DNA of 64,000 nucleotides. It comes from a virus. The notes under the pieces are model-generated. The model worked only from the letters and a program-made list of their open reading frames with translations. It did not search any database and was not told the DNA's origin. The position numbers were made by a program, and so were the translations under genes. The stretch spans positions 1 through 64,000 of the IMG/VR virus record IMGVR_UViG_3300009684_001510. One strand, 5' to 3'. Positions 1-64,000 of this stretch are shown here, piece after piece (position 1 is the stretch's first letter; every line of letters begins with the position of its first letter).

Positions 1-274
1 AAATCAAATACAATATCGTAAAAAAGATATGCCAGAACTATGGTATAACTGGCAGGAAAAAACTCGTAGATATTATTGTGATTTCTTTGTAGCAGACGAT
101 AACCTGGTAGTAGAGATTAAAAGTCCATTTACTTTGAGTCGCGATCTTGATATCGTAAAACAGAAAATCCGTTCTGCTCAAACCAAGGGACACAAAGTTC
201 TCCTGTTAGTATTTGATCGCTATGGACAGGTCGCACTGTTACCGGCTGAAATTGATTTCCTACTAACTGAATAA
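1..274 (+). CDS. Homing endonuclease, C-terminal catalytic part (truncated by window edge)
   Basis: The reading frame is open from the first bases of the window, so the true start lies outside; the first in-window ATG at 29 is unlikely to be the real start. The C-terminal domain reads like the PD-(D/E)xK/Vsr-like nuclease core of phage homing endonucleases: an aromatic-rich strand leading to YYCDFF, then VVEIKSPFT, then KVLLLVFD. The acidic D and the E-x-K are the likely metal-binding residues. It converges with the phosphoesterase gene and overlaps its 3' end by 146 bp, which is unusual and suggests the endonuclease was inserted or that one C-terminus is extended. Family placement comes from motif spacing only. 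Confidence 0.6.
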   Translation, partial: NQIQYRKKDMPELWYNWQEKTRRYYCDFFVADDNLVVEIKSPFTLSRDLDIVKQKIRSAQTKGHKVLLLVFDRYGQVALLPAEIDFLLTE

Positions 275-1007
275 TAATCCAATCACCGTTGTGTGTTTCA
301 CACAAGGCAGTACAACTTTCTACCCAGTCCCCGGTATTACTGTACCAAACTCCATCTATTAGTTTTATTTCGGCCAAGTGTATATGGCCACATATAATAC
401 CATCATATCCGCGTTTCTTACAATACGCTGCCAGATTCCGTTCAAAGTGGAATATAAAATCCACAGCTTTTTTTACTCGTCCTTTAAGATACTGGCTAAG
501 ACTAAAGTACCCAAAACCAAAGCGATGGCGTATCCAATTGAACCTACTATTAAGCGATAAAATGATATCATATGCTCGATCTCCTAAAAATGCTATCCAG
601 GGTGCTAGTCTGGTGATGCCATCAAACAAGTCACCGTGAATGACTAGATAATGCTTACCATCGGCACCTATATGCTCTATTTGATTGTGTATTTCTACTA
701 GACCAAAACTGAAACCATACGGAATCATTGGTCTTAAAAATTCGTCGTGATTACCTGCAATGTATACTACTCTGGTGCCACGTTTGGCATGACCTAAGAC
801 CCTACGAACAACATTGGTGTGACTTTGTTTCCATCGCCATTTGTTCTGCTGTATGCGCCAGGCATCGATGATGTCGCCGACCAGGTACAAAGTCTCACAA
901 GAGTTATGCTTCAAAAAATTATCAAGTTGCTCCGCCTTGCAATCTCTTGTTCCTAAATGTACATCACTCACACATATTGTTCTATAAGTTTTGAGTTTAT
1001 TTGACAT
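129..1007 (-). CDS. Calcineurin-like metallophosphoesterase, LpxH/UDP-2,3-diacylglucosamine hydrolase-like
   Basis: 292 residues. The dimetal phosphoesterase motifs appear in order: SDVHLG near residue 14, GDIIDAW near 44, AGNHDE near 84, HGD near 124 and CGHIHL near 207. The tryptophan after GDIID and the YSNTGDWVES segment are typical of the UDP-2,3-diacylglucosamine pyrophosphatase branch, which acts in lipid A synthesis. A phage copy might alter the host envelope or act on another phosphoester; that is inference. The last ~40 residues lie antisense to the convergent endonuclease gene. An ATAAATA box lies just upstream of the start. Confidence 0.8.
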   Translation of the reverse strand: MSNKLKTYRTICVSDVHLGTRDCKAEQLDNFLKHNSCETLYLVGDIIDAWRIQQNKWRWKQSHTNVVRRVLGHAKRGTRVVYIAGNHDEFLRPMIPYGFSFGLVEIHNQIEHIGADGKHYLVIHGDLFDGITRLAPWIAFLGDRAYDIILSLNSRFNWIRHRFGFGYFSLSQYLKGRVKKAVDFIFHFERNLAAYCKKRGYDGIICGHIHLAEIKLIDGVWYSNTGDWVESCTALCETHNGDWIIIQLVGNQFQPVTVRPVHSDQILTGELCVPWFEQNGFSVLRYQDRDSK

Positions 1008-1109
1008 ACAGATATTTATTGTAAAATGTTTACCAGAATATTACAACTGTGTTACAAATATAAATTGCAAATACAAAGATCATAAATATCTACACTTAAC
1101 ACTACTGCT

Positions 1110-1117
1110 GATAAATA
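1110..1117 (+). promoter_or_regulatory. Late-type promoter box GATAAATA
   Basis: GATAAATA lies about 45 nt upstream of the lipoprotein start, and a second CATAAATA lies at 1081-1088. Both match the T4 late consensus TATAAATA at seven of eight positions, and this variant recurs upstream of several other genes in the window. Confidence 0.4.
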
Positions 1118-1160
1118 TCTTTGAGACTTGCAGGATTTCATTAATTCAAGGAAACTTAAC

Positions 1161-1796
1161 ATGAAAAAAATTGTATCGCTATTTTTATTGACAGCATTAA
1201 CAGCCTGTGGCGGTGGAGGTACTTCAACAGACGTATCAACACCACAAGCAGTGAAATCATCAGTGGAAACAACCACTGATCTACCAACATTTATTCAACT
1301 AACTCCCGGCATGGCCACTATTAGTGGATTTGTTGCTGGACCGGTCAGAGAACCAATCCCAGTGATAAAATTATCGGTGGAGACACTTGCTCAAATGCCT
1401 CCACCGTTTGTAACTGGTCCAAATCCTGATGGATCACCGTCTGGCCCGTTTGTTGCTGGGCCTGTACCGTTTGTTACAGGACCACAACCGCAAACACCCT
1501 GTGCGCCTCAGTTTGTAGCTGGACCTGTTGTTGGGCCTACACCCTGTACTGTGCCAGTTCCCAGTGTGCCAGTAGTTGGACCGGGTCCTGTAGCCCAGTT
1601 GCCTTTTGTGATTGGTCCTATCGCAGGTCCTGTTGTTACATTAACTCCGCCCGTAGTAATTGGACCCAGCATTGTAACACAACCTGTGATCAATTACTGT
1701 ACCAATGGATTTGTAGTTGGACCGTGTACACCACTGCCCACTACATGTAAACCGGATACCCCCGGTGGATTTGTAACAGGCCCTTGCTCGCCGTGA
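1161..1796 (+). CDS. Repeat lipoprotein with FVxGP motifs
   Basis: The start at 1161 was chosen over an upstream in-frame ATG at 1128 because an AAGGA site precedes it and the protein then opens with a proper lipoprotein signal: KK, a hydrophobic stretch and the lipobox LTAC (Cys16), followed by GGGG. The mature 195 residues are low in complexity and rich in Pro, Val and Gly, with about ten copies of FVAGP, FVTGP, FVVGP or similar, spaced by Pro-rich linkers and a few Cys. It is probably anchored in a host membrane. No catalytic motif is visible. Similar lipoproteins in phages can act in superinfection exclusion, but nothing here proves that. A strong terminator follows directly. Confidence 0.7.
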   Translation: MKKIVSLFLLTALTACGGGGTSTDVSTPQAVKSSVETTTDLPTFIQLTPGMATISGFVAGPVREPIPVIKLSVETLAQMPPPFVTGPNPDGSPSGPFVAGPVPFVTGPQPQTPCAPQFVAGPVVGPTPCTVPVPSVPVVGPGPVAQLPFVIGPIAGPVVTLTPPVVIGPSIVTQPVINYCTNGFVVGPCTPLPTTCKPDTPGGFVTGPCSP

Positions 1797-1820
1797 AAAA
1801 GCCCCTTGCGGGGCTTTCAT
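1797..1820. terminator. Rho-independent terminator, bidirectional
   Basis: A GC-rich hairpin (AAAGCCCC, short loop, GGGGCTTT) starts at the stop codon of the lipoprotein gene and precedes the stop of the small convergent gene at 1828. A and T tracts flank it, so it can serve both converging transcripts. Confidence 0.85.
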
Positions 1821-1827
1821 CTCTGTG

Positions 1828-1986
1828 TTAAATCTGAACTATGGTCCACTTGTGTGTGAATGGTTTGCCTTCGGCCTTGTGTTTCAAGATTTTGGCGAAT
1901 TCTTTCTTACGAAGTTCAAGCTGTTTCTCGGCATCGTGGTCGAAGCATGCCTTATACAACTCAGAAATTAATTTTCGTTGTTTCAT
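1828..1986 (-). CDS. Small basic protein, 52 aa, unknown
   Basis: 52 residues, starting [14 protein letters not shown] and ending [13 protein letters not shown] near-perfect AAGGAGG ribosome-binding site sits 7 nt before the ATG, and a perfect late promoter box is just upstream at 2008-2015. It is rich in Lys, Glu and His and predicted helical, with no signal peptide or membrane segment. I do not recognise the family. The combination of late box, strong ribosome site, good codon structure and shared terminator makes it a convincing real gene. Confidence 0.75.
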
Positions 1987-2007
1987 AGGTTGCCCCTCCT
2001 TGAAAAC

Positions 2008-2015
2008 TATTTATA
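2008..2015 (-). promoter_or_regulatory. T4-like late promoter TATAAATA
   Basis: An exact TATAAATA on the minus strand, 22 nt upstream of the ATG of the 52-residue gene and followed by its AAGGAGG ribosome site. Confidence 0.6.
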
Positions 2016-2068
2016 CCGTTTTGAGTTAAAACAAGATTTTCTAGCCAAATTATGTACGATTAACAATA

Positions 2069-2716
2069 TCAACGTGACATTAAATTATTAACAAAGTCCA
2101 GCAGTAGGGTATGATGTTGGCCGTGATGCCAATGCCGCTTTAAGTACGGCGTTGCATACCAAGATTCTAAACTGTCGGGACATGCTCCCATAAGTCCAAT
2201 TCTATTCTGTATTATGGCCATTGGGTCACCGTTTGCATATGAAGCAATGGTGGTGAATTTTTTAGCATCACCTACAAAAGCACATCCATCGCGGAAGAAC
2301 ATTTTCTGAGGCGTATTATTCCATATGACCGATGCAACTGTATTATAACTACGTCTGATATCAGCAGTGGGGCGTTTAATGTATTGCACAGCATCTACAC
2401 CGTCTAATATGTCAAAGAAGTGTTTTCCGGCCCAGTATGCACCAATGCATATTCCCAGATAACGGCCGCCATTACTAACATAGTCTGCCATTGCGTTTGC
2501 GGATTTTCTTAGAAAATATCCATCATAGTCGTCGGCTTCTCCCACACCACCAGGCAATGCAACCATGTCTACATTCTTAAATGTACTAGAATTGCATTGT
2601 GCGTGACTAAACATTTTAATATTGTAGTATGGTGAAAGCACTTTAACCACACCATCGCAGCATTCTTCTGCTTCTTTGGAAGAATAATCTTTAAGCAGGG
2701 CAATAGTAGGCTTCAT
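2069..2716 (-). CDS. BPL_N / class I glutamine amidotransferase-like protein
   Basis: 215 residues. ALPGGVGEADDYD near 53-65 and YLGICIGAYWAG near 86-97 form the nucleophile elbow (GICIGA, Cys nucleophile) of the DJ-1/glutamine-amidotransferase fold. The order matches the BPL_N family, related to the N-terminus of large biotin-protein ligases. A histidine-rich stretch near the C-terminus (HWHHGQHH) may hold the catalytic His. Substrate unknown. Its ATG overlaps the stop of a 43-residue membrane protein (ATGA), so the two are probably translationally coupled. Confidence 0.75.
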   Translation of the reverse strand: MKPTIALLKDYSSKEAEECCDGVVKVLSPYYNIKMFSHAQCNSSTFKNVDMVALPGGVGEADDYDGYFLRKSANAMADYVSNGGRYLGICIGAYWAGKHFFDILDGVDAVQYIKRPTADIRRSYNTVASVIWNNTPQKMFFRDGCAFVGDAKKFTTIASYANGDPMAIIQNRIGLMGACPDSLESWYATPYLKRHWHHGQHHTLLLDFVNNLMSR

Positions 2717-2844
2717 TTGAATATTGTATGTTCTGAATTAATCCACATGATCAATATTATTAGCCATAATATTCTTAATATATGGTCGACGATTATTTCA
2801 TACCAATCAAACCATGTTTTTTTATTTTGATCTTGTTGTGTCAT
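2713..2844 (-). CDS. Small membrane protein, 43 aa
   Basis: 43 residues with a polar N-terminus (MTQQDQNKKTWFDW) and one membrane helix (ILRILWLIILIM). The start lies inside the 3' end of the upstream 48-residue gene (23-nt overlap) and the stop overlaps the ATG of the BPL_N gene. This interlocked layout and the clear helix support a real coupled gene. Function unknown. Confidence 0.6.
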   Translation of the reverse strand: MTQQDQNKKTWFDWYEIIVDHILRILWLIILIMWINSEHTIFK

Positions 2845-2968
2845 GTTGTATTGCCGGTTGTTCTATATTAATTTCGGGTTCAATATATTTGTCCCAAACT
2901 TTTTGACCAGCATTCCAGCCAAATACTGTACAAAATCCTATAATAACATATGTAAGAATAAATTCCAT
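2822..2968 (-). CDS. Small membrane protein, 48 aa
   Basis: 48 residues opening MEFILTYVIIGFCTVFGW, a single N-terminal membrane helix, followed by a charged tail. AGGAG lies 8 nt upstream of the ATG. It is the first gene of a three-gene overlapping run ending in the BPL_N gene. Function unknown; an inner-membrane accessory protein is the simplest reading. Confidence 0.65.
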   Translation of the reverse strand: MEFILTYVIIGFCTVFGWNAGQKVWDKYIEPEINIEQPAIQHDTTRSK

Positions 2969-3057
2969 TGTTGTTCTCCTAACTGTATTTATTGGGGAAG
3001 TTTCTAGGGATTAATTTTCTTTAATAGCAAGCGGGATATCTGTATGCTACATATTGG

Positions 3058-3090
3058 TCAGTGCATGAACAAGGCAATAGTAGGTTTCAT
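3058..3090 (-). pseudogene. Duplicated and truncated 5' end of the BPL_N gene
   Basis: A 10-codon reading frame encodes MKPTIALFMH before TGA. Its first seven codons repeat those of the intact BPL_N gene at 2716 (MKPTIAL) with about one base change. It lies ~340 bp upstream of that gene, between it and the next gene, so it looks like the remnant of a duplication or rearrangement rather than a functional peptide. Confidence 0.45.
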
Positions 3091-3099
3091 AATGTTTTG

Positions 3100-4230
3100 T
3101 TAAATTTTAATAATAGATTCAGGGCCCATTAATTCTTTAGATCCCTGCATGGTTCGATCTTGATTACGAATTCCCGGTGTACTTGTATCTTGTACTGGTG
3201 CTGCTCCGGGTACTGATTGTGTTGTTGTTGTTGTTGCTGTAGTAACGGGTGGTGCGGGTGGTGCTTCGGGTGGAGATAGTGTAAGGTCATCTAGCCATTT
3301 GACTTTTCTAGTTTCGTTCTTTGTATTAGTTTCTGCTCTAGCATTCTTAAGACCTAGATCCGGTCTACCTGTCATGTACCTAACTGTAAGATAGGGTTCG
3401 TATATACCAGTAGGAGTAACACCATTATCATACACAGTGTCACCATTTAATTTAAACACACCCGAACCTGCTGGAGCTATAGAAACTTTACCTACTAGAA
3501 CGCAATTAACATTAGAAACTCCAACATCTTGTCCAAAATCTTTTCCAAAAACAATTTTATTTTTAATTTCATTGTTGTTGAGGTGAAGTCCAAATGATTC
3601 TCGTGGACCTAATTCTCCTCCTGTAATTTCTTTTATCTTATCGACCCATGCTTTTATAGTTGGATATGATCCGACTAAATGTGTAAAACCACCCCACTTT
3701 TTAAAATTATCTGCTTTTAGACTGACATATGCAACCGGCTCATTATTTTCATTAACGACCGTCATATCGCTTTTTACCCTTCCAGGCGTTTTTTCAAATC
3801 TTGCTGCATTAACTATTGATCCCTTGCCGACTATTAATTTAATAAAAGGTTGACCTGCTTTTAATTTTTCTAATTCTTCAGATAACCCGGCAATTTGAGC
3901 TTGTTCTTTTCTTTCTCGAGAGAATGAACCTTCTCCGCCAAACTCTTTTGTTTTTTTAATTTTACCAAATGAAATAAACCTTGGTGGCTCTTCTATTGTT
4001 TTTAATTGGAAATTGGTGTTGTTTTGTTCCAAATTTTGAGCAATTTCGTCGTATTGGGTGGGATCAAATATAACTTTTTCTTCGCCCGCTGCTGTTTTAA
4101 TTGTAAAAGGTGTCTGCATTATTATTTTATCTAAGAAAATAGGAACTCTATCTCTGTTAGGATGGTCCTTGTACTTGAACATTTCCTTATTGGTCAAATA
4201 TGTTTCTGGTAAAAATTCTCTTGCTCTCAT
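3100..4230 (-). CDS. Conserved phage protein with possible PD-(D/E)xK-like core and MRAREFL N-terminus
   Basis: 376 residues. It begins MRAREFL, an N-terminal signature I associate with virion or prohead-linked proteins of T4-like aquatic phages. The middle has KSDMTVVN...EPVAYVSLKA...WGGF, whose D-x(n)-S-x-K pattern resembles a PD-(D/E)xK nuclease-like fold. The C-terminal ~80 residues are Pro/Thr-rich and look like a disordered linker. A perfect late box (4237-4244) precedes the ATG, which fits late, structural-phase expression. The nuclease link is inference. No ribosome site is obvious between late box and ATG. Confidence 0.55.
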   Translation of the reverse strand: MRAREFLPETYLTNKEMFKYKDHPNRDRVPIFLDKIIMQTPFTIKTAAGEEKVIFDPTQYDEIAQNLEQNNTNFQLKTIEEPPRFISFGKIKKTKEFGGEGSFSRERKEQAQIAGLSEELEKLKAGQPFIKLIVGKGSIVNAARFEKTPGRVKSDMTVVNENNEPVAYVSLKADNFKKWGGFTHLVGSYPTIKAWVDKIKEITGGELGPRESFGLHLNNNEIKNKIVFGKDFGQDVGVSNVNCVLVGKVSIAPAGSGVFKLNGDTVYDNGVTPTGIYEPYLTVRYMTGRPDLGLKNARAETNTKNETRKVKWLDDLTLSPPEAPPAPPVTTATTTTTQSVPGAAPVQDTSTPGIRNQDRTMQGSKELMGPESIIKI

Positions 4231-4236
4231 AACAAG

Positions 4237-4244
4237 TATTTATA
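4237..4244 (-). promoter_or_regulatory. T4-like late promoter TATAAATA
   Basis: An exact TATAAATA on the minus strand, seven bases before the ATG at 4230. It overlaps the stop codon of the bilin reductase gene, so late transcription of the downstream gene starts at or just beyond the end of the bilin operon. Confidence 0.55.
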
Positions 4245-4905
4245 CCACTTCTGGAAACAGAATTTCGCTAACAAATTTTTTCATTTTAGATTCTTCTACA
4301 CCCATAGCAACCATACTTTTAATTACGTGAGGATTCTGCTTTTGATAATGACAATACCGATTCTGTGCCATGTGATAATCTGCTAGATCTTGCTGTGTGT
4401 TTCCCACATGTTTTAGGTAATAATCTAATGTTCTAGTGGCTAATTCGCATAAGTTATCTAATTCTTCACCTATTCTTACATTACCTGCGGCAACCATGGC
4501 AGGACTGAATATACTACTTGCCCACTCAGGAAGGTTTCTAGGTCGTTGCCAGTTGTAATATAGTGTTTCATTAGCGAACCAATGCATCATAGGATGACTA
4601 GGATCGCCTGCTGAACTATAATCACAGAATGCACCTGTAATTTTGTTTGGACCGCATACAGCATCAAACCCAAAAATAGGACTAGAGTCGTTGAAATGTG
4701 GAAACACCGTACAATGTAGAATGTATATATTGTGACTTTCTCTATTGTCTACAATTTCTATATGTGCTCTACGATATCGAGGACTTGCCCAAAGTTGATT
4801 ATGCCACTCGTAATCTAAATTACCAGTTATCGGTTCACCGGTAGCATTGAATCGATCTTCAAACTTCTTGGCTAATTCTTCAATTTTGTCCCAAACTGCT
4901 GTCAT
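4240..4905 (-). CDS. Ferredoxin-dependent bilin reductase (PcyX/PebS-like)
   Basis: 221 residues, the usual length for phage bilin reductases. Conserved landmarks: SPRYRRAHIE (41-50), ILHCTVFPHF (62-71), IFGFDAVCGP (77-86), AFCDYSS (92-98), and AQNRYCHYQKQN (180-191). Asp95 matches the catalytic Asp105 of PcyA. Position 70 is His where PcyA has Glu76, and Asp176 falls in the region of the second catalytic Asp of PebS. This pattern points to the viral four-electron enzymes making phycoerythrobilin (PebS/PcyX) rather than to PcyA. It overlaps the heme oxygenase gene by 26 bp, so the substrate biliverdin is produced by its operon partner. Electrons would come from ferredoxin. Product specificity cannot be settled from sequence alone. 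Confidence 0.88.
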   Translation of the reverse strand: MTAVWDKIEELAKKFEDRFNATGEPITGNLDYEWHNQLWASPRYRRAHIEIVDNRESHNIYILHCTVFPHFNDSSPIFGFDAVCGPNKITGAFCDYSSAGDPSHPMMHWFANETLYYNWQRPRNLPEWASSIFSPAMVAAGNVRIGEELDNLCELATRTLDYYLKHVGNTQQDLADYHMAQNRYCHYQKQNPHVIKSMVAMGVEESKMKKFVSEILFPEVV

Positions 4906-5422
4906 ATGATTCCATTATTTTAATTGCCCATTCAAAGGCTATGTTGGCTTCAACAGCCATATCGTCTGAAAGCATAGTACGTACAGTTTTAATTAACTCA
5001 GCACGATCTTCAAACTCTAAATGTGAGTGAGGTGCTTGCACAATTTTTTTAATCATTTGGCCGCCATGTAGATCTCCCATGTGCCATGTATAAAGATGTG
5101 CCATAATACGTTTAGGATCATCTAACGACCTTATATAACTAGCATAATCTTTAGTTATTGATTTATATGTATTAAAACTTCCTATAGGTTTATCCATAGC
5201 TTTGTAGTCGTCCATGATTAATCCTGCACGTTCAAACCCCGGTAATGCATCTAACAATCCTGCTTGACGAGCAGCATGTTCGATCTCGTTATACCATAGT
5301 TGTTTTTGGTAAGTGAAATCTACCCATAAATCAAAAGGCAGGGTTTTTGCAAACACTGCCTTCATAAAAGGGGTATCTTCCGCTTGTTGATGTTTTTCAG
5401 CGGTTAATTCTTTTAAGCTCAT
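4880..5422 (-). CDS. Heme oxygenase (biliverdin-producing)
   Basis: 180 residues, close to cyanophage Ho1 length. The proximal heme ligand is in TAEKHQQAE (His11), and the distal helix has MGDLHGGQ (116-122), the GDLSGGQ motif in which the kinked glycines stack on heme. The enzyme opens heme to biliverdin, CO and iron using reduced ferredoxin. It is followed by the bilin reductase with a 26-bp overlap, the arrangement known for phage heme oxygenase-bilin reductase pairs. It is preceded by clpS 9 bp away, so it probably shares the chaperone transcript. Freed iron could also feed the phage class I RNR, which is inference. Confidence 0.92.
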   Translation of the reverse strand: MSLKELTAEKHQQAEDTPFMKAVFAKTLPFDLWVDFTYQKQLWYNEIEHAARQAGLLDALPGFERAGLIMDDYKAMDKPIGSFNTYKSITKDYASYIRSLDDPKRIMAHLYTWHMGDLHGGQMIKKIVQAPHSHLEFEDRAELIKTVRTMLSDDMAVEANIAFEWAIKIMESYDSSLGQN

Positions 5423-5431
5423 AATATTTTC

Positions 5432-5734
5432 TCATTCTGCGGTTATCTTAATTATCAAAGGCCAACCGTGCAGCCTTGCTAAATTGGTTCCATCTAATTG
5501 TTTTTGCTCTGCAACCTCATGAGTATATGTGCCAACAATTGCACTTTCTTCATTATGAATTTTTAAAGTTAATTCCATTGCTGTGCTTTCATTATGCCTA
5601 AATATTAAAATTAACATTGCAATAACAAATTCCATGGGGGTGGAATTATCATTACAAACAATAACATTAAATTTTCCAGGTTCTTTTACATTTGTAGTTT
5701 TAGACTTTTTTTCAATGATTGTATCAGTGGTCAT
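5432..5734 (-). CDS. clpS: ClpS, N-degron adaptor
   Basis: 100 residues. Core motifs: NVIVCNDNSTPMEFV, the helix LTLKIHNEE, and VGTYTHEVAE, then LARLHGWPL. The His of KIHNEE and the Asp of CND match residues of the E. coli N-degron pocket (Asp35, His66); the usual second Asp (Asp36) is Asn here, which could shift specificity. ClpS delivers N-degron substrates to ClpAP. No ClpA or ClpP is in the window, so it would act on host ClpA. A GC-rich hairpin (5753-5768) precedes it. Confidence 0.88.
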   Translation of the reverse strand: MTTDTIIEKKSKTTNVKEPGKFNVIVCNDNSTPMEFVIAMLILIFRHNESTAMELTLKIHNEESAIVGTYTHEVAEQKQLDGTNLARLHGWPLIIKITAE

Positions 5735-5752
5735 AATTTTATTTAATTTAGT

Positions 5753-5768
5753 GGGGGCAAATGCCCCC
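5753..5768 (-). other. Hairpin GGGGGC-N4-GCCCCC in clpS leader
   Basis: A perfect 6-bp GC stem with a 4-nt loop lies between the hsp20 stop and the clpS start. No T-run follows on the minus strand, so it is not a standard terminator. It resembles the GGGCA-N3-TGCCC hairpins before hsp20 and dnaK. Confidence 0.55.
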
Positions 5769-5774
5769 GGGGGT

Positions 5775-6209
5775 TTACTCAGCTTTAATTTTTAATACAC
5801 GAGGTTTTAATGCATCGGGAACAATACGCTTTAATTCAATTGTAAGCACGCCATTCTTAATCTTACCCTCGCCAACTTCCATGTGTTCAGCTAATGTCCA
5901 GCTACGTGTGAAATCGCGGAATGAAAGTCCACGATGTAAAAACTCAGCAGTTATATCATTGCTCTTGTCTCGAACACCCTTAACAATGAGTTGATTCTGA
6001 TCAATCTCAACTGTGACTTCATCCTTAGCAAAACCTGTAACAGCGATTTCAATCTCGTAAGAGGCATCGTCGTGTTTAACAATATTGTAAGGTGGGTAAT
6101 TGTCTTTGAGTTGATTTGCAAAACGATGTTCAAAATCGTCAAACATTGAATCAAATCCTAAGAGTGCTCTGTTTAGAGCGTTGGTATCAAAACGTACTAA
6201 TTGTGTCAT
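5775..6209 (-). CDS. Hsp20/IbpA-type small heat-shock protein
   Basis: 144 residues, opening MTQLVRFDTNALNRALLGFD as in bacterial IbpA. The alpha-crystallin domain spans about 35-125 (YPPYNIVKHDDASYEIEIAV, DEVTVEIDQNQLIVKG, LHRGLSFRDFTRSWTL), with the conserved GVLTIEL strand near 118. It is an ATP-independent holdase that would hand clients to DnaK, whose gene is directly upstream. AAAGGAG precedes the ATG. Two hairpins fill the 85-bp gap to dnaK. Small heat-shock proteins are widespread in T4-like aquatic phages, but pairing with a full DnaK is rare. Confidence 0.93.
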   Translation of the reverse strand: MTQLVRFDTNALNRALLGFDSMFDDFEHRFANQLKDNYPPYNIVKHDDASYEIEIAVTGFAKDEVTVEIDQNQLIVKGVRDKSNDITAEFLHRGLSFRDFTRSWTLAEHMEVGEGKIKNGVLTIELKRIVPDALKPRVLKIKAE

Positions 6210-6241
6210 AATTTTCTCCTTTAAAAGTAAGTGACAACATT

Positions 6242-6283
6242 GGGCACTATGCCCTAAAGTGGGACCCTTAATAGGTATCCCAC
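6242..6283 (-). other. Paired hairpins in hsp20 leader
   Basis: Two inverted repeats lie between dnaK and hsp20: GGGCA-N3-TGCCC at 6242-6254 and GTGGGA...TCCCAC at 6259-6283. The first is almost the same as the hairpin in the dnaK leader, and both are followed by CACTTACT and an AAGGAGAAA ribosome site. Neither has the T-run of a terminator. Confidence 0.6.
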
Positions 6284-6294
6284 GATATTATTTA

Positions 6295-8226
6295 TTAAGC
6301 AGCCTTTTTAGCTTGCTCAGTTGTTTCTTTAAAATCTACATCAACTATATTATCATCTGCGGGTTTCTCAGACTCGCCAGATGCGGTTTTTTCTTCCTCT
6401 TCTGCTTTAAGTTTTGCAGCAGTAATAGAACCCATGCATTCGTAAAGAGTTGAAATACTTTTTTGTATTGCTTCAACATCGTCCCCCTTGACAGCATCGT
6501 TGATACCTTTGATTGCATCTTCAACCTTGGTCTTTTCTTCAGGTGGAACTTTATCGCCGTATTTTTCAATATCATCTTTAAATCCGTGAACAGTAGATTC
6601 GGCAGTATTTCGAGCATCAACTAACGCACGTTGCGTTTTATCTGCTTCTGCATTGAGTTCAGCATCTTTGATCATATCTTGGATTTCCGATTCACTCAAA
6701 CCACTGTTAGATTTAATGGTGATTTTGTTTTCTTTACCAGTATTTTTATCTTTGGCACTTACGTGCATGATACCATTTGCGTCAATATCAAATGTAATTT
6801 CAATTTGAGGAATTCCCCGACGTGCAGGTGGAATTCCTTCTAGATTAAATTCACCTAACAATTTGTTATGTTGTACAAACTCGCGCTCGCCTTGGAATGC
6901 TTTGATAGTAACAGCTGGCTGATTGTCGTCAGCAGTTGAAAACGTTTGTGAGGCCTTAGTAGGGATAGTTGTATTCTTTTGAATCAACTTGGCCATTACG
7001 CCACCCTGTGTTTCAATACCAAGACTCAACGGAGTAACGTCTAGCAATAAAACGTCATTACGTCCACCACCTAGAACATCACCTTGGATAGCTGCACCTG
7101 CGGCCACTGCTTCGTCTGGGTTAACATCTTTACGTGGTGCTTTGCCAAACAATTTTTCAACTGTTTCAACAACTTTGGGCATACGTGTCATACCACCAAC
7201 GAGGATAACTTCATCGATATCACTGGCAGTAACGCCTGCATCTGCCATAGCAGTTTTACAAGGTGCAACACTACGCTGAATTAGTTCTTCAACAAGTTGT
7301 TCTAATTTAGCACGGGTGATCTTAACATTCATATGTTTCGGACCGCTTGCATCTGCTGTGATATAAGGCAAGTTAACATCTGTTTGTGCAGAACTTGAAA
7401 GTTCAATCTTGGCTTTTTCAGCAGCTTCTTTCAAACGCTGAAGCGCCAGCATGTCCTTCTTAAGATCAACGCCCGAGTCTTTCTTAAATTCATTAACCAA
7501 GAAATCCATAATACGTTGGTCAAAGTCTTCACCACCCAAGAACGTATCGCCGTTAGTACTCAGTACTTCAATTTGTTTATCGCCGTCGATGTGTGCAATT
7601 TCAATAATACTAACATCAAATGTACCACCACCCAAGTCGTAAACTGCAATCTTACGATCTCTTTTATCAGTTTTATCAACGCCATACGCAAGAGCTGCCG
7701 CAGTTGGTTCGTTGATAATACGTAGAACTTCAAGTCCTGCAATTAAACCAGCGTCTTTAGTTGCCTGTCTTTGACTGTCATTAAAGTATGCAGGAACTGT
7801 GATAACTGCTTGTGTAACTTCGTGTCCTAGATAATCCTCTGCTGTCTTTTTCATTTTACGTAGCACTTCTGCACTAATTTGTGGAGGTGCCAGTTTTTCA
7901 TTATTCACATCTATCCAAGCATCGCCGTTTTCTGCTTCTACAATTTTGTAGGGCATTAGGTCAATGTCTTTTTGCACAGCTTCTTCTTTAAATTTACGTC
8001 CAATTAGACGTTTAGCTGCATAGATTGTATTTTTTGGATTTGTAACTGCTTGGCGTTTTGCGCTAGCACCTACAAGGATCTCATCATTGGCATATGCAAC
8101 AATACTTGGGGTAGTGCGATTGCCTTCTGAATTTTCTATAATTTTTGTGACGCCATTTTCAATAACTGCCACACAGGAATTTGTAGTTCCAAGGTCGATA
8201 CCTATAACATGATTTCTTTTGCTCAT
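6295..8226 (-). CDS. dnaK: DnaK (Hsp70) molecular chaperone, full length
   Basis: 643 residues, full bacterial length. Nucleotide-binding domain: [13 protein letters not shown] (9-21), [41 protein letters not shown] and [13 protein letters not shown]. Substrate domain: [14 protein letters not shown] linker and strands, then the helical lid; the C-terminus ends with an EEVD-like acidic tail (NIVDVDFKE). All motifs are intact, so an active ATPase is expected. No DnaJ or GrpE is in the window, so it would need host co-chaperones. It has its own sigma-70 promoter, a hairpin-rich leader and an AAGGAG ribosome site, and heads the dnaK-hsp20-clpS-heme oxygenase-bilin reductase cluster. The tail resembles betaproteobacterial DnaK, a weak host hint. 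Confidence 0.97.
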
Positions 8227-8249
8227 TAATTTCTCCTTAGTAAGTGAGC

Positions 8250-8288
8250 GGGCATTGTGCCCATGTAAAAGCCATAAGGTCTTTTACA
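8250..8288 (-). other. Hairpins in dnaK leader
   Basis: The predicted 65-nt leader begins with a long stem (TGTAAAAGCC, loop, GG, bulge, CTTTTACA; 8264-8288) at its 5' end, then GGGCA-N3-TGCCC (8250-8262), then the AAGGAG ribosome site. The first could protect the 5' end; the second is shared with the hsp20 leader. Confidence 0.6.
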
Positions 8289-8297
8289 GCTTTATTT

Positions 8298-8326
8298 ATT
8301 ATACCACTATAATAAATAATTGTCAA
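8298..8326 (-). promoter_or_regulatory. Consensus sigma-70 promoter of dnaK
   Basis: TTGACA (8321-8326) and TATAAT (8298-8303) with a 17-nt spacer, matching consensus at all 12 positions. Predicted start near 8291. The -35 box overlaps the stop codon of the upstream gene. No sigma-32-type heat-shock promoter was seen, so control seems to be early-phage rather than host heat shock. Confidence 0.85.
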
Positions 8327-8604
8327 TTGATTGTATCATCAATATGATCTGATGCTCTTGGCACCTGATCAATAAACTTGTCTTTGTATTCTTTTTTACC
8401 TCCTTCTACATCATAGGTAGATTCGGTGTTGGCTATGGCTTTGTATATAGGGTGCAATAGTTTATCCATAATCCTACGTGCCATTTCTTCCAATACTCGA
8501 TCTACATCTTTGCCCTGTGCAATCTGCATCATAGCGTGGCCGTGTTCAAACATGCGGACACGGTTGCTCCACGATTCCATAGATTCGTTGGGATTAGGTT
8601 TCAC
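8323..8604 (-). CDS. Small helical protein resembling glutamyl-tRNA reductase dimerisation domain
   Basis: 93 residues from a GTG start, five nt after the preceding reading frame. The core MMQIAQGKDVDRVLEEMARR...DKLLHPIYKAI has the pattern of the C-terminal dimerisation domain of glutamyl-tRNA reductase (HemA), in which a helix pair with L-x2-G-x3-E-x-V-L-E-x-L-A and K-L-L-H-x-P is conserved. The catalytic and NADPH domains are absent. Family homology is my inference from pattern. Its position just before the heme oxygenase-bilin reductase cluster is notable, but it could equally be a generic phage protein that borrows the fold. Confidence 0.5.
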   Translation of the reverse strand: MKPNPNESMESWSNRVRMFEHGHAMMQIAQGKDVDRVLEEMARRIMDKLLHPIYKAIANTESTYDVEGGKKEYKDKFIDQVPRASDHIDDTIN

Positions 8605-8608
8605 ACGG

Positions 8609-8701
8609 TCACGACCACTTTAAAATAAACATTGTAGCATCTCTAGGGTCTTTGAACAACCACTGTCCTTTCGACAACTTATATTCATCTTTGAAATACA
8701 A
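8609..8701 (-). pseudogene. Remnant or very short member of the FILKW family
   Basis: A 30-codon frame with only a TTG start and a stop codon four codons upstream. It ends DPRDATMFILKWS, nearly identical to the C-terminus of the gene at 8965 (DERDRTMFILKWS) and similar to that at 8714 (KDAVNFILKWV). It is either the surviving C-terminus of a decayed paralogue or a tiny gene with a TTG start. I favour a remnant. Confidence 0.45.
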
Positions 8702-8713
8702 TTTCTTATCTTA

Positions 8714-8968
8714 CTATACCCATTTTAAAATAAAATTAACAGCATCTTTTTTAGATTTAAAAATAAAATCTCTACCATTGCGCTCATAATTTTTAACATT
8801 TTCTTCTAGCCAATAAGTTATGTCTATTGCATGTTTATTATCTTGAAATCTTGATATACTAACACAAGTCCAGCCTTGGGCTTTAAGCATATTCCACATA
8901 ACGTCTTGATCAATTGCTTCTTGCATTTCTTTAGCAATCTTAGTTAGTATTTGATCTTGTAAATTCAT
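8714..8968 (-). CDS. Conserved small phage protein, FILKW family
   Basis: 84 residues from the ATG at 8968, chosen over one two codons upstream because it overlaps the previous stop (ATGA). The N-terminal half (MNLQDQILTKIAKEMQEAID) is a helix followed by VMWNMLKAQGWTCVSI; the C-terminus is FKSKKDAVNFILKWV. I have seen this arrangement in many T4-like aquatic phages, without a known function. It is soluble, with no membrane segment. Transcribed with the neighbouring overlapping genes. Confidence 0.65.
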   Translation of the reverse strand: MNLQDQILTKIAKEMQEAIDQDVMWNMLKAQGWTCVSISRFQDNKHAIDITYWLEENVKNYERNGRDFIFKSKKDAVNFILKWV

Positions 8969-9270
8969 GACCATTTCAAAATAAACATAGTACGATCACG
9001 TTCATCACGGAACCAATACTTTTGATCACTACCAACCCAACGAGCGTTTTCTGTAAACCAATTACAATTGCCCATTGTTTCTATTAACCAATTGGTCATC
9101 TCTTGAAATTCTGTCGTAGAGTAGTAGTAAGGTCGAACCCAATAGGGCCATTTAAGTTGAGTATCGGCATATCCAGTTTCGAGGTATTTCGCATTTGTAT
9201 AATAATAGACATCGTACGAAGAATCTATTAACATGTCTCTTGAGGCGGACAAGGCACGTTTCTTAAGCAT
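8965..9270 (-). CDS. Conserved small phage protein, FILKW family
   Basis: 101 residues from the ATG at 9270, which overlaps the stop of the upstream gene; longer readings of this frame run antisense through that gene and are not credible. Tyr- and Trp-rich middle, C-terminus RDERDRTMFILKWS. A paralogue of the neighbours at 8714 and 9263, which share an aromatic residue, a charged spacer and a terminal hydrophobic-Lys-Trp strand. Function unknown. Confidence 0.6.
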   Translation of the reverse strand: MLKKRALSASRDMLIDSSYDVYYYTNAKYLETGYADTQLKWPYWVRPYYYSTTEFQEMTNWLIETMGNCNWFTENARWVGSDQKYWFRDERDRTMFILKWS

Positions 9271-9520
9271 TGAACATCTTACCAACATGTTCCACTGCGA
9301 GTCTGTCGTCTGGAACAATTTGAGCATTCCACATGATTGCCATGACCAATGCATCCTTGTTGCTTTCAAAGATGAAATCCATATATATCTCGTTGGCATG
9401 GGCAAAAAACTTTCCGCCAGGCAAACCAAATCGTTCGATTGCCCAAGCACAGACGTTGCCCCACCAGACGCCCTTATCTGTTTCAATGGTCCAAGGTATT
9501 CTTACAGTGCTAGACATCAT
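9263..9520 (-). CDS. Conserved small phage protein, FILKW-like
   Basis: 85 residues. FIFESNKDALVMAIMWN near 50-66 is the same module as in the two downstream genes, here followed by a 20-residue tail. A conserved-looking VWWGNVCAWAIERFGLPGG segment precedes it. The start codon overlaps the stop of the 37-residue gene upstream, and the 3' end overlaps the start of the next gene by 8 bp. Function unknown. Confidence 0.6.
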   Translation of the reverse strand: MMSSTVRIPWTIETDKGVWWGNVCAWAIERFGLPGGKFFAHANEIYMDFIFESNKDALVMAIMWNAQIVPDDRLAVEHVGKMFNA

Positions 9521-9630
9521 GCCTCCACAATTCTATACTGAGAGTTTGGATAATTTTCCTGCAACCATTCCAACATACCTTCCTCACAGGGCAGTCGAAT
9601 AGAATCAAATTTGTTAGTAATGTATCTCAT
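9517..9630 (-). CDS. Small protein, 37 aa, unknown
   Basis: 37 residues, MRYITNKFDSIRLP to YPNSQYRIVEA. AAGGA lies 6 nt before the ATG, and its stop overlaps the next ATG (ATGA). Charged, soluble, predicted alpha/beta. It fits the coupled chain of small genes; no family recognised. Confidence 0.6.
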   Translation of the reverse strand: MRYITNKFDSIRLPCEEGMLEWLQENYPNSQYRIVEA

Positions 9631-9637
9631 TTTATCC

Positions 9638-10033
9638 TTAATATAAATGTGGTTCTACTGTGTGTTCATCTTTTAGAATCAACATGACTTCTTCTTTGCT
9701 GGTATAGATCAACCGGTGTTCTTCCAAAATACTTCTACGTTGCTCTTCATCACAGCTGGACCAAAACAAAATCTGTTTATGACTGCCACGTGCTACTTCT
9801 GGTACTGTGCTGTCAATCCAACCCACTAAGGCCTTGAACGCAGGAACAGTATTGCCAGGATGGCTACGTCGGATTGCTTTGGCAAAGTCGTTGCACAGGA
9901 TTGCCTCAAAACAGCCGCCTGGTCTAAAACCCCAGACTAGATAGTTGTAAAACGGTTCAGCAAACTCCTCGGGCACATCCCAACGTTTAAAGGTTTGCAA
10001 GAGTTTGTTTCTACTGTGGACTGTTAGTTTCAT
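9638..10033 (-). CDS. Conserved phage protein of unknown function
   Basis: 131 residues. The block FYNYLVWGFRPGGCFEAILCNDFAKAI and the following AFKALVGWIDSTVPEVARGS recur in T4-like and jumbo phage proteins I recall, always without a function. The C-terminus (IYTSKEEVMLILKDE) loosely echoes the module of the neighbouring small genes. The start overlaps the preceding stop by 4 bp. Confidence 0.6.
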   Translation of the reverse strand: MKLTVHSRNKLLQTFKRWDVPEEFAEPFYNYLVWGFRPGGCFEAILCNDFAKAIRRSHPGNTVPAFKALVGWIDSTVPEVARGSHKQILFWSSCDEEQRRSILEEHRLIYTSKEEVMLILKDEHTVEPHLY

Positions 10034-10284
10034 TCTTCAACTCCAAAATGTTTGCTAATACCATGCCCTGCTTCCAACGAAGCCATATCCCACGTGTGTC
10101 CAAGCCGCTGTCTTACTTCATCTTCTTCGTACGGACAAGGGGTTGCTCGTGCAATGCGGGCGCATTCTTTCACAATCAACTCGGCGAACTTTTCTTTGTC
10201 AAAGATCCATCCTTCGCCACTGTTGGATGTTGGTTCAATACGAGTAGTAGCCTGTTCAGCAAGTTGTCTAATTCGTTCGTTCAT
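10030..10284 (-). CDS. MNERI-family small phage protein
   Basis: 84 residues: MNERIRQLAEQA, then FDKEKFAELIVKECARIAR and a C-terminal GISKHFGVEE. This is a common small phage family of unknown role. It is a clear paralogue of the next gene (10281-10490), sharing MNERI, AELI(V/I)KEC and KHFGVE. Overlaps both neighbours by 4 bp. Confidence 0.7.
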   Translation of the reverse strand: MNERIRQLAEQATTRIEPTSNSGEGWIFDKEKFAELIVKECARIARATPCPYEEDEVRQRLGHTWDMASLEAGHGISKHFGVEE

Positions 10285-10490
10285 AGCTCAACTCCAAAAT
10301 GTTTCATAAGAGCCTGATATCCGTTTGGACTAGCAGTTGCTTTACCAACAACATCAATACATTCTTTAATAATCAACTCGGCAGTACGATTTTGAATTTC
10401 TTTGATTTTATCGTAGCCCAACGCCACCCAAGTCTCGGGCACTATCTCATCTAGCACCTGTCCTGTGATTTGTTTAATTCGTTCGTTCAT
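10281..10490 (-). CDS. MNERI-family small phage protein, paralogue
   Basis: 69 residues from the ATG at 10490, chosen because the frame then opens MNERIKQITGQ like its paralogue and a GAGGT site overlaps the end of the upstream phosphoesterase gene. Shares TAELIIKEC and MKHFGVEL with the gene at 10030. A tandem duplication. Function unknown. Confidence 0.7.
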   Translation of the reverse strand: MNERIKQITGQVLDEIVPETWVALGYDKIKEIQNRTAELIIKECIDVVGKATASPNGYQALMKHFGVEL

Positions 10491-10491
10491 A

Positions 10492-11319
10492 TCATACCTC
10501 AATTGTAAAGTTTGGATCAAAACCATTACCGGATTCCCATGGAATATATCCTCTGGGATTACTTATTACTCTTGTCGTTCCTATATTGTAACTTACTGGG
10601 TCATGCATGTGACCGTGAAGAAAGTATTTTATATTAGGAAAATCTAAAATAAACTCACTCATGTCACTAGCATAGGCACCATTACTAGTAGTCTCATGTT
10701 TATACTTTTCATGTATACTCATGTAGCTAGGAGCCATATGTGTAATAATCACAAAAGGTTTATCTCTGTTCATTTCCAACACAGACTTAAAATACTGTTT
10801 GGTCTTACGATGAATAGCCACAGTATGTTCCGGTGTCAATTTATGATAGAGACTTTTAGCAGGATAGAAGTTTTGAATAACCTTGTAGTCATTTATAAAA
10901 CTTCTCATGGAATGAAGGGTAATAGGATCACCCTTGTTCATGTCGGTCCATAATGTAGCACCCATGAACATGACACCTTCATACTCTACTACTTCATCTT
11001 CCAGAATGGTCACGTTGGGGGGCATCAAGGATTTTAAATCATTATAAGTTTTATCCAATCTATGATTATAGAATTCGTGATTTCCTAGCACATAGAACAC
11101 TTTCTTATATTTGGCACATTCGTGATAAAAGAAATCATAGGCATTCAATCCACCGGGAGTATAAGGAACTACGCGGGTGCTGTGAAAGTCCTTTTTGAGA
11201 GTTCGGTATTCACAGATATCTCCGGCTAATATCAATAAATCTCCTCCGGGAAGTGATTGGTATCCAAATTCAAGGTGAATATCGGAAACAAGGGATGCGT
11301 TAATTTTAGTGTTTATCAT
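10492..11319 (-). CDS. Calcineurin-like metallophosphoesterase
   Basis: 275 residues. Motifs in order: SDIHLEFG (13-20), LAGDICEY (31-38), VLGNHEFYN (near 97), ITHMAPS (near 196) and LHGHMHDP (near 238), the full dimetal set. Related to phage and bacterial phosphoesterases of unknown substrate; it is not closely similar to the LpxH-like one at 129. The ATG overlaps the preceding stop (ATGA), so translation is probably coupled. Confidence 0.85.
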   Translation of the reverse strand: MINTKINASLVSDIHLEFGYQSLPGGDLLILAGDICEYRTLKKDFHSTRVVPYTPGGLNAYDFFYHECAKYKKVFYVLGNHEFYNHRLDKTYNDLKSLMPPNVTILEDEVVEYEGVMFMGATLWTDMNKGDPITLHSMRSFINDYKVIQNFYPAKSLYHKLTPEHTVAIHRKTKQYFKSVLEMNRDKPFVIITHMAPSYMSIHEKYKHETTSNGAYASDMSEFILDFPNIKYFLHGHMHDPVSYNIGTTRVISNPRGYIPWESGNGFDPNFTIEV

Positions 11320-11669
11320 GTTATCTTTACCTTATATGTTTCTGCTCTATCACTATATAATTGATGACCCCGCTGTCTAATTAAGTCTGCTGTTTCTTGC
11401 GGGCATTCATTCCATTGTTTCCACCAAAATGTTTCATCCATCTCTTTGGTGCAATCAATGGCATAGATTTCATAATGCCTGTGTGTATTAAATCTAGCCC
11501 GCAATAACAAACTTCGAACAATATTGTCAAGAGGGTTTGGTATAGTTGTTTCGTCTTTTAGTAAACGCATTGTATTATCTCTGTCAACATGTTCATACTG
11601 AGAGATGGGTATAATTGCTTCGATACCTAACCGATCCCAACTAAATATAAATGCATTTTGCGTTGACAT
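11316..11669 (-). CDS. Conserved phage protein, 117 aa, on a probable leaderless mRNA
   Basis: 117 residues from the ATG at 11669 (MSTQNAFIFSWDRLGIEAI). A GTG five codons upstream overlaps the -10 box and is therefore unlikely. The -10 box lies six bases before this ATG, so transcription should begin at the start codon. The sequence has a central KDETTIPNPLDNIVRSLLLRAR and ends near the phosphoesterase start. I do not recognise a function. Confidence 0.65.
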   Translation of the reverse strand: MSTQNAFIFSWDRLGIEAIIPISQYEHVDRDNTMRLLKDETTIPNPLDNIVRSLLLRARFNTHRHYEIYAIDCTKEMDETFWWKQWNECPQETADLIRQRGHQLYSDRAETYKVKIT

Positions 11670-11675
11670 GTTAAT

Positions 11676-11704
11676 ATTATACACTCAACTAATAATTTTG
11701 TCAA
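11676..11704 (-). promoter_or_regulatory. Consensus sigma-70 promoter, leaderless arrangement
   Basis: TTGACA (11699-11704), 17-nt spacer, TATAAT (11676-11681): all 12 positions match. Six bases separate the -10 box from the ATG, placing the expected start on the A of ATG. Confidence 0.85.
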
Positions 11705-11743
11705 GTGATTCTGTCTCACTAACTACTAAAAAGGAACTGTTAC

Positions 11744-12166
11744 ATGATAGCAAAAATTAAAAAAACACTTTGGTTTGCCGCAGGGATATTATTCTTAGGT
11801 ATAGCCTATATTGGTGTAATTGTTCCGGGCATCCCATGGTCTACCCCCAGTTTAATTGCCACCTATTGCTTTGCTCGTAGTAGTAAACGGTTTCATGACT
11901 ACATGATAAATCATAAATTATTTGGACCTTTTATCCGAGATTGGCAAGAAGGTAGCGTATTTCCAACCAAAGGTAAATGGTTTATGTTTATTAGTATGGA
12001 TGTTAGCCTTGTATTATTTTATCTAGCAACTCAAAATTGGAAAGCCACCATGGGTATGGGTATATTCTTTGCACTGATCATACTCTGGGCAAGTCGTTTG
12101 CCGGGTAGTAGGGAAGAAGCCGAACGCAGAAAAGAATCCGGCCAAAAATTGGGTTGGTTCAAATAA
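11744..12166 (+). CDS. DUF454 (YbaN-like) inner membrane protein
   Basis: 140 residues with membrane segments near 8-30, 31-45 and a pair at 85-112. The N-terminal FLGIAYIGVIVPGIPWSTPSLIATYCFARSS is the DUF454/YbaN signature (L-G-x-G-x-V-x-P-G-x-P-x-T-x-F-x-L-x-A), and NHKLFGPFIRDWQ follows. The host family has no firm function. It is the only rightward gene in this area, with AAGGA before the ATG, divergent from the leaderless gene. Confidence 0.85.
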   Translation: MIAKIKKTLWFAAGILFLGIAYIGVIVPGIPWSTPSLIATYCFARSSKRFHDYMINHKLFGPFIRDWQEGSVFPTKGKWFMFISMDVSLVLFYLATQNWKATMGMGIFFALIILWASRLPGSREEAERRKESGQKLGWFK

Positions 12167-12197
12167 TGCTGATTACAATATAATTAAAAAATGTAGA

Positions 12198-12593
12198 TTA
12201 CTTTGTCAAACTTGCTAGACGCTTATATTCTCTAGCAGTAGGATGCACATGATCCTTACTTAACTCTGCAATAGATATAGACTTATCTTCAAACTTATCT
12301 GCAACAATACTCACGGCTTCGGCGGCTGTTTTATTGTTAGCGGGTAATATCCAAACTACGTGTTTAGAACCAATTACTTGTCGTAGTGCAAACAATTCTT
12401 TAAGAGTTTTGATGTTCTTAGAATCATTTGCACCCAAACTGACTACAACCGTATTAGCATTTAGATCACCTGCAATATGCTGATCAACAAACTTGCGACT
12501 TGTAATACCTACAGTAGCATAGGCAATGCACTCCGGACGGTGTTGTGCTATACCAACTGCGATACTATCTCCTAAGATTAGGCACCCTAACAT
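12198..12593 (-). CDS. SGNH/GDSL-type hydrolase
   Basis: 131 residues. LILGDSIAVG at the N-terminus (catalytic Ser10 in GDS), VVSLGANDSKN near 52 (oxyanion Gly and Asn), and DHVHPTAREY near 113 (catalytic Asp and His) complete an SGNH hydrolase. It is short for the family but has every block. Such enzymes deacetylate or deacylate sugars and lipids; in phages they may act on surface glycans. Cytoplasmic, no signal peptide. The ATG shares a base with the stop of the upstream gene. Confidence 0.8.
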   Translation of the reverse strand: MLGCLILGDSIAVGIAQHRPECIAYATVGITSRKFVDQHIAGDLNANTVVVSLGANDSKNIKTLKELFALRQVIGSKHVVWILPANNKTAAEAVSIVADKFEDKSISIAELSKDHVHPTAREYKRLASLTK

Positions 12594-12838
12594 TACATTT
12601 CCTTTAATTTCTTTATATCTTTATGTTTGACTATAATGATGTTGTTTATAACATCGTTAAACTTGATTGGCAAATCTAAATGTATAGTAATACGAGGTCC
12701 TTCGATCTCATTGATCACAGTATCATTACCCACTGTACCAATGAATGGGATTTTATTCCATTTGCCAAATACTCGATCACCTAAGAAATAAGATGGCCAG
12801 TATTTGGTCTTGTTAAAATAATCAGTCTGATTTGCCAT
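12593..12838 (-). CDS. Hypothetical small protein, 81 aa
   Basis: 81 residues from the ATG at 12838 (MANQTDYFNKTKYW), which lies 17 bp inside the end of the upstream gene; the frame extends further but only antisense to better-supported coding. Beta-rich with RVFGKWNKIPFIGTVGND, resembling a small SH3- or Sm-like fold, followed by ITIHLDLPIKF. Family unknown. Confidence 0.6.
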   Translation of the reverse strand: MANQTDYFNKTKYWPSYFLGDRVFGKWNKIPFIGTVGNDTVINEIEGPRITIHLDLPIKFNDVINNIIIVKHKDIKKLKEM

Positions 12839-13109
12839 ACGTTTCCCAACAATTGTTCTTGTAATCCCAATGACGGCTGTCATAGATACTGATATCCAAT
12901 TGATAACCAAATAGTCCTAATTCAAAACGAACACCTGCATGGTCATGTTGTACAGTCCAATTAAACTCAATTCGAAATAGTTCCGGAGTTTTCATAAACT
13001 GAACTTCCCAGAATTTATGCTGGAAAGGAGTTTTTCCAGACTTGCACCAACGGCTCTCAAATCGATCCCACCATTTGGGATTTTGGATATTGAGATTAAG
13101 GTATATCAT
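12822..13109 (-). CDS. Conserved phage protein, 95 aa
   Basis: 95 residues. MIYLNLNIQNPKWWDRF, GKTPFQHKFWEVQF, DHAGVRFELGLFGYQLDISIYDSRHW: this order of motifs is a recurrent T4-like and jumbo phage family of unknown function. Aromatic-rich, soluble. It overlaps the genes on both sides, which supports one transcript. Confidence 0.7.
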   Translation of the reverse strand: MIYLNLNIQNPKWWDRFESRWCKSGKTPFQHKFWEVQFMKTPELFRIEFNWTVQHDHAGVRFELGLFGYQLDISIYDSRHWDYKNNCWETYGKSD

Positions 13110-13330
13110 ACAATGTGACCAAGCACTTGGTAAATCAACCGATCCAATTCTATTTGGTAATCGTGATTACCTAGACGGCGTTTGAGCCAGATCTTTTCTA
13201 CTAAATCTTTAATGTTTGATGGATTACTCACTTGCATTAAACCGCGTGATTCTAGTTCGTCAATCAATTCAGAGTCGTCAAACTCTTCCAAGTCAACTTC
13301 AACTTCTGTATAAACTGTTTTATAGGTCAT
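13106..13330 (-). CDS. Conserved small acidic phage protein
   Basis: 74 residues. VEVDLEEFDDSELIDELESRGL in the first half is typical of a widespread small phage family; the second half is helical (IWLKRRLGNHDYQIELDRLI). Function unknown. Overlaps the next gene by 4 bp. Confidence 0.7.
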   Translation of the reverse strand: MTYKTVYTEVEVDLEEFDDSELIDELESRGLMQVSNPSNIKDLVEKIWLKRRLGNHDYQIELDRLIYQVLGHIV

Positions 13331-13331
13331 A

Positions 13332-13862
13332 TTATCTTTCTCTTATTTTAAGTTTAGCGTAGATGTTTTGCACACCTACACTTTGCCGAATAGCATCCTG
13401 CAGAGCATCGTGTTTGGCACCCTGTGGCATCTCTGGATCATAGCCTAGATCGAACAGTGTGCGAGTGTCACGTAGTTGCCAATAGTTCCAAGGCAGTGGT
13501 TTGCCAAGCTGACTATAGATATCTTGGATAATCATTAAGTCAAAGGTAGCACCGTGACTCCAAAATGTGTCACATCCCCAAGCAAACTTGTGGAATTGGT
13601 CGATAGCATCGACTAAAGGAATTCTGCCTTCTTCGCTGAATGCTTCTTCCATAATTACTGGATCTTGCCGCCCCCACCATTCCAAAGTTTTTGGATCCAC
13701 TTCTCTACCCAATGCATCTTGATCGTCAATATTAATTTTAAAATAGAGCTTGTCCCCGTATCCGTTTCCATATGGATTAAAGTGTACCGCACCTAGGGAT
13801 AATACAGTAGCTTTTGGAGAGACTGCCATAGTCTCTAAATCTAGCATCATATGACGAGACAT
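13332..13862 (-). CDS. DexA-like 3'-5' exonuclease (DEDD)
   Basis: 176 residues. MMLDLET (Asp8, Glu10) is Exo I, SHGATFDLMII (near 101) is Exo II and GAKHDALQDA (near 148) is Exo III with His and Asp, so this is the DEDDh arrangement seen in T4 DexA and Rv2179c-like enzymes. It likely degrades single strands or RNA in nucleic-acid turnover. A possible weaker promoter lies upstream (TTGACA at 13912-13917, TAAACT at 13889-13894, 17-nt spacer). Confidence 0.85.
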   Translation of the reverse strand: MSRHMMLDLETMAVSPKATVLSLGAVHFNPYGNGYGDKLYFKINIDDQDALGREVDPKTLEWWGRQDPVIMEEAFSEEGRIPLVDAIDQFHKFAWGCDTFWSHGATFDLMIIQDIYSQLGKPLPWNYWQLRDTRTLFDLGYDPEMPQGAKHDALQDAIRQSVGVQNIYAKLKIRER

Positions 13863-13921
13863 AAATTACTTTCTATATGTAAAAGTATAGTTTAACAGGA
13901 TATATTATATTTGTCAACCGC

Positions 13922-14347
13922 TTAACAATCTAAATGTGCGTTCATCCAATCTCTAAATTGGATCCATTCTTCTTTGAGTATATCTCGTTTCCAAATGTTA
14001 TAGATCAAAGGAACAATAACCAAATTATCAATTGTCAATGCTCCGCCTTTGACTCTGGGTATTTTATGATCCGGACTAGGCATATGCATAAAATCATCTG
14101 TAACTTTATTAGCACCCATTCCATAACAGACTTTTCTATCTCCAAAGTAGTCCGGACTAATTGCATACAGCTCCTCGGGTGTTGCATCGTAATCGGGTTG
14201 CCTACTCCAATAAATACAACGTAGCATTTTCAAATCCATACGCCCTTCCATAACTGCCAGATGGTAGTCACCGTTAATATAGGTGGCTGCATCTGGCATC
14301 TTGTTAGGACGAGCCTCGATAGCTAGGATCAGCTCGTTAGTTGTCAT
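13922..14347 (-). CDS. HNH-type endonuclease
   Basis: 141 residues from the ATG at 14347, which shares a base with the upstream stop (TAATG). PDHKIPRVKGGALTIDNLVI and the following YNIWKRD form the HNH core (first His after Asp, central Asn, final Asn/Lys). No zinc-binding cysteine pairs. It may be a homing endonuclease next to the ParB-like gene or a phage-encoded nuclease with another role; the small N-terminal domain is unfamiliar. Confidence 0.7.
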   Translation of the reverse strand: MTTNELILAIEARPNKMPDAATYINGDYHLAVMEGRMDLKMLRCIYWSRQPDYDATPEELYAISPDYFGDRKVCYGMGANKVTDDFMHMPSPDHKIPRVKGGALTIDNLVIVPLIYNIWKRDILKEEWIQFRDWMNAHLDC

Positions 14348-15573
14348 TATGACGTCAACCAACTATGTACACGGATTGTCTCACCGTACTTGTTCACCGG
14401 AGCAGTCATTGAGTATTTGTTACCTTTTGACACATAGACATGATACAATGCATGTCCAACTTTAATCTCAGGACCAATGCCGTTACCTTTGCCGTACTCG
14501 TCATTAACCGCTTTCTTACAGCTAGCATGAAGACTTTCACTACCTGTACCAAACTCGTCTAAAACAATCGTTGACAGGTGTTCCAGTTTGGGATTAGTCA
14601 AACTGCCTTTATCAAAAGATGTCTTTAAATCTGGAATAGTCCAAGTTACATCTTGTTGACTGATCAAATTAGTTAATCCCAGCAAGTTTGCAGACTTGAT
14701 AGTTTGATCATCGTAGCATCGAATATGCACTGCGGCGGCAATGTCCATGTTTGCAATGCCCATACGAGCCGACTTCAACAAATCGCCCATGTGACTAATA
14801 CCTCGATTGCTACTAGCTGCCGGATCATTAGCACGGCAAATACGAATCTTCCAACGAGTCGCCCAATGTTTAATATCCAACATTTCTTGATCTTCGCGGA
14901 ATGGCTTCTTACCGCCATTGATATAAATTTCTGCACGGCTTGAGCGATTACGATAGTTGTCATACGGCTCGCTGGGCAAGTTATCTACATTACATGCACA
15001 GAACTGATCAATATCAACTGTGATGTCGTCACTGATACGATATTGCACAGCCATATATCGCATACCAAAGAACAAACAAGCAACAGTGCGATGTTGGCCG
15101 TCGTTAACATAAACATAGTTGGATGAGTCTTTACGACCGATAGCGTTAAACACACTCCATGGGTCAAACTTAAAAACAATGCCAATACAATGGCGAAGAT
15201 ACAAGATACGCTGACTGCCATAATTAATCATCAAAATTTCTACAGGATGCCGTTCTGTTCCTTCCATGGGCATGATATTAAATTGTGGGAAATCAACACC
15301 CCACAGAGCTTTGCTGTCGGCAAGATTCCGCAAGGCCAATTTCCAGCTATCAAGGATTGACAGCATTCCTCCTCGGGTTTGGTCCACCCACAATTTTTCT
15401 GGAATCTTTTCAAGACGTTCTGCTATGTCTTTTTGACTGAGTTGTCGATAATCAACTCGTTGATTTTTTGGACCAAAAATCAATTCTAGATTTTCTCCAA
15501 ATTCTTCTTTAATTGTATCAGCGTATCCATAGTTTGGAAATGGATTGGCCATAATTTGAGATGCTTGTGTCAT
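14347..15573 (-). CDS. ParB/DGQHR-like domain protein
   Basis: 408 residues. VYVNDGQHRTVACLFFG near 153-169 is the signature of the ParB/sulfiredoxin fold used by DGQHR and ParB-like proteins (G-x-H-R). The flanks (LSQKDIAERLEKIPEKLWVDQTRGG before, YDNYRNRSSRAEIYINGG after) look like the DNA-binding and dimerisation parts of such proteins, but I cannot assign a substrate. It could be a DNA-binding nuclease or a CTPase-like regulator. It sits alone behind a perfect promoter with a palindrome at the transcription start, so it may control itself. Confidence 0.65.
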   Translation of the reverse strand: MTQASQIMANPFPNYGYADTIKEEFGENLELIFGPKNQRVDYRQLSQKDIAERLEKIPEKLWVDQTRGGMLSILDSWKLALRNLADSKALWGVDFPQFNIMPMEGTERHPVEILMINYGSQRILYLRHCIGIVFKFDPWSVFNAIGRKDSSNYVYVNDGQHRTVACLFFGMRYMAVQYRISDDITVDIDQFCACNVDNLPSEPYDNYRNRSSRAEIYINGGKKPFREDQEMLDIKHWATRWKIRICRANDPAASSNRGISHMGDLLKSARMGIANMDIAAAVHIRCYDDQTIKSANLLGLTNLISQQDVTWTIPDLKTSFDKGSLTNPKLEHLSTIVLDEFGTGSESLHASCKKAVNDEYGKGNGIGPEIKVGHALYHVYVSKGNKYSMTAPVNKYGETIRVHSWLTS

Positions 15574-15602
15574 AATGTTTTCTTATCCAAAAGAGTTAAA
15601 CT

Positions 15603-15621
15603 TGTTAGCACCACGCTAACA
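15603..15621. promoter_or_regulatory. Inverted repeat at transcription start, probable operator or leader hairpin
   Basis: TGTTAGC-N5-GCTAACA, perfect 7-bp arms, placed 6 bp downstream of the -10 box so that it spans the predicted start of the ParB-like transcript. A repressor bound here would block the polymerase; as RNA it would be a 5' hairpin. Confidence 0.6.
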
Positions 15622-15627
15622 GTATAT

Positions 15628-15656
15628 ATTATACACTAAACTTAGAAGGCTGTCAA
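15628..15656 (-). promoter_or_regulatory. Consensus sigma-70 promoter of the ParB-like gene
   Basis: TTGACA (15651-15656), 17-nt spacer, TATAAT (15628-15633). All 12 consensus bases match. The -35 box touches the stop codon of rpsU. Confidence 0.85.
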
Positions 15657-15886
15657 TACATTTTTTTAGGTAATTGCTGATCGCGTAGCTTTTTATTCCA
15701 GCGAGCCTTGGCAGCTCCCTTTTTACGCTTACGCTCAGTAGTGGGTTTTTCATAAAACATTTTGGCTCGTACAGTTTCCAGTACTCCTGAATCTTCTACT
15801 TTTTGTTTGAACTTTCTAAGTGCAACTGCTAGGGGTAAATCTCCTACAAGTATTTTATTACCTAGTAATTTATTTTGTTTGCTCAT
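15653..15886 (-). CDS. rpsU: Ribosomal protein bS21 homologue
   Basis: 77 residues from the ATG at 15886. [51 protein letters not shown] follows bS21: one-helix N-part, then the basic KP-x-E-R-R-K segment. bS21 is a mobile subunit at the mRNA exit channel and is one of the ribosomal proteins most often carried by large phages, where it is thought to bias initiation toward phage mRNAs. The start lies 17 bp inside clpX, with no clear ribosome site, so translation is probably coupled to clpX. Confidence 0.93.
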
Positions 15887-17102
15887 TTTTATTTTTATCA
15901 AAAATCATCGTGGCTGATTTGCCATCAATCGTATCTTTAGTTATCCGAATTGTATTCAAACCGCGTTCTACTAAATCAACAGCATCAAATTGATAGGGCA
16001 ATAGGACTTTTTCAATTATGTTTTTTAATCCGCGAGCATTTGTTTCTAGTTCTTTAGCTTTGGCTGCAATACTGAGCATTGAGTCATGGTCAAATTCTAA
16101 TGTAATATTATCCAAATTAAACATATATTCATATTGTTTAATTGGGCTATTCTTTGTTTTGGTAAGAATTTCTACTAACTGTTCTTCGGTAAGTTCATCG
16201 ACGTTGGTAATGAGTCCAAACCTTCCAACGAATTCTGGGATAAGACCAAATTTAATAAGATCTTTAGTAATTACTTCTTGAAATACATTTTTATCATCTT
16301 CTGCATTACTAAAGTTTGCATGAAATCCCACTGAACGTTTACCCATTCGTTGCTTAATAATTTTATCTAAACCAACAAACGCACCTCCGCAAATAAACAA
16401 TATACTTCGAGTATCAATTTCTTGCATATCGCTACCAGGATGCTTTCTTTTACTATTTGAAGGTATTCGCATTACACAACCTTCGATCATTTTTAACAAT
16501 GCTTGTTGTACACCCTCACCACTTACGTCTCTGGTAATACTGGCACTTTCGCCTTTACGTGCAATTTTGTCGATTTCATCAATGTAAACAATACCTCTAC
16601 TAGCTTTTTCAATATCGCCATCGGCTTCGCTGATTAAACGAGTAAGAATACTTTCTACATCATCACCCACATATCCTGCTTCTGTAATTCCTGTTGCATC
16701 ACATATAGCAAATGGGAGGTCTAGATATTGTGCAATTTTCCTAGCCATCATTGTTTTACCACAACCAGTTGGACCAAGTAATAACACATTGGTTTTTTCT
16801 AATTCGATAGAAGTACTAGGGTTGTTTATTCTTTTAAAATGTTGACTAACTGCTACACTTAAAGAAATTTTAGCCTGGTCTTGTCCTATAATGTATTCGT
16901 CTAAATAGTCTTTGATCAACACTGGATTTAGTAATTTACTTGTATCGGCGGGAACTTTTACTTTTTCGTCTACAAGTATATCAACACAGAGATCAACACA
17001 ATCATTACAAATTGCTGCAAGGCCACCGACAATTAACTTCTCTACATCTTCTTTACTTTTTCCGCAAAAATCACAACTGTGAGTTTTTTCCGATTTTGCC
17101 AT
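15870..17102 (-). CDS. clpX: ClpX, AAA+ unfoldase
   Basis: 410 residues, near host length. N-terminal zinc domain C-x2-C...C-x2-C (Cys10, 13, 32, 35). Walker A GPTGCGKT near 111, pore loop GYVG near 145, Walker [11 protein letters not shown] near 175, RKHPG loop near 221, and arginine finger and sensor-2 regions intact. The ClpP-contact tripeptide is VGF instead of IGF, so docking to host ClpP is plausible. No clpP is in the window. The phage enzyme may redirect host ClpXP to new substrates, or act alone in remodelling virion or replication complexes. Overlaps both neighbours. Confidence 0.95.
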
Positions 17103-17484
17103 TAAATGTTCTTTCTAAAAAGGTTTGTATAGTAGTTATTCGATTTTGATTTATGTAATGATAAACTGCGGATTCATTTTCATCGTCGGTTTTATAATAT
17201 GTATTTTTCTTACCTACTATATACCCGCTCAATGCAGAGGTAGCATAGTTAAGTCCGTCTAGGTCTATATACTTATATTCGCATCTTGCCAAGGCGTGCA
17301 AGAACCATGGTACATCTATTTCATGATCATAAAAATATATATTCACATGCTCGGTTAAATCAGCCTTGGCTAGCCATTCGCTAACTGTAGCTTGATCATC
17401 ATCACTAAGGTGAATGAACAATATACTAAATGATTCATTCTCAAAAAAATCAGGAGGAGTTATTAATGTTATTTTGTTATTCAT
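17071..17484 (-). CDS. Conserved phage protein, 137 aa
   Basis: 137 residues. ITLITPPDFFENESFSILFI at the start, then NIYFYDHEIDVPWFLHALAR and DLDGLNYATSALSGYIV. I recall this family from T4-like aquatic phages, without known role; the fold looks alpha/beta, Rossmann-like. Its ATG overlaps the preceding stop (TAATG) and its end overlaps clpX by 32 bp. Confidence 0.6.
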   Translation of the reverse strand: MNNKITLITPPDFFENESFSILFIHLSDDDQATVSEWLAKADLTEHVNIYFYDHEIDVPWFLHALARCEYKYIDLDGLNYATSALSGYIVGKKNTYYKTDDENESAVYHYINQNRITTIQTFLERTFNGKIGKNSQL

Positions 17485-18827
17485 TATATACGTTTTTTAA
17501 CTGCTTCCATCATATCAGGATGTAATTCTGACAGACGAATTTTTTTGGCTTTTATAAGATCAATATATTTTTGAACTTCTGGTGAGGGACGATCGTTATA
17601 TGGGTCTTCGTTATTTGTAGCTGTTTCACTGGTCTTTATATATTCTTCTTTGCTTATTAAATTAGACGACCAAAGATTGCTTTCGTTTTGTTCTTCATTT
17701 TGAATATATACTGATTCTTTAATTTGTTCAATTTGAATATTAGTTATTGGAACATTATCCAGCTCGTACACAGGTTCTTCAATTACACCACATTTTTTGT
17801 TAGGGCAGAATAATCCTATACCTGGTACATTAATTAGTTCAGTTTCACACTTGTTACAATCAATAGGTTCAAATTGTGTAATAGTAGTGCCAACACTAAC
17901 TACGTTAGTAGGTTCTTGACGGTCATCCTCCGCTAATTTTTTTAATTGTTCAGTTTGTTGATCTGTTAATGGTCCGTTATCAGGTTCATAATCGAGCATT
18001 AAATTTTTACGGTCTCTAAACTCTTGAAAACTTGTTTGACTAGCTAATAATAGTATAACTGCTAATGGATCAAACACCACAATTAATGTAATGATAACCC
18101 ACGTAACTGATTTTTCTAAAACACTAGGATCAGTGTTACCATAGAAGAATGCGGCTATATATTTTATTGGTCCTACTTCAGCTTCTACCTTGCGGACCTC
18201 GGCCGCAATTGGCGCACGTTCTTCGCTAAGTGCGGCAATAGTTTTCTGTTCGGCTTGGATCTCAGACTGAAGGCGGGCACGTTCTTTAAGTTGTGAGCGG
18301 CGTAGCCCAACTGCTTTGTCCGCACCTGTTTCCGAACTGCTTCTTGCCATGACCTGGTCCACAGCTTCATCCATCTGTTTAAGAGCCTGACGGTTTGCAT
18401 CGATATTGTCCTTACTGGTTTTAATTTTTTCATCATATATTGCAATCTTACTGATAACATCCCCACTAACTAAATTTTGATCACTATGTGCCTTACTTAA
18501 GAATCCAAAGATTCCTATGCTGGTAATGATCATCAATACCACAATAGCAGTAAAAAGATATGTTTTAATTAAAAGTGGAGCAGTCTTCCAATTTTGTTTG
18601 AGCCAAACTGTGGCTACTAACTTACTGATTTCTAATGTAGTTCCCATAATGATAATAGGAATAATAGCCGCGGCAAAAATAGCAGTAAGACCTACTACGC
18701 TATAATAAACTGCTACTGCTGAAATTGATAATCCACTTAGTAGTGCTAGGTATGCTATAAATTTTTCAATGAGTGTAGGTTTCATAAGGTATTTATCGGC
18801 GTAATTTTGCCTGGTTTGATTATACAT
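17484..18827 (-). CDS. Membrane protein with coiled coil and zinc ribbon
   Basis: 447 residues. Membrane segments near 20-40, 45-62, 83-110 and, after a coiled coil (about 125-215, rich in Glu, Lys, Ala and Gln), one more near 238-262. The cytoplasmic C-terminal part holds a ribbon C-x2-C...C-x4-C (CNKCETELINVPGIGLFCP). This topology recurs in conserved proteins of T4-like aquatic phages. An alternative start at 18785 (MKPTLIEKF) directly after a GATAAATA box is possible and would remove 14 residues. Function unknown; a membrane anchor for replication or lysis control is conceivable. Confidence 0.7.
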   Translation of the reverse strand: MYNQTRQNYADKYLMKPTLIEKFIAYLALLSGLSISAVAVYYSVVGLTAIFAAAIIPIIIMGTTLEISKLVATVWLKQNWKTAPLLIKTYLFTAIVVLMIITSIGIFGFLSKAHSDQNLVSGDVISKIAIYDEKIKTSKDNIDANRQALKQMDEAVDQVMARSSSETGADKAVGLRRSQLKERARLQSEIQAEQKTIAALSEERAPIAAEVRKVEAEVGPIKYIAAFFYGNTDPSVLEKSVTWVIITLIVVFDPLAVILLLASQTSFQEFRDRKNLMLDYEPDNGPLTDQQTEQLKKLAEDDRQEPTNVVSVGTTITQFEPIDCNKCETELINVPGIGLFCPNKKCGVIEEPVYELDNVPITNIQIEQIKESVYIQNEEQNESNLWSSNLISKEEYIKTSETATNNEDPYNDRPSPEVQKYIDLIKAKKIRLSELHPDMMEAVKKRI

Positions 18828-18847
18828 ATCATCTTATTACCAGTGTA

Positions 18848-19237
18848 TTAACGTCTCATTCGGGCAATATCTACAATGTGATCACTATTGAATACAGGCA
18901 CGGCGTTTGATTTGGCCATTTGGGATATTCCTAACATTTCAGTTCCAGTATACATCTGTGTAGGTTTAAGAATAGCCACACCCCCACTATCCCTACTAGG
19001 GATATGTTTTGTATTTGTACGTCCAATTGGAGTTTCAAGTTTGTAGACTAAGGGTTCAGCAACCATTGCTCTTTTTCTTTTTTTCTCTTCTTGCTCAATA
19101 CCTTGACGTTTGAGCAAATCTTTCCAATCTGATTCTAACTCTCGATGTTTACGAGCTGCTTCAGCATTACGGAATTTAAATTTACCTCGTGATTTTCCAT
19201 TAGTGGTCAGTGCGGGTCCTGCAAGATGAAATGACAT
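18848..19237 (-). CDS. Conserved phage protein, MSFHLAGPAL family
   Basis: 129 residues from the ATG at 19237 (MSFHLAGPALTTNGK), chosen because this N-terminus recurs in a broad phage family. Basic central part (KFKFRNAEAARKHRELESDWKDLL), then GGVAILKPTQMYTGTEMLGI and the conserved KSNAVPVF end. Soluble, function unknown. A promoter with a perfect -10 lies upstream. Confidence 0.75.
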   Translation of the reverse strand: MSFHLAGPALTTNGKSRGKFKFRNAEAARKHRELESDWKDLLKRQGIEQEEKKRKRAMVAEPLVYKLETPIGRTNTKHIPSRDSGGVAILKPTQMYTGTEMLGISQMAKSNAVPVFNSDHIVDIARMRR

Positions 19238-19265
19238 ACAAAAACTCAATTGTTGATATGTTACT

Positions 19266-19294
19266 ATTATATAACAGAATTAATAAAAAAGCAA
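19266..19294 (-). promoter_or_regulatory. Sigma-70-type promoter
   Basis: TATAAT at 19266-19271 with a weak -35 (TTGCTT, 19289-19294) at 17-nt spacing, upstream of the gene starting at 19237. It lies just past the terminator of the glycan operon. Confidence 0.55.
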
Positions 19295-19311
19295 GAGTAA
19301 TTTTTCCAACA

Positions 19312-19339
19312 AAAAAGGGTTCCTCAAGGAACCCTTTTT
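19312..19339. terminator. Rho-independent terminator of the glycan operon
   Basis: Perfect 12-bp stem (AAAAAGGGTTCC / GGAACCCTTTTT) with a 4-nt loop and a T-run on each strand. It closes the leftward operon that begins near 28.9 kb and isolates the next gene. Confidence 0.92.
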
Positions 19340-19381
19340 ATACTAAAACGCAAGAGAATTTGGTAATTTATTCTATTAAAT

Positions 19382-19867
19382 TTAAAAAACTTTTCTAGCT
19401 AAACTTAAAAACGATGGATTTTTATTAGTTATAAAGTCGTCAAATTGATCCGTTAACTCTTCTAACGATTGTGGTTTATATATCTTGATATTTGGCAAAC
19501 ATGCTAGGATCTCATCTGCATCATGTGCCCAATGTGATAGTCCATCATGAGAGTAATCTTTATTTCTTCCACTTCCAATTAGTTTGACTGGAATATTTTC
19601 TGCATCAAGATAATTACGCAAGAATTCGAATGGACGATATAGAACAAAACTACTCATACTATAGCAAACAGGAATTTTACCTTGCTCAGCAAGGCCGATA
19701 CCAGCACCAATCAGTAATTGCTCTGCTGCACCAACATTGTAGAATCTGTCTGGATGTGTATCACGCACCACATCGAGCAATCCAAATCCTAAATCTGCGG
19801 TAAGCAAAATCACATCTTTGTTTTCTGTCATCTTTTGTGACAGGAGATTCATGCATGTTTTTCTCAT
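19382..19867 (-). CDS. Transketolase-like enzyme, C-terminal (pyrimidine-binding) subunit
   Basis: 161 residues. LLTADLGFGLLDVVRDTHPDRFYNVGAAEQ carries the catalytic Glu (GAAEQ) that activates thiamine diphosphate, followed by GIGLAEQGKIPVCYSMSSF. It stops where longer transketolases continue into a third domain. Together with the overlapping upstream gene (4 bp) it forms a two-subunit enzyme of the kind found in surface-sugar and secondary-metabolite clusters. In this operon it most likely transfers a two-carbon unit to a nucleotide sugar, which is inference. Confidence 0.82.
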   Translation of the reverse strand: MRKTCMNLLSQKMTENKDVILLTADLGFGLLDVVRDTHPDRFYNVGAAEQLLIGAGIGLAEQGKIPVCYSMSSFVLYRPFEFLRNYLDAENIPVKLIGSGRNKDYSHDGLSHWAHDADEILACLPNIKIYKPQSLEELTDQFDDFITNKNPSFLSLARKVF

Positions 19868-20478
19868 AATGTATTATACTCTTCAGGTTTAATTACATGA
19901 TAATGAGATTCAAGACCCTTTGTGAAACCCAAATCAGTTGGCAAACTTATTCTTAAATTAATTGTAGGCAGGAACGCTTTAAGCCTATTTGATAGATTCT
20001 CAACATCGATATATTCATATGCACCCATGCCATTAATATTTACGTAAACATGAATATTATTAAGTTTTTGTTTATTAATAAATGCAAGTGATTCCCAAAT
20101 ACTACCTTCAGCACATTCGCCATCACTAATCATACAGTAGACAGATTTATCTTTATTAGCTAATGCATGACCCACTGCAATTGGAAGTCCAGAACCTAAA
20201 CTGCCGGTAGAGCAATATAGTTTGTTCTCCAAATCTTTTCCTGGATGAATTCCATGCTTATGAAGGAGCATTACTGGATCAATTCCATATCTAAATTCAA
20301 GTTCACAATATAGTGCCAGCCCAGCATGTCCATTACTGAGGATGAATACATCATCCTCTTTCTTGATATTATAAATTTCATGAATGATGGGCCATGCACT
20401 AAGACAACTGCTTAGATGGCATAATTTTTCTTGATATGTAATATCCACAATTCTCTTTTCAATTTGATGCATGATCAT
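19864..20478 (-). CDS. Transketolase-like enzyme, N-terminal (ThDP-binding) subunit
   Basis: 204 residues. SNGHAGLALYCELEFR, KHGIHPGKDL, STGSLGSGLPIAVGHALA and the ThDP-binding SDGECAEGSIWESLAF...NIHVYVNINGMGA (GDG-x(n)-N motif, here SDG) are typical of the transketolase PP domain. It lies 5' of the Pyr-domain gene with a 4-bp overlap, the usual order for split transketolases. The start overlaps the end of the preceding glycosyltransferase gene by 20 bp. Confidence 0.82.
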   Translation of the reverse strand: MIMHQIEKRIVDITYQEKLCHLSSCLSAWPIIHEIYNIKKEDDVFILSNGHAGLALYCELEFRYGIDPVMLLHKHGIHPGKDLENKLYCSTGSLGSGLPIAVGHALANKDKSVYCMISDGECAEGSIWESLAFINKQKLNNIHVYVNINGMGAYEYIDVENLSNRLKAFLPTINLRISLPTDLGFTKGLESHYHVIKPEEYNTL

Positions 20479-21259
20479 CTTTCATTATTGTTTTATTAAA
20501 CCAATTCACAATTTCTGGCGAAAAAAGTTCATCTAGTCTCGGCTTTCTTGCTCTGCCGCCTGGCGCAGAAATTGGATTCCCATGTGCCACATGATAACTT
20601 CTCATAGGTTTTCCATCTAGAATTACTTGTCCATTAACTAGGCTACATGTATTTTCTCTACCTAAACTTGCACAATTATAATATCGCAAAAATTTAGTGC
20701 TTCTGTAATCATAGTCACCATCTAGTAATTTAGTCTTATATTTTCCACTGTGCCATAAAATATTTAGAGTATCATTTTCATACAATCGCAATTTTAATCC
20801 TAAGTCTCTCGTAACGTTGTAATATTCATCCCAAAATTCTTTGCTTGTGCTTGCAACTAGGCCAGCTTGAACGTATTCAATTTCACTAACATACGGAATA
20901 TCATATCCGTCTATTGTTTTCTTTTCTATCCCAACATTCATTTTTGCATTGTAGTTGCTACATGCTGCAATATCATAGTCTGCTTCTAAAATTTCATGGC
21001 ATCTATCGAAAAAGTAAAAGTCTGCATCTACATTTACGACAAGGTCATACTGCTCATAAAGTTTTTTTGCAAAGGCAGCTTTACATGTACTGTGCATTAT
21101 CCAAGGTTCTGATCCAAAGACTTTTGCAATATCATCATCTGTGTAGATTTTTAAATCGATATCAGGATGAAAATGTTTGAAACTTTTATAGAATCCTTTA
21201 AAGTCTACTACCGTATCTTTAAAGTCTTCTGTTATCCAGGCAAAAAAGACAGTCTTCAT
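20459..21259 (-). CDS. Glycosyltransferase, GT-A type
   Basis: 266 residues from the ATG at 21259 (MKTVFFAWITEDF), four nt after the preceding stop; the longer reading runs through that gene. VVNVDADFYFFDRC near 78 is a DxD motif for metal-nucleotide sugar, and KAAFAKKLYEQYD precedes it as in GT8- and GT32-like enzymes. SYHVAHGNP near the C-terminus may bind the metal. Cytoplasmic. Acceptor and donor unknown. Confidence 0.7.
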   Translation of the reverse strand: MKTVFFAWITEDFKDTVVDFKGFYKSFKHFHPDIDLKIYTDDDIAKVFGSEPWIMHSTCKAAFAKKLYEQYDLVVNVDADFYFFDRCHEILEADYDIAACSNYNAKMNVGIEKKTIDGYDIPYVSEIEYVQAGLVASTSKEFWDEYYNVTRDLGLKLRLYENDTLNILWHSGKYKTKLLDGDYDYRSTKFLRYYNCASLGRENTCSLVNGQVILDGKPMRSYHVAHGNPISAPGGRARKPRLDELFSPEIVNWFNKTIMKDDHASN

Positions 21260-21263
21260 TTGA

Positions 21264-21956
21264 TTACGACTTGAAAACGCGGAGACCATCCGCTTCATAA
21301 TATTCTGTTTGATATCCAGCTTTTTCAAACACTTCTTTTAGTCTATTTCTATTGTCATGAGTATAGCCAGTTGATGTATTGTGAGATTCAATGAACCATG
21401 CACCAACTCTATCCTTTGTTTCTCCAATTGTCTGATCATTGATTGCAATCATTTCACTGCCTTCAATATCACACTTGATAAAATCAACATAATCTAATCC
21501 TAGCATGTCTAAAACAGATGATAGCTTTTTACCAGAAACAACAACTTCAGCGCCGTATCTATTTGCAATGCTATTCATTGTAGAGTTTTCTGTAGAGAGA
21601 TATAATGTAATGTCGCCATCTTCTCCACTCAACGCAAGATTTTGCGGATGAATATTTGAATGTGCTTCTGTCAGTTCACTTAGAATTTCAAAGTGAGCAG
21701 GAGTTGGTTCTATTGCATAGATTGCTTTAGCACAATCTGATACATGCAAAGAAAATAGTCCAATGTTTGCACCAATATCTAAAATAGTTAGATCATTTCC
21801 TTTCGGAACAATGTCTGCGTACATATTTTTGATGTTCATCTGTCCAATAATAAAGTCTGCGTAATTAGTACCATTAGCAAAATGAGCATTGGTAGCGACA
21901 TTTTCAGATTGAATTTCTATTGTATTTCCTCGAATTGTATTAATTTGTCTTTTCAT
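21264..21956 (-). CDS. FkbM-family methyltransferase
   Basis: 230 residues. LTILDIGANIGLFSLHVS near 54 is the SAM-binding motif I, YAIEPTPAHFEIL motif II, and DFIKCDIEGSEMIA near 158 the FkbM hallmark (K-x-D-x-E-G). FkbM enzymes O-methylate sugars and lipids in glycan clusters. Place in the operon between an epimerase and a glycosyltransferase fits sugar O-methylation. It is one of three FkbM domains in the window. Confidence 0.9.
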   Translation of the reverse strand: MKRQINTIRGNTIEIQSENVATNAHFANGTNYADFIIGQMNIKNMYADIVPKGNDLTILDIGANIGLFSLHVSDCAKAIYAIEPTPAHFEILSELTEAHSNIHPQNLALSGEDGDITLYLSTENSTMNSIANRYGAEVVVSGKKLSSVLDMLGLDYVDFIKCDIEGSEMIAINDQTIGETKDRVGAWFIESHNTSTGYTHDNRNRLKEVFEKAGYQTEYYEADGLRVFKS

Positions 21957-21965
21957 ATTTTCCTA

Positions 21966-22790
21966 TTAGTTTGTGTATTCTAAAAATTCTTTGATACCGT
22001 CTCTTAATATGTATTTTGCTTCAAACGCATATGCACTTTTGGCATATTCAGTGTCACATTTCCATACTTCCGATTCAAAGTTCTTACTTAGCGTATGCAT
22101 TATATTAACATTGCCTTTGCGATTTGTCAACTCTTTAAAGATGTCGTAGACACCATTTTTGCCAAAATTAGGCGATTGTATTCCAGAACCTAGATTAATG
22201 ATATCACCTGGATTCTTTTCAGAGTTAGCAATAATATTTAGACCACGAATAAAGTCATCAATGTAAATAAAGTCGTGATATCCTTGCCATAGTGTCATCT
22301 CTTGATCTTTAAAGAATGACCTCCACATAGTAGGAAATAGTCGATGACTTCTTTCAAATCTTCCGTATACACTATATGGTCTTGCAATCTTTATGTCTAA
22401 ATCATAATGTCTAGCATAACCTTGACATAGTAATGTAGCAGCGCCCTTAGTTGCTTGATACATATCTACAGGATTTATCCTATCAGTTTCTGCACTTGCT
22501 CTAGGGACTTTTCCATATTCACTGCTTGACCCTATATATATCAGTTTAGTTTTTGGATTTAATTTAACGTACTCAAGAATATCTTTAGTCATAAGAACGT
22601 TAGTTGATATCATAAGATTATCTTTATAAATCTCACCTGCACAATGAAAAATTAAATCTGGACAACAATTATTTAATGCAGTCGATATACATTCACCACG
22701 TTTGTACTCGATAATAGTGTTTGTGGTATTGTAGTATCTAATTAAGTTTAGACCTATAAATCCAGTCGATCCTGTGATAAAGATTTTCAT
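21966..22790 (-). CDS. NAD(P)-dependent epimerase/dehydratase or 4-ketoreductase
   Basis: 274 residues. GSTGFIGLNLIRYY (GxxGxxG) at the N-terminus, YIGSSSEYGKVP with the catalytic Ser/Thr, and YQATKGAATLL with the YxxxK pair near 131, all of extended short-chain dehydrogenases. It is shorter than GDP-fucose synthase, with a degenerate C-terminal domain. It could reduce the 4-keto sugar made by the GDP-mannose dehydratase upstream; this is inference. Confidence 0.8.
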   Translation of the reverse strand: MKIFITGSTGFIGLNLIRYYNTTNTIIEYKRGECISTALNNCCPDLIFHCAGEIYKDNLMISTNVLMTKDILEYVKLNPKTKLIYIGSSSEYGKVPRASAETDRINPVDMYQATKGAATLLCQGYARHYDLDIKIARPYSVYGRFERSHRLFPTMWRSFFKDQEMTLWQGYHDFIYIDDFIRGLNIIANSEKNPGDIINLGSGIQSPNFGKNGVYDIFKELTNRKGNVNIMHTLSKNFESEVWKCDTEYAKSAYAFEAKYILRDGIKEFLEYTN

Positions 22791-23449
22791 AATATAACGT
22801 GTTGAGAATATTCTTCAGCCAATTGCAATCGTCTACTTAATGACATTCCGGGCCAATGAATTAACAAATCCCCAGGTTTCCACATTCCTTCCCATGGAGG
22901 AGGCTGATAAATAACTCTTTCTTTATACATAATTTCATAATCATATGAATTAAAAGTTTTTTGATGAACTATTTTTATAATATTGTTAAATTCTTTTAGA
23001 TTATCAATCACACATTGTTGTTCAGCTAAACAATGAGCTTTATATTTTTCATAGTTTGATGCAATAAGGTCTATAAAAGATCTACCCTCTTGAGAATTTT
23101 TAACTAGAAAACTATCCATATTAATTCCATTCACATCTTTTGCAATAATGAAATGAAAATTTTCATCGATAATTGATTCCAATTTTATATTAAAGTTTGT
23201 GATTATAGAATCACATCCTGTTACCCACACCCAATCAGGATTGTCCTCATTAAAGATTTTCTGTAGATGATATATCTTTTTAAATCCATGAAATGATAAT
23301 GAATGTGGGGTATTAGCTTCATTTTGATAGATGTTTAATCTAGTGTCGTATCCATGCTTAGCCGCATATGCAATTTTATTTTTATGCCAAGTTAAATTTC
23401 CTAAAGAAATATAATTGTCTGCATAACAATTTTGCAATATAATTTTCAT
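22787..23449 (-). CDS. Glycosyltransferase, GMA12/MNN10 (GT34)-like
   Basis: 220 residues. NPDWVWVTGCDSIITNF near 71-87 replaces the DxD loop region, KDVNGINMDSFLVKNSQEG near 103 resembles the acceptor loop, and the C-terminus PWEGMWKPGDLLIHWPG matches the W-x2-GD-x2-H-x-PG end of the GT34 family. No membrane anchor, so probably active in the cytoplasm. Overlaps neighbours by 4 bp on each side. Confidence 0.7.
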   Translation of the reverse strand: MKIILQNCYADNYISLGNLTWHKNKIAYAAKHGYDTRLNIYQNEANTPHSLSFHGFKKIYHLQKIFNEDNPDWVWVTGCDSIITNFNIKLESIIDENFHFIIAKDVNGINMDSFLVKNSQEGRSFIDLIASNYEKYKAHCLAEQQCVIDNLKEFNNIIKIVHQKTFNSYDYEIMYKERVIYQPPPWEGMWKPGDLLIHWPGMSLSRRLQLAEEYSQHVIL

Positions 23450-24411
23450 GTTGTATGTACCTGATTGTTAATCCAGTTATACGTAGCAGTTAGTCCTTTT
23501 TTCAAATCTTGTGGTGGCTTCCACTTTAGTTTTTCTTTAATTAAATCGTTATTACTATTTCTACCACGCACGCCTTGGGGGCCATCGATGTGTTTAATTT
23601 TTATATCTTTTTTTGCAATACTAGCAATTAATGTTACTAGGTCGTTGATTGAAATTAAATGATCTGAACCTAAGTTTACTGGACCATTGAATGTTTTATG
23701 TTTCATTAAACGCATAACGCCTTCAACACAATCGTCTATATAAAGAAAACTTCGAGTTTGTTCCCCATCGCCCCATACTTCAATTTCGTCCCCATCTTTT
23801 GCATATGCAATTTTTCTACATATTGCCGCTGGCGCTTTTTCTCTACCACCTTGCCATGTTCCATTTGGCCCAAATATGTTATGGAATCTTGCAACTTTAT
23901 TCTCCATACCATGTTGACGATTATATGACATAATTAATCTTTCGGTGAATAGTTTTTCCCATCCATAATCACTGTCAGGGTGTGCAGGATATGCAGACGC
24001 TTCTCTGCAATCAGGATTTTGAGTATCTAGCTGTAGTTCTTCATTATAGACACAGGCGCTACTACTGAAAAATACTTGTGGTACATTTCTTCGATGTGCC
24101 GCATCTAATACATTTAAATTTATAATGGCACTGTTATGCATAACATCTGCATCGTATAAATTTGTATTAATATAGCCTGCGCCACCCATGTCAGCAGCTA
24201 ATTGATATACTTCGTCAAATCCTCTATCAACAGCACTCCGGACTACGTATTGCTCTCTCAAGTCTCCGAGTAAAAAATCATCTGCTTGAGTTGATTCAAA
24301 CTCACATTTTTTAATATCAACTCCACGAACCCAATAGCCATTCTTTTTTAAACGATTAACAATGTGCCCACCAATGAATCCACCGGCGCCTAATACTAAT
24401 GCTGTTTTCAT
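23446..24411 (-). CDS. GDP-mannose 3,5-epimerase-like
   Basis: 321 residues. GAGGFIGGHIV (NAD site), SSSACVYNEE (catalytic Cys present, as in plant GDP-mannose 3,5-epimerase), YGWEKL (YxxxK), then RFHNIFGPNGTWQGGREKAP and WGDGEQTRSFLYIDDCVEG, which closely follow the plant and bacterial GME consensus. The enzyme converts GDP-D-mannose to GDP-L-galactose or GDP-L-gulose. With the GDP-mannose dehydratase in the same operon, it gives the phage two ways to convert GDP-mannose. Confidence 0.85.
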   Translation of the reverse strand: MKTALVLGAGGFIGGHIVNRLKKNGYWVRGVDIKKCEFESTQADDFLLGDLREQYVVRSAVDRGFDEVYQLAADMGGAGYINTNLYDADVMHNSAIINLNVLDAAHRRNVPQVFFSSSACVYNEELQLDTQNPDCREASAYPAHPDSDYGWEKLFTERLIMSYNRQHGMENKVARFHNIFGPNGTWQGGREKAPAAICRKIAYAKDGDEIEVWGDGEQTRSFLYIDDCVEGVMRLMKHKTFNGPVNLGSDHLISINDLVTLIASIAKKDIKIKHIDGPQGVRGRNSNNDLIKEKLKWKPPQDLKKGLTATYNWINNQVHTT

Positions 24412-24428
24412 TTTTTATCCTAATAATT

Positions 24429-25385
24429 TTATATTATACTTTTTAATACTTCTTTGCAAGCCTCAGGCGACCAATCTTTTTGCATTTGTTCAATATTTTG
24501 AGCACCATTGAGAATTGCGTCTTTCAATGATTGTGCTGGGTAAGGTTGTACATATTTATGGATGTGTCTAAATGTAGTGTTAGAAGAAACTAATAACGGT
24601 GCGCCTGACATTACTACTTGATCAGTAGTCGCCGCCAATCCCGGCAGGTCTCTGGTATAGAAAAAACAATTTAACGTATTTTCTGCACACCAATCAATTA
24701 ATTGGTCATCAGAAAAATAGTCACGTGTAAATTGTAGTTCGATACCGACTTTTAAATTTGCTCTACATTGATCTTCAATCATTGTTTTGTAATCAGCACC
24801 AAAGTGTCTATTGACTGCAACATCTGCAAATGTTGACGGAGGAAGATTTATTCTAAGTATTGCTTTATCGAATTCATGAGAAACTGCTGCTGCAATTAAA
24901 TGAAACCCTTTGTCAAAAGTTGCATATCCAAAACTTCCAATTACAGGAACTTCTGGTATACTATCATAGTGTTTAATACTTCTAAAATTAGAAAGTGGAC
25001 GAGAGAAAGCATGTATATTATTTTGTTTAGATTCAAATGTTGGATCTAAAACAAGAAACTCATCAAAGCCTTCAGGACGCATAAAGATAAAAGGATCATC
25101 TGCTGTCATCTCTAAAATTATACAAATCTTTTTGCCTGGTAGATTTACAAAATATCTGGAATCTACTCCTTCATGTAACCGCATAGTATTGTGATGGTAA
25201 TTAAAAATATAGAAGTCATAAGGTTTATAATTACCGCTATGTAATGAATTAACATCTATATGACTAATTTCTTTATATGTTAGTTCATAGTCGACGCTGT
25301 CTTTTAATGCATTGTATATCATCAATCCACTACTATAAATGCTACAATTTGCTTTTCTAGTATTAACAAACAATCCCTTTTTCAT
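24429..25385 (-). CDS. Glycosyltransferase, GT-B type
   Basis: 318 residues. The C-terminal half has PVIGSFGYATFDKGFHLI near 159 and, near 250, LPGLAATTDQVVMSGAPLLVSSN, the pattern of the donor-binding domain of GT4-like glycosyltransferases, although the EX7E glutamates are not obvious. The N-terminal half (KKGLFVNTRKANCSIYSSG) looks like a Rossmann acceptor domain. Cytoplasmic. Lies between a methyltransferase and an epimerase gene. Confidence 0.65.
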   Translation of the reverse strand: MKKGLFVNTRKANCSIYSSGLMIYNALKDSVDYELTYKEISHIDVNSLHSGNYKPYDFYIFNYHHNTMRLHEGVDSRYFVNLPGKKICIILEMTADDPFIFMRPEGFDEFLVLDPTFESKQNNIHAFSRPLSNFRSIKHYDSIPEVPVIGSFGYATFDKGFHLIAAAVSHEFDKAILRINLPPSTFADVAVNRHFGADYKTMIEDQCRANLKVGIELQFTRDYFSDDQLIDWCAENTLNCFFYTRDLPGLAATTDQVVMSGAPLLVSSNTTFRHIHKYVQPYPAQSLKDAILNGAQNIEQMQKDWSPEACKEVLKSII

Positions 25386-25400
25386 TATTAAATTCCTTAA

Positions 25401-26624
25401 TTATTTTGAAATAATTTCAAAAACAGGACATGGTACGATAAAGGAACCACCTGCCTCTAGGAATGCTCGTTCTCTAGTTTGGAATTCACTGATAAAATGC
25501 CATGGAAGAACTAGTGCATAATCTGGATTTGCATCACGCATTTCTTCTTCGCTGATGATTGGAATATTTGTTCCAATCGTTTTGTATCCAAATTTGTACG
25601 GACTACGCTCTGCAATTGCAGCAATATGGCTACTATCTAACCCAAAGTACTGTAACAACGTGTTACCTTTAGTACTAGCACCATACCCATATACCTTTTT
25701 ACCTTCAGCTTTGGCTGTATTAATAAACGAGTTAACATTATTTTTTAATGTATCAAGTCTAAGTTTGAAATCATCCCATGCTGCCGCACTCGAAATATCA
25801 ACTACATTAGTTTCATAATTAAGAATAGTTTCTACACGATAATCACAAACATCACGCAAAGGAGAAGTTCCAAAACTAGTAACTAGTGCAGTTTCTTTTT
25901 GGAAGTAAATTCTAAAACTACCACCATTTGTATCATTAACGCTACAATCAACAACACGGAAACCATGTTGTGAAAATAGTTTATTGATGCTCTTTAGGTC
26001 ATAATAATACACATGCTCATGACAGATATTATCAAATGCCAATTGATTCATCATCAATGGAGTATAACTCATTTGAAGAACAGCAACACCATCATCGTCA
26101 AGAATATCATACAAGTCTTGTACAAATGGATGTGGATTATCTAAATCATAAAACATCGCAATACAAGTAATAACTTTAGCTTTCTTATCTGCAAATGGTG
26201 TTTTGTTCCATGCATCCTTACTAAAGAAGTCTTGGACAACAGTGGCTACTTTACTGCTTTCAGCATAGAAAGATTCGTCACATGGATCAATACCCACTTT
26301 GGTTAAGTTGTTTGGTACAGCTTTTAACAATGTTCCGTCATTACACGCAATGTCAAGCCAAATATCATCATCTTTTAATTTAACTCTAGAAGTAATTTCT
26401 TTAACAATCCCCTGAAGTTCAATAGTCATGCTGGTATTAATAGCACTACGGTACCAATATTTGCCCCACATGGTATGTGCTGGCGCAATGTTCATTAATC
26501 GAGGAGCTCCTAGGTCTTCATCTAGGTATAGATCTAAACTATACTTTGTACGTCCCTCCATTTCGCTGTCTTCTTTAATAAAATCACTTACATAGTGATT
26601 GCCGAGTTCAAGTAATTTTTTCAT
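25401..26624 (-). CDS. SAM-dependent sugar C-methyltransferase-like
   Basis: 407 residues. DDIWLDIACNDGTLLKAVP (SAM motif I, near 86), ITCIAMFYDLDNPHPFVQDL (motif near 151), HEHVYYYDLKSINKLFSQHGF near 203, and a C-terminal VYGYGASTKGNTLLQYFGLD near 313 (NAD-like loop). This three-part order matches sugar C-methyltransferases such as TylC3/NovU, which methylate C3 of a 4-keto-6-deoxy sugar. The usual N-terminal zinc cysteines are missing. It implies a branched sugar product. Confidence 0.8.
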   Translation of the reverse strand: MKKLLELGNHYVSDFIKEDSEMEGRTKYSLDLYLDEDLGAPRLMNIAPAHTMWGKYWYRSAINTSMTIELQGIVKEITSRVKLKDDDIWLDIACNDGTLLKAVPNNLTKVGIDPCDESFYAESSKVATVVQDFFSKDAWNKTPFADKKAKVITCIAMFYDLDNPHPFVQDLYDILDDDGVAVLQMSYTPLMMNQLAFDNICHEHVYYYDLKSINKLFSQHGFRVVDCSVNDTNGGSFRIYFQKETALVTSFGTSPLRDVCDYRVETILNYETNVVDISSAAAWDDFKLRLDTLKNNVNSFINTAKAEGKKVYGYGASTKGNTLLQYFGLDSSHIAAIAERSPYKFGYKTIGTNIPIISEEEMRDANPDYALVLPWHFISEFQTRERAFLEAGGSFIVPCPVFEIISK

Positions 26625-26626
26625 AA

Positions 26627-27004
26627 TTAGTCCTTATAAGATTTTTCTTCAATTAGTTCAGAATTGCAAAGGATGTTTATTTCCTTTTTAATTTTGCTTC
26701 GTTTGTCATTCATTTTGAATATCATTCTCGATGTTTCAAGATATTCTTCGCCGATGTTATTATCGTTTTCAAGTCGTCTAATATCTTCGCCACCGAACCA
26801 TATTTTATAATTTACAGTAAGAAGATCTTTTAGATGCTTGGCAAACTTTTCTTGAACATTTATAAATTCAGGTAAAGCAGTTAATACATCATATTCTTTT
26901 GTAATGTTTTTTAATTTATCAGCATCGGTTATTTCCATAGATTTAATCTTAAGAACTGTGATCTTATCTACAAGTTCGCCGATGCTAGCGGGTACGTTAA
27001 TCAT
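26627..27004 (-). CDS. DUF6165-like protein
   Basis: 125 residues, opening INVPASIGELVDKITVLKIK, a signature of small helical proteins often found inside polysaccharide and glycosyltransferase clusters. The rest is alpha-helical, with YKIWFGGEDIRRLE in the middle. No enzymatic motif. Its start overlaps the preceding gene by 4 bp. Confidence 0.7.
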   Translation of the reverse strand: MINVPASIGELVDKITVLKIKSMEITDADKLKNITKEYDVLTALPEFINVQEKFAKHLKDLLTVNYKIWFGGEDIRRLENDNNIGEEYLETSRMIFKMNDKRSKIKKEINILCNSELIEEKSYKD

Positions 27005-27861
27005 TTGCGTTCGATATCCTCTTCAATACACTTATCACCATATTGAATTTCTATAACTCGTAATGGTAAATCAGTTTCATTGCATAGCTTGTGCCATTGC
27101 TCATTACTGATATGTAAATTTTGAAACTTATTAAAGTTACCAACTAATTCCATATCTGTACTAGCACTATCTAATGTGTATACTGTTGCAGTACCTTCAG
27201 CGACAAACCAATGCTCTGCTCTGTCTTTATGTTTTTGCATACTTAAACAAGTCTTTGGCATTACAGTTAATTCTTTAACTTTAATTTCTTTACCTTGCTC
27301 ATGTAATACACGATAGTATCCCCATTCACGAGAAGTTTTAGGAGCCTTCCATTCTTCAAGTATCCACGATGATGAATTCATTTTATTATCGCCACCGACA
27401 CTAAATTCAAATGATACGCCTTCTACAGACATCTCTGAAATATTCTCACTAGTCCTATCTCCACCATTAGCAAATACTATTTTTGATACTGGAAATTGTT
27501 TTTTAATTAGTTCAATAGCATTAATGGAATTATTAGTGTCATCATTAAATTCAATGACATGGTCTACCATACTTAGATTGCTAATAATAGCAAAGCGTTC
27601 TTGCCAAGTATAAAATGCTCGGCCTTTTTTTCTTTTCAACCAAGCATCTGAATTAATGCCTACAACTAGTACATCGCCTAATGCTTTGGCAGCATTAAAA
27701 TATGCAATATGTCCAGAATGTAACGGATCAAATCCGCCAGTTACTATAATAACTCGTTCGTCTTTGGAAAGAAGCGTCCGCTCAAGTTTTCCAAAGTCTC
27801 TAACATAAACAGTTTTTCCTTTATCAGGACTTTCGTATATTTTAGCTGTTGGCGATTGCAT
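27001..27861 (-). CDS. Cytidylyltransferase-type nucleotidyltransferase fused to a phosphomannose-isomerase-type cupin
   Basis: 286 residues. N-terminal part: VTGGFDPLHSGHIAYF (HxGH, near 41-56), GINSDAWLKRKKG, and ISNLSMVDHVIEF, as in RfaE/HldE- and TagD-type nucleotidyltransferases, though a canonical ISSTK-like motif is unclear. C-terminal part from ~195: LTVMPKTCLSMQKHKDRAEHWFVAEGTATV, the cupin metal site of type II phosphomannose isomerases such as the ManC tail. The fusion would activate a sugar phosphate and isomerise or bind it. Substrate unknown. Confidence 0.75.
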   Translation of the reverse strand: MQSPTAKIYESPDKGKTVYVRDFGKLERTLLSKDERVIIVTGGFDPLHSGHIAYFNAAKALGDVLVVGINSDAWLKRKKGRAFYTWQERFAIISNLSMVDHVIEFNDDTNNSINAIELIKKQFPVSKIVFANGGDRTSENISEMSVEGVSFEFSVGGDNKMNSSSWILEEWKAPKTSREWGYYRVLHEQGKEIKVKELTVMPKTCLSMQKHKDRAEHWFVAEGTATVYTLDSASTDMELVGNFNKFQNLHISNEQWHKLCNETDLPLRVIEIQYGDKCIEEDIERK

Positions 27862-28879
27862 GTTGTTGGGCTTTCATTTCAGTTTCACACATTTCAAAAA
27901 CTAAATCTTTAAATGTGTAAGCAGGTTTCCAGTTTAACTTTGTGTGCGCTTTAGAGCAATCACCGAAGATATTCGGCACTTCAGCCCTGCGATAGAAATC
28001 TGAGTTTACTCTAACCACTGTCTTACCTGTAGTTTTGTTAATGCCGATTTCATCTAATCCAGTACCTTGCCATTCAATTTCAAATCCAAGATATGTAGCA
28101 ACATCATTACAGAAATCTCTAACTGAATGCTCTTCACCACTAGAGATAACAAAATCTTCAGGTGTGTCTTGTTGTAGGATCGCCCACATTGCAACAACAT
28201 AGTCCTTGGCATGTCCCCAATCTCTACGTGCATCTAAGTTGCCTAATTCTAGAATGTCCTGGAGGCCAAGGTGTGTACGGATCATTCCCAGTACAATCTT
28301 ACGTGTTACAAACTCTGATCCCCTACGTGGGCTTTCGTGATTAAACAAAATACCATTACATGCATATAAATTAAAACTCTCACGATAATTTACTGTGATC
28401 CAATAGCCAAACAATTTTGCAACTGCATATGGGCTTCTTGGATAGAATGGAGTATTTTCTGTTTGTGGAATTTCTTTAACCTTGCCATACAACTCACTAG
28501 TTGACGCTTGATAGAATCTAACTTCCTTATGATCAGAAAGTTTCTTAACTGCTTCTAATAATTTTAAAACACCGATTGCATTTACATCGCCTGTATAAGT
28601 TGGGCAATCATAACTAACACTTACATGACTTTGAGCGCCTAAGTTATATACTTCATCTGGTTTAACTTTTAAAAGAATATCATTTAAATTAGCGCAATCT
28701 GTTAAATCACTATAGTGAAAATGTATTTTATCTTTAATCGATTCAATGTTTGCAGTGTTTAATCCTGTGCTAGATCTACGAACCAAGCCATGAACTTCGT
28801 AATCTTTCTCTAGCAAAAGTTCTGCTAAGTAGCTTCCGTCTTGTCCAGTGATGCCTGTGATCAGCGCAATTTTTTTCAT
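27842..28879 (-). CDS. gmd: GDP-mannose 4,6-dehydratase
   Basis: 345 residues, full family length. GITGQDGSYLAELLLEKGY-type motif (here GITGQDGSYLAELLLEKDY, residues 8-26), HGLVRRSS, ASTSELYGKV with the catalytic Thr/Ser, and YAVAKLFGYW with YxxxK, then NHESPRRGSEFVTRKI. All key GMD motifs are present. It makes GDP-4-keto-6-deoxy-mannose, the entry point to fucose, rhamnose and branched deoxysugars. First gene of the operon behind its own promoter. Confidence 0.96.
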   Translation of the reverse strand: MKKIALITGITGQDGSYLAELLLEKDYEVHGLVRRSSTGLNTANIESIKDKIHFHYSDLTDCANLNDILLKVKPDEVYNLGAQSHVSVSYDCPTYTGDVNAIGVLKLLEAVKKLSDHKEVRFYQASTSELYGKVKEIPQTENTPFYPRSPYAVAKLFGYWITVNYRESFNLYACNGILFNHESPRRGSEFVTRKIVLGMIRTHLGLQDILELGNLDARRDWGHAKDYVVAMWAILQQDTPEDFVISSGEEHSVRDFCNDVATYLGFEIEWQGTGLDEIGINKTTGKTVVRVNSDFYRRAEVPNIFGDCSKAHTKLNWKPAYTFKDLVFEMCETEMKAQQHAIANS

Positions 28880-28922
28880 TTGTAATTCCTTTAATTATTT
28901 GCCTTTTGCGTCAGCGTGTTAT

Positions 28923-28952
28923 ATTATATATGCTTTTTAAAGCCGCTGTCAA
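28923..28952 (-). promoter_or_regulatory. Sigma-70 promoter of the glycan operon
   Basis: TTGACA (28947-28952), 18-nt spacer, TATAAT (28923-28928). It lies between the upstream glycosyltransferase gene and gmd, giving a leader of about 38 nt. Confidence 0.8.
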
Positions 28953-28997
28953 TAAGATATTGGCTTTTAATAAAGAAAACCTGCCAAAGCAGATTAA

Positions 28998-29693
28998 TTA
29001 TTTTACATAGAGAGCAGGAGGGTATCTAGTTTGATAGTGATTAGTATTGTTATCGTGTGACTCATGGAAACTATATGCATTTGGCTTTCCTAAGCCGATC
29101 CAAAATTCTGCATCCATTCTATGCATATAGCCATGCGGTCCAAAATTAAATTGACCAAAATAATTATTGTCTTCTGGCATCCGGAATGGCGGCAATTTTT
29201 TAATATAGCTACTAGTTGCCCACCAAAAATTTCCACTATAATGTAAATGGTGATAATCACCTCGCCATATTACTCCAGCAGTATCATATCCTTGATCTAA
29301 TTTATCAACACAATCTTTCCATTGTGTAACATTAAAATACATCATTAAATCGCGCCAATCATCTACTGATGGATTACCCATATGTGTTATACCTTTCTGA
29401 TGTATATATAACACATATGTTTCTTCAGAAACATTATCGCAATATTCTTTAAGACGTTTAAGTGTAGGGATTTCCCAATCTTCTGGTTTTATACGTTGAT
29501 CAATATAAGATATATTTTTATAATCTTTTAATCGATCCTTTAACCAATCATAGTTAGCAATGTCATAATTGCAATAAAAAAACAATTCACTATGATCTAT
29601 AATACCTGAATTAACAATTGTATTAATTTGAGATTCAATAATAGGACGACCGACAGGAAAGTCGGTCATGTGATAAAATACCGCTAATTTCAT
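28998..29693 (-). CDS. Glycosyltransferase-like protein
   Basis: 231 residues. KLAVFYHMTDFPVGRPIIE at the start, VLYIHQKGITHM near 93, and DTAGVIWRGDYHHLHYSGNFWWATSSYIKKLP near 137-168, with HESHDNN near the C-terminus. The YxHxKG and GNFWWA motifs recur in rhamnan-synthesis and phage glycosyltransferase-like proteins. No DxD is evident, so it is a fold-level call. Separated from gmd by a promoter. Confidence 0.6.
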   Translation of the reverse strand: MKLAVFYHMTDFPVGRPIIESQINTIVNSGIIDHSELFFYCNYDIANYDWLKDRLKDYKNISYIDQRIKPEDWEIPTLKRLKEYCDNVSEETYVLYIHQKGITHMGNPSVDDWRDLMMYFNVTQWKDCVDKLDQGYDTAGVIWRGDYHHLHYSGNFWWATSSYIKKLPPFRMPEDNNYFGQFNFGPHGYMHRMDAEFWIGLGKPNAYSFHESHDNNTNHYQTRYPPALYVK

Positions 29694-29699
29694 TTTTAC

Positions 29700-29765
29700 T
29701 TATTTCTTTTTCCTAATAACTTGTGTAGCAAGTCTTTCCATTAGGGTTAGATTTTTACATGACAT
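29700..29765 (-). CDS. Possible short leader peptide, 21 aa
   Basis: 21 codons, MSCKNLTLMERLATQVIRKKK, ending seven bases before the glycosyltransferase ATG. It lies downstream of the structured RNA, whose AAGGAG is 24 nt before this ATG, further than normal. Real translation is uncertain, but its basic C-terminus and position resemble a leader peptide. Confidence 0.35.
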   Translation of the reverse strand: MSCKNLTLMERLATQVIRKKK

Positions 29766-29784
29766 AATTTTTTTATTGAAATGA

Positions 29785-29870
29785 CGGACTCCTTAGGGAT
29801 TGAATATAGCCTCCGCCTAGCCGATGTAGTTTTTCACTACCCCAAGCCGCTATGCAACTTTAGCCCTACA
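29785..29870 (-). ncRNA. Candidate structured 5' leader RNA (possible cis-regulatory element)
   Basis: Between a 48-residue gene and a glycosyltransferase gene the minus strand can form nested stems: TAGGG (29864-29868) with CCCTA (29794-29798), ATAGC (29849-29853) with GCTAT (29806-29810), and a hairpin GTAGT-GAAAA-ACTAC (29826-29840). An alternative 7-bp pairing, CTTGGGG (29840-29846) with CCCTAAG (29792-29798), competes with the outer stem and reaches the AAGGAG that follows, so two states are possible. Location upstream of sugar genes recalls the manA and wcaG RNA motifs known from aquatic phages and cyanobacteria; I could not confirm either. Confidence 0.5.
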
Positions 29871-29881
29871 AGATATAATAT

Positions 29882-30028
29882 TTAATCAATCCGGCTGTAG
29901 TTAAGTACAGTACCTGAACCATATTGTGATTCGGCAATCATTTTGGCTTGCCAATCATTATCTGCATTAACCACAACATTGGCGGTTTGATATTGATTAA
30001 GTCTAATCCAAACTGTATATTTGTACAT
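29882..30028 (-). CDS. Small protein, 48 aa, unknown
   Basis: 48 residues, MYKYTVWIRLNQYQT to VLNYSRID, an alpha/beta small protein with DNDWQAKMIAESQYG in the middle, resembling short phage proteins that I recall only as hypothetical. AAGG lies 8 nt before the ATG and it follows cspA by 9 bp, so the two share a transcript. The candidate structured RNA lies directly after its stop. Confidence 0.6.
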   Translation of the reverse strand: MYKYTVWIRLNQYQTANVVVNADNDWQAKMIAESQYGSGTVLNYSRID

Positions 30029-30037
30029 GATAAATCC

Positions 30038-30244
30038 TTACTTTACTAGTTGAATGTTTTGAGCCTGTTTTCCATTTTTACCATCGATGATTTCAAATTC
30101 TACAAGATCGTCTGGTTTCAAACTTTTGTATCCCTCTATTTGAATTTGACTATAATGTGCAAACACATCATCGCTACCCGATTCTGGAACAATAAATCCA
30201 AAACCTTTGGAATTATTAAACCATTTTACCTTACCTTTTACCAT
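30038..30244 (-). CDS. Cold-shock domain protein (CspA family)
   Basis: 68 residues. [19 protein letters not shown] carries RNP1 (KGFGFI) and DVFAHYSQI carries RNP2 (VFAHY), the RNA-binding face of the five-strand barrel. It would melt or protect mRNA. The host genes usually have long thermosensing leaders; here the leader is only about 20 nt, so expression depends on the strong promoter. Confidence 0.95.
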
Positions 30245-30269
30245 ATTACTTTGCCTTCTTTATGTATTT

Positions 30270-30298
30270 ATTATACTGTGTTTTAGTCAACTTGTCAA
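30270..30298 (-). promoter_or_regulatory. Consensus sigma-70 promoter of the cold-shock gene
   Basis: TTGACA (30293-30298), 17-nt spacer, TATAAT (30270-30275), matching at all 12 positions, about 25 bp before the ATG. Confidence 0.85.
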
Positions 30299-30301
30299 CC
30301 A

Positions 30302-31165
30302 TTATGTTTTAGTTGGGCGCCAGCAACTTACCCAATTTGCATTATCTGCGGTCATTCCGTTTGGATATGACTTAGTTAGATCGCCATCATCTGGATTATT
30401 TTTACCACCGCTAGGAGTTTGATTGCCGCCTACAAATGTATACTTTCCATTTACCGCAGTATAAACAAAGTTAACATGCCTATAACTCCAAAATGCAATA
30501 TCGCCGGGCTGAGCTTGATTCTTTGGAACCGATGTGGCACCCCATTTTTCTGGATTAGTTGTAATTGCGGCTGCACTGGCAGTTTGAAAATATCTATAGC
30601 CTGAACTTTTAAGGGCATAATTTACAAATCCCATACACCAAGCAGTTTGATCTGTAGTCCACGGGTTGTTTTTTGGATATCCTAAATTTTGCCAAATTCC
30701 TGTAATAGTAGGATTACTTGGTTTACCGCCTTGGCCGGTTTCTCTCCATTTACCTTGTGCTGCCTCATCAAGACACTGTGTTAAGAATGGAACAATGCTT
30801 GTAAAAGTACTATCAGTTGAAATACTTGATGTTGCAGTTGTTGATGTTGTACTGTCATCAACTGTTCCGGCGCCTGCATTGCCCTTAACTCCATCAGCTG
30901 TGGCCGCTGCACTATATGACGGGCCCGGTTGTCCTGGATTTGTAACTTGTTGTGCTATTAGTGAATCTATCTGACTAGCTGCTGCGGCTTGAACTGTGGA
31001 ATCTAAAGCCACTGCAACACTAACACTGACACTACCAAATGTTCCGCTTTCTCCAGGGGGTTTCCACAATGCTACTAATGTATTGTTTATATAAACATTC
31101 CCGGTATGATAAACGTCAGCTACGTGAACTACCCCGTGTGCTACTGATCCTGGCTGGTATGGCAT
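30302..31165 (-). CDS. PAAR-like tail tip fused to NlpC/P60-type (TIGR02594-like) peptidase
   Basis: 287 residues. The N-terminal ~35 residues (SVAHGVVHVADVYHTGNVYINN) look like a PAAR spike-tip module. A Ser/Thr/Ala-rich linker follows to ~140. The C-terminal domain has TAWCMGFVNYALKSSGYRYF (catalytic Cys near 178), GDIAFWSYRHVNFVY (catalytic His) and TFVGGNQ, as in TIGR02594 cell-wall hydrolases. A peptidoglycan enzyme at the tip of the tail tube would open the wall during injection. No signal peptide, which fits a virion part. Confidence 0.75.
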   Translation of the reverse strand: MPYQPGSVAHGVVHVADVYHTGNVYINNTLVALWKPPGESGTFGSVSVSVAVALDSTVQAAAASQIDSLIAQQVTNPGQPGPSYSAAATADGVKGNAGAGTVDDSTTSTTATSSISTDSTFTSIVPFLTQCLDEAAQGKWRETGQGGKPSNPTITGIWQNLGYPKNNPWTTDQTAWCMGFVNYALKSSGYRYFQTASAAAITTNPEKWGATSVPKNQAQPGDIAFWSYRHVNFVYTAVNGKYTFVGGNQTPSGGKNNPDDGDLTKSYPNGMTADNANWVSCWRPTKT

Positions 31166-31188
31166 AAAGTTAATTTCCTATCACTTAT

Positions 31189-31482
31189 TTAACTCAATGC
31201 AATACCAGTAGTACCTTCTAGATATTGTTTAGCTGCTTCGCCCTTACTTTCTACAACAAAAAATGTGTTGCTTCTGCTAAGTGTAACAGCAGAGTCTTTA
31301 CCTAAGAACACCCAAGGAATCATTCCAAGTCCTTGACCGTTCATGGTCAATGCTAGAGGGCGACTAACTGTAACAGTATCTGCGTCCTCTTTTTCAAACC
31401 TAGCAATAATTTCATCACCGTTGATTAGTTTGATACTTACTACATCTCCACTGGAGAAATTCTTACTGACATTGATTAGCAT
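31189..31482 (-). CDS. Small Sm-like-fold phage protein
   Basis: 97 residues. SGDVVSIKLINGDEIIARFEKEDADTVTVSRPLAL has the strand pattern of the Sm/Hfq fold (Sm1: V-x-L-x-n-G-x-x-x-x-G-x-l), followed by IPWVFLG. The family is common in T4-like phages; RNA binding is possible but untested. It lies among tail and RNR genes. Confidence 0.6.
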   Translation of the reverse strand: MLINVSKNFSSGDVVSIKLINGDEIIARFEKEDADTVTVSRPLALTMNGQGLGMIPWVFLGKDSAVTLSRSNTFFVVESKGEAAKQYLEGTTGIALS

Positions 31483-31483
31483 T

Positions 31484-31960
31484 TTATTCCTTTGTTTCTT
31501 TTGGTAAATCGCACAAGGCTTCTAGAGTCTTGTAATTGTTGTAGGCTTTCTTTAGTGCCTCAAAGTGTTCTAACTTGGCAGGGTCTGGCACTAGTATGGC
31601 CAACCGACTCTGTATATCATCTAATATTTTGGCAATACTAACGCCTTTGATTTTAACATCACCCTCAAAGTTAGCATCGCCGCTGACACTTAATGATGGG
31701 GGGGTAGATGACGATGTTACTATACTTGGAGCACTGCTCCAAGTAGTTCCATTCATTCCGTTATATAGATACTGACCAGCGGAACCTGTAGAATTTATAG
31801 TATAATTTGATGTATTCCATAATGATGTATCGAGGGTAATAGTATTAGATGCTGCTTCCTCAATTTCTTGAGTTGCAATCTCTGTCTCGTCTGCCCATTT
31901 AAACTCGTTTGGTTTAATGTTTGCTAGAGCTTCTTTGATTTTATCAAACCCATTAACCAT
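31484..31960 (-). CDS. Conserved phage structural-type protein, 158 aa
   Basis: 158 residues. A helical N-terminus (FDKIKEALANIKPNEFKW), a Ser/Thr-rich beta part with GSAGQYLYNGMNGTTWSSAP, then SGDANFEGDVKIKGVSIAKILDDI and a C-terminal helix with PDPAKLEHFEALKKAYNNYK. The last part recurs in baseplate- or fibre-associated proteins of T4-like aquatic phages. The exact role is unknown. Confidence 0.6.
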   Translation of the reverse strand: MVNGFDKIKEALANIKPNEFKWADETEIATQEIEEAASNTITLDTSLWNTSNYTINSTGSAGQYLYNGMNGTTWSSAPSIVTSSSTPPSLSVSGDANFEGDVKIKGVSIAKILDDIQSRLAILVPDPAKLEHFEALKKAYNNYKTLEALCDLPKETKE

Positions 31961-32177
31961 TTAAATGTGCCTTTAATTCAGTAAAGCCGCCAATTACCAC
32001 ATCGTCGATAATAATTTGTGGAACTGACCGGGCAGTTGGGATTGCTTCTAGCAATTCTTCTCTACTATATCCATCACCAATTTTACGTTCTTCAAATGCG
32101 ATATCACGTTGACCTAACAATGCTTTGGCCTGATCACAATATGGGCAGTGATACTTACTCCATACAACAACTTTCAT
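31953..32177 (-). CDS. Glutaredoxin
   Basis: 74 residues, NrdH/Grx-like. VVWSKYHCPYCDQAKALL has the CPYC active site, VPQIIIDD the cis-Pro, and GGFTELKAHL the glutathione-binding GG. It would re-reduce the phage ribonucleotide reductase, which lies upstream in the same operon. Confidence 0.95.
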   Translation of the reverse strand: MKVVVWSKYHCPYCDQAKALLGQRDIAFEERKIGDGYSREELLEAIPTARSVPQIIIDDVVIGGFTELKAHLNG

Positions 32178-32190
32178 TTTTATTTTCCTT

Positions 32191-32574
32191 TTAAATTATA
32201 TTATGTTTCTTTTTATAGTCTTCAACGGCTGCAGAAATTGCTGATTCTGCCAAAATACTACAATGTATCTTAACTGGGGGCAGGGCTAGTTCTTCTGCAA
32301 TTTGATTGTTTTTGAGTTTAATAGCATCATCAATATGCATACCTTTAACCCACTCTGTAACCAACGAGCTACTGGCAATTGCTGAACCACATCCATATGT
32401 CTTGAAACGAGCATCTCTAATAATACCATTTTCATCTACCTTTATCTGTAATTTCATCACATCCCCGCAAGCAGGGGCCCCGACCATACCTGTACCAACT
32501 GTATCGTCGATTTCAAACTTACCCACATTACGAGGGTTTTCATAGTGGTCAATTACGGCAGCTGAATAAGACAT
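32191..32574 (-). CDS. IscU/NifU-N-type Fe-S scaffold
   Basis: 127 residues. SAAVIDHYENPRNVG at the start and three cysteines in family positions: GAPACGDVMKL (Cys37, followed by Asp39), YGCGSAIASSS (Cys63) and IHCSILAE (Cys106, with His105). The LPPVKIHCS segment is the HscA-binding region of IscU; the phage encodes a DnaK-type chaperone elsewhere. It sits 4 bp after nrdB and before glutaredoxin, so it may help load iron or Fe-S clusters during nucleotide synthesis; inference. Confidence 0.93.
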   Translation of the reverse strand: MSYSAAVIDHYENPRNVGKFEIDDTVGTGMVGAPACGDVMKLQIKVDENGIIRDARFKTYGCGSAIASSSLVTEWVKGMHIDDAIKLKNNQIAEELALPPVKIHCSILAESAISAAVEDYKKKHNII

Positions 32575-32578
32575 AATT

Positions 32579-33670
32579 TTACAAGTCCGGTAATTCTTCG
32601 TATGTTACAGAGTCCGACATTACCCCAATAACATAATTCGTACTTTCAGTTTCCTGAAGTGCCGACTGCTTCTTGCCGATGTTGACATGCTTATTAAACC
32701 ATGGGATAGGACTAGATTTAGGATGTTCACCTAGATACTTAATGCCAATATCCTTGAGACGATTAAATGCGGTATAATCAACAAAATCGCTTAGGATAGC
32801 GGCATTAAGACCAATAACTGGTCCTAGTTTAAACAAATAGGTTGCCCAGGCCTTTTCTTCTTTTATAACTTCCATATACATAGCATAAACTTCATCTCGA
32901 CATTCTTCAACTAGATTAGCAAAATCAGCATCATCTTTTACTACATTATTAATAATCCAGGCAGTCCAATCTGCGTGTAGGATTTCGTCTTGTAGGATCA
33001 AGCTGATAATGTTGCCATTACCGATGTAGATTTTATTCTCTACCATGGCTAGACTTGTGGCAAATGAAACCATAAAGCGGAACGCTTCTAATGCATAGCT
33101 AGCATGTAATGCAAGCCAAATGGCTTTCTTATGTTCGTGTAGATCAATATCCTCACCACATGCTTTTCGACAATTGAGAATGTGTAAGGCTTCGTAGTAG
33201 CGACCAATACTAGCAGCCATTTCTACAATTTCTGTAGTGTCGTGAATCTTATTAAATTCTTCTTTAGGTACTCCATATACGTTACGAATAATGTGACTGT
33301 AGCTTTTGCTATGAATATTTGTCTCGAACATCGACCAAATAGATACTAACGACTCAAGTTCAGGTAAACTAACAACGGGACTAAAAATTTGAACCGGTGC
33401 TCGACCCTGAATGCTGTCTAATGCTGTCTGTCTTAACAAGTTACTGGTAAAAATATGTTTAACTGCCTCACTTGCATCTTTGTGGTCCATTTTGTCTTTA
33501 GTGAGACTAATTTCCTCCGGCACCCAAAAAAATCCTCTTTGTAGTTCTTCAAACTTTGCAATTTTAGGCTGTCGATATTCTTCAAATCGTTGCACAGTTA
33601 CTACACCATCTAAAAACATTTTTCGTTTTAAATAGTTAGTAGGTTTAGATAGGTCATATGTATTTGTCAT
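32579..33670 (-). CDS. nrdB: Class Ia ribonucleotide reductase, beta subunit
   Basis: 363 residues. TALDSIQGRAP holds the first iron ligand Asp, FETNIHSKSYSH the Glu, His and radical Tyr, and EAFRFMVSFA, DEILHADWTAW the later Glu and His ligands. The first ligand pair reads E-x3-H here, while E. coli NrdB has E-x2-H (Glu115, His118), an insertion worth checking. It makes the tyrosyl radical for NrdA. Its ATG shares a base with the stop of an endonuclease remnant (TAATG). Confidence 0.95.
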   Translation of the reverse strand: MTNTYDLSKPTNYLKRKMFLDGVVTVQRFEEYRQPKIAKFEELQRGFFWVPEEISLTKDKMDHKDASEAVKHIFTSNLLRQTALDSIQGRAPVQIFSPVVSLPELESLVSIWSMFETNIHSKSYSHIIRNVYGVPKEEFNKIHDTTEIVEMAASIGRYYEALHILNCRKACGEDIDLHEHKKAIWLALHASYALEAFRFMVSFATSLAMVENKIYIGNGNIISLILQDEILHADWTAWIINNVVKDDADFANLVEECRDEVYAMYMEVIKEEKAWATYLFKLGPVIGLNAAILSDFVDYTAFNRLKDIGIKYLGEHPKSSPIPWFNKHVNIGKKQSALQETESTNYVIGVMSDSVTYEELPDL

Positions 33671-33861
33671 TATTTTTCCTTACAGTTATCAAAATGCCAA
33701 CGACCCATTGATATTGCGCCACCCTCTTTATTACAATGAGGACAGATTTTATTAGGCCTTGGTTTGTTCTTTAGTGTTTCTCTTATTTTATTCTTTGTGT
33801 CTTCAGAATGGAAAACAGGACCATTCCCGCCATTCTTTTTTTGTGTTTTGCTAATGTTCTG
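33670..33861 (-). pseudogene. C-terminal remnant of a homing endonuclease
   Basis: A 63-codon open stretch without an ATG near its beginning. HSEDTKNKIRETLKNKPRPN resembles the NUMOD3 repeat, and ICPHCNKEGG...MGRWHFDNCK is the zinc-finger-like C-terminus common to phage HNH endonucleases. The nuclease core is gone. It fills the gap between the 5'-nucleotidase and nrdB, and its stop overlaps the nrdB start. Confidence 0.65.
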
Positions 33862-34354
33862 TCACTTTGAATATTTGTTCTAACCATAATTTACAGTCAT
33901 TCCATTTTTTATATATGTGTGACTGTCCGCCCGCATTTTCCCATTCTTGACAATTGCTGATTCTATCATCTATCAATATGTCTCCTGATTTGCAATGCTT
34001 CCATTTGTCGGTACTGTAAGGACCAAGGAAAACAGGAATACCGGGAAAATGTTCTTGCGCCCAAAAAACTTTATCTTGTATGGCCCATTGCATGTCGTTG
34101 TTGCGCGGTAATGCTGATAGAAAAAATAAATTCTCTACTTTGCCAGATTCAACAAGATCACGACAATATTGCACTAGGTCATGTGCATTATCTTTCAAAG
34201 GCAAATGGCGATAAAATCTAGAGTTCATTTTGATTTTATCCCAATCCTCCTGGGGAATACGGCCGCCTTCTCTTTCCCATTTCATTTTAAGAAATTCTTC
34301 TGCACTAGTATGCCAATCGGCTACTACGTCATCCATGTCTAAATATATGTTCAT
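33851..34354 (-). CDS. 5'(3')-deoxyribonucleotidase, HAD superfamily
   Basis: 167 residues from the ATG at 34354, which overlaps the preceding stop. MNIYLDMDDVVADW carries the HAD nucleophile (Asp6) and acid-base Asp8, FLSALPRNN motif II, and DILIDDRISNCQEWENAGG motif III. It matches the NT5C deoxyribonucleotidases and phage homologues. It dephosphorylates dNMPs, and its place beside nrdA and nrdB fits nucleotide-pool control. Confidence 0.88.
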   Translation of the reverse strand: MNIYLDMDDVVADWHTSAEEFLKMKWEREGGRIPQEDWDKIKMNSRFYRHLPLKDNAHDLVQYCRDLVESGKVENLFFLSALPRNNDMQWAIQDKVFWAQEHFPGIPVFLGPYSTDKWKHCKSGDILIDDRISNCQEWENAGGQSHIYKKWNDCKLWLEQIFKVTEH

Positions 34355-35040
34355 AATTTCATCCATTCATTGTCTTGTATTGGAATCCAACCTTTTCTAA
34401 AATACTTTATCATATTCATAAAAGGCCCTGCCTCTTTGCCGTCATCTTTCCAGTTATAATTTTTATTCATAGTCAATCCGTATAACTTACAATACGATGG
34501 TTTATTATTGTTAATCCATATATTGTAAATCTCATCGGCTCTTTTCCATAATGCTCGAGTAACATCGGTCGCCCTAGGATGATTCCAGGGCTTGACTCCA
34601 GCATTTGGATTCTTTTCGCCGCGCTTTGCTTCAGACATGGATTTCAATCCAGATTCTGTAAAACACGATGCATCAAAAGGCATACCAAATTTCCAATGTG
34701 CAGATCCCCTTGGCTGATTTTTTCCAGGATTATTAGGACCACGCATATATTCGGAATATTGTCGTTTTAGCCAACCATATGCTTTATTGTTACGTTGTAC
34801 ATTGCTGTTTGATGATACCATAAACATAGCGGCTTTGACAAGGCGTATATTGTTAGGATGTATTTTAACTAACAACAGATGACACAAGTAATGTTCTTCT
34901 GGTGTAAGTGATACTAAGTTAGTTGCTTCATCTGTTCCTTCCATACATCGTGGAACAATATGATGCTTTTCCTTATATCCTTCTAATATTCTGTTTTGTC
35001 CTCTCCTTATTATATTATTATATATTTTTTGGTAATCCAT
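34351..35040 (-). CDS. HNH homing endonuclease
   Basis: 229 residues. EKHHIVPRCMEGTDEATNLVSLTPEEHYLCHLLL is the HNH core (paired His26, His27, central Asn, final His). Downstream, RGSAHWKFGMPFDASCF, RGEKNPNAGVKPWN (NUMOD3-like) and a C-terminal WKDDGKEAGPFMNMIKYFRKGW DNA-binding module. It is free-standing and lies between the nrdA C-terminal half and the 5'-nucleotidase. A GATAAATA box and a CAGGAGA site precede its start. Confidence 0.9.
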   Translation of the reverse strand: MDYQKIYNNIIRRGQNRILEGYKEKHHIVPRCMEGTDEATNLVSLTPEEHYLCHLLLVKIHPNNIRLVKAAMFMVSSNSNVQRNNKAYGWLKRQYSEYMRGPNNPGKNQPRGSAHWKFGMPFDASCFTESGLKSMSEAKRGEKNPNAGVKPWNHPRATDVTRALWKRADEIYNIWINNNKPSYCKLYGLTMNKNYNWKDDGKEAGPFMNMIKYFRKGWIPIQDNEWMKL

Positions 35041-35096
35041 ACAAGTCTCCTGTAAGTTTATTTATCACAACTTACAGAAAACTTATAATTTACAAC

Positions 35097-36077
35097 TCAA
35101 AGTTTGCAGGCTAAACAATCCTCTTCTTCTTCATATATTGTAACAGGTTCTGCTGTTACTAATCTATCACTTTGTGTATTTAAAATATTCTTACTGCCCA
35201 CTTTATCTATCAGACTATAGTACATTGTCTTTAAACCCCACTTGTAGGCCAACATTAAATTCTTTGCTATTAATGTGCCCGGCACCTTGCCATCTTTAAA
35301 ATGCCTTGGACTATAGAATGTATTAGTACTCAAACTTTGATCAACATACACTGCAAGTACAGCGGATGTCTTTAAGTATTCAACACAATCCTTTTGATCC
35401 CACATCATTTGATAACGATTCTTTAAACGGCGATATTCTGGAACCACTTGTACAAAACTACCTGCCTTGCTTTCTTTAACACTGATCAGTTCCATGGGCA
35501 TTTCAATACCATTGGTAGAATTTAATACAACACTACTAGACTCAACAGGAGCAACTGCCATAAGTGTAGCATTACGAATACCATACTTGATCATACGAGC
35601 ACGTAGTGGTTCCCAATCCATGCTAGAAGTAAAGTCAGTTAATTCGTTAACACCGTTGGCTCTACGTTCCCAAGGAAATACTCCCCGACCGTAGTAAGTG
35701 TGTTCGCTACGCAGACAGGGGCCGCGCTCTTGGGCCAATTCCACACTGGTTTCGGTTAGGTAGTATGCCTGGTGTTCCATCCAACGTTTGACTTCGGCCA
35801 GTGCTTCAGGTGTTCCATACTTGAAACTTTTGCGAGCATGCCAGTAGGCCAGATTTGTGATGCCAACTCCCAACGGTTCAAAGTCTTCGTTAGCCAGTTT
35901 ACTTTGAATGCTCAAGAAGTCTTGATACTGCAATAGGTTGCTTAAACTACGCACCAGCACACGACAGGCTTTTCTCATTTCCTGTGGATTACGGAACGCT
36001 CCCCAATTGATTGATCCCAACGTGCATAAGGCTATCTTTGGTACAGCTCGTGTACATTCTTTTTTAACTATTTTCAT
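35097..36077 (-). CDS. nrdA: Ribonucleotide reductase alpha subunit, C-terminal half (gene in pieces)
   Basis: 326 residues. Begins with a short extra leader (MKIVKKECTRAVPK), then resumes the NrdA chain at IALCTLGSINW, whose Cys is the partner Cys462 of the redox pair in E. coli. It contains the radical-transfer tyrosines region and ends EDCLACKL, the C-terminal cysteine pair reduced by glutaredoxin. The first half of NrdA is a separate upstream gene. The alpha chain is thus made of two polypeptides split between Cys439 and Cys462, and must assemble for activity. Confidence 0.93.
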   Translation of the reverse strand: MKIVKKECTRAVPKIALCTLGSINWGAFRNPQEMRKACRVLVRSLSNLLQYQDFLSIQSKLANEDFEPLGVGITNLAYWHARKSFKYGTPEALAEVKRWMEHQAYYLTETSVELAQERGPCLRSEHTYYGRGVFPWERRANGVNELTDFTSSMDWEPLRARMIKYGIRNATLMAVAPVESSSVVLNSTNGIEMPMELISVKESKAGSFVQVVPEYRRLKNRYQMMWDQKDCVEYLKTSAVLAVYVDQSLSTNTFYSPRHFKDGKVPGTLIAKNLMLAYKWGLKTMYYSLIDKVGSKNILNTQSDRLVTAEPVTIYEEEEDCLACKL

Positions 36078-36291
36078 TTTTTAATGTTCTTCCTCTATAA
36101 TAATTTTTATTTTCTTCTAGAAAATTATCCATAATAGATAACTCAATCCTGCAATTTGCTGTCCCATTAGTCACCCAGATCCATTTTGCTGACTGCGATG
36201 ATAAGTGTTTTTTATGTTCCGAACTTCTATAATATGGATTATACTTAACCCAGTTATCGGGCGCTAGTTCATTATTAATTAATTGAACCAA
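36064..36291 (-). CDS. Homing-endonuclease-associated fragment between the nrdA halves
   Basis: 75 residues. YNPYYRSSEHKKHLSSQSAKWIWVTNGTANCRI then YYRGRT resembles the C-terminal W-x-TNG-x2-N-x-x-I...GR module found in phage HNH endonucleases and tail-chaperone-like repeats. The nuclease core is missing. It overlaps the C-half of nrdA by 14 bp and starts 29 bp after the N-half. I read it as the remains of the mobile gene that split nrdA; a small functional protein is possible. Confidence 0.55.
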   Translation of the reverse strand: MVQLINNELAPDNWVKYNPYYRSSEHKKHLSSQSAKWIWVTNGTANCRIELSIMDNFLEENKNYYRGRTLKNENS

Positions 36292-36320
36292 TTTTGTCTG
36301 AAATACTATTACCCACTAAA

Positions 36321-37835
36321 TTATATTAACAAATCTCCGATATCATCTGTTTCATCTAGTTCTCGAACCTTTTTACGATTTCCATCTTTAAGCAACACTT
36401 TATGTTCGCCGGGCAGAGTTAATTCTTCCCCGGTGTCGAGAGTGATCTTAAATTCACCTTCGTCGTCAATTCTTTGAAATGGATAAGTTGGAAGTAAAAT
36501 TTCCATACACAAATTCGATTGATATATTGGATCCACCGTTGTGTCAAACGGGCCCTGGTTGATGACATTGTCGATATTGACAAGATATATGCGCCCAGTA
36601 TCAGTACGTTCTTTAAGGATTCCAGCTTTGAATATCGCATCCGCCGATACAACTTTCTTTTTAACTTTCTTGTCCTGCTCATATTGTAGGTATAACCTTT
36701 CGAACTCTTTACTGTCTCTGTAGTAGGCTTCGTATAGATCCGGAACTTCATGAGGATCAAACAACGTCATCATTTCACCACGTTTATAACGGTTCCAGAA
36801 CATGGCATTAACTACCACTGAGTAATCCATTTGACGCACACGAGTTTCATCAGTACCTTGATTGTTCTTTAATACAATAAGATCTTCAAACTGTGCGTGC
36901 CAAATGGGGAATGTAACTGTACAGCTGGCGTTACGAATTCCGCCCTGCGAGCATGATCTCAAATCTGCAAACCATTTCTTCAAGAAAGGTATCATTCCAG
37001 TATGCTTGATCTCACCATTGCGAATAGGTGCACCTAAGGGTCTGATTCTGCCTATTTCGAGACCAATTCCGGCTCGTTTTGAGGCATATTTGGCCATCAT
37101 TTCGCCGCTAGCAAAGATACTGTCTAAAGTGTCATCTGACGTTATCAATACACACGAGCTAAATTGTTTGGTGGTTGTTCCTAATCCTGCTAGTACCGGA
37201 GTAGCTAATGTAAAGTGTCCACTACTAGCACATTCATAATATTCTTTTACAAGTTTTAATCTTGTTTCCTTGGGTTCATTATGAAAAGCTGTTGCGGCTG
37301 CAATAGCATAACGTACCTGCGGAGTTTCATAGACCTGTCCAGTGGCACGATTTTGTACAAGATACTTTTCTGTTAACTGTGCTATCGCAGCAAATGTGTA
37401 TGTTTCATCTTTATCATGGTCGATGAAAAGATCAATGATATCCCATTCATCTTCTGTGTACCAATCTAGCAATTTGCTAGTGTACATGCCTGCCTCTGTA
37501 TTTGTTTGTACAATGCTATAAAGTTTAGGAGGGTCGTATTTACCATAGACTTCTTTGCGTAGCATACTAACACGCTGACGTCCTGCTACGTATTGGTAAT
37601 TGACATTGTTAATTTCTGGATTTTCTGTTTCATCTATCAAATTAACCATAGCTTTAAGCAATAGTTCATCTATAGTTTCTGTGGTCATTCCGTCATGGAG
37701 TTCAATTTGAGCTTTGATTTCGATCATTGATGGACTAACTCCATCAATTCCTCGGCATGCATGTGCTACTTGTCTTTGTATTTTTTCAATGTCCAATGGA
37801 ACACGTTGTCCATTACGTTTGACCACTGTGATCAT
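36321..37835 (-). CDS. nrdA: Ribonucleotide reductase alpha subunit, N-terminal half with intein-like tail (gene in pieces)
   Basis: 504 residues. ATP-cone (MITVVKRNGQRVPLDIEKIQ), FSSCVLITSDD (Cys225 equivalent), GIGLEIGRIRPLG, RVRQMDYSVVVN and SNLCMEILLPT (Cys439, Asn437, Glu441). After DDEGE, where E. coli continues IALCTLSAFN, this protein instead reads ITLDTGEELTLPGEHKVLL..GNRKKVRELDETDDI, which looks like a HINT/intein N-terminal block (strand, then x-x-H-K-V, then E-L-x-x-D-D-I). No intein Cys1 is visible. The two halves cover the whole NrdA with no gap. An AGAGGT ribosome site precedes the ATG. Confidence 0.93.
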   Translation of the reverse strand: MITVVKRNGQRVPLDIEKIQRQVAHACRGIDGVSPSMIEIKAQIELHDGMTTETIDELLLKAMVNLIDETENPEINNVNYQYVAGRQRVSMLRKEVYGKYDPPKLYSIVQTNTEAGMYTSKLLDWYTEDEWDIIDLFIDHDKDETYTFAAIAQLTEKYLVQNRATGQVYETPQVRYAIAAATAFHNEPKETRLKLVKEYYECASSGHFTLATPVLAGLGTTTKQFSSCVLITSDDTLDSIFASGEMMAKYASKRAGIGLEIGRIRPLGAPIRNGEIKHTGMIPFLKKWFADLRSCSQGGIRNASCTVTFPIWHAQFEDLIVLKNNQGTDETRVRQMDYSVVVNAMFWNRYKRGEMMTLFDPHEVPDLYEAYYRDSKEFERLYLQYEQDKKVKKKVVSADAIFKAGILKERTDTGRIYLVNIDNVINQGPFDTTVDPIYQSNLCMEILLPTYPFQRIDDEGEFKITLDTGEELTLPGEHKVLLKDGNRKKVRELDETDDIGDLLI

Positions 37836-37866
37836 TAATTACCTCTTTTATCGATATAGATGATAT

Positions 37867-38301
37867 TTATCTAGGACTACTTACTTCAATTAGGTTTTCA
37901 ATGCTAACTGAATCGGGAATGTTTTTTAAGGTAATTGGACCGTTATCGTTATAGTTTATAACCCACGTGTCATCTATATATATTACATTATACTCTCTAG
38001 TTTGGTTAAGGTCAACTAATGTTTTAAGTTCTATTTTTGAATCTTTGTATTTTTTTGTCAATTTTAACGTCCAGCCTATCATCAAAGCCTTGGTAAAATC
38101 ATCGTATTTGTTATTCACAATAATTTCCCAAGGACTAGGCCAGCTTTGTTGATAGTAGGGATCTACTTTTGGATTGTGGGGAACAAAAGGAGCATGTCTC
38201 CAAAAATCACAAGTTTCTTGTAATGGATCTGCAACTTCGTCTAATTGTTTTCTATGATTTGACCACTCTGTTAATCTATTGTCTATGGGCTGATTAAACA
38301 T
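37867..38301 (-). CDS. Conserved phage protein, 144 aa
   Basis: 144 residues. DNRLTEWSNHRKQLDEVADPLQETCDFWRHAPFVPHNP, then YQQSWPSPWEIIVNNKYDDFTKALMIGWTLKL: this block recurs in T4-like aquatic phages. A C-terminal beta part (YNVIYIDDTWVINYND) follows. Function unknown; it lies between the tailspike and nrdA genes. Confidence 0.65.
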   Translation of the reverse strand: MFNQPIDNRLTEWSNHRKQLDEVADPLQETCDFWRHAPFVPHNPKVDPYYQQSWPSPWEIIVNNKYDDFTKALMIGWTLKLTKKYKDSKIELKTLVDLNQTREYNVIYIDDTWVINYNDNGPITLKNIPDSVSIENLIEVSSPR

Positions 38302-38308
38302 AGGTTCC

Positions 38309-40045
38309 TTATAACATTATTTTTGTTTGAAATTCCATAATAAATGATGTACTTGTACTGGGATTAACAACTAACACTTCTAGCGATTTTGTAGTACTAT
38401 TAGCAATTAGGCCAAAGTATATCCCACCGTCAGCTCCTGCTGAATTATAATTATCCTGTAATGTCACATTATTTGGTGTTAGTCCCGGTCGTACATTTAT
38501 ATCTAGATTACCTGTTTTTGCACCAATAGGTGATGTAGATATACAATTATATTTTACAGTTATTGCTTGAGCGGCACCGGTTATGGGCAATCTCATAATT
38601 GTAGTTGATGTGCTGGTACTTAATGATGCAGTGGTTATTGCTCTAAAATCTAATTCAGCTTTTCCTTGAATTAATGGATAATAAACAGTTGAGGTATTAA
38701 AGTTAGTATCGTGATAACGTTTTCTTTCAAAATAATCATTGATACTAACATTTCCATTAGTGGAAAAAATTATAACTGGCTCAACTGCTACCCTCTCAGT
38801 TCCTCCGTTAGTGTTACCCACATTGATGTACGAATTATTTTCACTAATAAAATTATGTGATTCCACACTGGTATTGGTTCCTATAAAAATTGCTTGATGT
38901 TCTATACCCTGAAATTTATTATTAACTGCTCTATAATAATTAGGACCAACAGTGGCTAGTAAGTGTGTAGTGGTGTTTAATGCTATACCATATGATGAAG
39001 CTAAAAAATTATTATTTTGAATCACAACATGATTAGTATCATAATTTGATCTTATACCATAATATAAACCATTAAATTCACAATTATCTATTAAAATATT
39101 TTCAGAAGTAACAGCACTGTATCCTCGTAAATTTATTCCTGTAGGCAAATTTCCACCAAGACCAGACCAGGATAGTTGTCTTCCTTGTAATTTAATATTG
39201 CGTATTAATCCACCGGACACGCAATCAAGACTAATTAAACTTAAATGTGGCGTAAATCCAGTTGAACTAGAATATCGTAATGTCATTCCTTCAATTTGAA
39301 TATTATTGGGTTGCCCTGACCCTGATATGCTTGTTACTGCATTATATTCAGTTGGATCAAACTTGCCCCAAGTTAATGGATTAATCCTTCTTCCATCATA
39401 ATCCACGGTTTGAAAAATTCCCGAACCTGTAGTGATATTTTCAATAATAGTTTTATCAATGCCTTCACCAATTAATACTGCTTTTCTAGGAAGGAAAATT
39501 GTTTGTCCTACTTTGTATATACCTGATTGAAAATTTAATTTTTTATTATATTTTAAAGTATTTCCAACATCCCAATGTGTAGAAGTTGTGAGAATATCAG
39601 TATCTAAATATAAATGATCTATAACCATTTGAAGAGCCGCACTGCAATCTACAGGTGATGCGTCAGTTGATGGATAAACACCAAAATCAGCAACATTAAC
39701 GATATCATCTAACTTATTTTGAACTGTACGTTGTATTACTTGAAACAATGCATTGTTGATTGAAGTAGAGGTGGTAATTGTTGCTGCGTTATCACTTTCC
39801 CAAACATAATTTGTTAAAGTATTTAATAATCCTGTACTTACTATAGTGAATAGAGATTTAACATCATTTTCTGTTAATACTCGTATATTTGTGTTTCTAG
39901 ATCCGCCGTCGTTGCGGTTAAGTCCAATATATAAATGTTCAGTGTCTGCGGCCCATGCAAATTCACCGCCGTCAAGTAGCGGGACTCCTGTTGTAGATTC
40001 TTTTCCTCTACGTACTTGAATTTTTGCAATTTCAACCACAGCCAT
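38309..40045 (-). CDS. Tailspike/tail fibre with beta-helix (pectate-lyase-like) domain
   Basis: 578 residues. The N-terminal VEIAKIQVRRGKESTTGVPLLDGGEFAWAADTEHLYIG is the virion-attachment module of phage fibres. NVADFGVYPSTDASPVDCSAALQMVIDHL opens a pectate-lyase-type right-handed beta-helix, with repeated short strands and Asn/Ile ladders to ~450, and a C-terminal receptor-type domain. It may bind or cut a surface polysaccharide. A perfect late box is upstream. Confidence 0.9.
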   Translation of the reverse strand: MAVVEIAKIQVRRGKESTTGVPLLDGGEFAWAADTEHLYIGLNRNDGGSRNTNIRVLTENDVKSLFTIVSTGLLNTLTNYVWESDNAATITTSTSINNALFQVIQRTVQNKLDDIVNVADFGVYPSTDASPVDCSAALQMVIDHLYLDTDILTTSTHWDVGNTLKYNKKLNFQSGIYKVGQTIFLPRKAVLIGEGIDKTIIENITTGSGIFQTVDYDGRRINPLTWGKFDPTEYNAVTSISGSGQPNNIQIEGMTLRYSSSTGFTPHLSLISLDCVSGGLIRNIKLQGRQLSWSGLGGNLPTGINLRGYSAVTSENILIDNCEFNGLYYGIRSNYDTNHVVIQNNNFLASSYGIALNTTTHLLATVGPNYYRAVNNKFQGIEHQAIFIGTNTSVESHNFISENNSYINVGNTNGGTERVAVEPVIIFSTNGNVSINDYFERKRYHDTNFNTSTVYYPLIQGKAELDFRAITTASLSTSTSTTIMRLPITGAAQAITVKYNCISTSPIGAKTGNLDINVRPGLTPNNVTLQDNYNSAGADGGIYFGLIANSTTKSLEVLVVNPSTSTSFIMEFQTKIML

Positions 40046-40066
40046 AATAATATCCCCTATATAGGA

Positions 40067-40074
40067 TATTTATA
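40067..40074 (-). promoter_or_regulatory. T4-like late promoter TATAAATA
   Basis: Exact TATAAATA on the minus strand, 21 bp before the tailspike start. Confidence 0.65.
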
Positions 40075-40093
40075 CGTTTAGTAAAAATTGATA

Positions 40094-40786
40094 TTAAGCG
40101 GGTAAAGCGTAATATTCTTCAACTTTACCAAGCCAAGCATCTTGCCACTTGTTGAAGTCTTTTGGCTCTAATGTAAATTGTTGGTATTGTAAATCTCTGC
40201 TACACATGAATATAACACCCTTGCGAATGTTAGTTTTGTACACTTCATTGTGTGCCAGTATATATGCCATCAATTGCAAATAGTAATCATCTACCCAAGC
40301 GGCTTTTTTTGGCTTGTTGGTTTGCTTGTGGTCACACACTGCTGGCTCATCTTGATGAATACCAATTAAGTCAGTAGTACCACTATACAGTCCAGGGAAG
40401 TAAAGACTTTGTTCCATGGCCCAAACTTCACTCATTTTACTGAGTCCGTTCTCAATAATAATGTCTGCCATTTTGTTAGCCTGCACATGTACAGGATTAC
40501 TACCTGGTTGTCTTTGTTCACCGATTAAGAATCGTTCTAAATTGGCATGCATTGCAGTCCCCACGCCTGCTGCTTCTGTAGTAATCTGCTGTGCTTTGGC
40601 ATGCCCGATTCTATCACGCCATTGATTTAAATGTGTCATATCTTTAGTAGCACCAAGGATAGTGGTCACGCTGGGCAACTTTTCACCGTCGGGCGTCCTG
40701 TAAACTCGCTTACGAGTTACTGGATCATTTATTTGGACACAATTTTTATATTGGAAACGTTCGACGAACGGAGGAGGAGTATACAT
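40094..40786 (-). CDS. RecB/Cas4-like PD-(D/E)xK exonuclease, on a probable leaderless mRNA
   Basis: 230 residues from the ATG at 40786. PDGEKLPSVTTILGATKD near 30-47, GTAMHANLERFL near 82 (His of the RecB motif), YSGTTDLIGIHQDEPAVCDHKQTN near 140 (motif D...D-x-K), and DDYYLQLMAYILA near 173 (QxxxY). This is the Cas4/MGME1-type exonuclease core. No Fe-S cysteines. Such enzymes process phage DNA ends or recombination intermediates. The start is fixed by the promoter, whose -10 ends seven bases before it. Confidence 0.85.
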   Translation of the reverse strand: MYTPPPFVERFQYKNCVQINDPVTRKRVYRTPDGEKLPSVTTILGATKDMTHLNQWRDRIGHAKAQQITTEAAGVGTAMHANLERFLIGEQRQPGSNPVHVQANKMADIIIENGLSKMSEVWAMEQSLYFPGLYSGTTDLIGIHQDEPAVCDHKQTNKPKKAAWVDDYYLQLMAYILAHNEVYKTNIRKGVIFMCSRDLQYQQFTLEPKDFNKWQDAWLGKVEEYYALPA

Positions 40787-40793
40787 AGTATTA

Positions 40794-40822
40794 ATTATAA
40801 TACCACGTAATCTTAAAGTCAA
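40794..40822 (-). promoter_or_regulatory. Sigma-70 promoter, leaderless arrangement
   Basis: TTGACT (40817-40822), 17-nt spacer, TATAAT (40794-40799); 11 of 12 consensus bases. Seven bases separate the -10 box from the ATG of the exonuclease gene. Confidence 0.78.
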
Positions 40823-41160
40823 ATATCTGGTTTTAAATTCTTAGCGTTTCTAGATGCCATTGCATCTACAGTGGGGCTTGCCCCAGGTGCTGGAGGAGTT
40901 TGATCTGGTCTTTGTGTTTTTGTTTTGAGAGTAACTGTACCATTATCATCAATCTTTTTAATAATATCGCCAGCTGGATCAACTGCATTTTTTAGTGCAA
41001 TCAATCCATCAATGTCACTGATTCCAAGATCCATTCTTTTAATTATTTGCATAACAGCGGTAAAAGGCAACGTTGACGGTTGCCCTAACCTATCCGCTTC
41101 GCCTTTGATAACTGCTAGAACATCTCTAGCATCACCGACGTCTATTTCATACAATCTCAT
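40819..41160 (-). CDS. MRLYEI-type small phage protein, 113 aa
   Basis: 113 residues from the ATG at 41160 (MRLYEIDVGDARDVLAVIKGE), one base after the stop of the upstream gene. Helical first half, then DDNGTVTLKTKT and a Pro-rich tail. N-terminus recalls the MR-x-x-E-(I/L) opening of other virion-linked genes here. Function unknown. Confidence 0.6.
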   Translation of the reverse strand: MRLYEIDVGDARDVLAVIKGEADRLGQPSTLPFTAVMQIIKRMDLGISDIDGLIALKNAVDPAGDIIKKIDDNGTVTLKTKTQRPDQTPPAPGASPTVDAMASRNAKNLKPDI

Positions 41161-41161
41161 A

Positions 41162-42574
41162 TTACTTGGCCAATGCACTTATTATATTATGCGACTCTTG
41201 AAGTTTTTGAGAAAATGTATTTTCACGAATTTCACGACCTGTTGTGCCTGCACCTGCTGCTGCATCTGCTGCACCAAATTCATCACCTGCAGGTTCTGGA
41301 TTCATTTCGTCAGGTGCGCTCATATCCATGCCCGGTTCCATACCCATACCCATGTCAGCTGTGGCTTCACCTGCAAGTACTGCTACTGCATTACTAATTG
41401 CTTCACGCTGTTGTGTTAGCATTTCTAATGTTGAGCTCAATGCTGGAACAATTGCTGCCTTAAATGCTTCTGCTTCTTGCGCTCCAAAGTCTGCTTTGAT
41501 GGCATCTGCTAATTCGATCAAAGTCTTGGTTTGATACTGGCCAACACGCTGCATCCAACTGGTGAAGTTATTGACCATATCGCCTGCACTGGTAATAGCT
41601 TTTGCTTTACCTTCTTCATCTTCTTGTAATAAGAAATCTAAACTTTCATTAACAAAACGTACATTGTGTTTGAAGTTGCTTTCTTCTAATGTACCAGCCT
41701 TGGCCTTGTTAGCACGGATTTTACCTGCTACACGTTCACCAGCCTCTTTGCTACCATAACGCTTGCCTGCATCCTTAGCAATCTTTTTAAACATCTTACC
41801 TGGTTTGCCTTCGTCTTTACCTTCCATTGTACCCATGCATTCTTTGCAATCACAATCTTTAGGATGTGCATCATCTTCACCTAGTGGCTTTTTGTCTTTT
41901 TTAGCAGGCATTGTAGTTGCTGGACGACGGGCGTCTTCTGGTGGCTTTTTATAATCAGATTGATTGCCATAGGATTTGCCTTTAACTGTTTTACTCGGTA
42001 AATCAGACATTTTAACTTCTTTGATTTTCTTTTCTGGGTCAGCATCTGCTTTTGTATGCTTCTTAGTGTAGATTGTTCCACCAGTTTGCGGATTTGGCTT
42101 TTTATCAAACTTGCCAGTAGTCTTTTCCTTTTCGGCGCGAGCTTGAGCATCAGCCACCGTAGGAAATTCTTCTTTGACTTTGGTATCTTTCGTAGCGCCA
42201 CTAGCCTTCAAGCGAGCAATTTGCACATCCTTGAAATCATTTTTGCCATCTTTGTTCTGGTCTACTTTTTTACCTTCGCTTAGTTGTGCCATTTTGTCAC
42301 GTAGTTTTTGCATTTGTTCGCCTAGCATTTCTTTAATCCTTGTGTTTAACAAGTCCAGCATGGCCTTGTCTTTTTGGTATGTTTCATTGGTTAGCAAGTC
42401 GTTAATACTTACTCGTCCCTCTTGTTGGAATACCTTTGTGCGAAGTTTATTTCGCATATCTTCTAATTGTTCTCTAGAATACTTTGATATATTGACATTG
42501 ACACCAAACATTTTATTCATGTTTTCTTTTAGCTGCGAACTTGTTAGTTTTTTTCTAAAATCACTTGTTTTCAT
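41162..42574 (-). CDS. Large Lys/Glu/Ala-rich phage protein, probably virion-associated
   Basis: 470 residues. Charged and Lys/Glu-rich throughout, with a coiled-coil-like N-terminal ~110, a single DQNKDGKNDFKDVQIA (near 106) resembling a Ca-binding dockerin/EF-hand loop, a C-x-C-x2-C cluster (CDCKECMG) in the middle, and a long Met/Gly/Ala-rich C-terminus. This composition suits a prohead scaffold or internal head protein. No enzyme motif. A GATAAATA box lies upstream, suggesting late expression. Confidence 0.55.
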   Translation of the reverse strand: MKTSDFRKKLTSSQLKENMNKMFGVNVNISKYSREQLEDMRNKLRTKVFQQEGRVSINDLLTNETYQKDKAMLDLLNTRIKEMLGEQMQKLRDKMAQLSEGKKVDQNKDGKNDFKDVQIARLKASGATKDTKVKEEFPTVADAQARAEKEKTTGKFDKKPNPQTGGTIYTKKHTKADADPEKKIKEVKMSDLPSKTVKGKSYGNQSDYKKPPEDARRPATTMPAKKDKKPLGEDDAHPKDCDCKECMGTMEGKDEGKPGKMFKKIAKDAGKRYGSKEAGERVAGKIRANKAKAGTLEESNFKHNVRFVNESLDFLLQEDEEGKAKAITSAGDMVNNFTSWMQRVGQYQTKTLIELADAIKADFGAQEAEAFKAAIVPALSSTLEMLTQQREAISNAVAVLAGEATADMGMGMEPGMDMSAPDEMNPEPAGDEFGAADAAAGAGTTGREIRENTFSQKLQESHNIISALAK

Positions 42575-42606
42575 AATATTGGTTCCAAAAGAATAGTTAA
42601 CTTTAT

Positions 42607-43077
42607 TTATCTGAATCTTAATAGTTTCTCAAAATCATTAACAATGGTTTTCTTGTGTTGTTCTCGCTTATATTTGGCAATATTATATTTGGTAAACATA
42701 ATTTCAGCTCTGTCAATATTCTTTGATTTAATGTTTTTTTCCGCTAACATTTTATGTAATTCTTCTTCAAATAGTGCATGACCATAGTTTCTGTCAGCAT
42801 TTAATATCTCATCATCTATGTATTTTCCAAGGGCAAGTTTATTGGCCAACAATGCAGCAGATTGTGGGAGATTAATAAAATCAACTACTACATCATTACA
42901 ATAATTTAAAATGCTATAAAATCCAGTTTTAGATTTTTTAATCTTATAATTCCCTAAGATGATAGTTCCATCTTCAGCCTTAGATGGGATTGCAATGCCT
43001 TGTTTTTGTAATTTTGTTTTTACTTTTTCGGCAAGATCTTTGACTTGTTGATATACATCATCGAGATTTTTTTTCAT
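42607..43077 (-). CDS. Conserved phage protein, 156 aa
   Basis: 156 residues, helical N-terminus (VYQQVKDLAEKVKTKLQKQGIAIP), central beta piece (TIILGNYKIKKSKTGFYSIL) and a Lys-rich helical end. I recall this arrangement from virion gene neighbourhoods of T4-like phages but without a function. It overlaps the 70-residue gene by 20 bp. Confidence 0.55.
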   Translation of the reverse strand: MKKNLDDVYQQVKDLAEKVKTKLQKQGIAIPSKAEDGTIILGNYKIKKSKTGFYSILNYCNDVVVDFINLPQSAALLANKLALGKYIDDEILNADRNYGHALFEEELHKMLAEKNIKSKNIDRAEIMFTKYNIAKYKREQHKKTIVNDFEKLLRFR

Positions 43078-43270
43078 CTATTTTCTTTATCAATGTTTGG
43101 TTATTATTACTTATTGAGTAAATTCCTTTTCTCACTAAGTTTTGGGCAAGCCATTGATCGCGATCACTCATAGCATCAATGGATATGTGTGATCTATGAT
43201 TCTCTACAAATTGCTGTTCTTGATTTGTGAGAATAATATCCATTCCAGATAGTAACTGTGCTATTTTCAT
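43058..43270 (-). CDS. Small phage protein, 70 aa
   Basis: 70 residues, MKIAQLLSGMDIILTNQE, then ISIDAMSDRDQWLAQNLVRKGIYSI, a helix and winged-helix-like segment. Function unknown. Its start overlaps the preceding gene's stop by 4 bp and its end overlaps the next gene. Confidence 0.6.
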   Translation of the reverse strand: MKIAQLLSGMDIILTNQEQQFVENHRSHISIDAMSDRDQWLAQNLVRKGIYSISNNNQTLIKKIDEKKSR

Positions 43271-43698
43271 ACTCGGGCAGGTGTACTAGGTTGTGCTGGC
43301 GGGGAGGCGGGATTAAGAATTTGTTTTTGTAGCTGATCATATTTTAATTTCAATGCATTAAATTGATCAGACATAGCCTGCATACCTTGTTTTATCTCCG
43401 GACTGGGTGTAGCAGGAGTAGCAGTTGCATTAGGTTGTTGATTGCCCAAAGTGGGCTGAGGTGCCTTACCCGGAGGAGGTACAGCTTGTTGAGAATTTTG
43501 CTGTTGAGTCGGTGCTGCAGGTTGCGGTTGTCCTGGCACAGCTGGTGCCTGTTGTTGCGGAGGTGTATTGGGATTAGCAGCAGGTTGCGGTTGTCCTGGC
43601 ACAGCTGGTGCCTGTTGTTGCGGAGGTGTATTGGGATTAGCAGCAGGTTGTGTGCTTGATCCTACAGGTATAGCTTCAACTAATTCTTGTATCCGCAT
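43267..43698 (-). CDS. Pro/Gln-rich repeat phage protein, MRIQEL type
   Basis: 143 residues. MRIQELVEAIPVG opening, then two identical copies of a 21-residue Pro/Gln/Ala unit encoded by a perfect 63-bp tandem repeat, a Gln-rich part and a C-terminal coiled coil (MQAMSDQFNALKLKYDQLQKQ). Disordered linker followed by oligomerisation helix is the simplest reading; probably virion-linked. Confidence 0.65.
   Translation of the reverse strand: MRIQELVEAIPVGSSTQPAANPNTPPQQQAPAVPGQPQPAANPNTPPQQQAPAVPGQPQPAAPTQQQNSQQAVPPPGKAPQPTLGNQQPNATATPATPSPEIKQGMQAMSDQFNALKLKYDQLQKQILNPASPPAQPSTPARV
43517..43642. repeat. Perfect 63-bp tandem repeat, two copies
   Basis: Copies at 43517-43579 and 43580-43642 are identical, in frame, and encode the Pro/Gln-rich unit above; a third partial copy of about 8 bp follows. 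Its identity implies a recent duplication or slippage. Confidence 0.9.
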
Positions 43699-43699
43699 A

Positions 43700-44020
43700 T
43701 TATTTTAATAGAGTTAGCAATGTTTCACTATGCGCGGTAACCCATCCCAACGCTGCTAACGCACCTGCACTAAGATAAACCCATTTTGTTTTAAATTGCT
43801 CTAGATCTTTGATTTTACCCAACATGTTATCATGTTGTTCAATATTTTCCCCATGCATACCTTTAAGTTGATCCATAATATCATCACGTGTCTTATCAAG
43901 ACAATCATGCATGTCCTTAACATCTATTTTAAGGTTATCAATTTTTTCTTCGATGTTATCTACTTTTGTTTCTAACACGCTAACACGTTCTGGAACGGTT
44001 GCTAATGATGTTTTTGCCAT
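43700..44020 (-). CDS. XhlA-like membrane-associated coiled-coil protein
   Basis: 106 residues. A long heptad-type region (VSVLETKVDNIEEKIDNLKIDV...) followed by one C-terminal membrane helix (WVYLSAGALAALGWVTA). This is the layout of haemolysin XhlA and of several phage holin-associated proteins. AAGGAG precedes the ATG. Confidence 0.65.
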   Translation of the reverse strand: MAKTSLATVPERVSVLETKVDNIEEKIDNLKIDVKDMHDCLDKTRDDIMDQLKGMHGENIEQHDNMLGKIKDLEQFKTKWVYLSAGALAALGWVTAHSETLLTLLK

Positions 44021-44070
44021 CCGAGCTATCTCCTTTTTTTTTAGAACTACTACTACTGTTAAATAGTGCC

Positions 44071-44484
44071 TTAAGATGCCTTGATGATTGTATTTTTAGC
44101 GGAAGAACTTTTCAGTTCAAATATCGCCTTATCTATATTTATGGTTTCTGTTAATTTTTTAACGATAGGTACACCATCAATATCATTGATTAACAATCCT
44201 ATTTCACTAGTTTCATCACTGTACACACCTGCTCTATCAGGATAAAATACCCATGTCCATACAGTGTGTTTACCTTTGTATTTAGAACCAAATCCTAGAT
44301 CTTTAATGTCAATGTTTTCGGAACTGGGTCCACGATCGTAGCTAATGATCGACCTAAGTTCAGCACATTGCCTTAATGTGGTAAAATTTCTATATTGGTC
44401 ATATTCTAGTTGAGAACCTTGACCGGGTCTAAGCATTGTGATGTTAGTGATGTCTAATAAAGTTTTAATTTCTATGATTTGCAT
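44071..44484 (-). CDS. Conserved phage protein, 137 aa
   Basis: 137 residues from the ATG at 44484 (MQIIEIKTLLDITNI), chosen because the family-like opening starts there; the extended frame precedes a CATAAATA box. QYRNFTTLRQCAELRSIISYDRGPS and WTWVFYPDRAGVY are distinctive. Beta-rich, probably structural; I do not know its role. Confidence 0.6.
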   Translation of the reverse strand: MQIIEIKTLLDITNITMLRPGQGSQLEYDQYRNFTTLRQCAELRSIISYDRGPSSENIDIKDLGFGSKYKGKHTVWTWVFYPDRAGVYSDETSEIGLLINDIDGVPIVKKLTETINIDKAIFELKSSSAKNTIIKAS

Positions 44485-44511
44485 AATATACCTATATAAT
44501 ATATTTATGGC

Positions 44512-44541
44512 CAAAAGAAAAGGGAGTTAAAAAACTCCCTT
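44512..44541 (-). terminator. Rho-independent terminator
   Basis: AAGGGAGTT / AACTCCCTT stem of about nine base pairs with a 4-nt loop, followed on the minus strand by a T-rich tract (TTTTCTTTT). It follows the structural gene at 44562. Confidence 0.85.
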
Positions 44542-44561
44542 GTCTTACTCTTAATAAAATA

Positions 44562-44966
44562 TTAAGCTAGTGTGAATGCACCAGTGTTGGCCATTGATGT
44601 ACCAGAAGTAACTGTTAGGTTACCTAGAGTAGCACCAGTTGCTGCCACGATAGCGGCCTTCAATGCACCGAAACCAGTTGTAACACCAGATCCAGCAACG
44701 CCGTCGCCTTGGTTGCAACTTGGGAAGTCAACGATAGCGCAAATTGCGGTTGCGTCTGTACGTGCGCCTAGTAGAACAATGCTGGCTACTGCTTGAATGC
44801 CTTTAACTGCCTTAGAATAACCACCTTCTGTGATTACGCCTGTTGTTGCATTAACTGTGTCAGCTGTGAAGCTGTTACCAGAATCAGCAATTTTAATTAC
44901 TAGTGGTGAATAGCCATAGAAAGCACCTGCGCTAACTTGACCGTGAACTCGATTGATTGTTGCCAT
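44562..44966 (-). CDS. Probable virion structural protein, 134 aa
   Basis: 134 residues, Ala/Gly/Thr/Val-rich beta protein (MATINRVHGQVSAGAFYGYSP opening, GITVTS-like strands near the end), with two Cys. High small-residue content, own terminator and a GATAAATA box upstream suggest an abundant late structural protein. It could be a head decoration or fibre-type protein; the sequence does not settle which. Confidence 0.55.
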   Translation of the reverse strand: MATINRVHGQVSAGAFYGYSPLVIKIADSGNSFTADTVNATTGVITEGGYSKAVKGIQAVASIVLLGARTDATAICAIVDFPSCNQGDGVAGSGVTTGFGALKAAIVAATGATLGNLTVTSGTSMANTGAFTLA

Positions 44967-45057
44967 TTTAAATCTCCTTGATCTTTTTTGAGCTCCCCTA
45001 TGGAACTCGTTATGTTTTTATTTATCTAATTTGGAAAAAAATATCCATTATGGTCGA

Positions 45058-45357
45058 TTAGTCGTCGGTTTTTACATCACCTTCGATGACTTTTAGGTGT
45101 TTAGCAGTTTCTTTATTGTCTCTCAACTTACGTATGCTGCGAGTAAATTTGCTTGAATCCCCACCTTTAATACTGTTAAGTAGTCTACGTTCTAATTCAT
45201 AGGCCTCGTCTGGACTGAAGTTTTCTTTGATAAATGACAATAGATTGATTGCACTATCAATTACATGAGTTGCCCTAGCTTCTATCAATGCTTCATTATC
45301 TTTTTTCAAAGTAATAGAATTTAGTTCTTCTAGTAAACTGCGGGTGACTTTTTTCAA
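45058..45357 (-). CDS. Conserved small phage protein, 99 aa
   Basis: 99 residues from a TTG start (an AAGGA site is 8 nt before it; no ATG is available). All-helical: LEELNSITLKKDNEALIEARATHVIDSAINLLSFI, then FSPDEAYELERRLLNSIKGGDSSKFTRSIRKL. Similar small proteins occur near head genes of T4-like aquatic phages. A late box (45459-45466) is upstream. Confidence 0.6.
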   Translation of the reverse strand: MKKVTRSLLEELNSITLKKDNEALIEARATHVIDSAINLLSFIKENFSPDEAYELERRLLNSIKGGDSSKFTRSIRKLRDNKETAKHLKVIEGDVKTDD

Positions 45358-45458
45358 GATAGTATCCTTGTTGTATGAATATTTAGTGTAATTGTAACAT
45401 CATTAAATGGTAAAATAAAGACTTGCAAATACACTCAAGGATTATTTAATTGTAAAAA

Positions 45459-45466
45459 TATTTATA
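45459..45466 (-). promoter_or_regulatory. T4-like late promoter TATAAATA
   Basis: Exact TATAAATA on the minus strand, about 100 bp before the TTG start of the 99-residue gene. It overlaps the -35 box of a rightward promoter. Confidence 0.5.
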
Positions 45467-45489
45467 CTTTTTTGGAAGAAATATATAAT
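45461..45489 (+). promoter_or_regulatory. Sigma-70-type rightward promoter
   Basis: TTTATA (45461-45466), 17-nt spacer, TATAAT (45484-45489), upstream of the small rightward gene block. A CATAAATA also lies at 45519-45526. Confidence 0.55.
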
Positions 45490-45556
45490 GGTTTCTACTG
45501 AGTTTTGTTGCGTCGCCGCATAAATACCAGTACAATTAACACACAGGAGAAAAAAT

Positions 45557-45745
45557 ATGTTAAACCAATTAGCTGAATACTTCCACAAGATGTTTCAGAA
45601 TTTCGAAGCGCCGTCTACCTATGGCGCTGCATTAGAATCGTACATTGTTTCTAAAAACCCACAAGATGGTGGTGATGTAGATCGATTAGTACGAGAGTTT
45701 GATCAAAAAATGGCAAACCGTCACGAAGCAGGGTGGCCAATATGA
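45557..45745 (+). CDS. DUF3563-like small protein
   Basis: 62 residues. LNQLAEYFHKMFQNFEAP, then YIVSKNPQDGGDVDRLVREFDQK. The (A/S)-x3-D-x-x-D-L/V-x-R-x-(L/F)-D pattern is that of DUF3563, a small family common in betaproteobacteria. Strong CAGGAGAAA ribosome site. Its stop overlaps the next ATG (ATGA). A host-derived gene is plausible. Confidence 0.6.
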   Translation: MLNQLAEYFHKMFQNFEAPSTYGAALESYIVSKNPQDGGDVDRLVREFDQKMANRHEAGWPI

Positions 45746-45843
45746 TCAAGAAAATCTTAAACTCTATCTGGGATTTCTTGATAGATCTCGGAGAATATCG
45801 TTACAAAGTAATCAAATCCCATGGTTACCAAACTTGGTATTAG
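45742..45843 (+). CDS. Small protein, 33 aa
   Basis: 33 residues, MIKKILNSIWDFLIDLGEYR ending GYQTWY, a mixed hydrophobic/basic peptide that might associate with membrane. It overlaps the preceding stop by 4 bp, so translation is coupled. Unknown function. Confidence 0.55.
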   Translation: MIKKILNSIWDFLIDLGEYRYKVIKSHGYQTWY

Positions 45844-45844
45844 A

Positions 45845-45919
45845 ATGAGAAAGGAAATTGACTTTGTAGCTGTCAGTACTTTGATCCTGTTATCAGGATT
45901 GTTAATACTGGTTATCTAA
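45845..45919 (+). CDS. Single-helix membrane peptide, 24 aa
   Basis: 24 residues: MRKEID, then FVAVSTLILLSGLLILVI, one hydrophobic helix. It starts 2 bp after one gene and ends 1 bp before the acetyltransferase gene. Short but well placed; unknown function. Confidence 0.45.
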   Translation: MRKEIDFVAVSTLILLSGLLILVI

Positions 45920-45920
45920 A

Positions 45921-46478
45921 ATGTCATATGCAACAGTTAGGCGAGTACTGCCTTACGAATATCCCAAATATAGACTACACCTTAAGTGCTTGGATTCTGA
46001 ATCTAGGACACTTAGGTTTGCTAGTCCAATCAATGATCATGTAATAGATAAATTATGTGATGGGTTTGAGGCAGATCCAAGCAAACATGTATTATTTGCC
46101 ATTGAGAATTGTCGATTAGAATTTATTGCCATTGGTCATATTTCTCTAGACGGTGACATGGAACTGGCATTTAGTGTGCTTAAAAAGCACCAAGGCCGCG
46201 GCTTTGGTAATTTGCTGATAAAACGTTGTATACAATATTGCCGTACACATAACATACTCAAAGGTTACATGGTATGTTTAAGTACCAACACTGCTATTCG
46301 ATACTTGTGTAGAAAGCACGGAATTACTGTGGAGAATGATCAAGGCGAAAGCCTTGCCAACATTCAATTGCCACCTGCAGGCATTAACACATATATCAAC
46401 GAAACTATAGACAACAACATATCTGCCTTAGACTATATTACTAAGCGAGCAACTAACAAACTTCTATTTTTATCGTAA
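45921..46478 (+). CDS. GNAT-family acetyltransferase
   Basis: 185 residues. MELAFSVLKKHQGRGFGNLLIKRCI near 81-105 is GNAT motif A (Q-x-x-G-x-G/A for acetyl-CoA), followed by GYMVCLSTNTAIRYLCRKHG (motif B). It could acetylate a host or phage protein, or a small amine. No other domain; the substrate cannot be inferred. Confidence 0.85.
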   Translation: MSYATVRRVLPYEYPKYRLHLKCLDSESRTLRFASPINDHVIDKLCDGFEADPSKHVLFAIENCRLEFIAIGHISLDGDMELAFSVLKKHQGRGFGNLLIKRCIQYCRTHNILKGYMVCLSTNTAIRYLCRKHGITVENDQGESLANIQLPPAGINTYINETIDNNISALDYITKRATNKLLFLS

Positions 46479-46481
46479 CAA

Positions 46482-46510
46482 TTGTTTTACACAGAGACAC
46501 TGTGTATAAT
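46482..46510 (+). promoter_or_regulatory. Sigma-70 promoter
   Basis: TTGTTT (46482-46487), 17-nt spacer, TATAAT (46505-46510), 36 bp before the phasin-like gene. Confidence 0.65.
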
Positions 46511-46545
46511 AAATACATTACACATATACACACAAGGAGAATAAT

Positions 46546-46821
46546 ATGTTTACACCGGAATTCTATATTGATTTATTTCAATCATCCAAGCGTCAGTTTA
46601 CTAATCAAGTTTACAAAGACGACACACTCAACAAGGCCTGCAATGCATTTATTGACGCTCAAACAGCGTTTGCTAAAATGATGGCTAAGAATTACATTGA
46701 CCTGTCTACATATTCTGCAGACGCAATGAGCAAAGTATTTTTCCCTCAACAGGAAGAAACAGTCAAGGCCAAGACTGTTAAAAAATCAGCCAACACAGAC
46801 ATTAACACACAAGGAGAATAA
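46546..46821 (+). CDS. Phasin-like small protein
   Basis: 91 residues. NKACNAFIDAQTAFAKMMAKNYIDLSTYSADAMSKVFFP resembles the amphipathic helices of phasins, which coat polyhydroxyalkanoate granules and can act as chaperones. The family is also seen as short phage proteins of unknown role. AAGGAG ribosome site. Confidence 0.5.
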   Translation: MFTPEFYIDLFQSSKRQFTNQVYKDDTLNKACNAFIDAQTAFAKMMAKNYIDLSTYSADAMSKVFFPQQEETVKAKTVKKSANTDINTQGE

Positions 46822-46822
46822 T

Positions 46823-47092
46823 ATGTCAAATTTTGAAACCCCTAAGCTACCAGAAGTTAAATTTAACAAGAACGGATACGAAATCCGTACCGACATCTTG
46901 GGCATGGCCAAAAGCCTAGTGCAAGAGGATTTCCATGCCAAATTCCAAGGCTGGGAAATGACTGCCAATCGTGACGAGAAGACAGGACAAATTGTCAGTA
47001 CAGTTCAAATGCCACAGTTTCCAGGACTTGACAAGGTTCTAGAAACAGCAGAAAAAATGTACTCATTTGTTAACTCTGGTACAAAGAAATAA
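46823..47092 (+). CDS. Conserved small phage protein, 89 aa
   Basis: 89 residues. VKFNKNGYEIRTDILGMAKSLVQEDFHAKFQGWEMTANRDEKTGQIV, then a C-terminal GLDKVLETAEKMYSFV. I recall homologues in T4-like aquatic phages; function unknown. It starts one base after the phasin-like stop, with an identical ribosome-site context. Confidence 0.65.
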   Translation: MSNFETPKLPEVKFNKNGYEIRTDILGMAKSLVQEDFHAKFQGWEMTANRDEKTGQIVSTVQMPQFPGLDKVLETAEKMYSFVNSGTKK

Positions 47093-47105
47093 TATAATAA
47101 AAGTT

Positions 47106-47142
47106 AGAGCGTAGCTCAATAGGACCTCCGGGTCCTATTTTT
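47106..47142 (+). terminator. Rho-independent terminator preceded by a tRNA 5'-half-like sequence
   Basis: An 8-bp stem (ATAGGACC / GGTCCTAT, 4-nt loop, 47119-47138) plus TTTT ends the rightward block. The bases just before it, GAGCGTAGCTCAATAGG (47107-47123), read like the acceptor and D-arm of a tRNA, but no anticodon arm follows. Confidence 0.8.
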
Positions 47143-47151
47143 ACGAATGTA

Positions 47152-47862
47152 TTATCTAAATAAATGCATTTTAGAATTATGTACAGCGACATAGTTTGGA
47201 CCACCAAAATTTTCATCAGTTAACTTGTAATTCTTAAACTCAAGGCCGTTTTTATTAAGTAATCCCAAATGAAAGCCCAATGGTGATAATTTATTGTATG
47301 CATCAAGCAACAACCATCTACTTAATACATTGGCAAAACCATACTCAAATTGTATAATACCTATTTTATTATTTTCTAATGTCTTGGTAAATCCTTCAAT
47401 TACCATACCCTCTGCACCTTCAACATCAATTTTTAGAAAATCAATAAAATCTATTTTTCTACTTTCCACATATTCATCACCTGTTGCCACAAAACAATTC
47501 CTAACCTCAACTGGCCCAATATTCAATCCGCTATACAGTGAACTAACAGCATCAAACTTTGTACTGTACTGGATCTCCATCATTCCATGCATATCCGATA
47601 ATCCAAATCCGTTGGGAATTATTTTAGGATCACTGGGTACATTGGCTAGAAATTTTCTATAGACATCTGGTACAATTTCAAAAGTATGTATATCTGCGTA
47701 TGGTTGGCACGACCTAGCCATTAAACACCATTCTCCTATATTACTTCCAGCATCAAAAATTGTGAATAATTTATTTCTTAAATGCGATAATATCCAATCC
47801 TCGCCGTGTCGAGCAAATTCTGCTCGAGCATGTTCTTTATCATATACAGGGTAATTTGTCAT
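47152..47862 (-). CDS. FkbM-family methyltransferase
   Basis: 236 residues. TIFDAGSNIGEWCLMAR near 35 (SAM motif I), HTFEIVPDVYRKFL, and DFLKIDVEGAEGMVIEGF near 139 (K-x-D-x-E-G). Together with the domain of the next large gene and the one at 21264, the window holds three FkbM modules. It starts 4 bp inside the preceding glycosyltransferase gene. Probably O-methylates a glycan. Confidence 0.88.
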   Translation of the reverse strand: MTNYPVYDKEHARAEFARHGEDWILSHLRNKLFTIFDAGSNIGEWCLMARSCQPYADIHTFEIVPDVYRKFLANVPSDPKIIPNGFGLSDMHGMMEIQYSTKFDAVSSLYSGLNIGPVEVRNCFVATGDEYVESRKIDFIDFLKIDVEGAEGMVIEGFTKTLENNKIGIIQFEYGFANVLSRWLLLDAYNKLSPLGFHLGLLNKNGLEFKNYKLTDENFGGPNYVAVHNSKMHLFR

Positions 47863-48548
47863 ATTTTATTTTTAAAGTTGTTTAACATGGCAACATATAA
47901 TCTACATTCTCTTTCGAGATATATAAATTCTCGATTTGGTATTGTGTTTGCTGTTACATTATTAGGTGTTGAAAATTTAAGATTTTTAATATAGTAATTT
48001 TGATTAAATTTGGCCAGCATGGTGTCCCATAACCAACTATCACCATGATAGATATCTAACCCTGCAGGAATATTGATCCAATCTTGCTTGTTAATAAACA
48101 TTAAACAGCCGATATCAAATATGTTAGTTGATCCGTTGTAGTGAACTATATCAACAGGTTCCGAAGATCCATTAGATAATTGTGAATGAGATTGTGAAAA
48201 TACTACAAATTTTCCTGTATCCAATTTATTCTTTAAAAAATCAAATATTGATAGATCAAAATCAATATCATCATTCATGACACACACATTTGAATATTCA
48301 CTCACGCCTGCTCCAAAATTCCAAGCAGGATTTACAAATATATTTAATTTAAAATTATGTAATTTAATTTTTGGATGATGTAATACATCAGCATTGGGTG
48401 TGGAATTCATATCATTATTAATAATAATAATTTCTCCCACTAATTCATGCTGTACTAACTTATATAGTAAATTAATAAATGGTGCATATTTCCACATAGT
48501 GGGTACTACTATTGAAAATTTATTTTCGTACAAAGTGATAATCTCCAT
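47859..48548 (-). CDS. Glycosyltransferase, GT2-like
   Basis: 229 residues from the ATG at 48548, lying 29 bp inside the end of the large multi-glycosyltransferase gene. FSIVVPTMWKYAPFINLLYKL, GEIIIINNDMNSTP, and NVCVMNDDIDFD (metal-binding acidic cluster) form a GT-A core, with HGDSWLWD later. It matches the third domain of the big upstream protein (VIVPTMWR, EIIIINNDN, LCIVNDDVVFD), so the two arose by duplication. Confidence 0.78.
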   Translation of the reverse strand: MEIITLYENKFSIVVPTMWKYAPFINLLYKLVQHELVGEIIIINNDMNSTPNADVLHHPKIKLHNFKLNIFVNPAWNFGAGVSEYSNVCVMNDDIDFDLSIFDFLKNKLDTGKFVVFSQSHSQLSNGSSEPVDIVHYNGSTNIFDIGCLMFINKQDWINIPAGLDIYHGDSWLWDTMLAKFNQNYYIKNLKFSTPNNVTANTIPNREFIYLERECRLYVAMLNNFKNKI

Positions 48549-51500
48549 CTGGTCCTTTATCGCAGAACATGCCTGTACACTCAAATCCCAGTCTACTCAT
48601 GTATGCTATTACTTCATTATGTAAAGGAGCACCTTTATTATATTCTATCATCTGTAATCCTAAAATTACATGGTTAACAGTTTTTAAAGTTTCTGTGGCA
48701 CCTTTGAGAATATCCAATTCAGAGCCCTGCACATCCATCTTAATTAAATCAGGTAGTGGTAATTGTCCAGCAAGAACTGCACTATCTAATGTGATTGATT
48801 TAAGTTTACGCTTGTGAGATTCAGTGTATAAAATTTTAGCTGCTGGATTTATATCAGAATTTTCTACATAATAACTATTGCCACCTGGATCAAAATCATT
48901 TTGATAAAATTCAATTTCTCTACCATCAGTGTCACTGAGCAAACCTATGTTATATTTCATACCCGCTTCTTGATATAAAATTTCTGCAGAATCCATGGCA
49001 TCAAATGCAACAACCTCAGCATTGACCCAAACTTTCTTTGCAGCTTTGGTCCAATGTAATACACATGCACCTATATCATACACAACAATAGGGTTATAAT
49101 TATATTGATCTCTAATTTTTACAAGATAGTCAGTATGTGAAGTGGGCAATGTTCCACTGTTTCCTATAAATCGCAATCTGTCTGCTACGCTATTAAACGT
49201 GGCAGAAGCTGGATCTAATAGTGCAGGTATACTATTATCAATTTGATAAGTGAAACTACCAATATGTCTGCATTGTATAGTAGTATCTACCCAGATATGG
49301 AATCCATTGTTTCTTGCCTTAGTACAGAAATCATTATCTTCAGAGATAGTGTGTGCATGATTTATGGCAGAGTGGTATTTAAATTGTGGATATCCAACTG
49401 TTCTAAACACTTCTGCCTTGACTAATACACATCCAAAACCGCAGCCTGCAATTTCAACTAGACCCCGTCCTTTGATCTTTTCATAAGGAATGTTTGATAC
49501 GCCACCTCTATTATTATGCTCATATAATTCTAAAACATGTATGCCAGGTCGACGTTGTATGTACATACCTGATACCACATCCTTATCATGTGCCAATAAT
49601 TTTTTAAGAATATCTCTGTCAAATGCAATGTCACTGTCAATGGATAACAAATAATCATACCCATTAACTACCCAATCAGCAATCAGGTTACGTACCTGAT
49701 CAATGTTGTAACCGTAGTAATATTGAAAGTCAACTATATATCCATCGGGTACTTCTAGATCATATATAGATTTAAACGTGTCTGCTTCAATGTTTCTAGC
49801 AGTGGGTATACCGATTAAAATTCGTTTCTTTACTTGTACAGGTAATGGCGCAATGATAGGAACAGGCAATTCGTTGATTATCTCTTGCATGTCTACTCTA
49901 ACCTGTTCGTAGACATGAGTTTCTCTTTCTAACACCCCACCGGTGATAGAAATATCCGAAGTAGTTGCTGCAAATTGACTATAGAACTCCATGTTTGTAA
50001 TAATATAGTTTGTCTTGCCTCTCCTTAGCTGTAGATCAAATATAAAATTATCACCATAATAAATATCCAAACCATGGGGTATTGGGATCCAGCTCTTTTT
50101 ATCGATGAACATTAAACAGCCAAAACCATAAGTATGTTCACCTGTCCATGGAACAATATCGATGATTTTTGTAGTAATAGGTGGCTGGTTAAAGTCGGGC
50201 TCGCCTGGACATAACCCAAACACACCATTATCTTCATTTAACATGTTTTGTAGTTTTTCAAATACATCAGTATCAAACACCACATCATCGTTGACAATAC
50301 ATAGTTTGTCATTTCTACTGGTTTCAACACCAATGTTCCATGCTGGATTAACAAATATGTTTGTGCCAAAGTCTAACATTCTAATCTTAGGATGATCTAA
50401 TCCTATACTAGGTGTTTTGGTATTATCATTGTTAATGATGATAATTTCATTTACAGATTTATGTTCACATAGCTTACCCACAAATTCTATAAATTGATCT
50501 GCTACTCTCCACATTGTGGGAACAATTACAGAATACTTGGTAGTTTTAGTTTTGTTAATAATATCTCGGGCTGTGCGTGTTTGTTCATCACTGTTAACTT
50601 TATAATCGTTCAATGGATTTATATCGTTGTAATTATAAACAATGTCCTGCAAACATTTAATTTTATTGGGATTAGCTGCTTCGATCAATGCATAGAACAC
50701 ACTACCGTCGCCTCCTGCTTTGTACCATTCCCCTTGACTGTCTTGAAACATATTGTTATCAATACTATTAATTAGATGTTTCCTAAAGGTACGAAAATGC
50801 GTATAAGGTAAAATCCAGTTAAAGTGATGGTTACGATAATTTCCGGACTGCTTAATCTTTTCAGGATATGGTTGACTAATCAACGGAATGTTATCAACCA
50901 TACTCCAGCAACTACCATAAGTAAATTCAGTGTCAGCATCGTATACAGTATTGTAATAGGATAATACAGTATTGTCGTTAATTAAACTATCATCACCATC
51001 GAGCAACATTACAATCGCACCATCATTTAATGTACGTATGGTGTCAATTTGATTTTTAACAGCACCTTGATTAGTTGTATTTTTAATTAATATAAATTTA
51101 TCTTGTATCTCAATGGGTAACTTGCTGATTACATATTCTACAACTTCAATGGAATTATCAGTTGAGCAATCGTCAATCAGTATATGACGGTAATTATTGT
51201 AATCCTGTGTGGCCACACTGAGGATACATTTTTCAATGTAATGAGCACAATTATAAAATGGGCTAAGAATTACAAATTCTTGTTCAACATTGGATTTATA
51301 AGTTTCAAGTTCAATCTCATTATGGAATCTACGTTTCCATATTTTATTGACTTTGTGATTAATTTTACTAGCTTCTCTATATTCATCAGCAGGGAGATAA
51401 TTGCCTGTCTTTTTAAAGAAATGCTGTTTCCACTGCAATGCCACACTGTCCCATCCTGCTATATCTTTGATGATGTTGCAATAGTATTGTTTTTGTTGAT

Positions 51501-52605
51501 GTAGATATTTGTTATGATATGCTGCTAGTGTTGCATTGACAAAATGTTCAACTTGTGCCGATGAATTAATAGTGGGAAATAAACCGTTGGGTACTATGGC
51601 ATAGTCAATGAGATAACAGGCACCGTCTAATGCAATTTCTTCCAAAGCGCCAAATCTGCAAGTGATCACAGGAGTATTGTAGATTAAACTTTCTAATGTA
51701 CTAATTCCGTAAGTTTCAGGAAATGCTGCAGGATATATCATGAAATTAGATTCAGATAATATCTTTGCAATTTCGTACTGTGGTATAATGCCAGTAAATT
51801 CTATACCCTTGGCCTGATTATTGACATCATCTGCTAGCTGTCGCCATTTTGTTTCTTGTTCATCAGGTGCATCACCGGAGCTAAATCTATAATAGCCTCC
51901 AATGATTTTTAATTTTGCCTGTGGCAATTGATGTTTAATCCTTGGCCAAATTTGTTCCACCAAGGGGACCATGCCCTTGCTAACAGAAGCATTATATACA
52001 AATAAATTTGGGTCTTTAGCTTGTATATCAACTTCGAGATTATAATTCCTAGCACCGTTTCTAGTAATGAATAACTTGCGTTTTAATACTTCAAAGTTTC
52101 TTTTCTTACCATGGTCGCAATTGGCCACATAGGTTGAATGAAAGTCACTGAGTGTAAAAATGTCAGTGATACGATTTGCATTGGCCAAATCTTCAATCAA
52201 TAAGTCTCCGAGGCAAAATGTATCATGCATCCATAACACACGCATCTTGGCTTTGCTTAGAATACGATCATATAGATTCATATCCTTAAATGGCCAAGCT
52301 CTTGCATCACCTAATTTCTGATAGTCATTTGGATCTGTAAATGGTATTACAGTCCTAGAACTAATAATTATATCAAAAATATGATCTTGTGCAAGATCAG
52401 TTAATGGACGATATGTTACGTCATCATATATGCCTGCTTTTGCGTGATCAATATTACAGTTATTGAACACGGTAACATTAAAATCTAATTCGGCTAATTC
52501 TCGAGCCATTAAAGTAACAGCACTTTCGCTGCCACCTAATCCTTGTTTATCCACAGTAGTACCATCGAATGGTATACCAATAATGTCTATTATAGCAATT
52601 TTCAT
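48520..52605 (-). CDS. Five-module glycan-assembly protein: GT4 + GT2 + GT2-like + GT-A + FkbM
   Basis: 1361 residues. Modules in order: GT4-type GT-B (1-~410, with GLGGSESAVTLMARELAE and later EIALDGACYL), GT2 (~435-700; VILSPFYNCAHYIEKCI, ILIDDCSTDN, MLLDGDDS), GT2-like (~705-950; VIVPTMWRVAD, LCIVNDDVVFD), a further GT-A-like module (~960-1140; ILIGIPTARNIEAD, LLSIDSDIAFD) and a C-terminal FkbM methyltransferase (~1160-1361; VVYDIGACVLHWT, DLIKMDVQGSELDILKG). Cytoplasmic, no anchor. It could build and methylate a whole oligosaccharide in one chain. Strong leaderless-type promoter in front. Confidence 0.85.
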   Translation of the reverse strand: MKIAIIDIIGIPFDGTTVDKQGLGGSESAVTLMARELAELDFNVTVFNNCNIDHAKAGIYDDVTYRPLTDLAQDHIFDIIISSRTVIPFTDPNDYQKLGDARAWPFKDMNLYDRILSKAKMRVLWMHDTFCLGDLLIEDLANANRITDIFTLSDFHSTYVANCDHGKKRNFEVLKRKLFITRNGARNYNLEVDIQAKDPNLFVYNASVSKGMVPLVEQIWPRIKHQLPQAKLKIIGGYYRFSSGDAPDEQETKWRQLADDVNNQAKGIEFTGIIPQYEIAKILSESNFMIYPAAFPETYGISTLESLIYNTPVITCRFGALEEIALDGACYLIDYAIVPNGLFPTINSSAQVEHFVNATLAAYHNKYLHQQKQYYCNIIKDIAGWDSVALQWKQHFFKKTGNYLPADEYREASKINHKVNKIWKRRFHNEIELETYKSNVEQEFVILSPFYNCAHYIEKCILSVATQDYNNYRHILIDDCSTDNSIEVVEYVISKLPIEIQDKFILIKNTTNQGAVKNQIDTIRTLNDGAIVMLLDGDDSLINDNTVLSYYNTVYDADTEFTYGSCWSMVDNIPLISQPYPEKIKQSGNYRNHHFNWILPYTHFRTFRKHLINSIDNNMFQDSQGEWYKAGGDGSVFYALIEAANPNKIKCLQDIVYNYNDINPLNDYKVNSDEQTRTARDIINKTKTTKYSVIVPTMWRVADQFIEFVGKLCEHKSVNEIIIINNDNTKTPSIGLDHPKIRMLDFGTNIFVNPAWNIGVETSRNDKLCIVNDDVVFDTDVFEKLQNMLNEDNGVFGLCPGEPDFNQPPITTKIIDIVPWTGEHTYGFGCLMFIDKKSWIPIPHGLDIYYGDNFIFDLQLRRGKTNYIITNMEFYSQFAATTSDISITGGVLERETHVYEQVRVDMQEIINELPVPIIAPLPVQVKKRILIGIPTARNIEADTFKSIYDLEVPDGYIVDFQYYYGYNIDQVRNLIADWVVNGYDYLLSIDSDIAFDRDILKKLLAHDKDVVSGMYIQRRPGIHVLELYEHNNRGGVSNIPYEKIKGRGLVEIAGCGFGCVLVKAEVFRTVGYPQFKYHSAINHAHTISEDNDFCTKARNNGFHIWVDTTIQCRHIGSFTYQIDNSIPALLDPASATFNSVADRLRFIGNSGTLPTSHTDYLVKIRDQYNYNPIVVYDIGACVLHWTKAAKKVWVNAEVVAFDAMDSAEILYQEAGMKYNIGLLSDTDGREIEFYQNDFDPGGNSYYVENSDINPAAKILYTESHKRKLKSITLDSAVLAGQLPLPDLIKMDVQGSELDILKGATETLKTVNHVILGLQMIEYNKGAPLHNEVIAYMSRLGFECTGMFCDKGPDGDYHFVRK

Positions 52606-52612
52606 ACTATTA

Positions 52613-52640
52613 ATTATACACTACAGGTACTGTGTGTCAA
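52613..52640 (-). promoter_or_regulatory. Consensus sigma-70 promoter, leaderless arrangement
   Basis: TTGACA (52635-52640), 16-nt spacer, TATAAT (52613-52618); seven bases separate the -10 box from the ATG of the multi-glycosyltransferase gene. Confidence 0.82.
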
Positions 52641-52656
52641 TAATATTGAGTATGGT

Positions 52657-55600
52657 TTATCTTAACCGTGGATAAGTCAGTGGTGGCGGAAGTAAAGGGT
52701 CTGTATATCGAGCAATTTGTGTAATTCTTAAATCATCAATATATCCCTTAAATGATAATGAATTATAGGATATTCCAATGTACTTAAATGGTATTGTGTA
52801 ATTTGTTGTATTTGTTGTAGAACTAGTAATTGCAGAATTTATATACATAGTTAATATAGATCCAGATCTAACAACTGCTACATGATTCCATATATTAACA
52901 ATCACAGTTCCTGTGGTAACAAATGTGGTATTATCTTTCCAACCAATTTGACTGCCCACAGCATCGTTCACTCCTGTATATCCTAAATATGCAGATCCCG
53001 GAACACTGGTACTAGTAGTCCTAGAATCTAATAATGCCGGTGCGGTAGTTGAGGTACTGTACAAACTAAGTGGGTACATCCACATTTCTATTGTAAAATC
53101 CCCAGAGCCCAGTGCTGTTAAATTTGTTGCAGTGGTTGTTGAAGTCGAACCTATACCCAATCCATCACCGTCACCATCAAAGTATATACTAGTGGCATTA
53201 TATTTAACAATTGAATTTGAAACTGATATATCACCTATGGAATATATATTATTTTGTGTAGTGGCATCAAATATTTTACTTTCAGTGGCATTAATTAATA
53301 AACTAGTGTTAGCAAATTTAAATTCAATAGCTCCGCTGGAATTAAACACATAAACTTTATAGCTGTTTGTGGTATAAACTCCAGTTGTACCTGTGGTCAA
53401 CGGTGCAGTAGTAAGCGTATCTGTATGCCATATAATTACTTTACCTGATCCTCCGGTGCCGCCGGTGCCGCCGCCGCCGTAGTAATCGCCGCCGCTGCCG
53501 GCTCCCCCGTTGCCAGTGTTTGTGCCGGCTGCAGGTGGACTTAAGGAGTTGGATGGTGTGCCACCTGCAGAAAATGTTGCCGAATATGTTGAACTACTAG
53601 CAACACTAACATACAGTCCGGAACCACCAACACCGTAAGCTCCTGCACTAGATGCACCACCTGCAGAACCAGCGCCACCACCACCGCCACCGAAATAGCT
53701 GCTGCGGCCCTGGCCGGCAACGCTGTAGCTGTAACCGCCACTATTCCCTCCACTATTTCCATATCCAATTCCAGAACCATTTAGTCCCAGTGTATTTTGT
53801 GTAGATGTACCAGCCTGGGTTGCCGCCGTTTGATAACTATAGGCATTACCACCACTACCAGAACCACCAGCGAGACCTACGGTACCGGCTGCATCCGACC
53901 CACCACCACCACCACCTTTAGCTAGAATATTTGGAGGAATATTAAGTCCAACCAGTTGACTATCTTGGCCATTGGTCCGGGAACCACCGCCTGCACCCAC
54001 AGTGATAGTTATTACACCCATGATATCAGTGGCAGTAAAGCTACCAACTGTTAGGCCGCCTGCGCCGCCGCCTGCGCCATATTCTGTGCCATAGGCCGCA
54101 CTGGGAGTGTATTGGCCAGTCCCACCACCACCGCCACCTGCTACTACTACATAATTAATTGTAAAACTTGATGATTGAGATCTAGTGTCAGGTGTTAATG
54201 GTGTAACTGGTAATGTATATGTTGTAACACCTCCAGCAGTTGTTATCCGTTCTGAAATAGCGCCTCGTAATATACGTAGATTCGATAGATACCCCTTGTA
54301 ATATCCAAGATTTAGATATGTCGATCTACCTATACTAAAATTATTAGTAATCAATTTAAAATTAGGAGATACAGCAGTATACAAACTGCTTAGAACAGTT
54401 GTAATTGTAATAGATGTAACAGTAGTACCGGCAGATGTGCCATTGATATACAAAGTTACAGTTGTATTATTTCTAACTAATGCTATATGATTCCATGCTC
54501 TAAATTTAACTTTTAAATTTTCTGCATCGGTACTTGTAAATGTAGTGGCAGTTCCTAGACTAACTGTACATCGCCCCGAAGTCTGCAATGCCAAAGACAT
54601 CCCATCGTTGGTAGACGTAGTAGCTGTACCAAATGTCATAGCACCGGATATGTTATATCGACTATCGATAAAATACACAGTGGTGCTAATTGGTTCTGGA
54701 TAAGACCAAAATTCTATACTAAAACTGTTATTTTGAAAATTAACAGCATTAGGATTCACTGTTAAAAAGTCTGTGCTACCATCAAAGTAAACACTACCAC
54801 CGGTCAACAGTGTGTTATATGGCCCGGGATTTATAAAGGGAGAGAATCTACGTATTGCAGGAGTACCATTTTGACTAACTGTAAAATTATAATTGCTTTT
54901 GTCAATAAGTGATCCACTTGCAGAAACCAACAAGTTAGTATTATTAACTAACGGAAACGGTGATCTAGGTAATGCAATTATACTTGATCCATTTAAAAAA
55001 CGAAAATTTGACATGTAACCCTGGAAATAGTTGGTACCGTCATAGCCAATATATATAGATTGAGTATTATTATACACTGTTCCAGTGCTGGACGCGGTTA
55101 CTAAATTACCGCCATTTAACATGCTGGTATAGGTTGATCCGGACCTAGATAGAGATATGTGATTCCAAGTGTTCAAATTAATCAGAGTGTTAGATATTGG
55201 TAGATAATCTGTTCCGAACGTAATAGTTCCACTACCGGTGAATATATATATTCTAAATCCGCCTGTCACAGTGTATGTTACTGGGCCAATTGTTGTTGCT
55301 GGTGCATAGGTATCAGAATAACGAAGAATGACTACTCCCGACCCGCCTCTACTACCCGCAGTCCCTGACTCACCGCCACCACCGCCACCACCTCCTCCAG
55401 TATTTGCGGTGGCGTTTGAGGCAGCCCTGTAATTGTAAGCTGCGCCATAGCCACCGCCATAACTAAGGCCGAAGCCGGTGTAACTGCTGTTGCCGCCGCC
55501 ACCACCTCCTCCTCGGCCAACAGATGTCCCTGTAATAGTCGAATATAATCCTATGCCACCTTCTCCTCCTCCTCCGACCCCGCCAGCACCACCGCCTCCG

Positions 55601-58600
55601 TTGTTATAATAGCTAAAACTGCCGCTAAGACTGCCACCGGCAAATCCTTGCCCAGTTGTGCCAGCACCACCAGTACCGCTACCGGAGTTGCCTTGAGCAC
55701 CGCCACCACCACCAGACCCTCCAGCAAGGCCATTACCAACATTATCATAATAACTACTACCACCACCACCACCACCGTTTGCAACCACGCTTACATTTGG
55801 GCCTGTTATAGAAGAATAGTTGCCAGATTGTCCTGTTCCAAAGAACGGCGTTCCTCCACCATCTCCCACCGTTACGGTATAAAGGGTAAGAGTTTGTACC
55901 GTAAGCGTATTCTCGGCAGATGCTCCGCCTCCAGATGTTTCGACAGATGTTCTATATCCACCAGCACCTCCTCCAGCGCCGCCAAGACCACCACCACCAC
56001 CTCCTCCACCACCACCACCAATGACTAGAAAATCAACACTCTGTGGCGGGCGAACTTCAGCAATTGAAGTAGTTACTGTATTTTGAGCACTTATTTTTAA
56101 GTTAAAAGGACTGAGTTCACTAGTGATTGATTTTGTAATAATCGTAGAAGTGGATGCACGAGTTGAATAAAACCAACCCTCTACTGTAAAATCTGAACTA
56201 ATATTGAATACACTGCTGTGTTGAATGCTTAGGTAGTCAGTGGTGCCATTAAAATATGTACTCCAATTTGTTGAGTATGGATTAAATGATCCTTGTGCCA
56301 ACATATTCCCATACCCTTGAACAGGATATGATAATATACTTGAATCTTTTAAATATCTATTACCCCATTGTGGACCAAATGTAATTGTTCCGCTGCCATT
56401 AAGAAATGCATATATTATATAATCATTTTGATATGATATATTATATGCACTTTTATTTCCAACTGCTGCTATTGGCAATGATGCTAAATGCCAGAAGAAT
56501 GCAAGACCACCACCGCCGGAATATCCAGCACTTCCACTTCCACCTCCACCATTTCCGCCTATTGGGCCGGCACCGTTAATACCACCATTACTATCGCCAC
56601 CACCAGTGGCAAAAGTATTTGAAAAAGTTGAAGAGCTAGCTATATTAACATATTTTCCAGCAACAACAACTGAACCGTCTGGTGAGTTAGAAAGATAGAC
56701 TGTATTCCCACTACCTGTAATATTAACTTTTTTAATATTAGTAGGACGGGTACCTAATCGATCATCATTGCCTACTTGAAATAATCCGCCATCATCATGT
56801 CCCCAGTCTGCAAACCATAGATATCCTGATGAATCAATGGATCCAAATATATCCATGTCGCTTTGCGTTGAGTACCCAGCAGTAAAACTACTTTTTCCAA
56901 TAATTGAACTTGGACCGTAACCTGTGTTTTCTTTCCAACCCGATGTTCCACCATAGTAAAAGTTCCCGTTACTATGGAAAGAAGAATAACCATCAATTGA
57001 AAATAATTGTGTTCCCACTGAATCTTCTTCTGTAGTATTTCCATATGTTTGACCAAATGACACACTGATTGGAAAAGCAACAGAAGTTAATACGCCTGTG
57101 GATAAATTTACTGTAAACAATCTTGCGGAGTTGGTATTCCAACGTCCAATCATAAATTGATTAACACCGTCCGACATTGTCCATAAACTGTTGCGGGGCG
57201 ACGCAGTTCCTATTGCAGCCTGTTCACTTGCTGAAAATGTTCCAGTAGTAAAAGAATTTACTTTATATTTTTGTGTAGACAAGTTAATCCACACAGTACT
57301 ACTTGTTGCAGGGAACGTAACTATTGTTGCGCTGGCGCTGCCAGCGTTTATAAACGTAGATCCAGGATAATACGTTACACTATCAAGTGCTGAATTTGTA
57401 ATAGTAGCGGCGCTCCCTTGAAATTTGTCCCAGTTGCCGCCCCAAGTATCTGTATTATTTCTAGCAATTACACCTTTACCATCTGCATCCATGAATAAAC
57501 TATCATGGTCGTCATTACTATAGAATAATATACTAGTAGTAGCAGCAGTGTATGCTGGGGTTACGCCACCAGTAGTAAACATAGACTGCGAAATTGTAGT
57601 TCCGAGTGTGTTTTTTACATATGCTACACTAATAGTTATATTGCCACTGGCAGTTGCAAGTATATATTTTAAAAATCCTTTATTTGGTAACGCAATAAAT
57701 CCAGTAATAGGAAGTAATGCATCAATGGATGTAATTGGGCCAACTGAGGTAGCGTCATAACTGCTACCTGATATCAATGAAAACCCAGAACTAAGACCAC
57801 TAGTAGCTGCACCAGCGCCACCGCCTTGGGCAACATAGAGACCTCCGCCACCCATGAAACCTGCATGACCCCAATAATTAGGACCATTATTTAGTGATAA
57901 TGTTGTAATACCAGCAGTACCTCCGGGGCTACCACCACCACTGCCACCACTTGCTAATGGGCTATTAACATATGCTCCTGCATAGCTATAACTTTGTCCA
58001 GCACCGCCGCCAGTAGCAGTAATTGTTTGTGCAGTATCGCCGCCTAGTGGTTGTTTTCCGTTAACTGTGGATGATGTACCAGTACTTGCAAAGCGGGCAG
58101 AGTCATTAGCTGCACCAGCGCCACCTGCACCAATTGTAACAATTAATGTATTACTAAGTAAAGGATTAAACGAATTTACATAAAGACCACCAGCCCCACC
58201 GCCGCCACCGGCATATGAAACACTAGAATAAGTTCCGCCACCCCCACCACCACCACCACCGCCGATGAGCAACATATTAATTTCACCAGTTGAGTAACTT
58301 ACTGATGATTGATTACTTAATAATAAATTATTATATGCAAAATAGGGATCAAATGACTGTGGGGTACTTGCTATATATTTTGTGTATCGTATAATAACAA
58401 TACCAGAACCGCCGGGGAAACCACTAGTACCGCCGTTTCCACCACCACCAGTATTTGGGGTACCTGCTGATTCAGCACCACCACCACCGCTTGAAGCAGT
58501 GCCATCTAAACCAGAGCCACCACCTGCGTATGAAATGCCATTAAGCCAAGTTGCACCATTACCGCCTGTGACACCGCTGCCTGCAGATCCAGCACCGCCG

Positions 58601-59082
58601 CCAGCCCCGTCGCCTCCGGCAAAACCTTGACTAGGATTTGTAACCAGCGCAGCTTGGCCGGAGCCGGGGACCAGAACACCATTACCGCCACCGCCTGAAC
58701 CTCCGGAGTAACCAGCATTACCGCCACCATACGCTGTGGAACTAACACCGTTTCCTATAATTGAGGAATTGCCTCCCGTGTTGGTTCCACTGTCTGCTAT
58801 GCCACCCTGTCCCACAGTGATGGTAAATGCATTATTTTTTTGAAAGCTAATGGTACTTGATATATATCCACCAGCGCCGCCGCCGGACAGCCCACTACCA
58901 CCACCACCGCCACCCACTATTAAACATTCAGCAATTACATTGTATACTGGGACAAATACTGAAGATGTTGTGGTGAATGTATGATATACATAGTCAGAAG
59001 CTGTGGTAACTGTTCCACCTGTGGCAATAAAGGTAGGTTCTACATACCGTTGACGTTTGATTATTCCTAGATCGTATACCAT
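52657..59082 (-). CDS. Giant glycine-rich, LamG-containing fibre protein, 2141 aa
   Basis: 2141 residues. Several glycine-rich modules built of GGGGGG-type runs with Ser, Tyr and Ala (about 60-240, 270-440, 1020-1280 and 1640-1830), which fold as polyglycine-II-like sandwiches in known phage fibres. At least three LamG/concanavalin-type modules, opening YFNGTTDYLSIQ, VYFDGSTDFLTV and IYFDGDGDGLGI, each with F(T/S)(V/I)E-(G/F/M)-W and a later WNH(I/V)-x-(L/V). A 350-residue middle part of beta-propeller-like repeats. No catalytic residues. It is the probable host-binding fibre; the N-terminus (MVYDLGIIKRQRY) may attach to the baseplate. Confidence 0.85.
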   Translation of the reverse strand: MVYDLGIIKRQRYVEPTFIATGGTVTTASDYVYHTFTTTSSVFVPVYNVIAECLIVGGGGGGSGLSGGGAGGYISSTISFQKNNAFTITVGQGGIADSGTNTGGNSSIIGNGVSSTAYGGGNAGYSGGSGGGGNGVLVPGSGQAALVTNPSQGFAGGDGAGGGAGSAGSGVTGGNGATWLNGISYAGGGSGLDGTASSGGGGAESAGTPNTGGGGNGGTSGFPGGSGIVIIRYTKYIASTPQSFDPYFAYNNLLLSNQSSVSYSTGEINMLLIGGGGGGGGGGTYSSVSYAGGGGGAGGLYVNSFNPLLSNTLIVTIGAGGAGAANDSARFASTGTSSTVNGKQPLGGDTAQTITATGGGAGQSYSYAGAYVNSPLASGGSGGGSPGGTAGITTLSLNNGPNYWGHAGFMGGGGLYVAQGGGAGAATSGLSSGFSLISGSSYDATSVGPITSIDALLPITGFIALPNKGFLKYILATASGNITISVAYVKNTLGTTISQSMFTTGGVTPAYTAATTSILFYSNDDHDSLFMDADGKGVIARNNTDTWGGNWDKFQGSAATITNSALDSVTYYPGSTFINAGSASATIVTFPATSSTVWINLSTQKYKVNSFTTGTFSASEQAAIGTASPRNSLWTMSDGVNQFMIGRWNTNSARLFTVNLSTGVLTSVAFPISVSFGQTYGNTTEEDSVGTQLFSIDGYSSFHSNGNFYYGGTSGWKENTGYGPSSIIGKSSFTAGYSTQSDMDIFGSIDSSGYLWFADWGHDDGGLFQVGNDDRLGTRPTNIKKVNITGSGNTVYLSNSPDGSVVVAGKYVNIASSSTFSNTFATGGGDSNGGINGAGPIGGNGGGGSGSAGYSGGGGLAFFWHLASLPIAAVGNKSAYNISYQNDYIIYAFLNGSGTITFGPQWGNRYLKDSSILSYPVQGYGNMLAQGSFNPYSTNWSTYFNGTTDYLSIQHSSVFNISSDFTVEGWFYSTRASTSTIITKSITSELSPFNLKISAQNTVTTSIAEVRPPQSVDFLVIGGGGGGGGGGGLGGAGGGAGGYRTSVETSGGGASAENTLTVQTLTLYTVTVGDGGGTPFFGTGQSGNYSSITGPNVSVVANGGGGGGSSYYDNVGNGLAGGSGGGGGAQGNSGSGTGGAGTTGQGFAGGSLSGSFSYYNNGGGGAGGVGGGGEGGIGLYSTITGTSVGRGGGGGGGNSSYTGFGLSYGGGYGAAYNYRAASNATANTGGGGGGGGGESGTAGSRGGSGVVILRYSDTYAPATTIGPVTYTVTGGFRIYIFTGSGTITFGTDYLPISNTLINLNTWNHISLSRSGSTYTSMLNGGNLVTASSTGTVYNNTQSIYIGYDGTNYFQGYMSNFRFLNGSSIIALPRSPFPLVNNTNLLVSASGSLIDKSNYNFTVSQNGTPAIRRFSPFINPGPYNTLLTGGSVYFDGSTDFLTVNPNAVNFQNNSFSIEFWSYPEPISTTVYFIDSRYNISGAMTFGTATTSTNDGMSLALQTSGRCTVSLGTATTFTSTDAENLKVKFRAWNHIALVRNNTTVTLYINGTSAGTTVTSITITTVLSSLYTAVSPNFKLITNNFSIGRSTYLNLGYYKGYLSNLRILRGAISERITTAGGVTTYTLPVTPLTPDTRSQSSSFTINYVVVAGGGGGGTGQYTPSAAYGTEYGAGGGAGGLTVGSFTATDIMGVITITVGAGGGSRTNGQDSQLVGLNIPPNILAKGGGGGGSDAAGTVGLAGGSGSGGNAYSYQTAATQAGTSTQNTLGLNGSGIGYGNSGGNSGGYSYSVAGQGRSSYFGGGGGGAGSAGGASSAGAYGVGGSGLYVSVASSSTYSATFSAGGTPSNSLSPPAAGTNTGNGGAGSGGDYYGGGGTGGTGGSGKVIIWHTDTLTTAPLTTGTTGVYTTNSYKVYVFNSSGAIEFKFANTSLLINATESKIFDATTQNNIYSIGDISVSNSIVKYNATSIYFDGDGDGLGIGSTSTTTATNLTALGSGDFTIEMWMYPLSLYSTSTTAPALLDSRTTSTSVPGSAYLGYTGVNDAVGSQIGWKDNTTFVTTGTVIVNIWNHVAVVRSGSILTMYINSAITSSTTNTTNYTIPFKYIGISYNSLSFKGYIDDLRITQIARYTDPLLPPPLTYPRLR

Positions 59083-59113
59083 GAAAAAATTAGTTTAAGG
59101 GAGTAGTTGTGAC

Positions 59114-59473
59114 TTATTGTTGTACTACTATTTCAATCCAATTTACTGTTGTTTCGTCCCAAACATATCGCTTTCCGTCCTCTACCGGCATTGCAATTGG
59201 AGCTGCCCAAAGACATGTTTCTTCGTTCAGTACCCAAGAATCAAACGGCTTTGGAGGAATGAATGCATCTCTACCTGCATCGTAGGTATATCCTATGCCC
59301 GCATAATTTTTTCTCAGTGGAGTACCACCCAACCTATGCTGGCCACCTTGAGTATTATAGCTAGTTTGGACCCATAAGCTGGGATCGCCCCAATGTCCTG
59401 TGTTAAGGACGTCTTGTTCAATAACAATTACTTGTGTTACTATACCGTCTTCTACTTTTGCAAAATGACTCAT
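59114..59473 (-). CDS. Phage tail/fibre-associated protein, 119 aa
   Basis: 119 residues from the ATG at 59473 (MSHFAKVEDGIVTQVIVIEQ), the usual opening of a small family found beside fibre genes in T4-like aquatic phages; upstream in-frame codons overlap a late box. WVQTSYNTQGGQHRLGGTPLRKNYAGIGYTYDAGRDAF and PKPFDSWVLNEETCLWAAP are also typical of fibre-adjacent proteins. Role unknown, probably virion. Confidence 0.8.
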   Translation of the reverse strand: MSHFAKVEDGIVTQVIVIEQDVLNTGHWGDPSLWVQTSYNTQGGQHRLGGTPLRKNYAGIGYTYDAGRDAFIPPKPFDSWVLNEETCLWAAPIAMPVEDGKRYVWDETTVNWIEIVVQQ

Positions 59474-59505
59474 TTTTAAAATCCTTGTAATGATATTGTT
59501 ATAGC

Positions 59506-59513
59506 TATTTATA
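59506..59513 (-). promoter_or_regulatory. T4-like late promoter TATAAATA
   Basis: Exact TATAAATA, 32 bp before the ATG at 59473. A second exact copy in the same direction lies at 59591-59598. Confidence 0.6.
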
Positions 59514-59624
59514 ACATTATAATTTATCATAGATGACATTTATACTTGGCAAAATAGGCCATAGTATTCTGTATCATATGATGTTAAAGTTATTTATAAA
59601 ATATTTTTAGGGCACTATCATGTC

Positions 59625-59632
59625 TATAAATA
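59625..59632 (+). promoter_or_regulatory. T4-like late promoter TATAAATA (rightward)
   Basis: Exact TATAAATA on the plus strand, 24 bp before the carbamoyltransferase start and back to back with the leftward late boxes. Confidence 0.65.
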
Positions 59633-59656
59633 TCGAGAACAAAATAGGAATTTAAC

Positions 59657-61495
59657 ATGGCTTGGATAGCTGGTATCACACGTGGACATAATGGAGCAGT
59701 GTGTCTTTTAAAAGATGGAAAAATAGTATTTGCTATAGAAGAGGAAAGATTAAGTGGATTTAAATACGATGGATCTCCACTACTTGGAATGTCATTAATA
59801 CAAAAATATACCGACAAACTCGATTATTTGGTAATTACAGGTACTTATTCACTAGCAGGGGATGTTTATAACCGGTTGGAGTGGACCGAGGAAAATATTT
59901 ATGCAGGTTATGCTAGGAAATTAGGGCTAATTGATCGAGATATTACCAAATCAAAAAATACAGAACATCCTGATTCACAAGTCATTGACGTTGGAACCCA
60001 ACATCATAAAATGCATGCCTCTTGTGCATTTTATAGGTCCGGATTTGATCAAGCAGTTGCAGTGATTTTAGATGGTGGGGGATCAGGATTTACATTGCTA
60101 AATTCAACTAATAGCCGTGTATTTGAAGTAGAAACCATATTTAAATGTTCATACCCAAATACATTTACAACTCTATATAAACACATGGCCGGATCTGGTC
60201 CATTTAAAAATAATAAAAGTTATGATTTTAAAGATCCACTCGAATATGATCATGCTCCCCAAACAGCAGGCACTGGTATTCTTAAAGTAACTACCAGTGC
60301 AGGTATTGTCAAAGCATACGAAGCAGTCACTGAATTCTGTGGTTGGCAAGGCATCGAAGCGGGAAAAACTATGGGATTATCCCCTTACGGAAAATCAAAC
60401 AGCCTTATACCACCAATATATACCAAGGACATTGACGGATTTTATTGCGGTAATAAATCCATGTTTACGCCTAACTATCCGCAAACTGCATTTATAGATA
60501 ATGATATGAGTATCATGTCAGATACATTTTTATCTAATGAGAAAGATAAAACAGTATTACAAGATCGAAGAGACATGGCATATGCTGTTCAGAAACAAAG
60601 TCAAGAAGTTGTGCTAAATCTCATACTTAGGGCTGTGGAAATGTCTGGTATAAAAAATGTAGTATTATCCGGTGGGTATGGATTAAATTGTGTGGCTAAT
60701 TATTTTTATCTCGAAAAACTAAATGAATTAGGTATTAATTTGTATGTTGAACCAGTGAGTACTGACGCTGGTCTCAGCGTGGGTGCTGCATTATATATGC
60801 ATCATAAATTAGAAAAAACTGAAAAGCCATTACCACGTGATACTAATTTATATTTAGGCATTGATTTTACATATACACCTGAACTGATCAATCAGTTGGT
60901 ATCACAATATAATGGTGTTGAAGTATTAGAAAACATTCACAGTGATCAAGTTTCTCAAATTTTAAGAGATAAAAACATTGTTGCATTATTTCAAGGATCA
61001 TCTGAAATTGGGCCACGAGCATTGGGTAATCGAAGTATTATATTTGATCCAACTTTTAAAGACGGAAAAGATTTTGTCAATAATGTAAAACGCAGAGAAT
61101 ACTTTCGACCATTTGCTGGTAGTATTCTACACGAACATGTAAATGAATGGTTTGATATGCGGGGACTTGAAGAAAGTCCCAATATGATGTATGCTGTAAA
61201 TTGTCAGCCAGGTGTTGAAGAAAAAATTCCCAGCATCATACACATTGACGGCACCTGTCGAATTCAAACAGTAAAACCTCAGCAGAATCCATTATTTTAT
61301 GAGTTGATATCAGAATTTTATAAATTGACAGGCGTTCCCATTTTATTCAATACCAGTTTTAACCTCGGTGGAGCACCCATGGTTGAAACATTGCATGATG
61401 CAATACATACATTGGTAAACAGTGATATTGAATATCTCTACTTACCAGAATATAAGATATTAATAACAGCAGAAAATCAACCCGAGGAATTTTAA
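59657..61495 (+). CDS. Carbamoyltransferase, NodU/TobZ family
   Basis: 612 residues. N-terminal domain: ITRGHNGAVCLLKDGKIVFAIEEERLSG and the metal-binding HHKMHASCAFY, then ILDGGGSG. C-terminal YrdC-like part: GPRALGNRSIIFDPT, KRREYFRPFAGSIL and PILFNTSFNLGGAPMVET. These are the NodU/TobZ motifs; such enzymes O-carbamoylate sugars using carbamoyl phosphate and ATP. A late box precedes it, and a GT9-like gene follows with a 1-bp overlap, so the target is likely a late glycan on the virion or host surface. Confidence 0.93.
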   Translation: MAWIAGITRGHNGAVCLLKDGKIVFAIEEERLSGFKYDGSPLLGMSLIQKYTDKLDYLVITGTYSLAGDVYNRLEWTEENIYAGYARKLGLIDRDITKSKNTEHPDSQVIDVGTQHHKMHASCAFYRSGFDQAVAVILDGGGSGFTLLNSTNSRVFEVETIFKCSYPNTFTTLYKHMAGSGPFKNNKSYDFKDPLEYDHAPQTAGTGILKVTTSAGIVKAYEAVTEFCGWQGIEAGKTMGLSPYGKSNSLIPPIYTKDIDGFYCGNKSMFTPNYPQTAFIDNDMSIMSDTFLSNEKDKTVLQDRRDMAYAVQKQSQEVVLNLILRAVEMSGIKNVVLSGGYGLNCVANYFYLEKLNELGINLYVEPVSTDAGLSVGAALYMHHKLEKTEKPLPRDTNLYLGIDFTYTPELINQLVSQYNGVEVLENIHSDQVSQILRDKNIVALFQGSSEIGPRALGNRSIIFDPTFKDGKDFVNNVKRREYFRPFAGSILHEHVNEWFDMRGLEESPNMMYAVNCQPGVEEKIPSIIHIDGTCRIQTVKPQQNPLFYELISEFYKLTGVPILFNTSFNLGGAPMVETLHDAIHTLVNSDIEYLYLPEYKILITAENQPEEF

Positions 61496-62577
61496 TGACA
61501 CGACCACAAGCATATTTTATCAACGGCGGTGCCGGAAGAGTAATTGCATCTATACCAGCTTTTGAAAAATTAGCCGAGACTAACACAGATTTTATAATTG
61601 TATGTGAAGGTGGCAGTGACATGTATCGGGGTCATCCCTTATTAGATCAAAGAGCATATGATCATTGGCATAAAGGAATATTTGCAGAGCAGTTAAAACA
61701 TAGAGATTTAATTACACCAGAACCATATCGTGTATGGGAATATTATAATCAAATGTGCAGTCTTTCACAGGCTTTTGATATTGCCATTAATAATAAAGGA
61801 ATACGTAAATTACCTGCACCCTCTATTCATCTTAATAAACTTGAAATAGCAGAAGCATACCGATTTATGCAAGAAGTAAAGACCAGATCGGGATTTGAAA
61901 AAACTATAGTTATACAACCATTTGGTCGAAGTGTTATCGCTAATCACGGAATGATTGTTGATCCCAGTTCAAGAAGTTTTGCTCAGAATGATTTAATAGA
62001 TATAGTCAATTCCTTAAAAAAGGAATACGGTGTAATTGTTATGAGCGAATTTGGTAATATTACAGGAATTGAAGCAGCTACTCCAAAAATACCGAACATT
62101 AGGATATGGGCTGCAATTATTGAACTAAGTGATTACTTCCTGGGCTGCGATAGTGTGGGACAACATATGGCAAGAGCATTGGAAAAACCTGCTACAGTTG
62201 TTATCGGATCTACTTTTCCTATTAATGTGAGTTATCCAGATTATTCTAATTTTACAATAATTGACATTGGTGAAAAACAAAGAATATATAGCCCAATTAG
62301 AATATCACAAGAAGATGCCATTGAAAGACATAATGATGCATGTATGGAAATGTCCGATGAAGATAAGAGACAAATTGTGAAATCTATTAAGAATAAACTT
62401 GGAAAATCAGTTAAATCTGCTGTAAAACCGTCTGTGAATGCCAATACACAGATAGATAACACCCATATACATAATCATGGGGTAAATCCCGTTAACAATG
62501 ATTTTAAATTAAATCCACTTTCAGAAGAATTATCAAATAATTTTCCAAAATTAGTTAGCAGTCCAAACTTGTCTTAA
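61495..62577 (+). CDS. GT9 (heptosyltransferase)-like glycosyltransferase
   Basis: 360 residues. FINGGAGRVIASIPAFEKLAE (GT9 acceptor loop type), then GFEKTIVIQPFGRSVIA, and DYFLGCDSVGQHMARALEKPATVVIGSTFP, which matches the D-x-F-I-G-x-D-S-G-x-x-H-x-A-x-A-L motif of heptosyltransferases. It has a disordered, Asn/Lys-rich C-terminal ~60. The first base of its ATG is the last base of the carbamoyltransferase stop. Its 3' end overlaps the convergent LamG fibre by 27 bp. Confidence 0.75.
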   Translation: MTRPQAYFINGGAGRVIASIPAFEKLAETNTDFIIVCEGGSDMYRGHPLLDQRAYDHWHKGIFAEQLKHRDLITPEPYRVWEYYNQMCSLSQAFDIAINNKGIRKLPAPSIHLNKLEIAEAYRFMQEVKTRSGFEKTIVIQPFGRSVIANHGMIVDPSSRSFAQNDLIDIVNSLKKEYGVIVMSEFGNITGIEAATPKIPNIRIWAAIIELSDYFLGCDSVGQHMARALEKPATVVIGSTFPINVSYPDYSNFTIIDIGEKQRIYSPIRISQEDAIERHNDACMEMSDEDKRQIVKSIKNKLGKSVKSAVKPSVNANTQIDNTHIHNHGVNPVNNDFKLNPLSEELSNNFPKLVSSPNLS

Positions 62578-64000
62578 TCTAGTAATCATTTGAGAAGATC
62601 CTAATGGTGCAGCTGGATTAACATATGCACTGGTTATAAATATAGCCGAGCTGCCACCAACTGCCCCACTTCCCGGACCACCCACATAGAAACTGCTGTC
62701 GGGATTAATAGTCAACGATGCACTAATTACTGGGTTATTATAGCTCATATAACCGGTAGGAATTGCTCTAACTCCAACTTGTTGATATTTACTATTATTC
62801 AGTACCGGTATTAGTAATCCAGAATCAAAATCTTGTATCCCAAGATAATAATTAGTATTATTTCCAGCAAAACCGTAACCTGCCAAGGAGTTTAGATTAT
62901 TAATGGGTTTAAATCTGTTGTCTTTGAAGAATATTTTTGATGTTGCTTCAATTACAATAACATCGATTGCACGATTTGTAAGCGAACTGGCATTACCAGT
63001 TTGACCTATTGCTTGATAGGGAATTGTAGCGCCTGCGGCCCAACTGGAGGTATTGGGATAATTGTATAATGGTACTTCTAATAAAACACTGGTGTTGGTA
63101 TAAACAAAAGATATAGTTCCTGTTGATACCAGTGGACTTATATTTCCAGTGATAGTTGATGCTACTGTGATAAGGGTTCCATATAAGGGTGCAAGATCTG
63201 CATATTGAGAAACTATGGTTGTTGCTGTATTTACAAATTGAATAGTGCCAACATTATTAAAATTATTAATAGATGTAGAAGTTGAAACACTATTATTGCC
63301 ACGGAACTCACTATCTTGTAATATTAATAAAGCAGTTTCAGTGGTTATTGCATTAATATTCGTAGCACTAGTTGTGGTAGTAGTGAATGGTATTGGCGGA
63401 ACTGTAAATGCCCCAGTATATACTGTATTGCCCACTACAAATCGCATATTTGATATATAACCAGTCGAATATGCGCCAAGTGTTGAAGGAGCACCTATGA
63501 ATATATCACCACTTGACGTAGTTAATGCCTGATTGTCGGTTCGAGTAACTCCCACAGCACCATTAACAAATATCCTGAATGCATTAGCACTGTTTCTGGC
63601 AAAAGCATAGTGGTTCCATCGGTTAACAGAACCACTAAGCGTTGATAATCCCATAACGTTGAGTGCAGAACCTGTGCCTGCAATGTTCATCTGCGGAGTT
63701 ATTCCGTTGACTAGCCAAAATGACCAAGTTGCAGTACCAGTATTAACAGCATTATTCCTACCAGCTAGATAAAAAGCCGATGTAGACACTGTATAAGCCC
63801 AACACTCGAAACTAAATGGTACACTTGCACCTATATTATATCCAGCTTGGTATGGTATAGTTAGATAATTAGTGGCGGTACTATCGAATACTGCTGCAAC
63901 GTTAGTACCAGTAGTTGATACACAGGCCAATAATGCAGTATTTGATGTTGATACACTGGTAAATGGCATACTAACTGGAGTCACTGCTGTATTAGTAAAT
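62551..64000 (-). CDS. LamG-type fibre protein, 5' end outside window
   Basis: At least 483 residues in the window; the frame stays open to the right edge, so the start is outside. A LamG-type module (PFSFECWAYTVSTSAFYLAGR, NRWNHYAFARNS...RIFVNG, GYISNMRFVVGNTVY) then beta-rich repeats with GTIQFVNTAT and GTISFVYTNT. Same module types as the giant fibre at 52657, without its glycine-rich parts. The C-terminus overlaps the GT9-like gene. Confidence 0.8.
   Translation of the reverse strand, partial: FTNTAVTPVSMPFTSVSTSNTALLACVSTTGTNVAAVFDSTATNYLTIPYQAGYNIGASVPFSFECWAYTVSTSAFYLAGRNNAVNTGTATWSFWLVNGITPQMNIAGTGSALNVMGLSTLSGSVNRWNHYAFARNSANAFRIFVNGAVGVTRTDNQALTTSSGDIFIGAPSTLGAYSTGYISNMRFVVGNTVYTGAFTVPPIPFTTTTTSATNINAITTETALLILQDSEFRGNNSVSTSTSINNFNNVGTIQFVNTATTIVSQYADLAPLYGTLITVASTITGNISPLVSTGTISFVYTNTSVLLEVPLYNYPNTSSWAAGATIPYQAIGQTGNASSLTNRAIDVIVIEATSKIFFKDNRFKPINNLNSLAGYGFAGNNTNYYLGIQDFDSGLLIPVLNNSKYQQVGVRAIPTGYMSYNNPVISASLTINPDSSFYVGGPGSGAVGGSSAIFITSAYVNPAAPLGSSQMITRLRQVWTAN

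Follow-up and report, generated by a model that had tools for sequence, protein, structure and literature searches.

Phycobilin production by phages of non-photosynthetic hosts has been called enigmatic (PMC11480375), and a heme oxygenase (HO) gene overlapping a bilin reductase gene in an uncultured virus raises the question of which bilin the pair would make and what purpose it would serve. The 64-kb stretch analyzed here, called the window, opens a virus record of 70,578 bp, which is itself contained in a longer record, G001 (112,863 bp), at 99.997% identity. An initial annotation had placed the two genes side by side with a 26-bp overlap (4880-4905), and open reading frames together with Pfam scores above the curated cut-offs for both HO and the ferredoxin-dependent bilin reductase (FDBR) bear this out (Table 1). 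Among the near relatives of the window, dN/dS was 0.04-0.13 for both genes, indicating strong purifying selection. The pair itself is not new, because HO with PcyA or PcyX has already been published for non-cyanophages, phages of heterotrophs (PMC11480375 and work cited there). The annotation therefore overstated its novelty, as pelagiphage Mosig and Methylocystis phage CB_2 (PMC11480375) were known, and its question of purpose is sharpened by three neighbors that it had left unconnected to the pair: a glutamyl-tRNA reductase (GluTR)-domain protein, ClpS and HSP20.

Table 1. Features of the window around the HO and FDBR genes
Feature	Position	Strand	Evidence and remarks
phrog_13937 gene after FDBR, function unassigned	3100-4230	minus	not conserved in the lineage
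Ferredoxin-dependent bilin reductase (FDBR), PcyA type	4240-4905	minus	221 aa; Pfam Fe_bilin_red PF05996, 4.7e-19; H48, E50, H64, D81, N191
Heme oxygenase (HO)	4880-5422	minus	180 aa; Pfam Heme_oxygenase PF01126, 2.3e-12
ClpS, N-degron adaptor of ClpAP	5432-5734	minus	Pfam PF02617, 1e-21
HSP20 small heat-shock protein	5775-6209	minus	Pfam PF00011, 4.5e-15; first obligate cassette gene in 46/46 contigs
DnaK, optional first cassette gene	6295-8226	minus	Pfam PF00012, 6.3e-259
Sigma-70 promoter, TTGACA-17-TATAAT, TG before the second hexamer	8298-8326	minus	12/12 matches; about 70 bp before DnaK
G93, 93-aa stand-alone relative of the C-terminal dimerization helices of GluTR (HemA)	8323-8604	minus	PF00745

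Predicted chemistry of the gene pair

In an alignment with PcyA, PcyX and PebS, residues His48, Glu50, His64, Asp81 and Asn191 of the window FDBR correspond to PcyA His74, Glu76, His88, Asp105 and Asn219. The test residues of PcyA, Glu76, His88 and Asp105 (Synechocystis numbering; PMC10151467), are all present as E50, H64 and D81. Glu76 is specific to PcyA, is missing in PcyX and pre-PcyA, and is needed for 18-vinyl reduction (PMC10151467). The mark of PcyX (Asp55, an Asp at the Glu76 position) is absent from the window FDBR, which has Glu50 there instead, and the position of PebS Asp206 is occupied by Asn191. The initial annotation had seen Asp95, Asp176 and a His at the Glu76 position and taken them for the viral four-electron type. 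That pattern was wrong: Asp95 is another, likewise invariant Asp distinct from the Asp105 equivalent, and Asp176 is out of register with PebS Asp206. The assignment to the viral type does not hold on residues either, since the marks of PcyX and PebS are missing and the PcyA set is complete. PcyA is likewise a four-electron enzyme. PcyA chemistry is thus well supported by the residues. Because the full PcyA active-site set is present, and because the PcyA of phage CB_2, which also lacks the PcyX Asp, produces phycocyanobilin (PMC11480375), we predict phycocyanobilin as the product, in contrast to marine PcyX and PebS, which yield phycoerythrobilin.

A phylogenetic tree of 52 FDBR rows was examined, with PebS and PebA/PebB left out and with "freshwater" and "marine" serving as working names for groups in the FDBR trees. 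A 100/100 branch separated cyanobacterial and cyanophage PcyA from the other rows. The window FDBR was among those others and grouped with uncultured phages; of the 17 rows in its group (100/99), 15 retain Glu at the Glu76 position. The separation bears out the annotated view of an HO and bilin reductase pair in a phage whose FDBR stands apart from that of cyanophages. Marine relatives including Mosig have Asp at this position, and a few others have Ser, Asn, His or Gln. The window FDBR was also apart from PebS in a separate FDBR tree in which the WH7803 rows were wrongly extracted. PebS of cyanophage P-SSM2 resembles the window protein as a phage-borne four-electron FDBR but belongs to a different FDBR branch. 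Cellular relatives in a genome-wide scan were essentially cyanobacterial PcyA (25-36%), in a pattern-limited scan that may miss alphaproteobacterial PcyA. In one related record, G012 (the record of contig L022), two FDBR genes were observed at 53155-53706 and 79678-80286.

The proximal heme ligand of HO is His11 and its distal-helix motif GDxxGGQ lies at 116-122, according to a profile match and alignments to solved HOs. His11, Gly116, Asp117, Gly120 and Gly121 are at least 95% conserved across the 46 contigs described below. HO is predicted to convert heme to biliverdin, a chemistry well supported by these residues. A simple motif search of the 112.9-kb record G001 gave no credible candidate for a phage ferredoxin gene.

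A conserved cassette behind a consensus promoter

Contigs with HSP20 and ClpS hits beside FDBR were chosen for comparison, and all 46 have HSP20-ClpS-HO-FDBR in identical order and on the same strand, down to about 38% FDBR identity, with short gaps or overlaps between the genes in most. Four of these contigs are more distant (L265, L273, L276 and L280), and the two of them placed in the FDBR tree both fell on the marine side; HSP20 and ClpS are absent from other marine FDBR contigs. DnaK heads the cassette in about half of the 46, with the order unchanged. The phrog_13937 gene probably lies outside the cassette. HSP20 near metabolic genes has been noted in related phages (PMC7674155). In two contigs an alpha/beta hydrolase gene stands between HO and FDBR (L028:7429-8001 and L294:9430-10008), which may encode a bilin-modifying enzyme or be an unrelated insertion.

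A sigma-70 promoter precedes DnaK or HSP20 in 33 of the 46 contigs, with 11-12 of 12 matches and nearly always a 17-nt spacing; in 28 of these it lies about 60-90 bp upstream of the first gene, and in the other 5 it immediately precedes HSP20. The best scores in shuffled sequences were 9-11 of 12. This near-perfect promoter points to early transcription of the cassette by the host polymerase.

Residues N34, D35, H66, E79, K84 and L99 (E. coli numbering) are invariant in the 46 phage ClpS copies, and D36 is Asn in the window copy. Asn34, Asp35 and His66 form the N-degron pocket and Glu79 and Lys84 contact ClpA. Because pocket and contacts are kept in all 46 copies, the phage ClpS is predicted to be a working adaptor, not a decoy.

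G93, AlaS and the host heme loop

G93 has the same helical hairpin as the PF00745 domain of GluTR, with the G-(E/K)-D...KLLH-P signature in register. The Pfam GlutR_dimer profile matched the window G93 alone weakly (7e-5), and it matched all 19 true G93 members, the best at 2.9e-9. Profile-profile comparison with full GluTRs gave a match (92%, E 5e-7) to E. coli GluTR residues 352-398, in register, covering about 50 residues and found in both comparison directions; the aligned segments read AMMQIAQGKDVDRVLEEMARRIMDKLLHPIYKAI in the phage and ALARLQKGEDASKVVEELTHRLTQKLLHPTSVLL in Acinetobacter. G93 differs from GluTR in consisting of 93 aa only, with PF00745 as its sole Pfam match, and in having neither the catalytic nor the NADPH-binding domain, so it would be unable itself to make glutamate semialdehyde. 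Its AlphaFold model is a plain helical hairpin, for which a Foldseek search gave no significant match. Searches starting from G93 hit only contigs with the HO/FDBR cassette, except L363, a contig ending just behind G93.

G93 was found in 34 records and 5-aminolevulinate synthase (AlaS) in 17, and in none were both together. AlaS (TIGR01821) had no match in G001, which at 112.9 kb is possibly incomplete; because many records are fragments, absence of AlaS is weaker evidence than absence of G93 beside the cassette. Mapped onto a tree built from the four cassette proteins, G93 and AlaS each changed state at least 5 times on supported branches, and four independent pairs differing in both traits (L019/L294, L016/L009, L326/L014 and L026/L288) were all opposite (sign test, p 0.125). 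The mutual exclusion is suggestive, not significant. An apparent signal of broken G93 in AlaS-carrying records was gone with a clean alignment. The closest described systems, both in Wegner et al. 2024 (PMC11480375), are the three-gene cassettes and, in freshwater phage CB_2, vHemO and vPcyA (with vAlaS); there HO likewise adjoins a PcyA*-type FDBR without the PcyX Asp and the host is not cyanobacterial. They differ in carrying AlaS, for which the 112.9 kb of G001 gave no match; the GluTR-domain protein stands nearby instead. The main text of that paper mentions neither the ClpS/HSP20 link nor a GluTR-domain protein. In the open-licence literature, the ClpS link was not found reported, nor was the GluTR-domain protein or the mutual exclusion between it and AlaS, and we could not find a description of the fixed HSP20-ClpS-HO-FDBR block with its consensus promoter and adjoining G93.

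In Salmonella, sufficient heme leads to breakdown of GluTR by ClpAP and Lon (PMC12288459, PMC5801465). In plants, ClpS1 binds GluTR (PMC7966870) and heme triggers Clp-dependent degradation of GluTR (PMC7966870, PMC9992760). With a GluTR piece, ClpS and a heme-degrading pair in one block, three points of the GluTR/heme loop would be touched. We regard it as an even call that HO and FDBR supply the enzymes at the end of a (DnaK)-HSP20-ClpS-HO-PcyA cassette that is expressed early and acts on host heme and 5-aminolevulinate supply. Host sigma-70 RNA polymerase would transcribe the cassette from the consensus promoter, which is seen as sequence. HO, judged by its family and conserved residues, would open heme to biliverdin, Fe2+ and CO, and FDBR with host ferredoxin would convert biliverdin to phycocyanobilin, as its complete PcyA site and the tested relative CB_2 suggest. 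For the remaining neighbors we infer that G93 might bind or mimic host GluTR, altering 5-aminolevulinate supply, and that ClpS might feed or re-aim ClpAP, the known GluTR protease; heme removal might also relieve heme-triggered GluTR degradation. GluTR stability or assembly would thereby change, which might either raise or lower 5-aminolevulinate. The net effect would be heme turnover without normal feedback, providing bilin as well as iron for class I ribonucleotide reductase (RNR) and Fe-S proteins (IscU), and related phages bearing AlaS would make 5-aminolevulinate themselves, without G93. The full version of this proposal, in which a GluTR mimic and phage ClpS act on host GluTR and the Clp protease, HO and PcyA keep free heme low and yield iron and phycocyanobilin, and sister phages swap the mimic for their own AlaS, is tentative and rather doubtful.

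Several observations weigh against the heme-loop proposal. The functions of HO, FDBR and G93 are predictions from sequence, and the resemblance to GluTR consists of a match of some 50 residues, with a plain hairpin as the model and no significant structural hit. G93 lies upstream of the cassette promoter and so may be part of a separate transcript; the L014 copy is about 4 kb from the cassette and on the opposite strand. Its opposition to AlaS comes from just four contrasts. Evolution is faster in G93 and ClpS than in the two enzymes, and the role of ClpS and HSP20 may lie in capsid maturation or in protein quality control at large.

Other purposes of the bilin, and the host

A simpler purpose would be iron salvage only: HO would free iron for class I RNR and Fe-S proteins, FDBR would merely clear toxic biliverdin, and G93, ClpS and HSP20 would be unrelated neighbors. 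An IscU-like Fe-S scaffold gene (32191-32574) directly adjoins the RNR small subunit gene (32579-33670) in the window, iron supply is discussed in PMC11480375, and no bilin-binding partner was found in the phage records, all of which fit such a purpose. The FDBR active site, however, is under strong constraint, seemingly beyond the needs of disposal, and the replacement of Glu by Asp at the product-determining site in marine relatives hints that the product matters. The fixed order with ClpS and HSP20 in all 46 contigs also argues against salvage only, which we consider unlikely.

The product would change if the FDBR were PcyX-like and made phycoerythrobilin, its PcyA-like residues leaving the product undecided. 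The best-matching solved structure is indeed PcyX_EBK42635 (5owg, 166.9 bits), with cyanobacterial PcyA next, and the window FDBR shares a broad phage lineage with PcyX in the 52-row tree. Marine-phage PcyX (5owg; pelagiphage Mosig EXVC030M) is of the same family and gene pair, with about 36% identity to Mosig, but differs in the Asp at the Glu76 position and in its phycoerythrobilin product. Presence of the PcyA-specific Glu50 without the PcyX Asp, and the CB_2 precedent (PMC11480375), make a PcyX-like enzyme quite improbable. Mosig further differs in its surroundings: at L074:4327-8654, an annotated ferrochelatase and several 2OG-Fe(II) oxygenases adjoin HO and PcyX.

Light sensing, in which a phytochrome or bilin-binding globin of the host would take up the bilin as chromophore and host behavior would change, has precedents in the phage enzymes of CB_2, which load the phytochrome Cph1, and in Bradyrhizobium ORS278, where hemO-pcyA-alaS adjoins bphP (both PMC11480375). 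A phytochrome-type GAF domain, however, was absent from 35 phage records of the lineage, and none of 39 records had a phycobiliprotein-like protein over the cut-off. The annotated lack of a photosynthetic partner thus extends to the lineage, and we give a light-sensing role little credence.

The phage host is probably not cyanobacterial. DnaK identity is highest to Betaproteobacteria (about 67-72%), followed by Gammaproteobacteria (64-67%) and Alphaproteobacteria (63%). This agrees with the earlier lean toward a heterotrophic proteobacterium. Because the phage DnaKs group together in a separate clade, a betaproteobacterial host is no more than a leaning. Betaproteobacteria make 5-aminolevulinate by the GluTR route, in line with a GluTR target, which would be senseless in a host on the Shemin pathway. 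A pmoC search had no match in any record, and its controls were equally unmatched. Infection of cyanobacteria, with topping up of phycobilisome pigment as proposed for cyanophages, which do carry PcyA and PebS, is very improbable given an FDBR apart from cyanophage and cyanobacterial PcyA, a DnaK closest to Betaproteobacteria and the absence of photosynthesis genes among the window proteins scanned.

Other features of the records were noted. The RNR large subunit gene of the window is split (35097-36077 and 36321-37835, region 34351-37835) beside a homing endonuclease gene (34351-35040), and a plus-strand ORF at 1128-1796 encodes a Pro/Gly-rich lipoprotein-like protein with repeated (F)V(A/T/I)GP motifs. 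In the left part of G001, L187:7999-16013 holds three fatty-acid desaturase genes and a ketoacyl synthase, and 21 phage tRNA genes stand closely packed from L187:17733 to L188:2226, beyond the window.

Phage FDBRs vary naturally at the product-determining position, with Glu, Asp, Ser, Asn, His, Gln and Lys (L027 has Asp, L183 Ser and L298 Gln), a series useful for mechanism studies without engineering. The fixed ClpS/HSP20 neighborhood, G93 and the exclusion with AlaS make the purpose of the pair testable: the phage may control 5-aminolevulinate and heme in its host and so retune host heme supply during infection.
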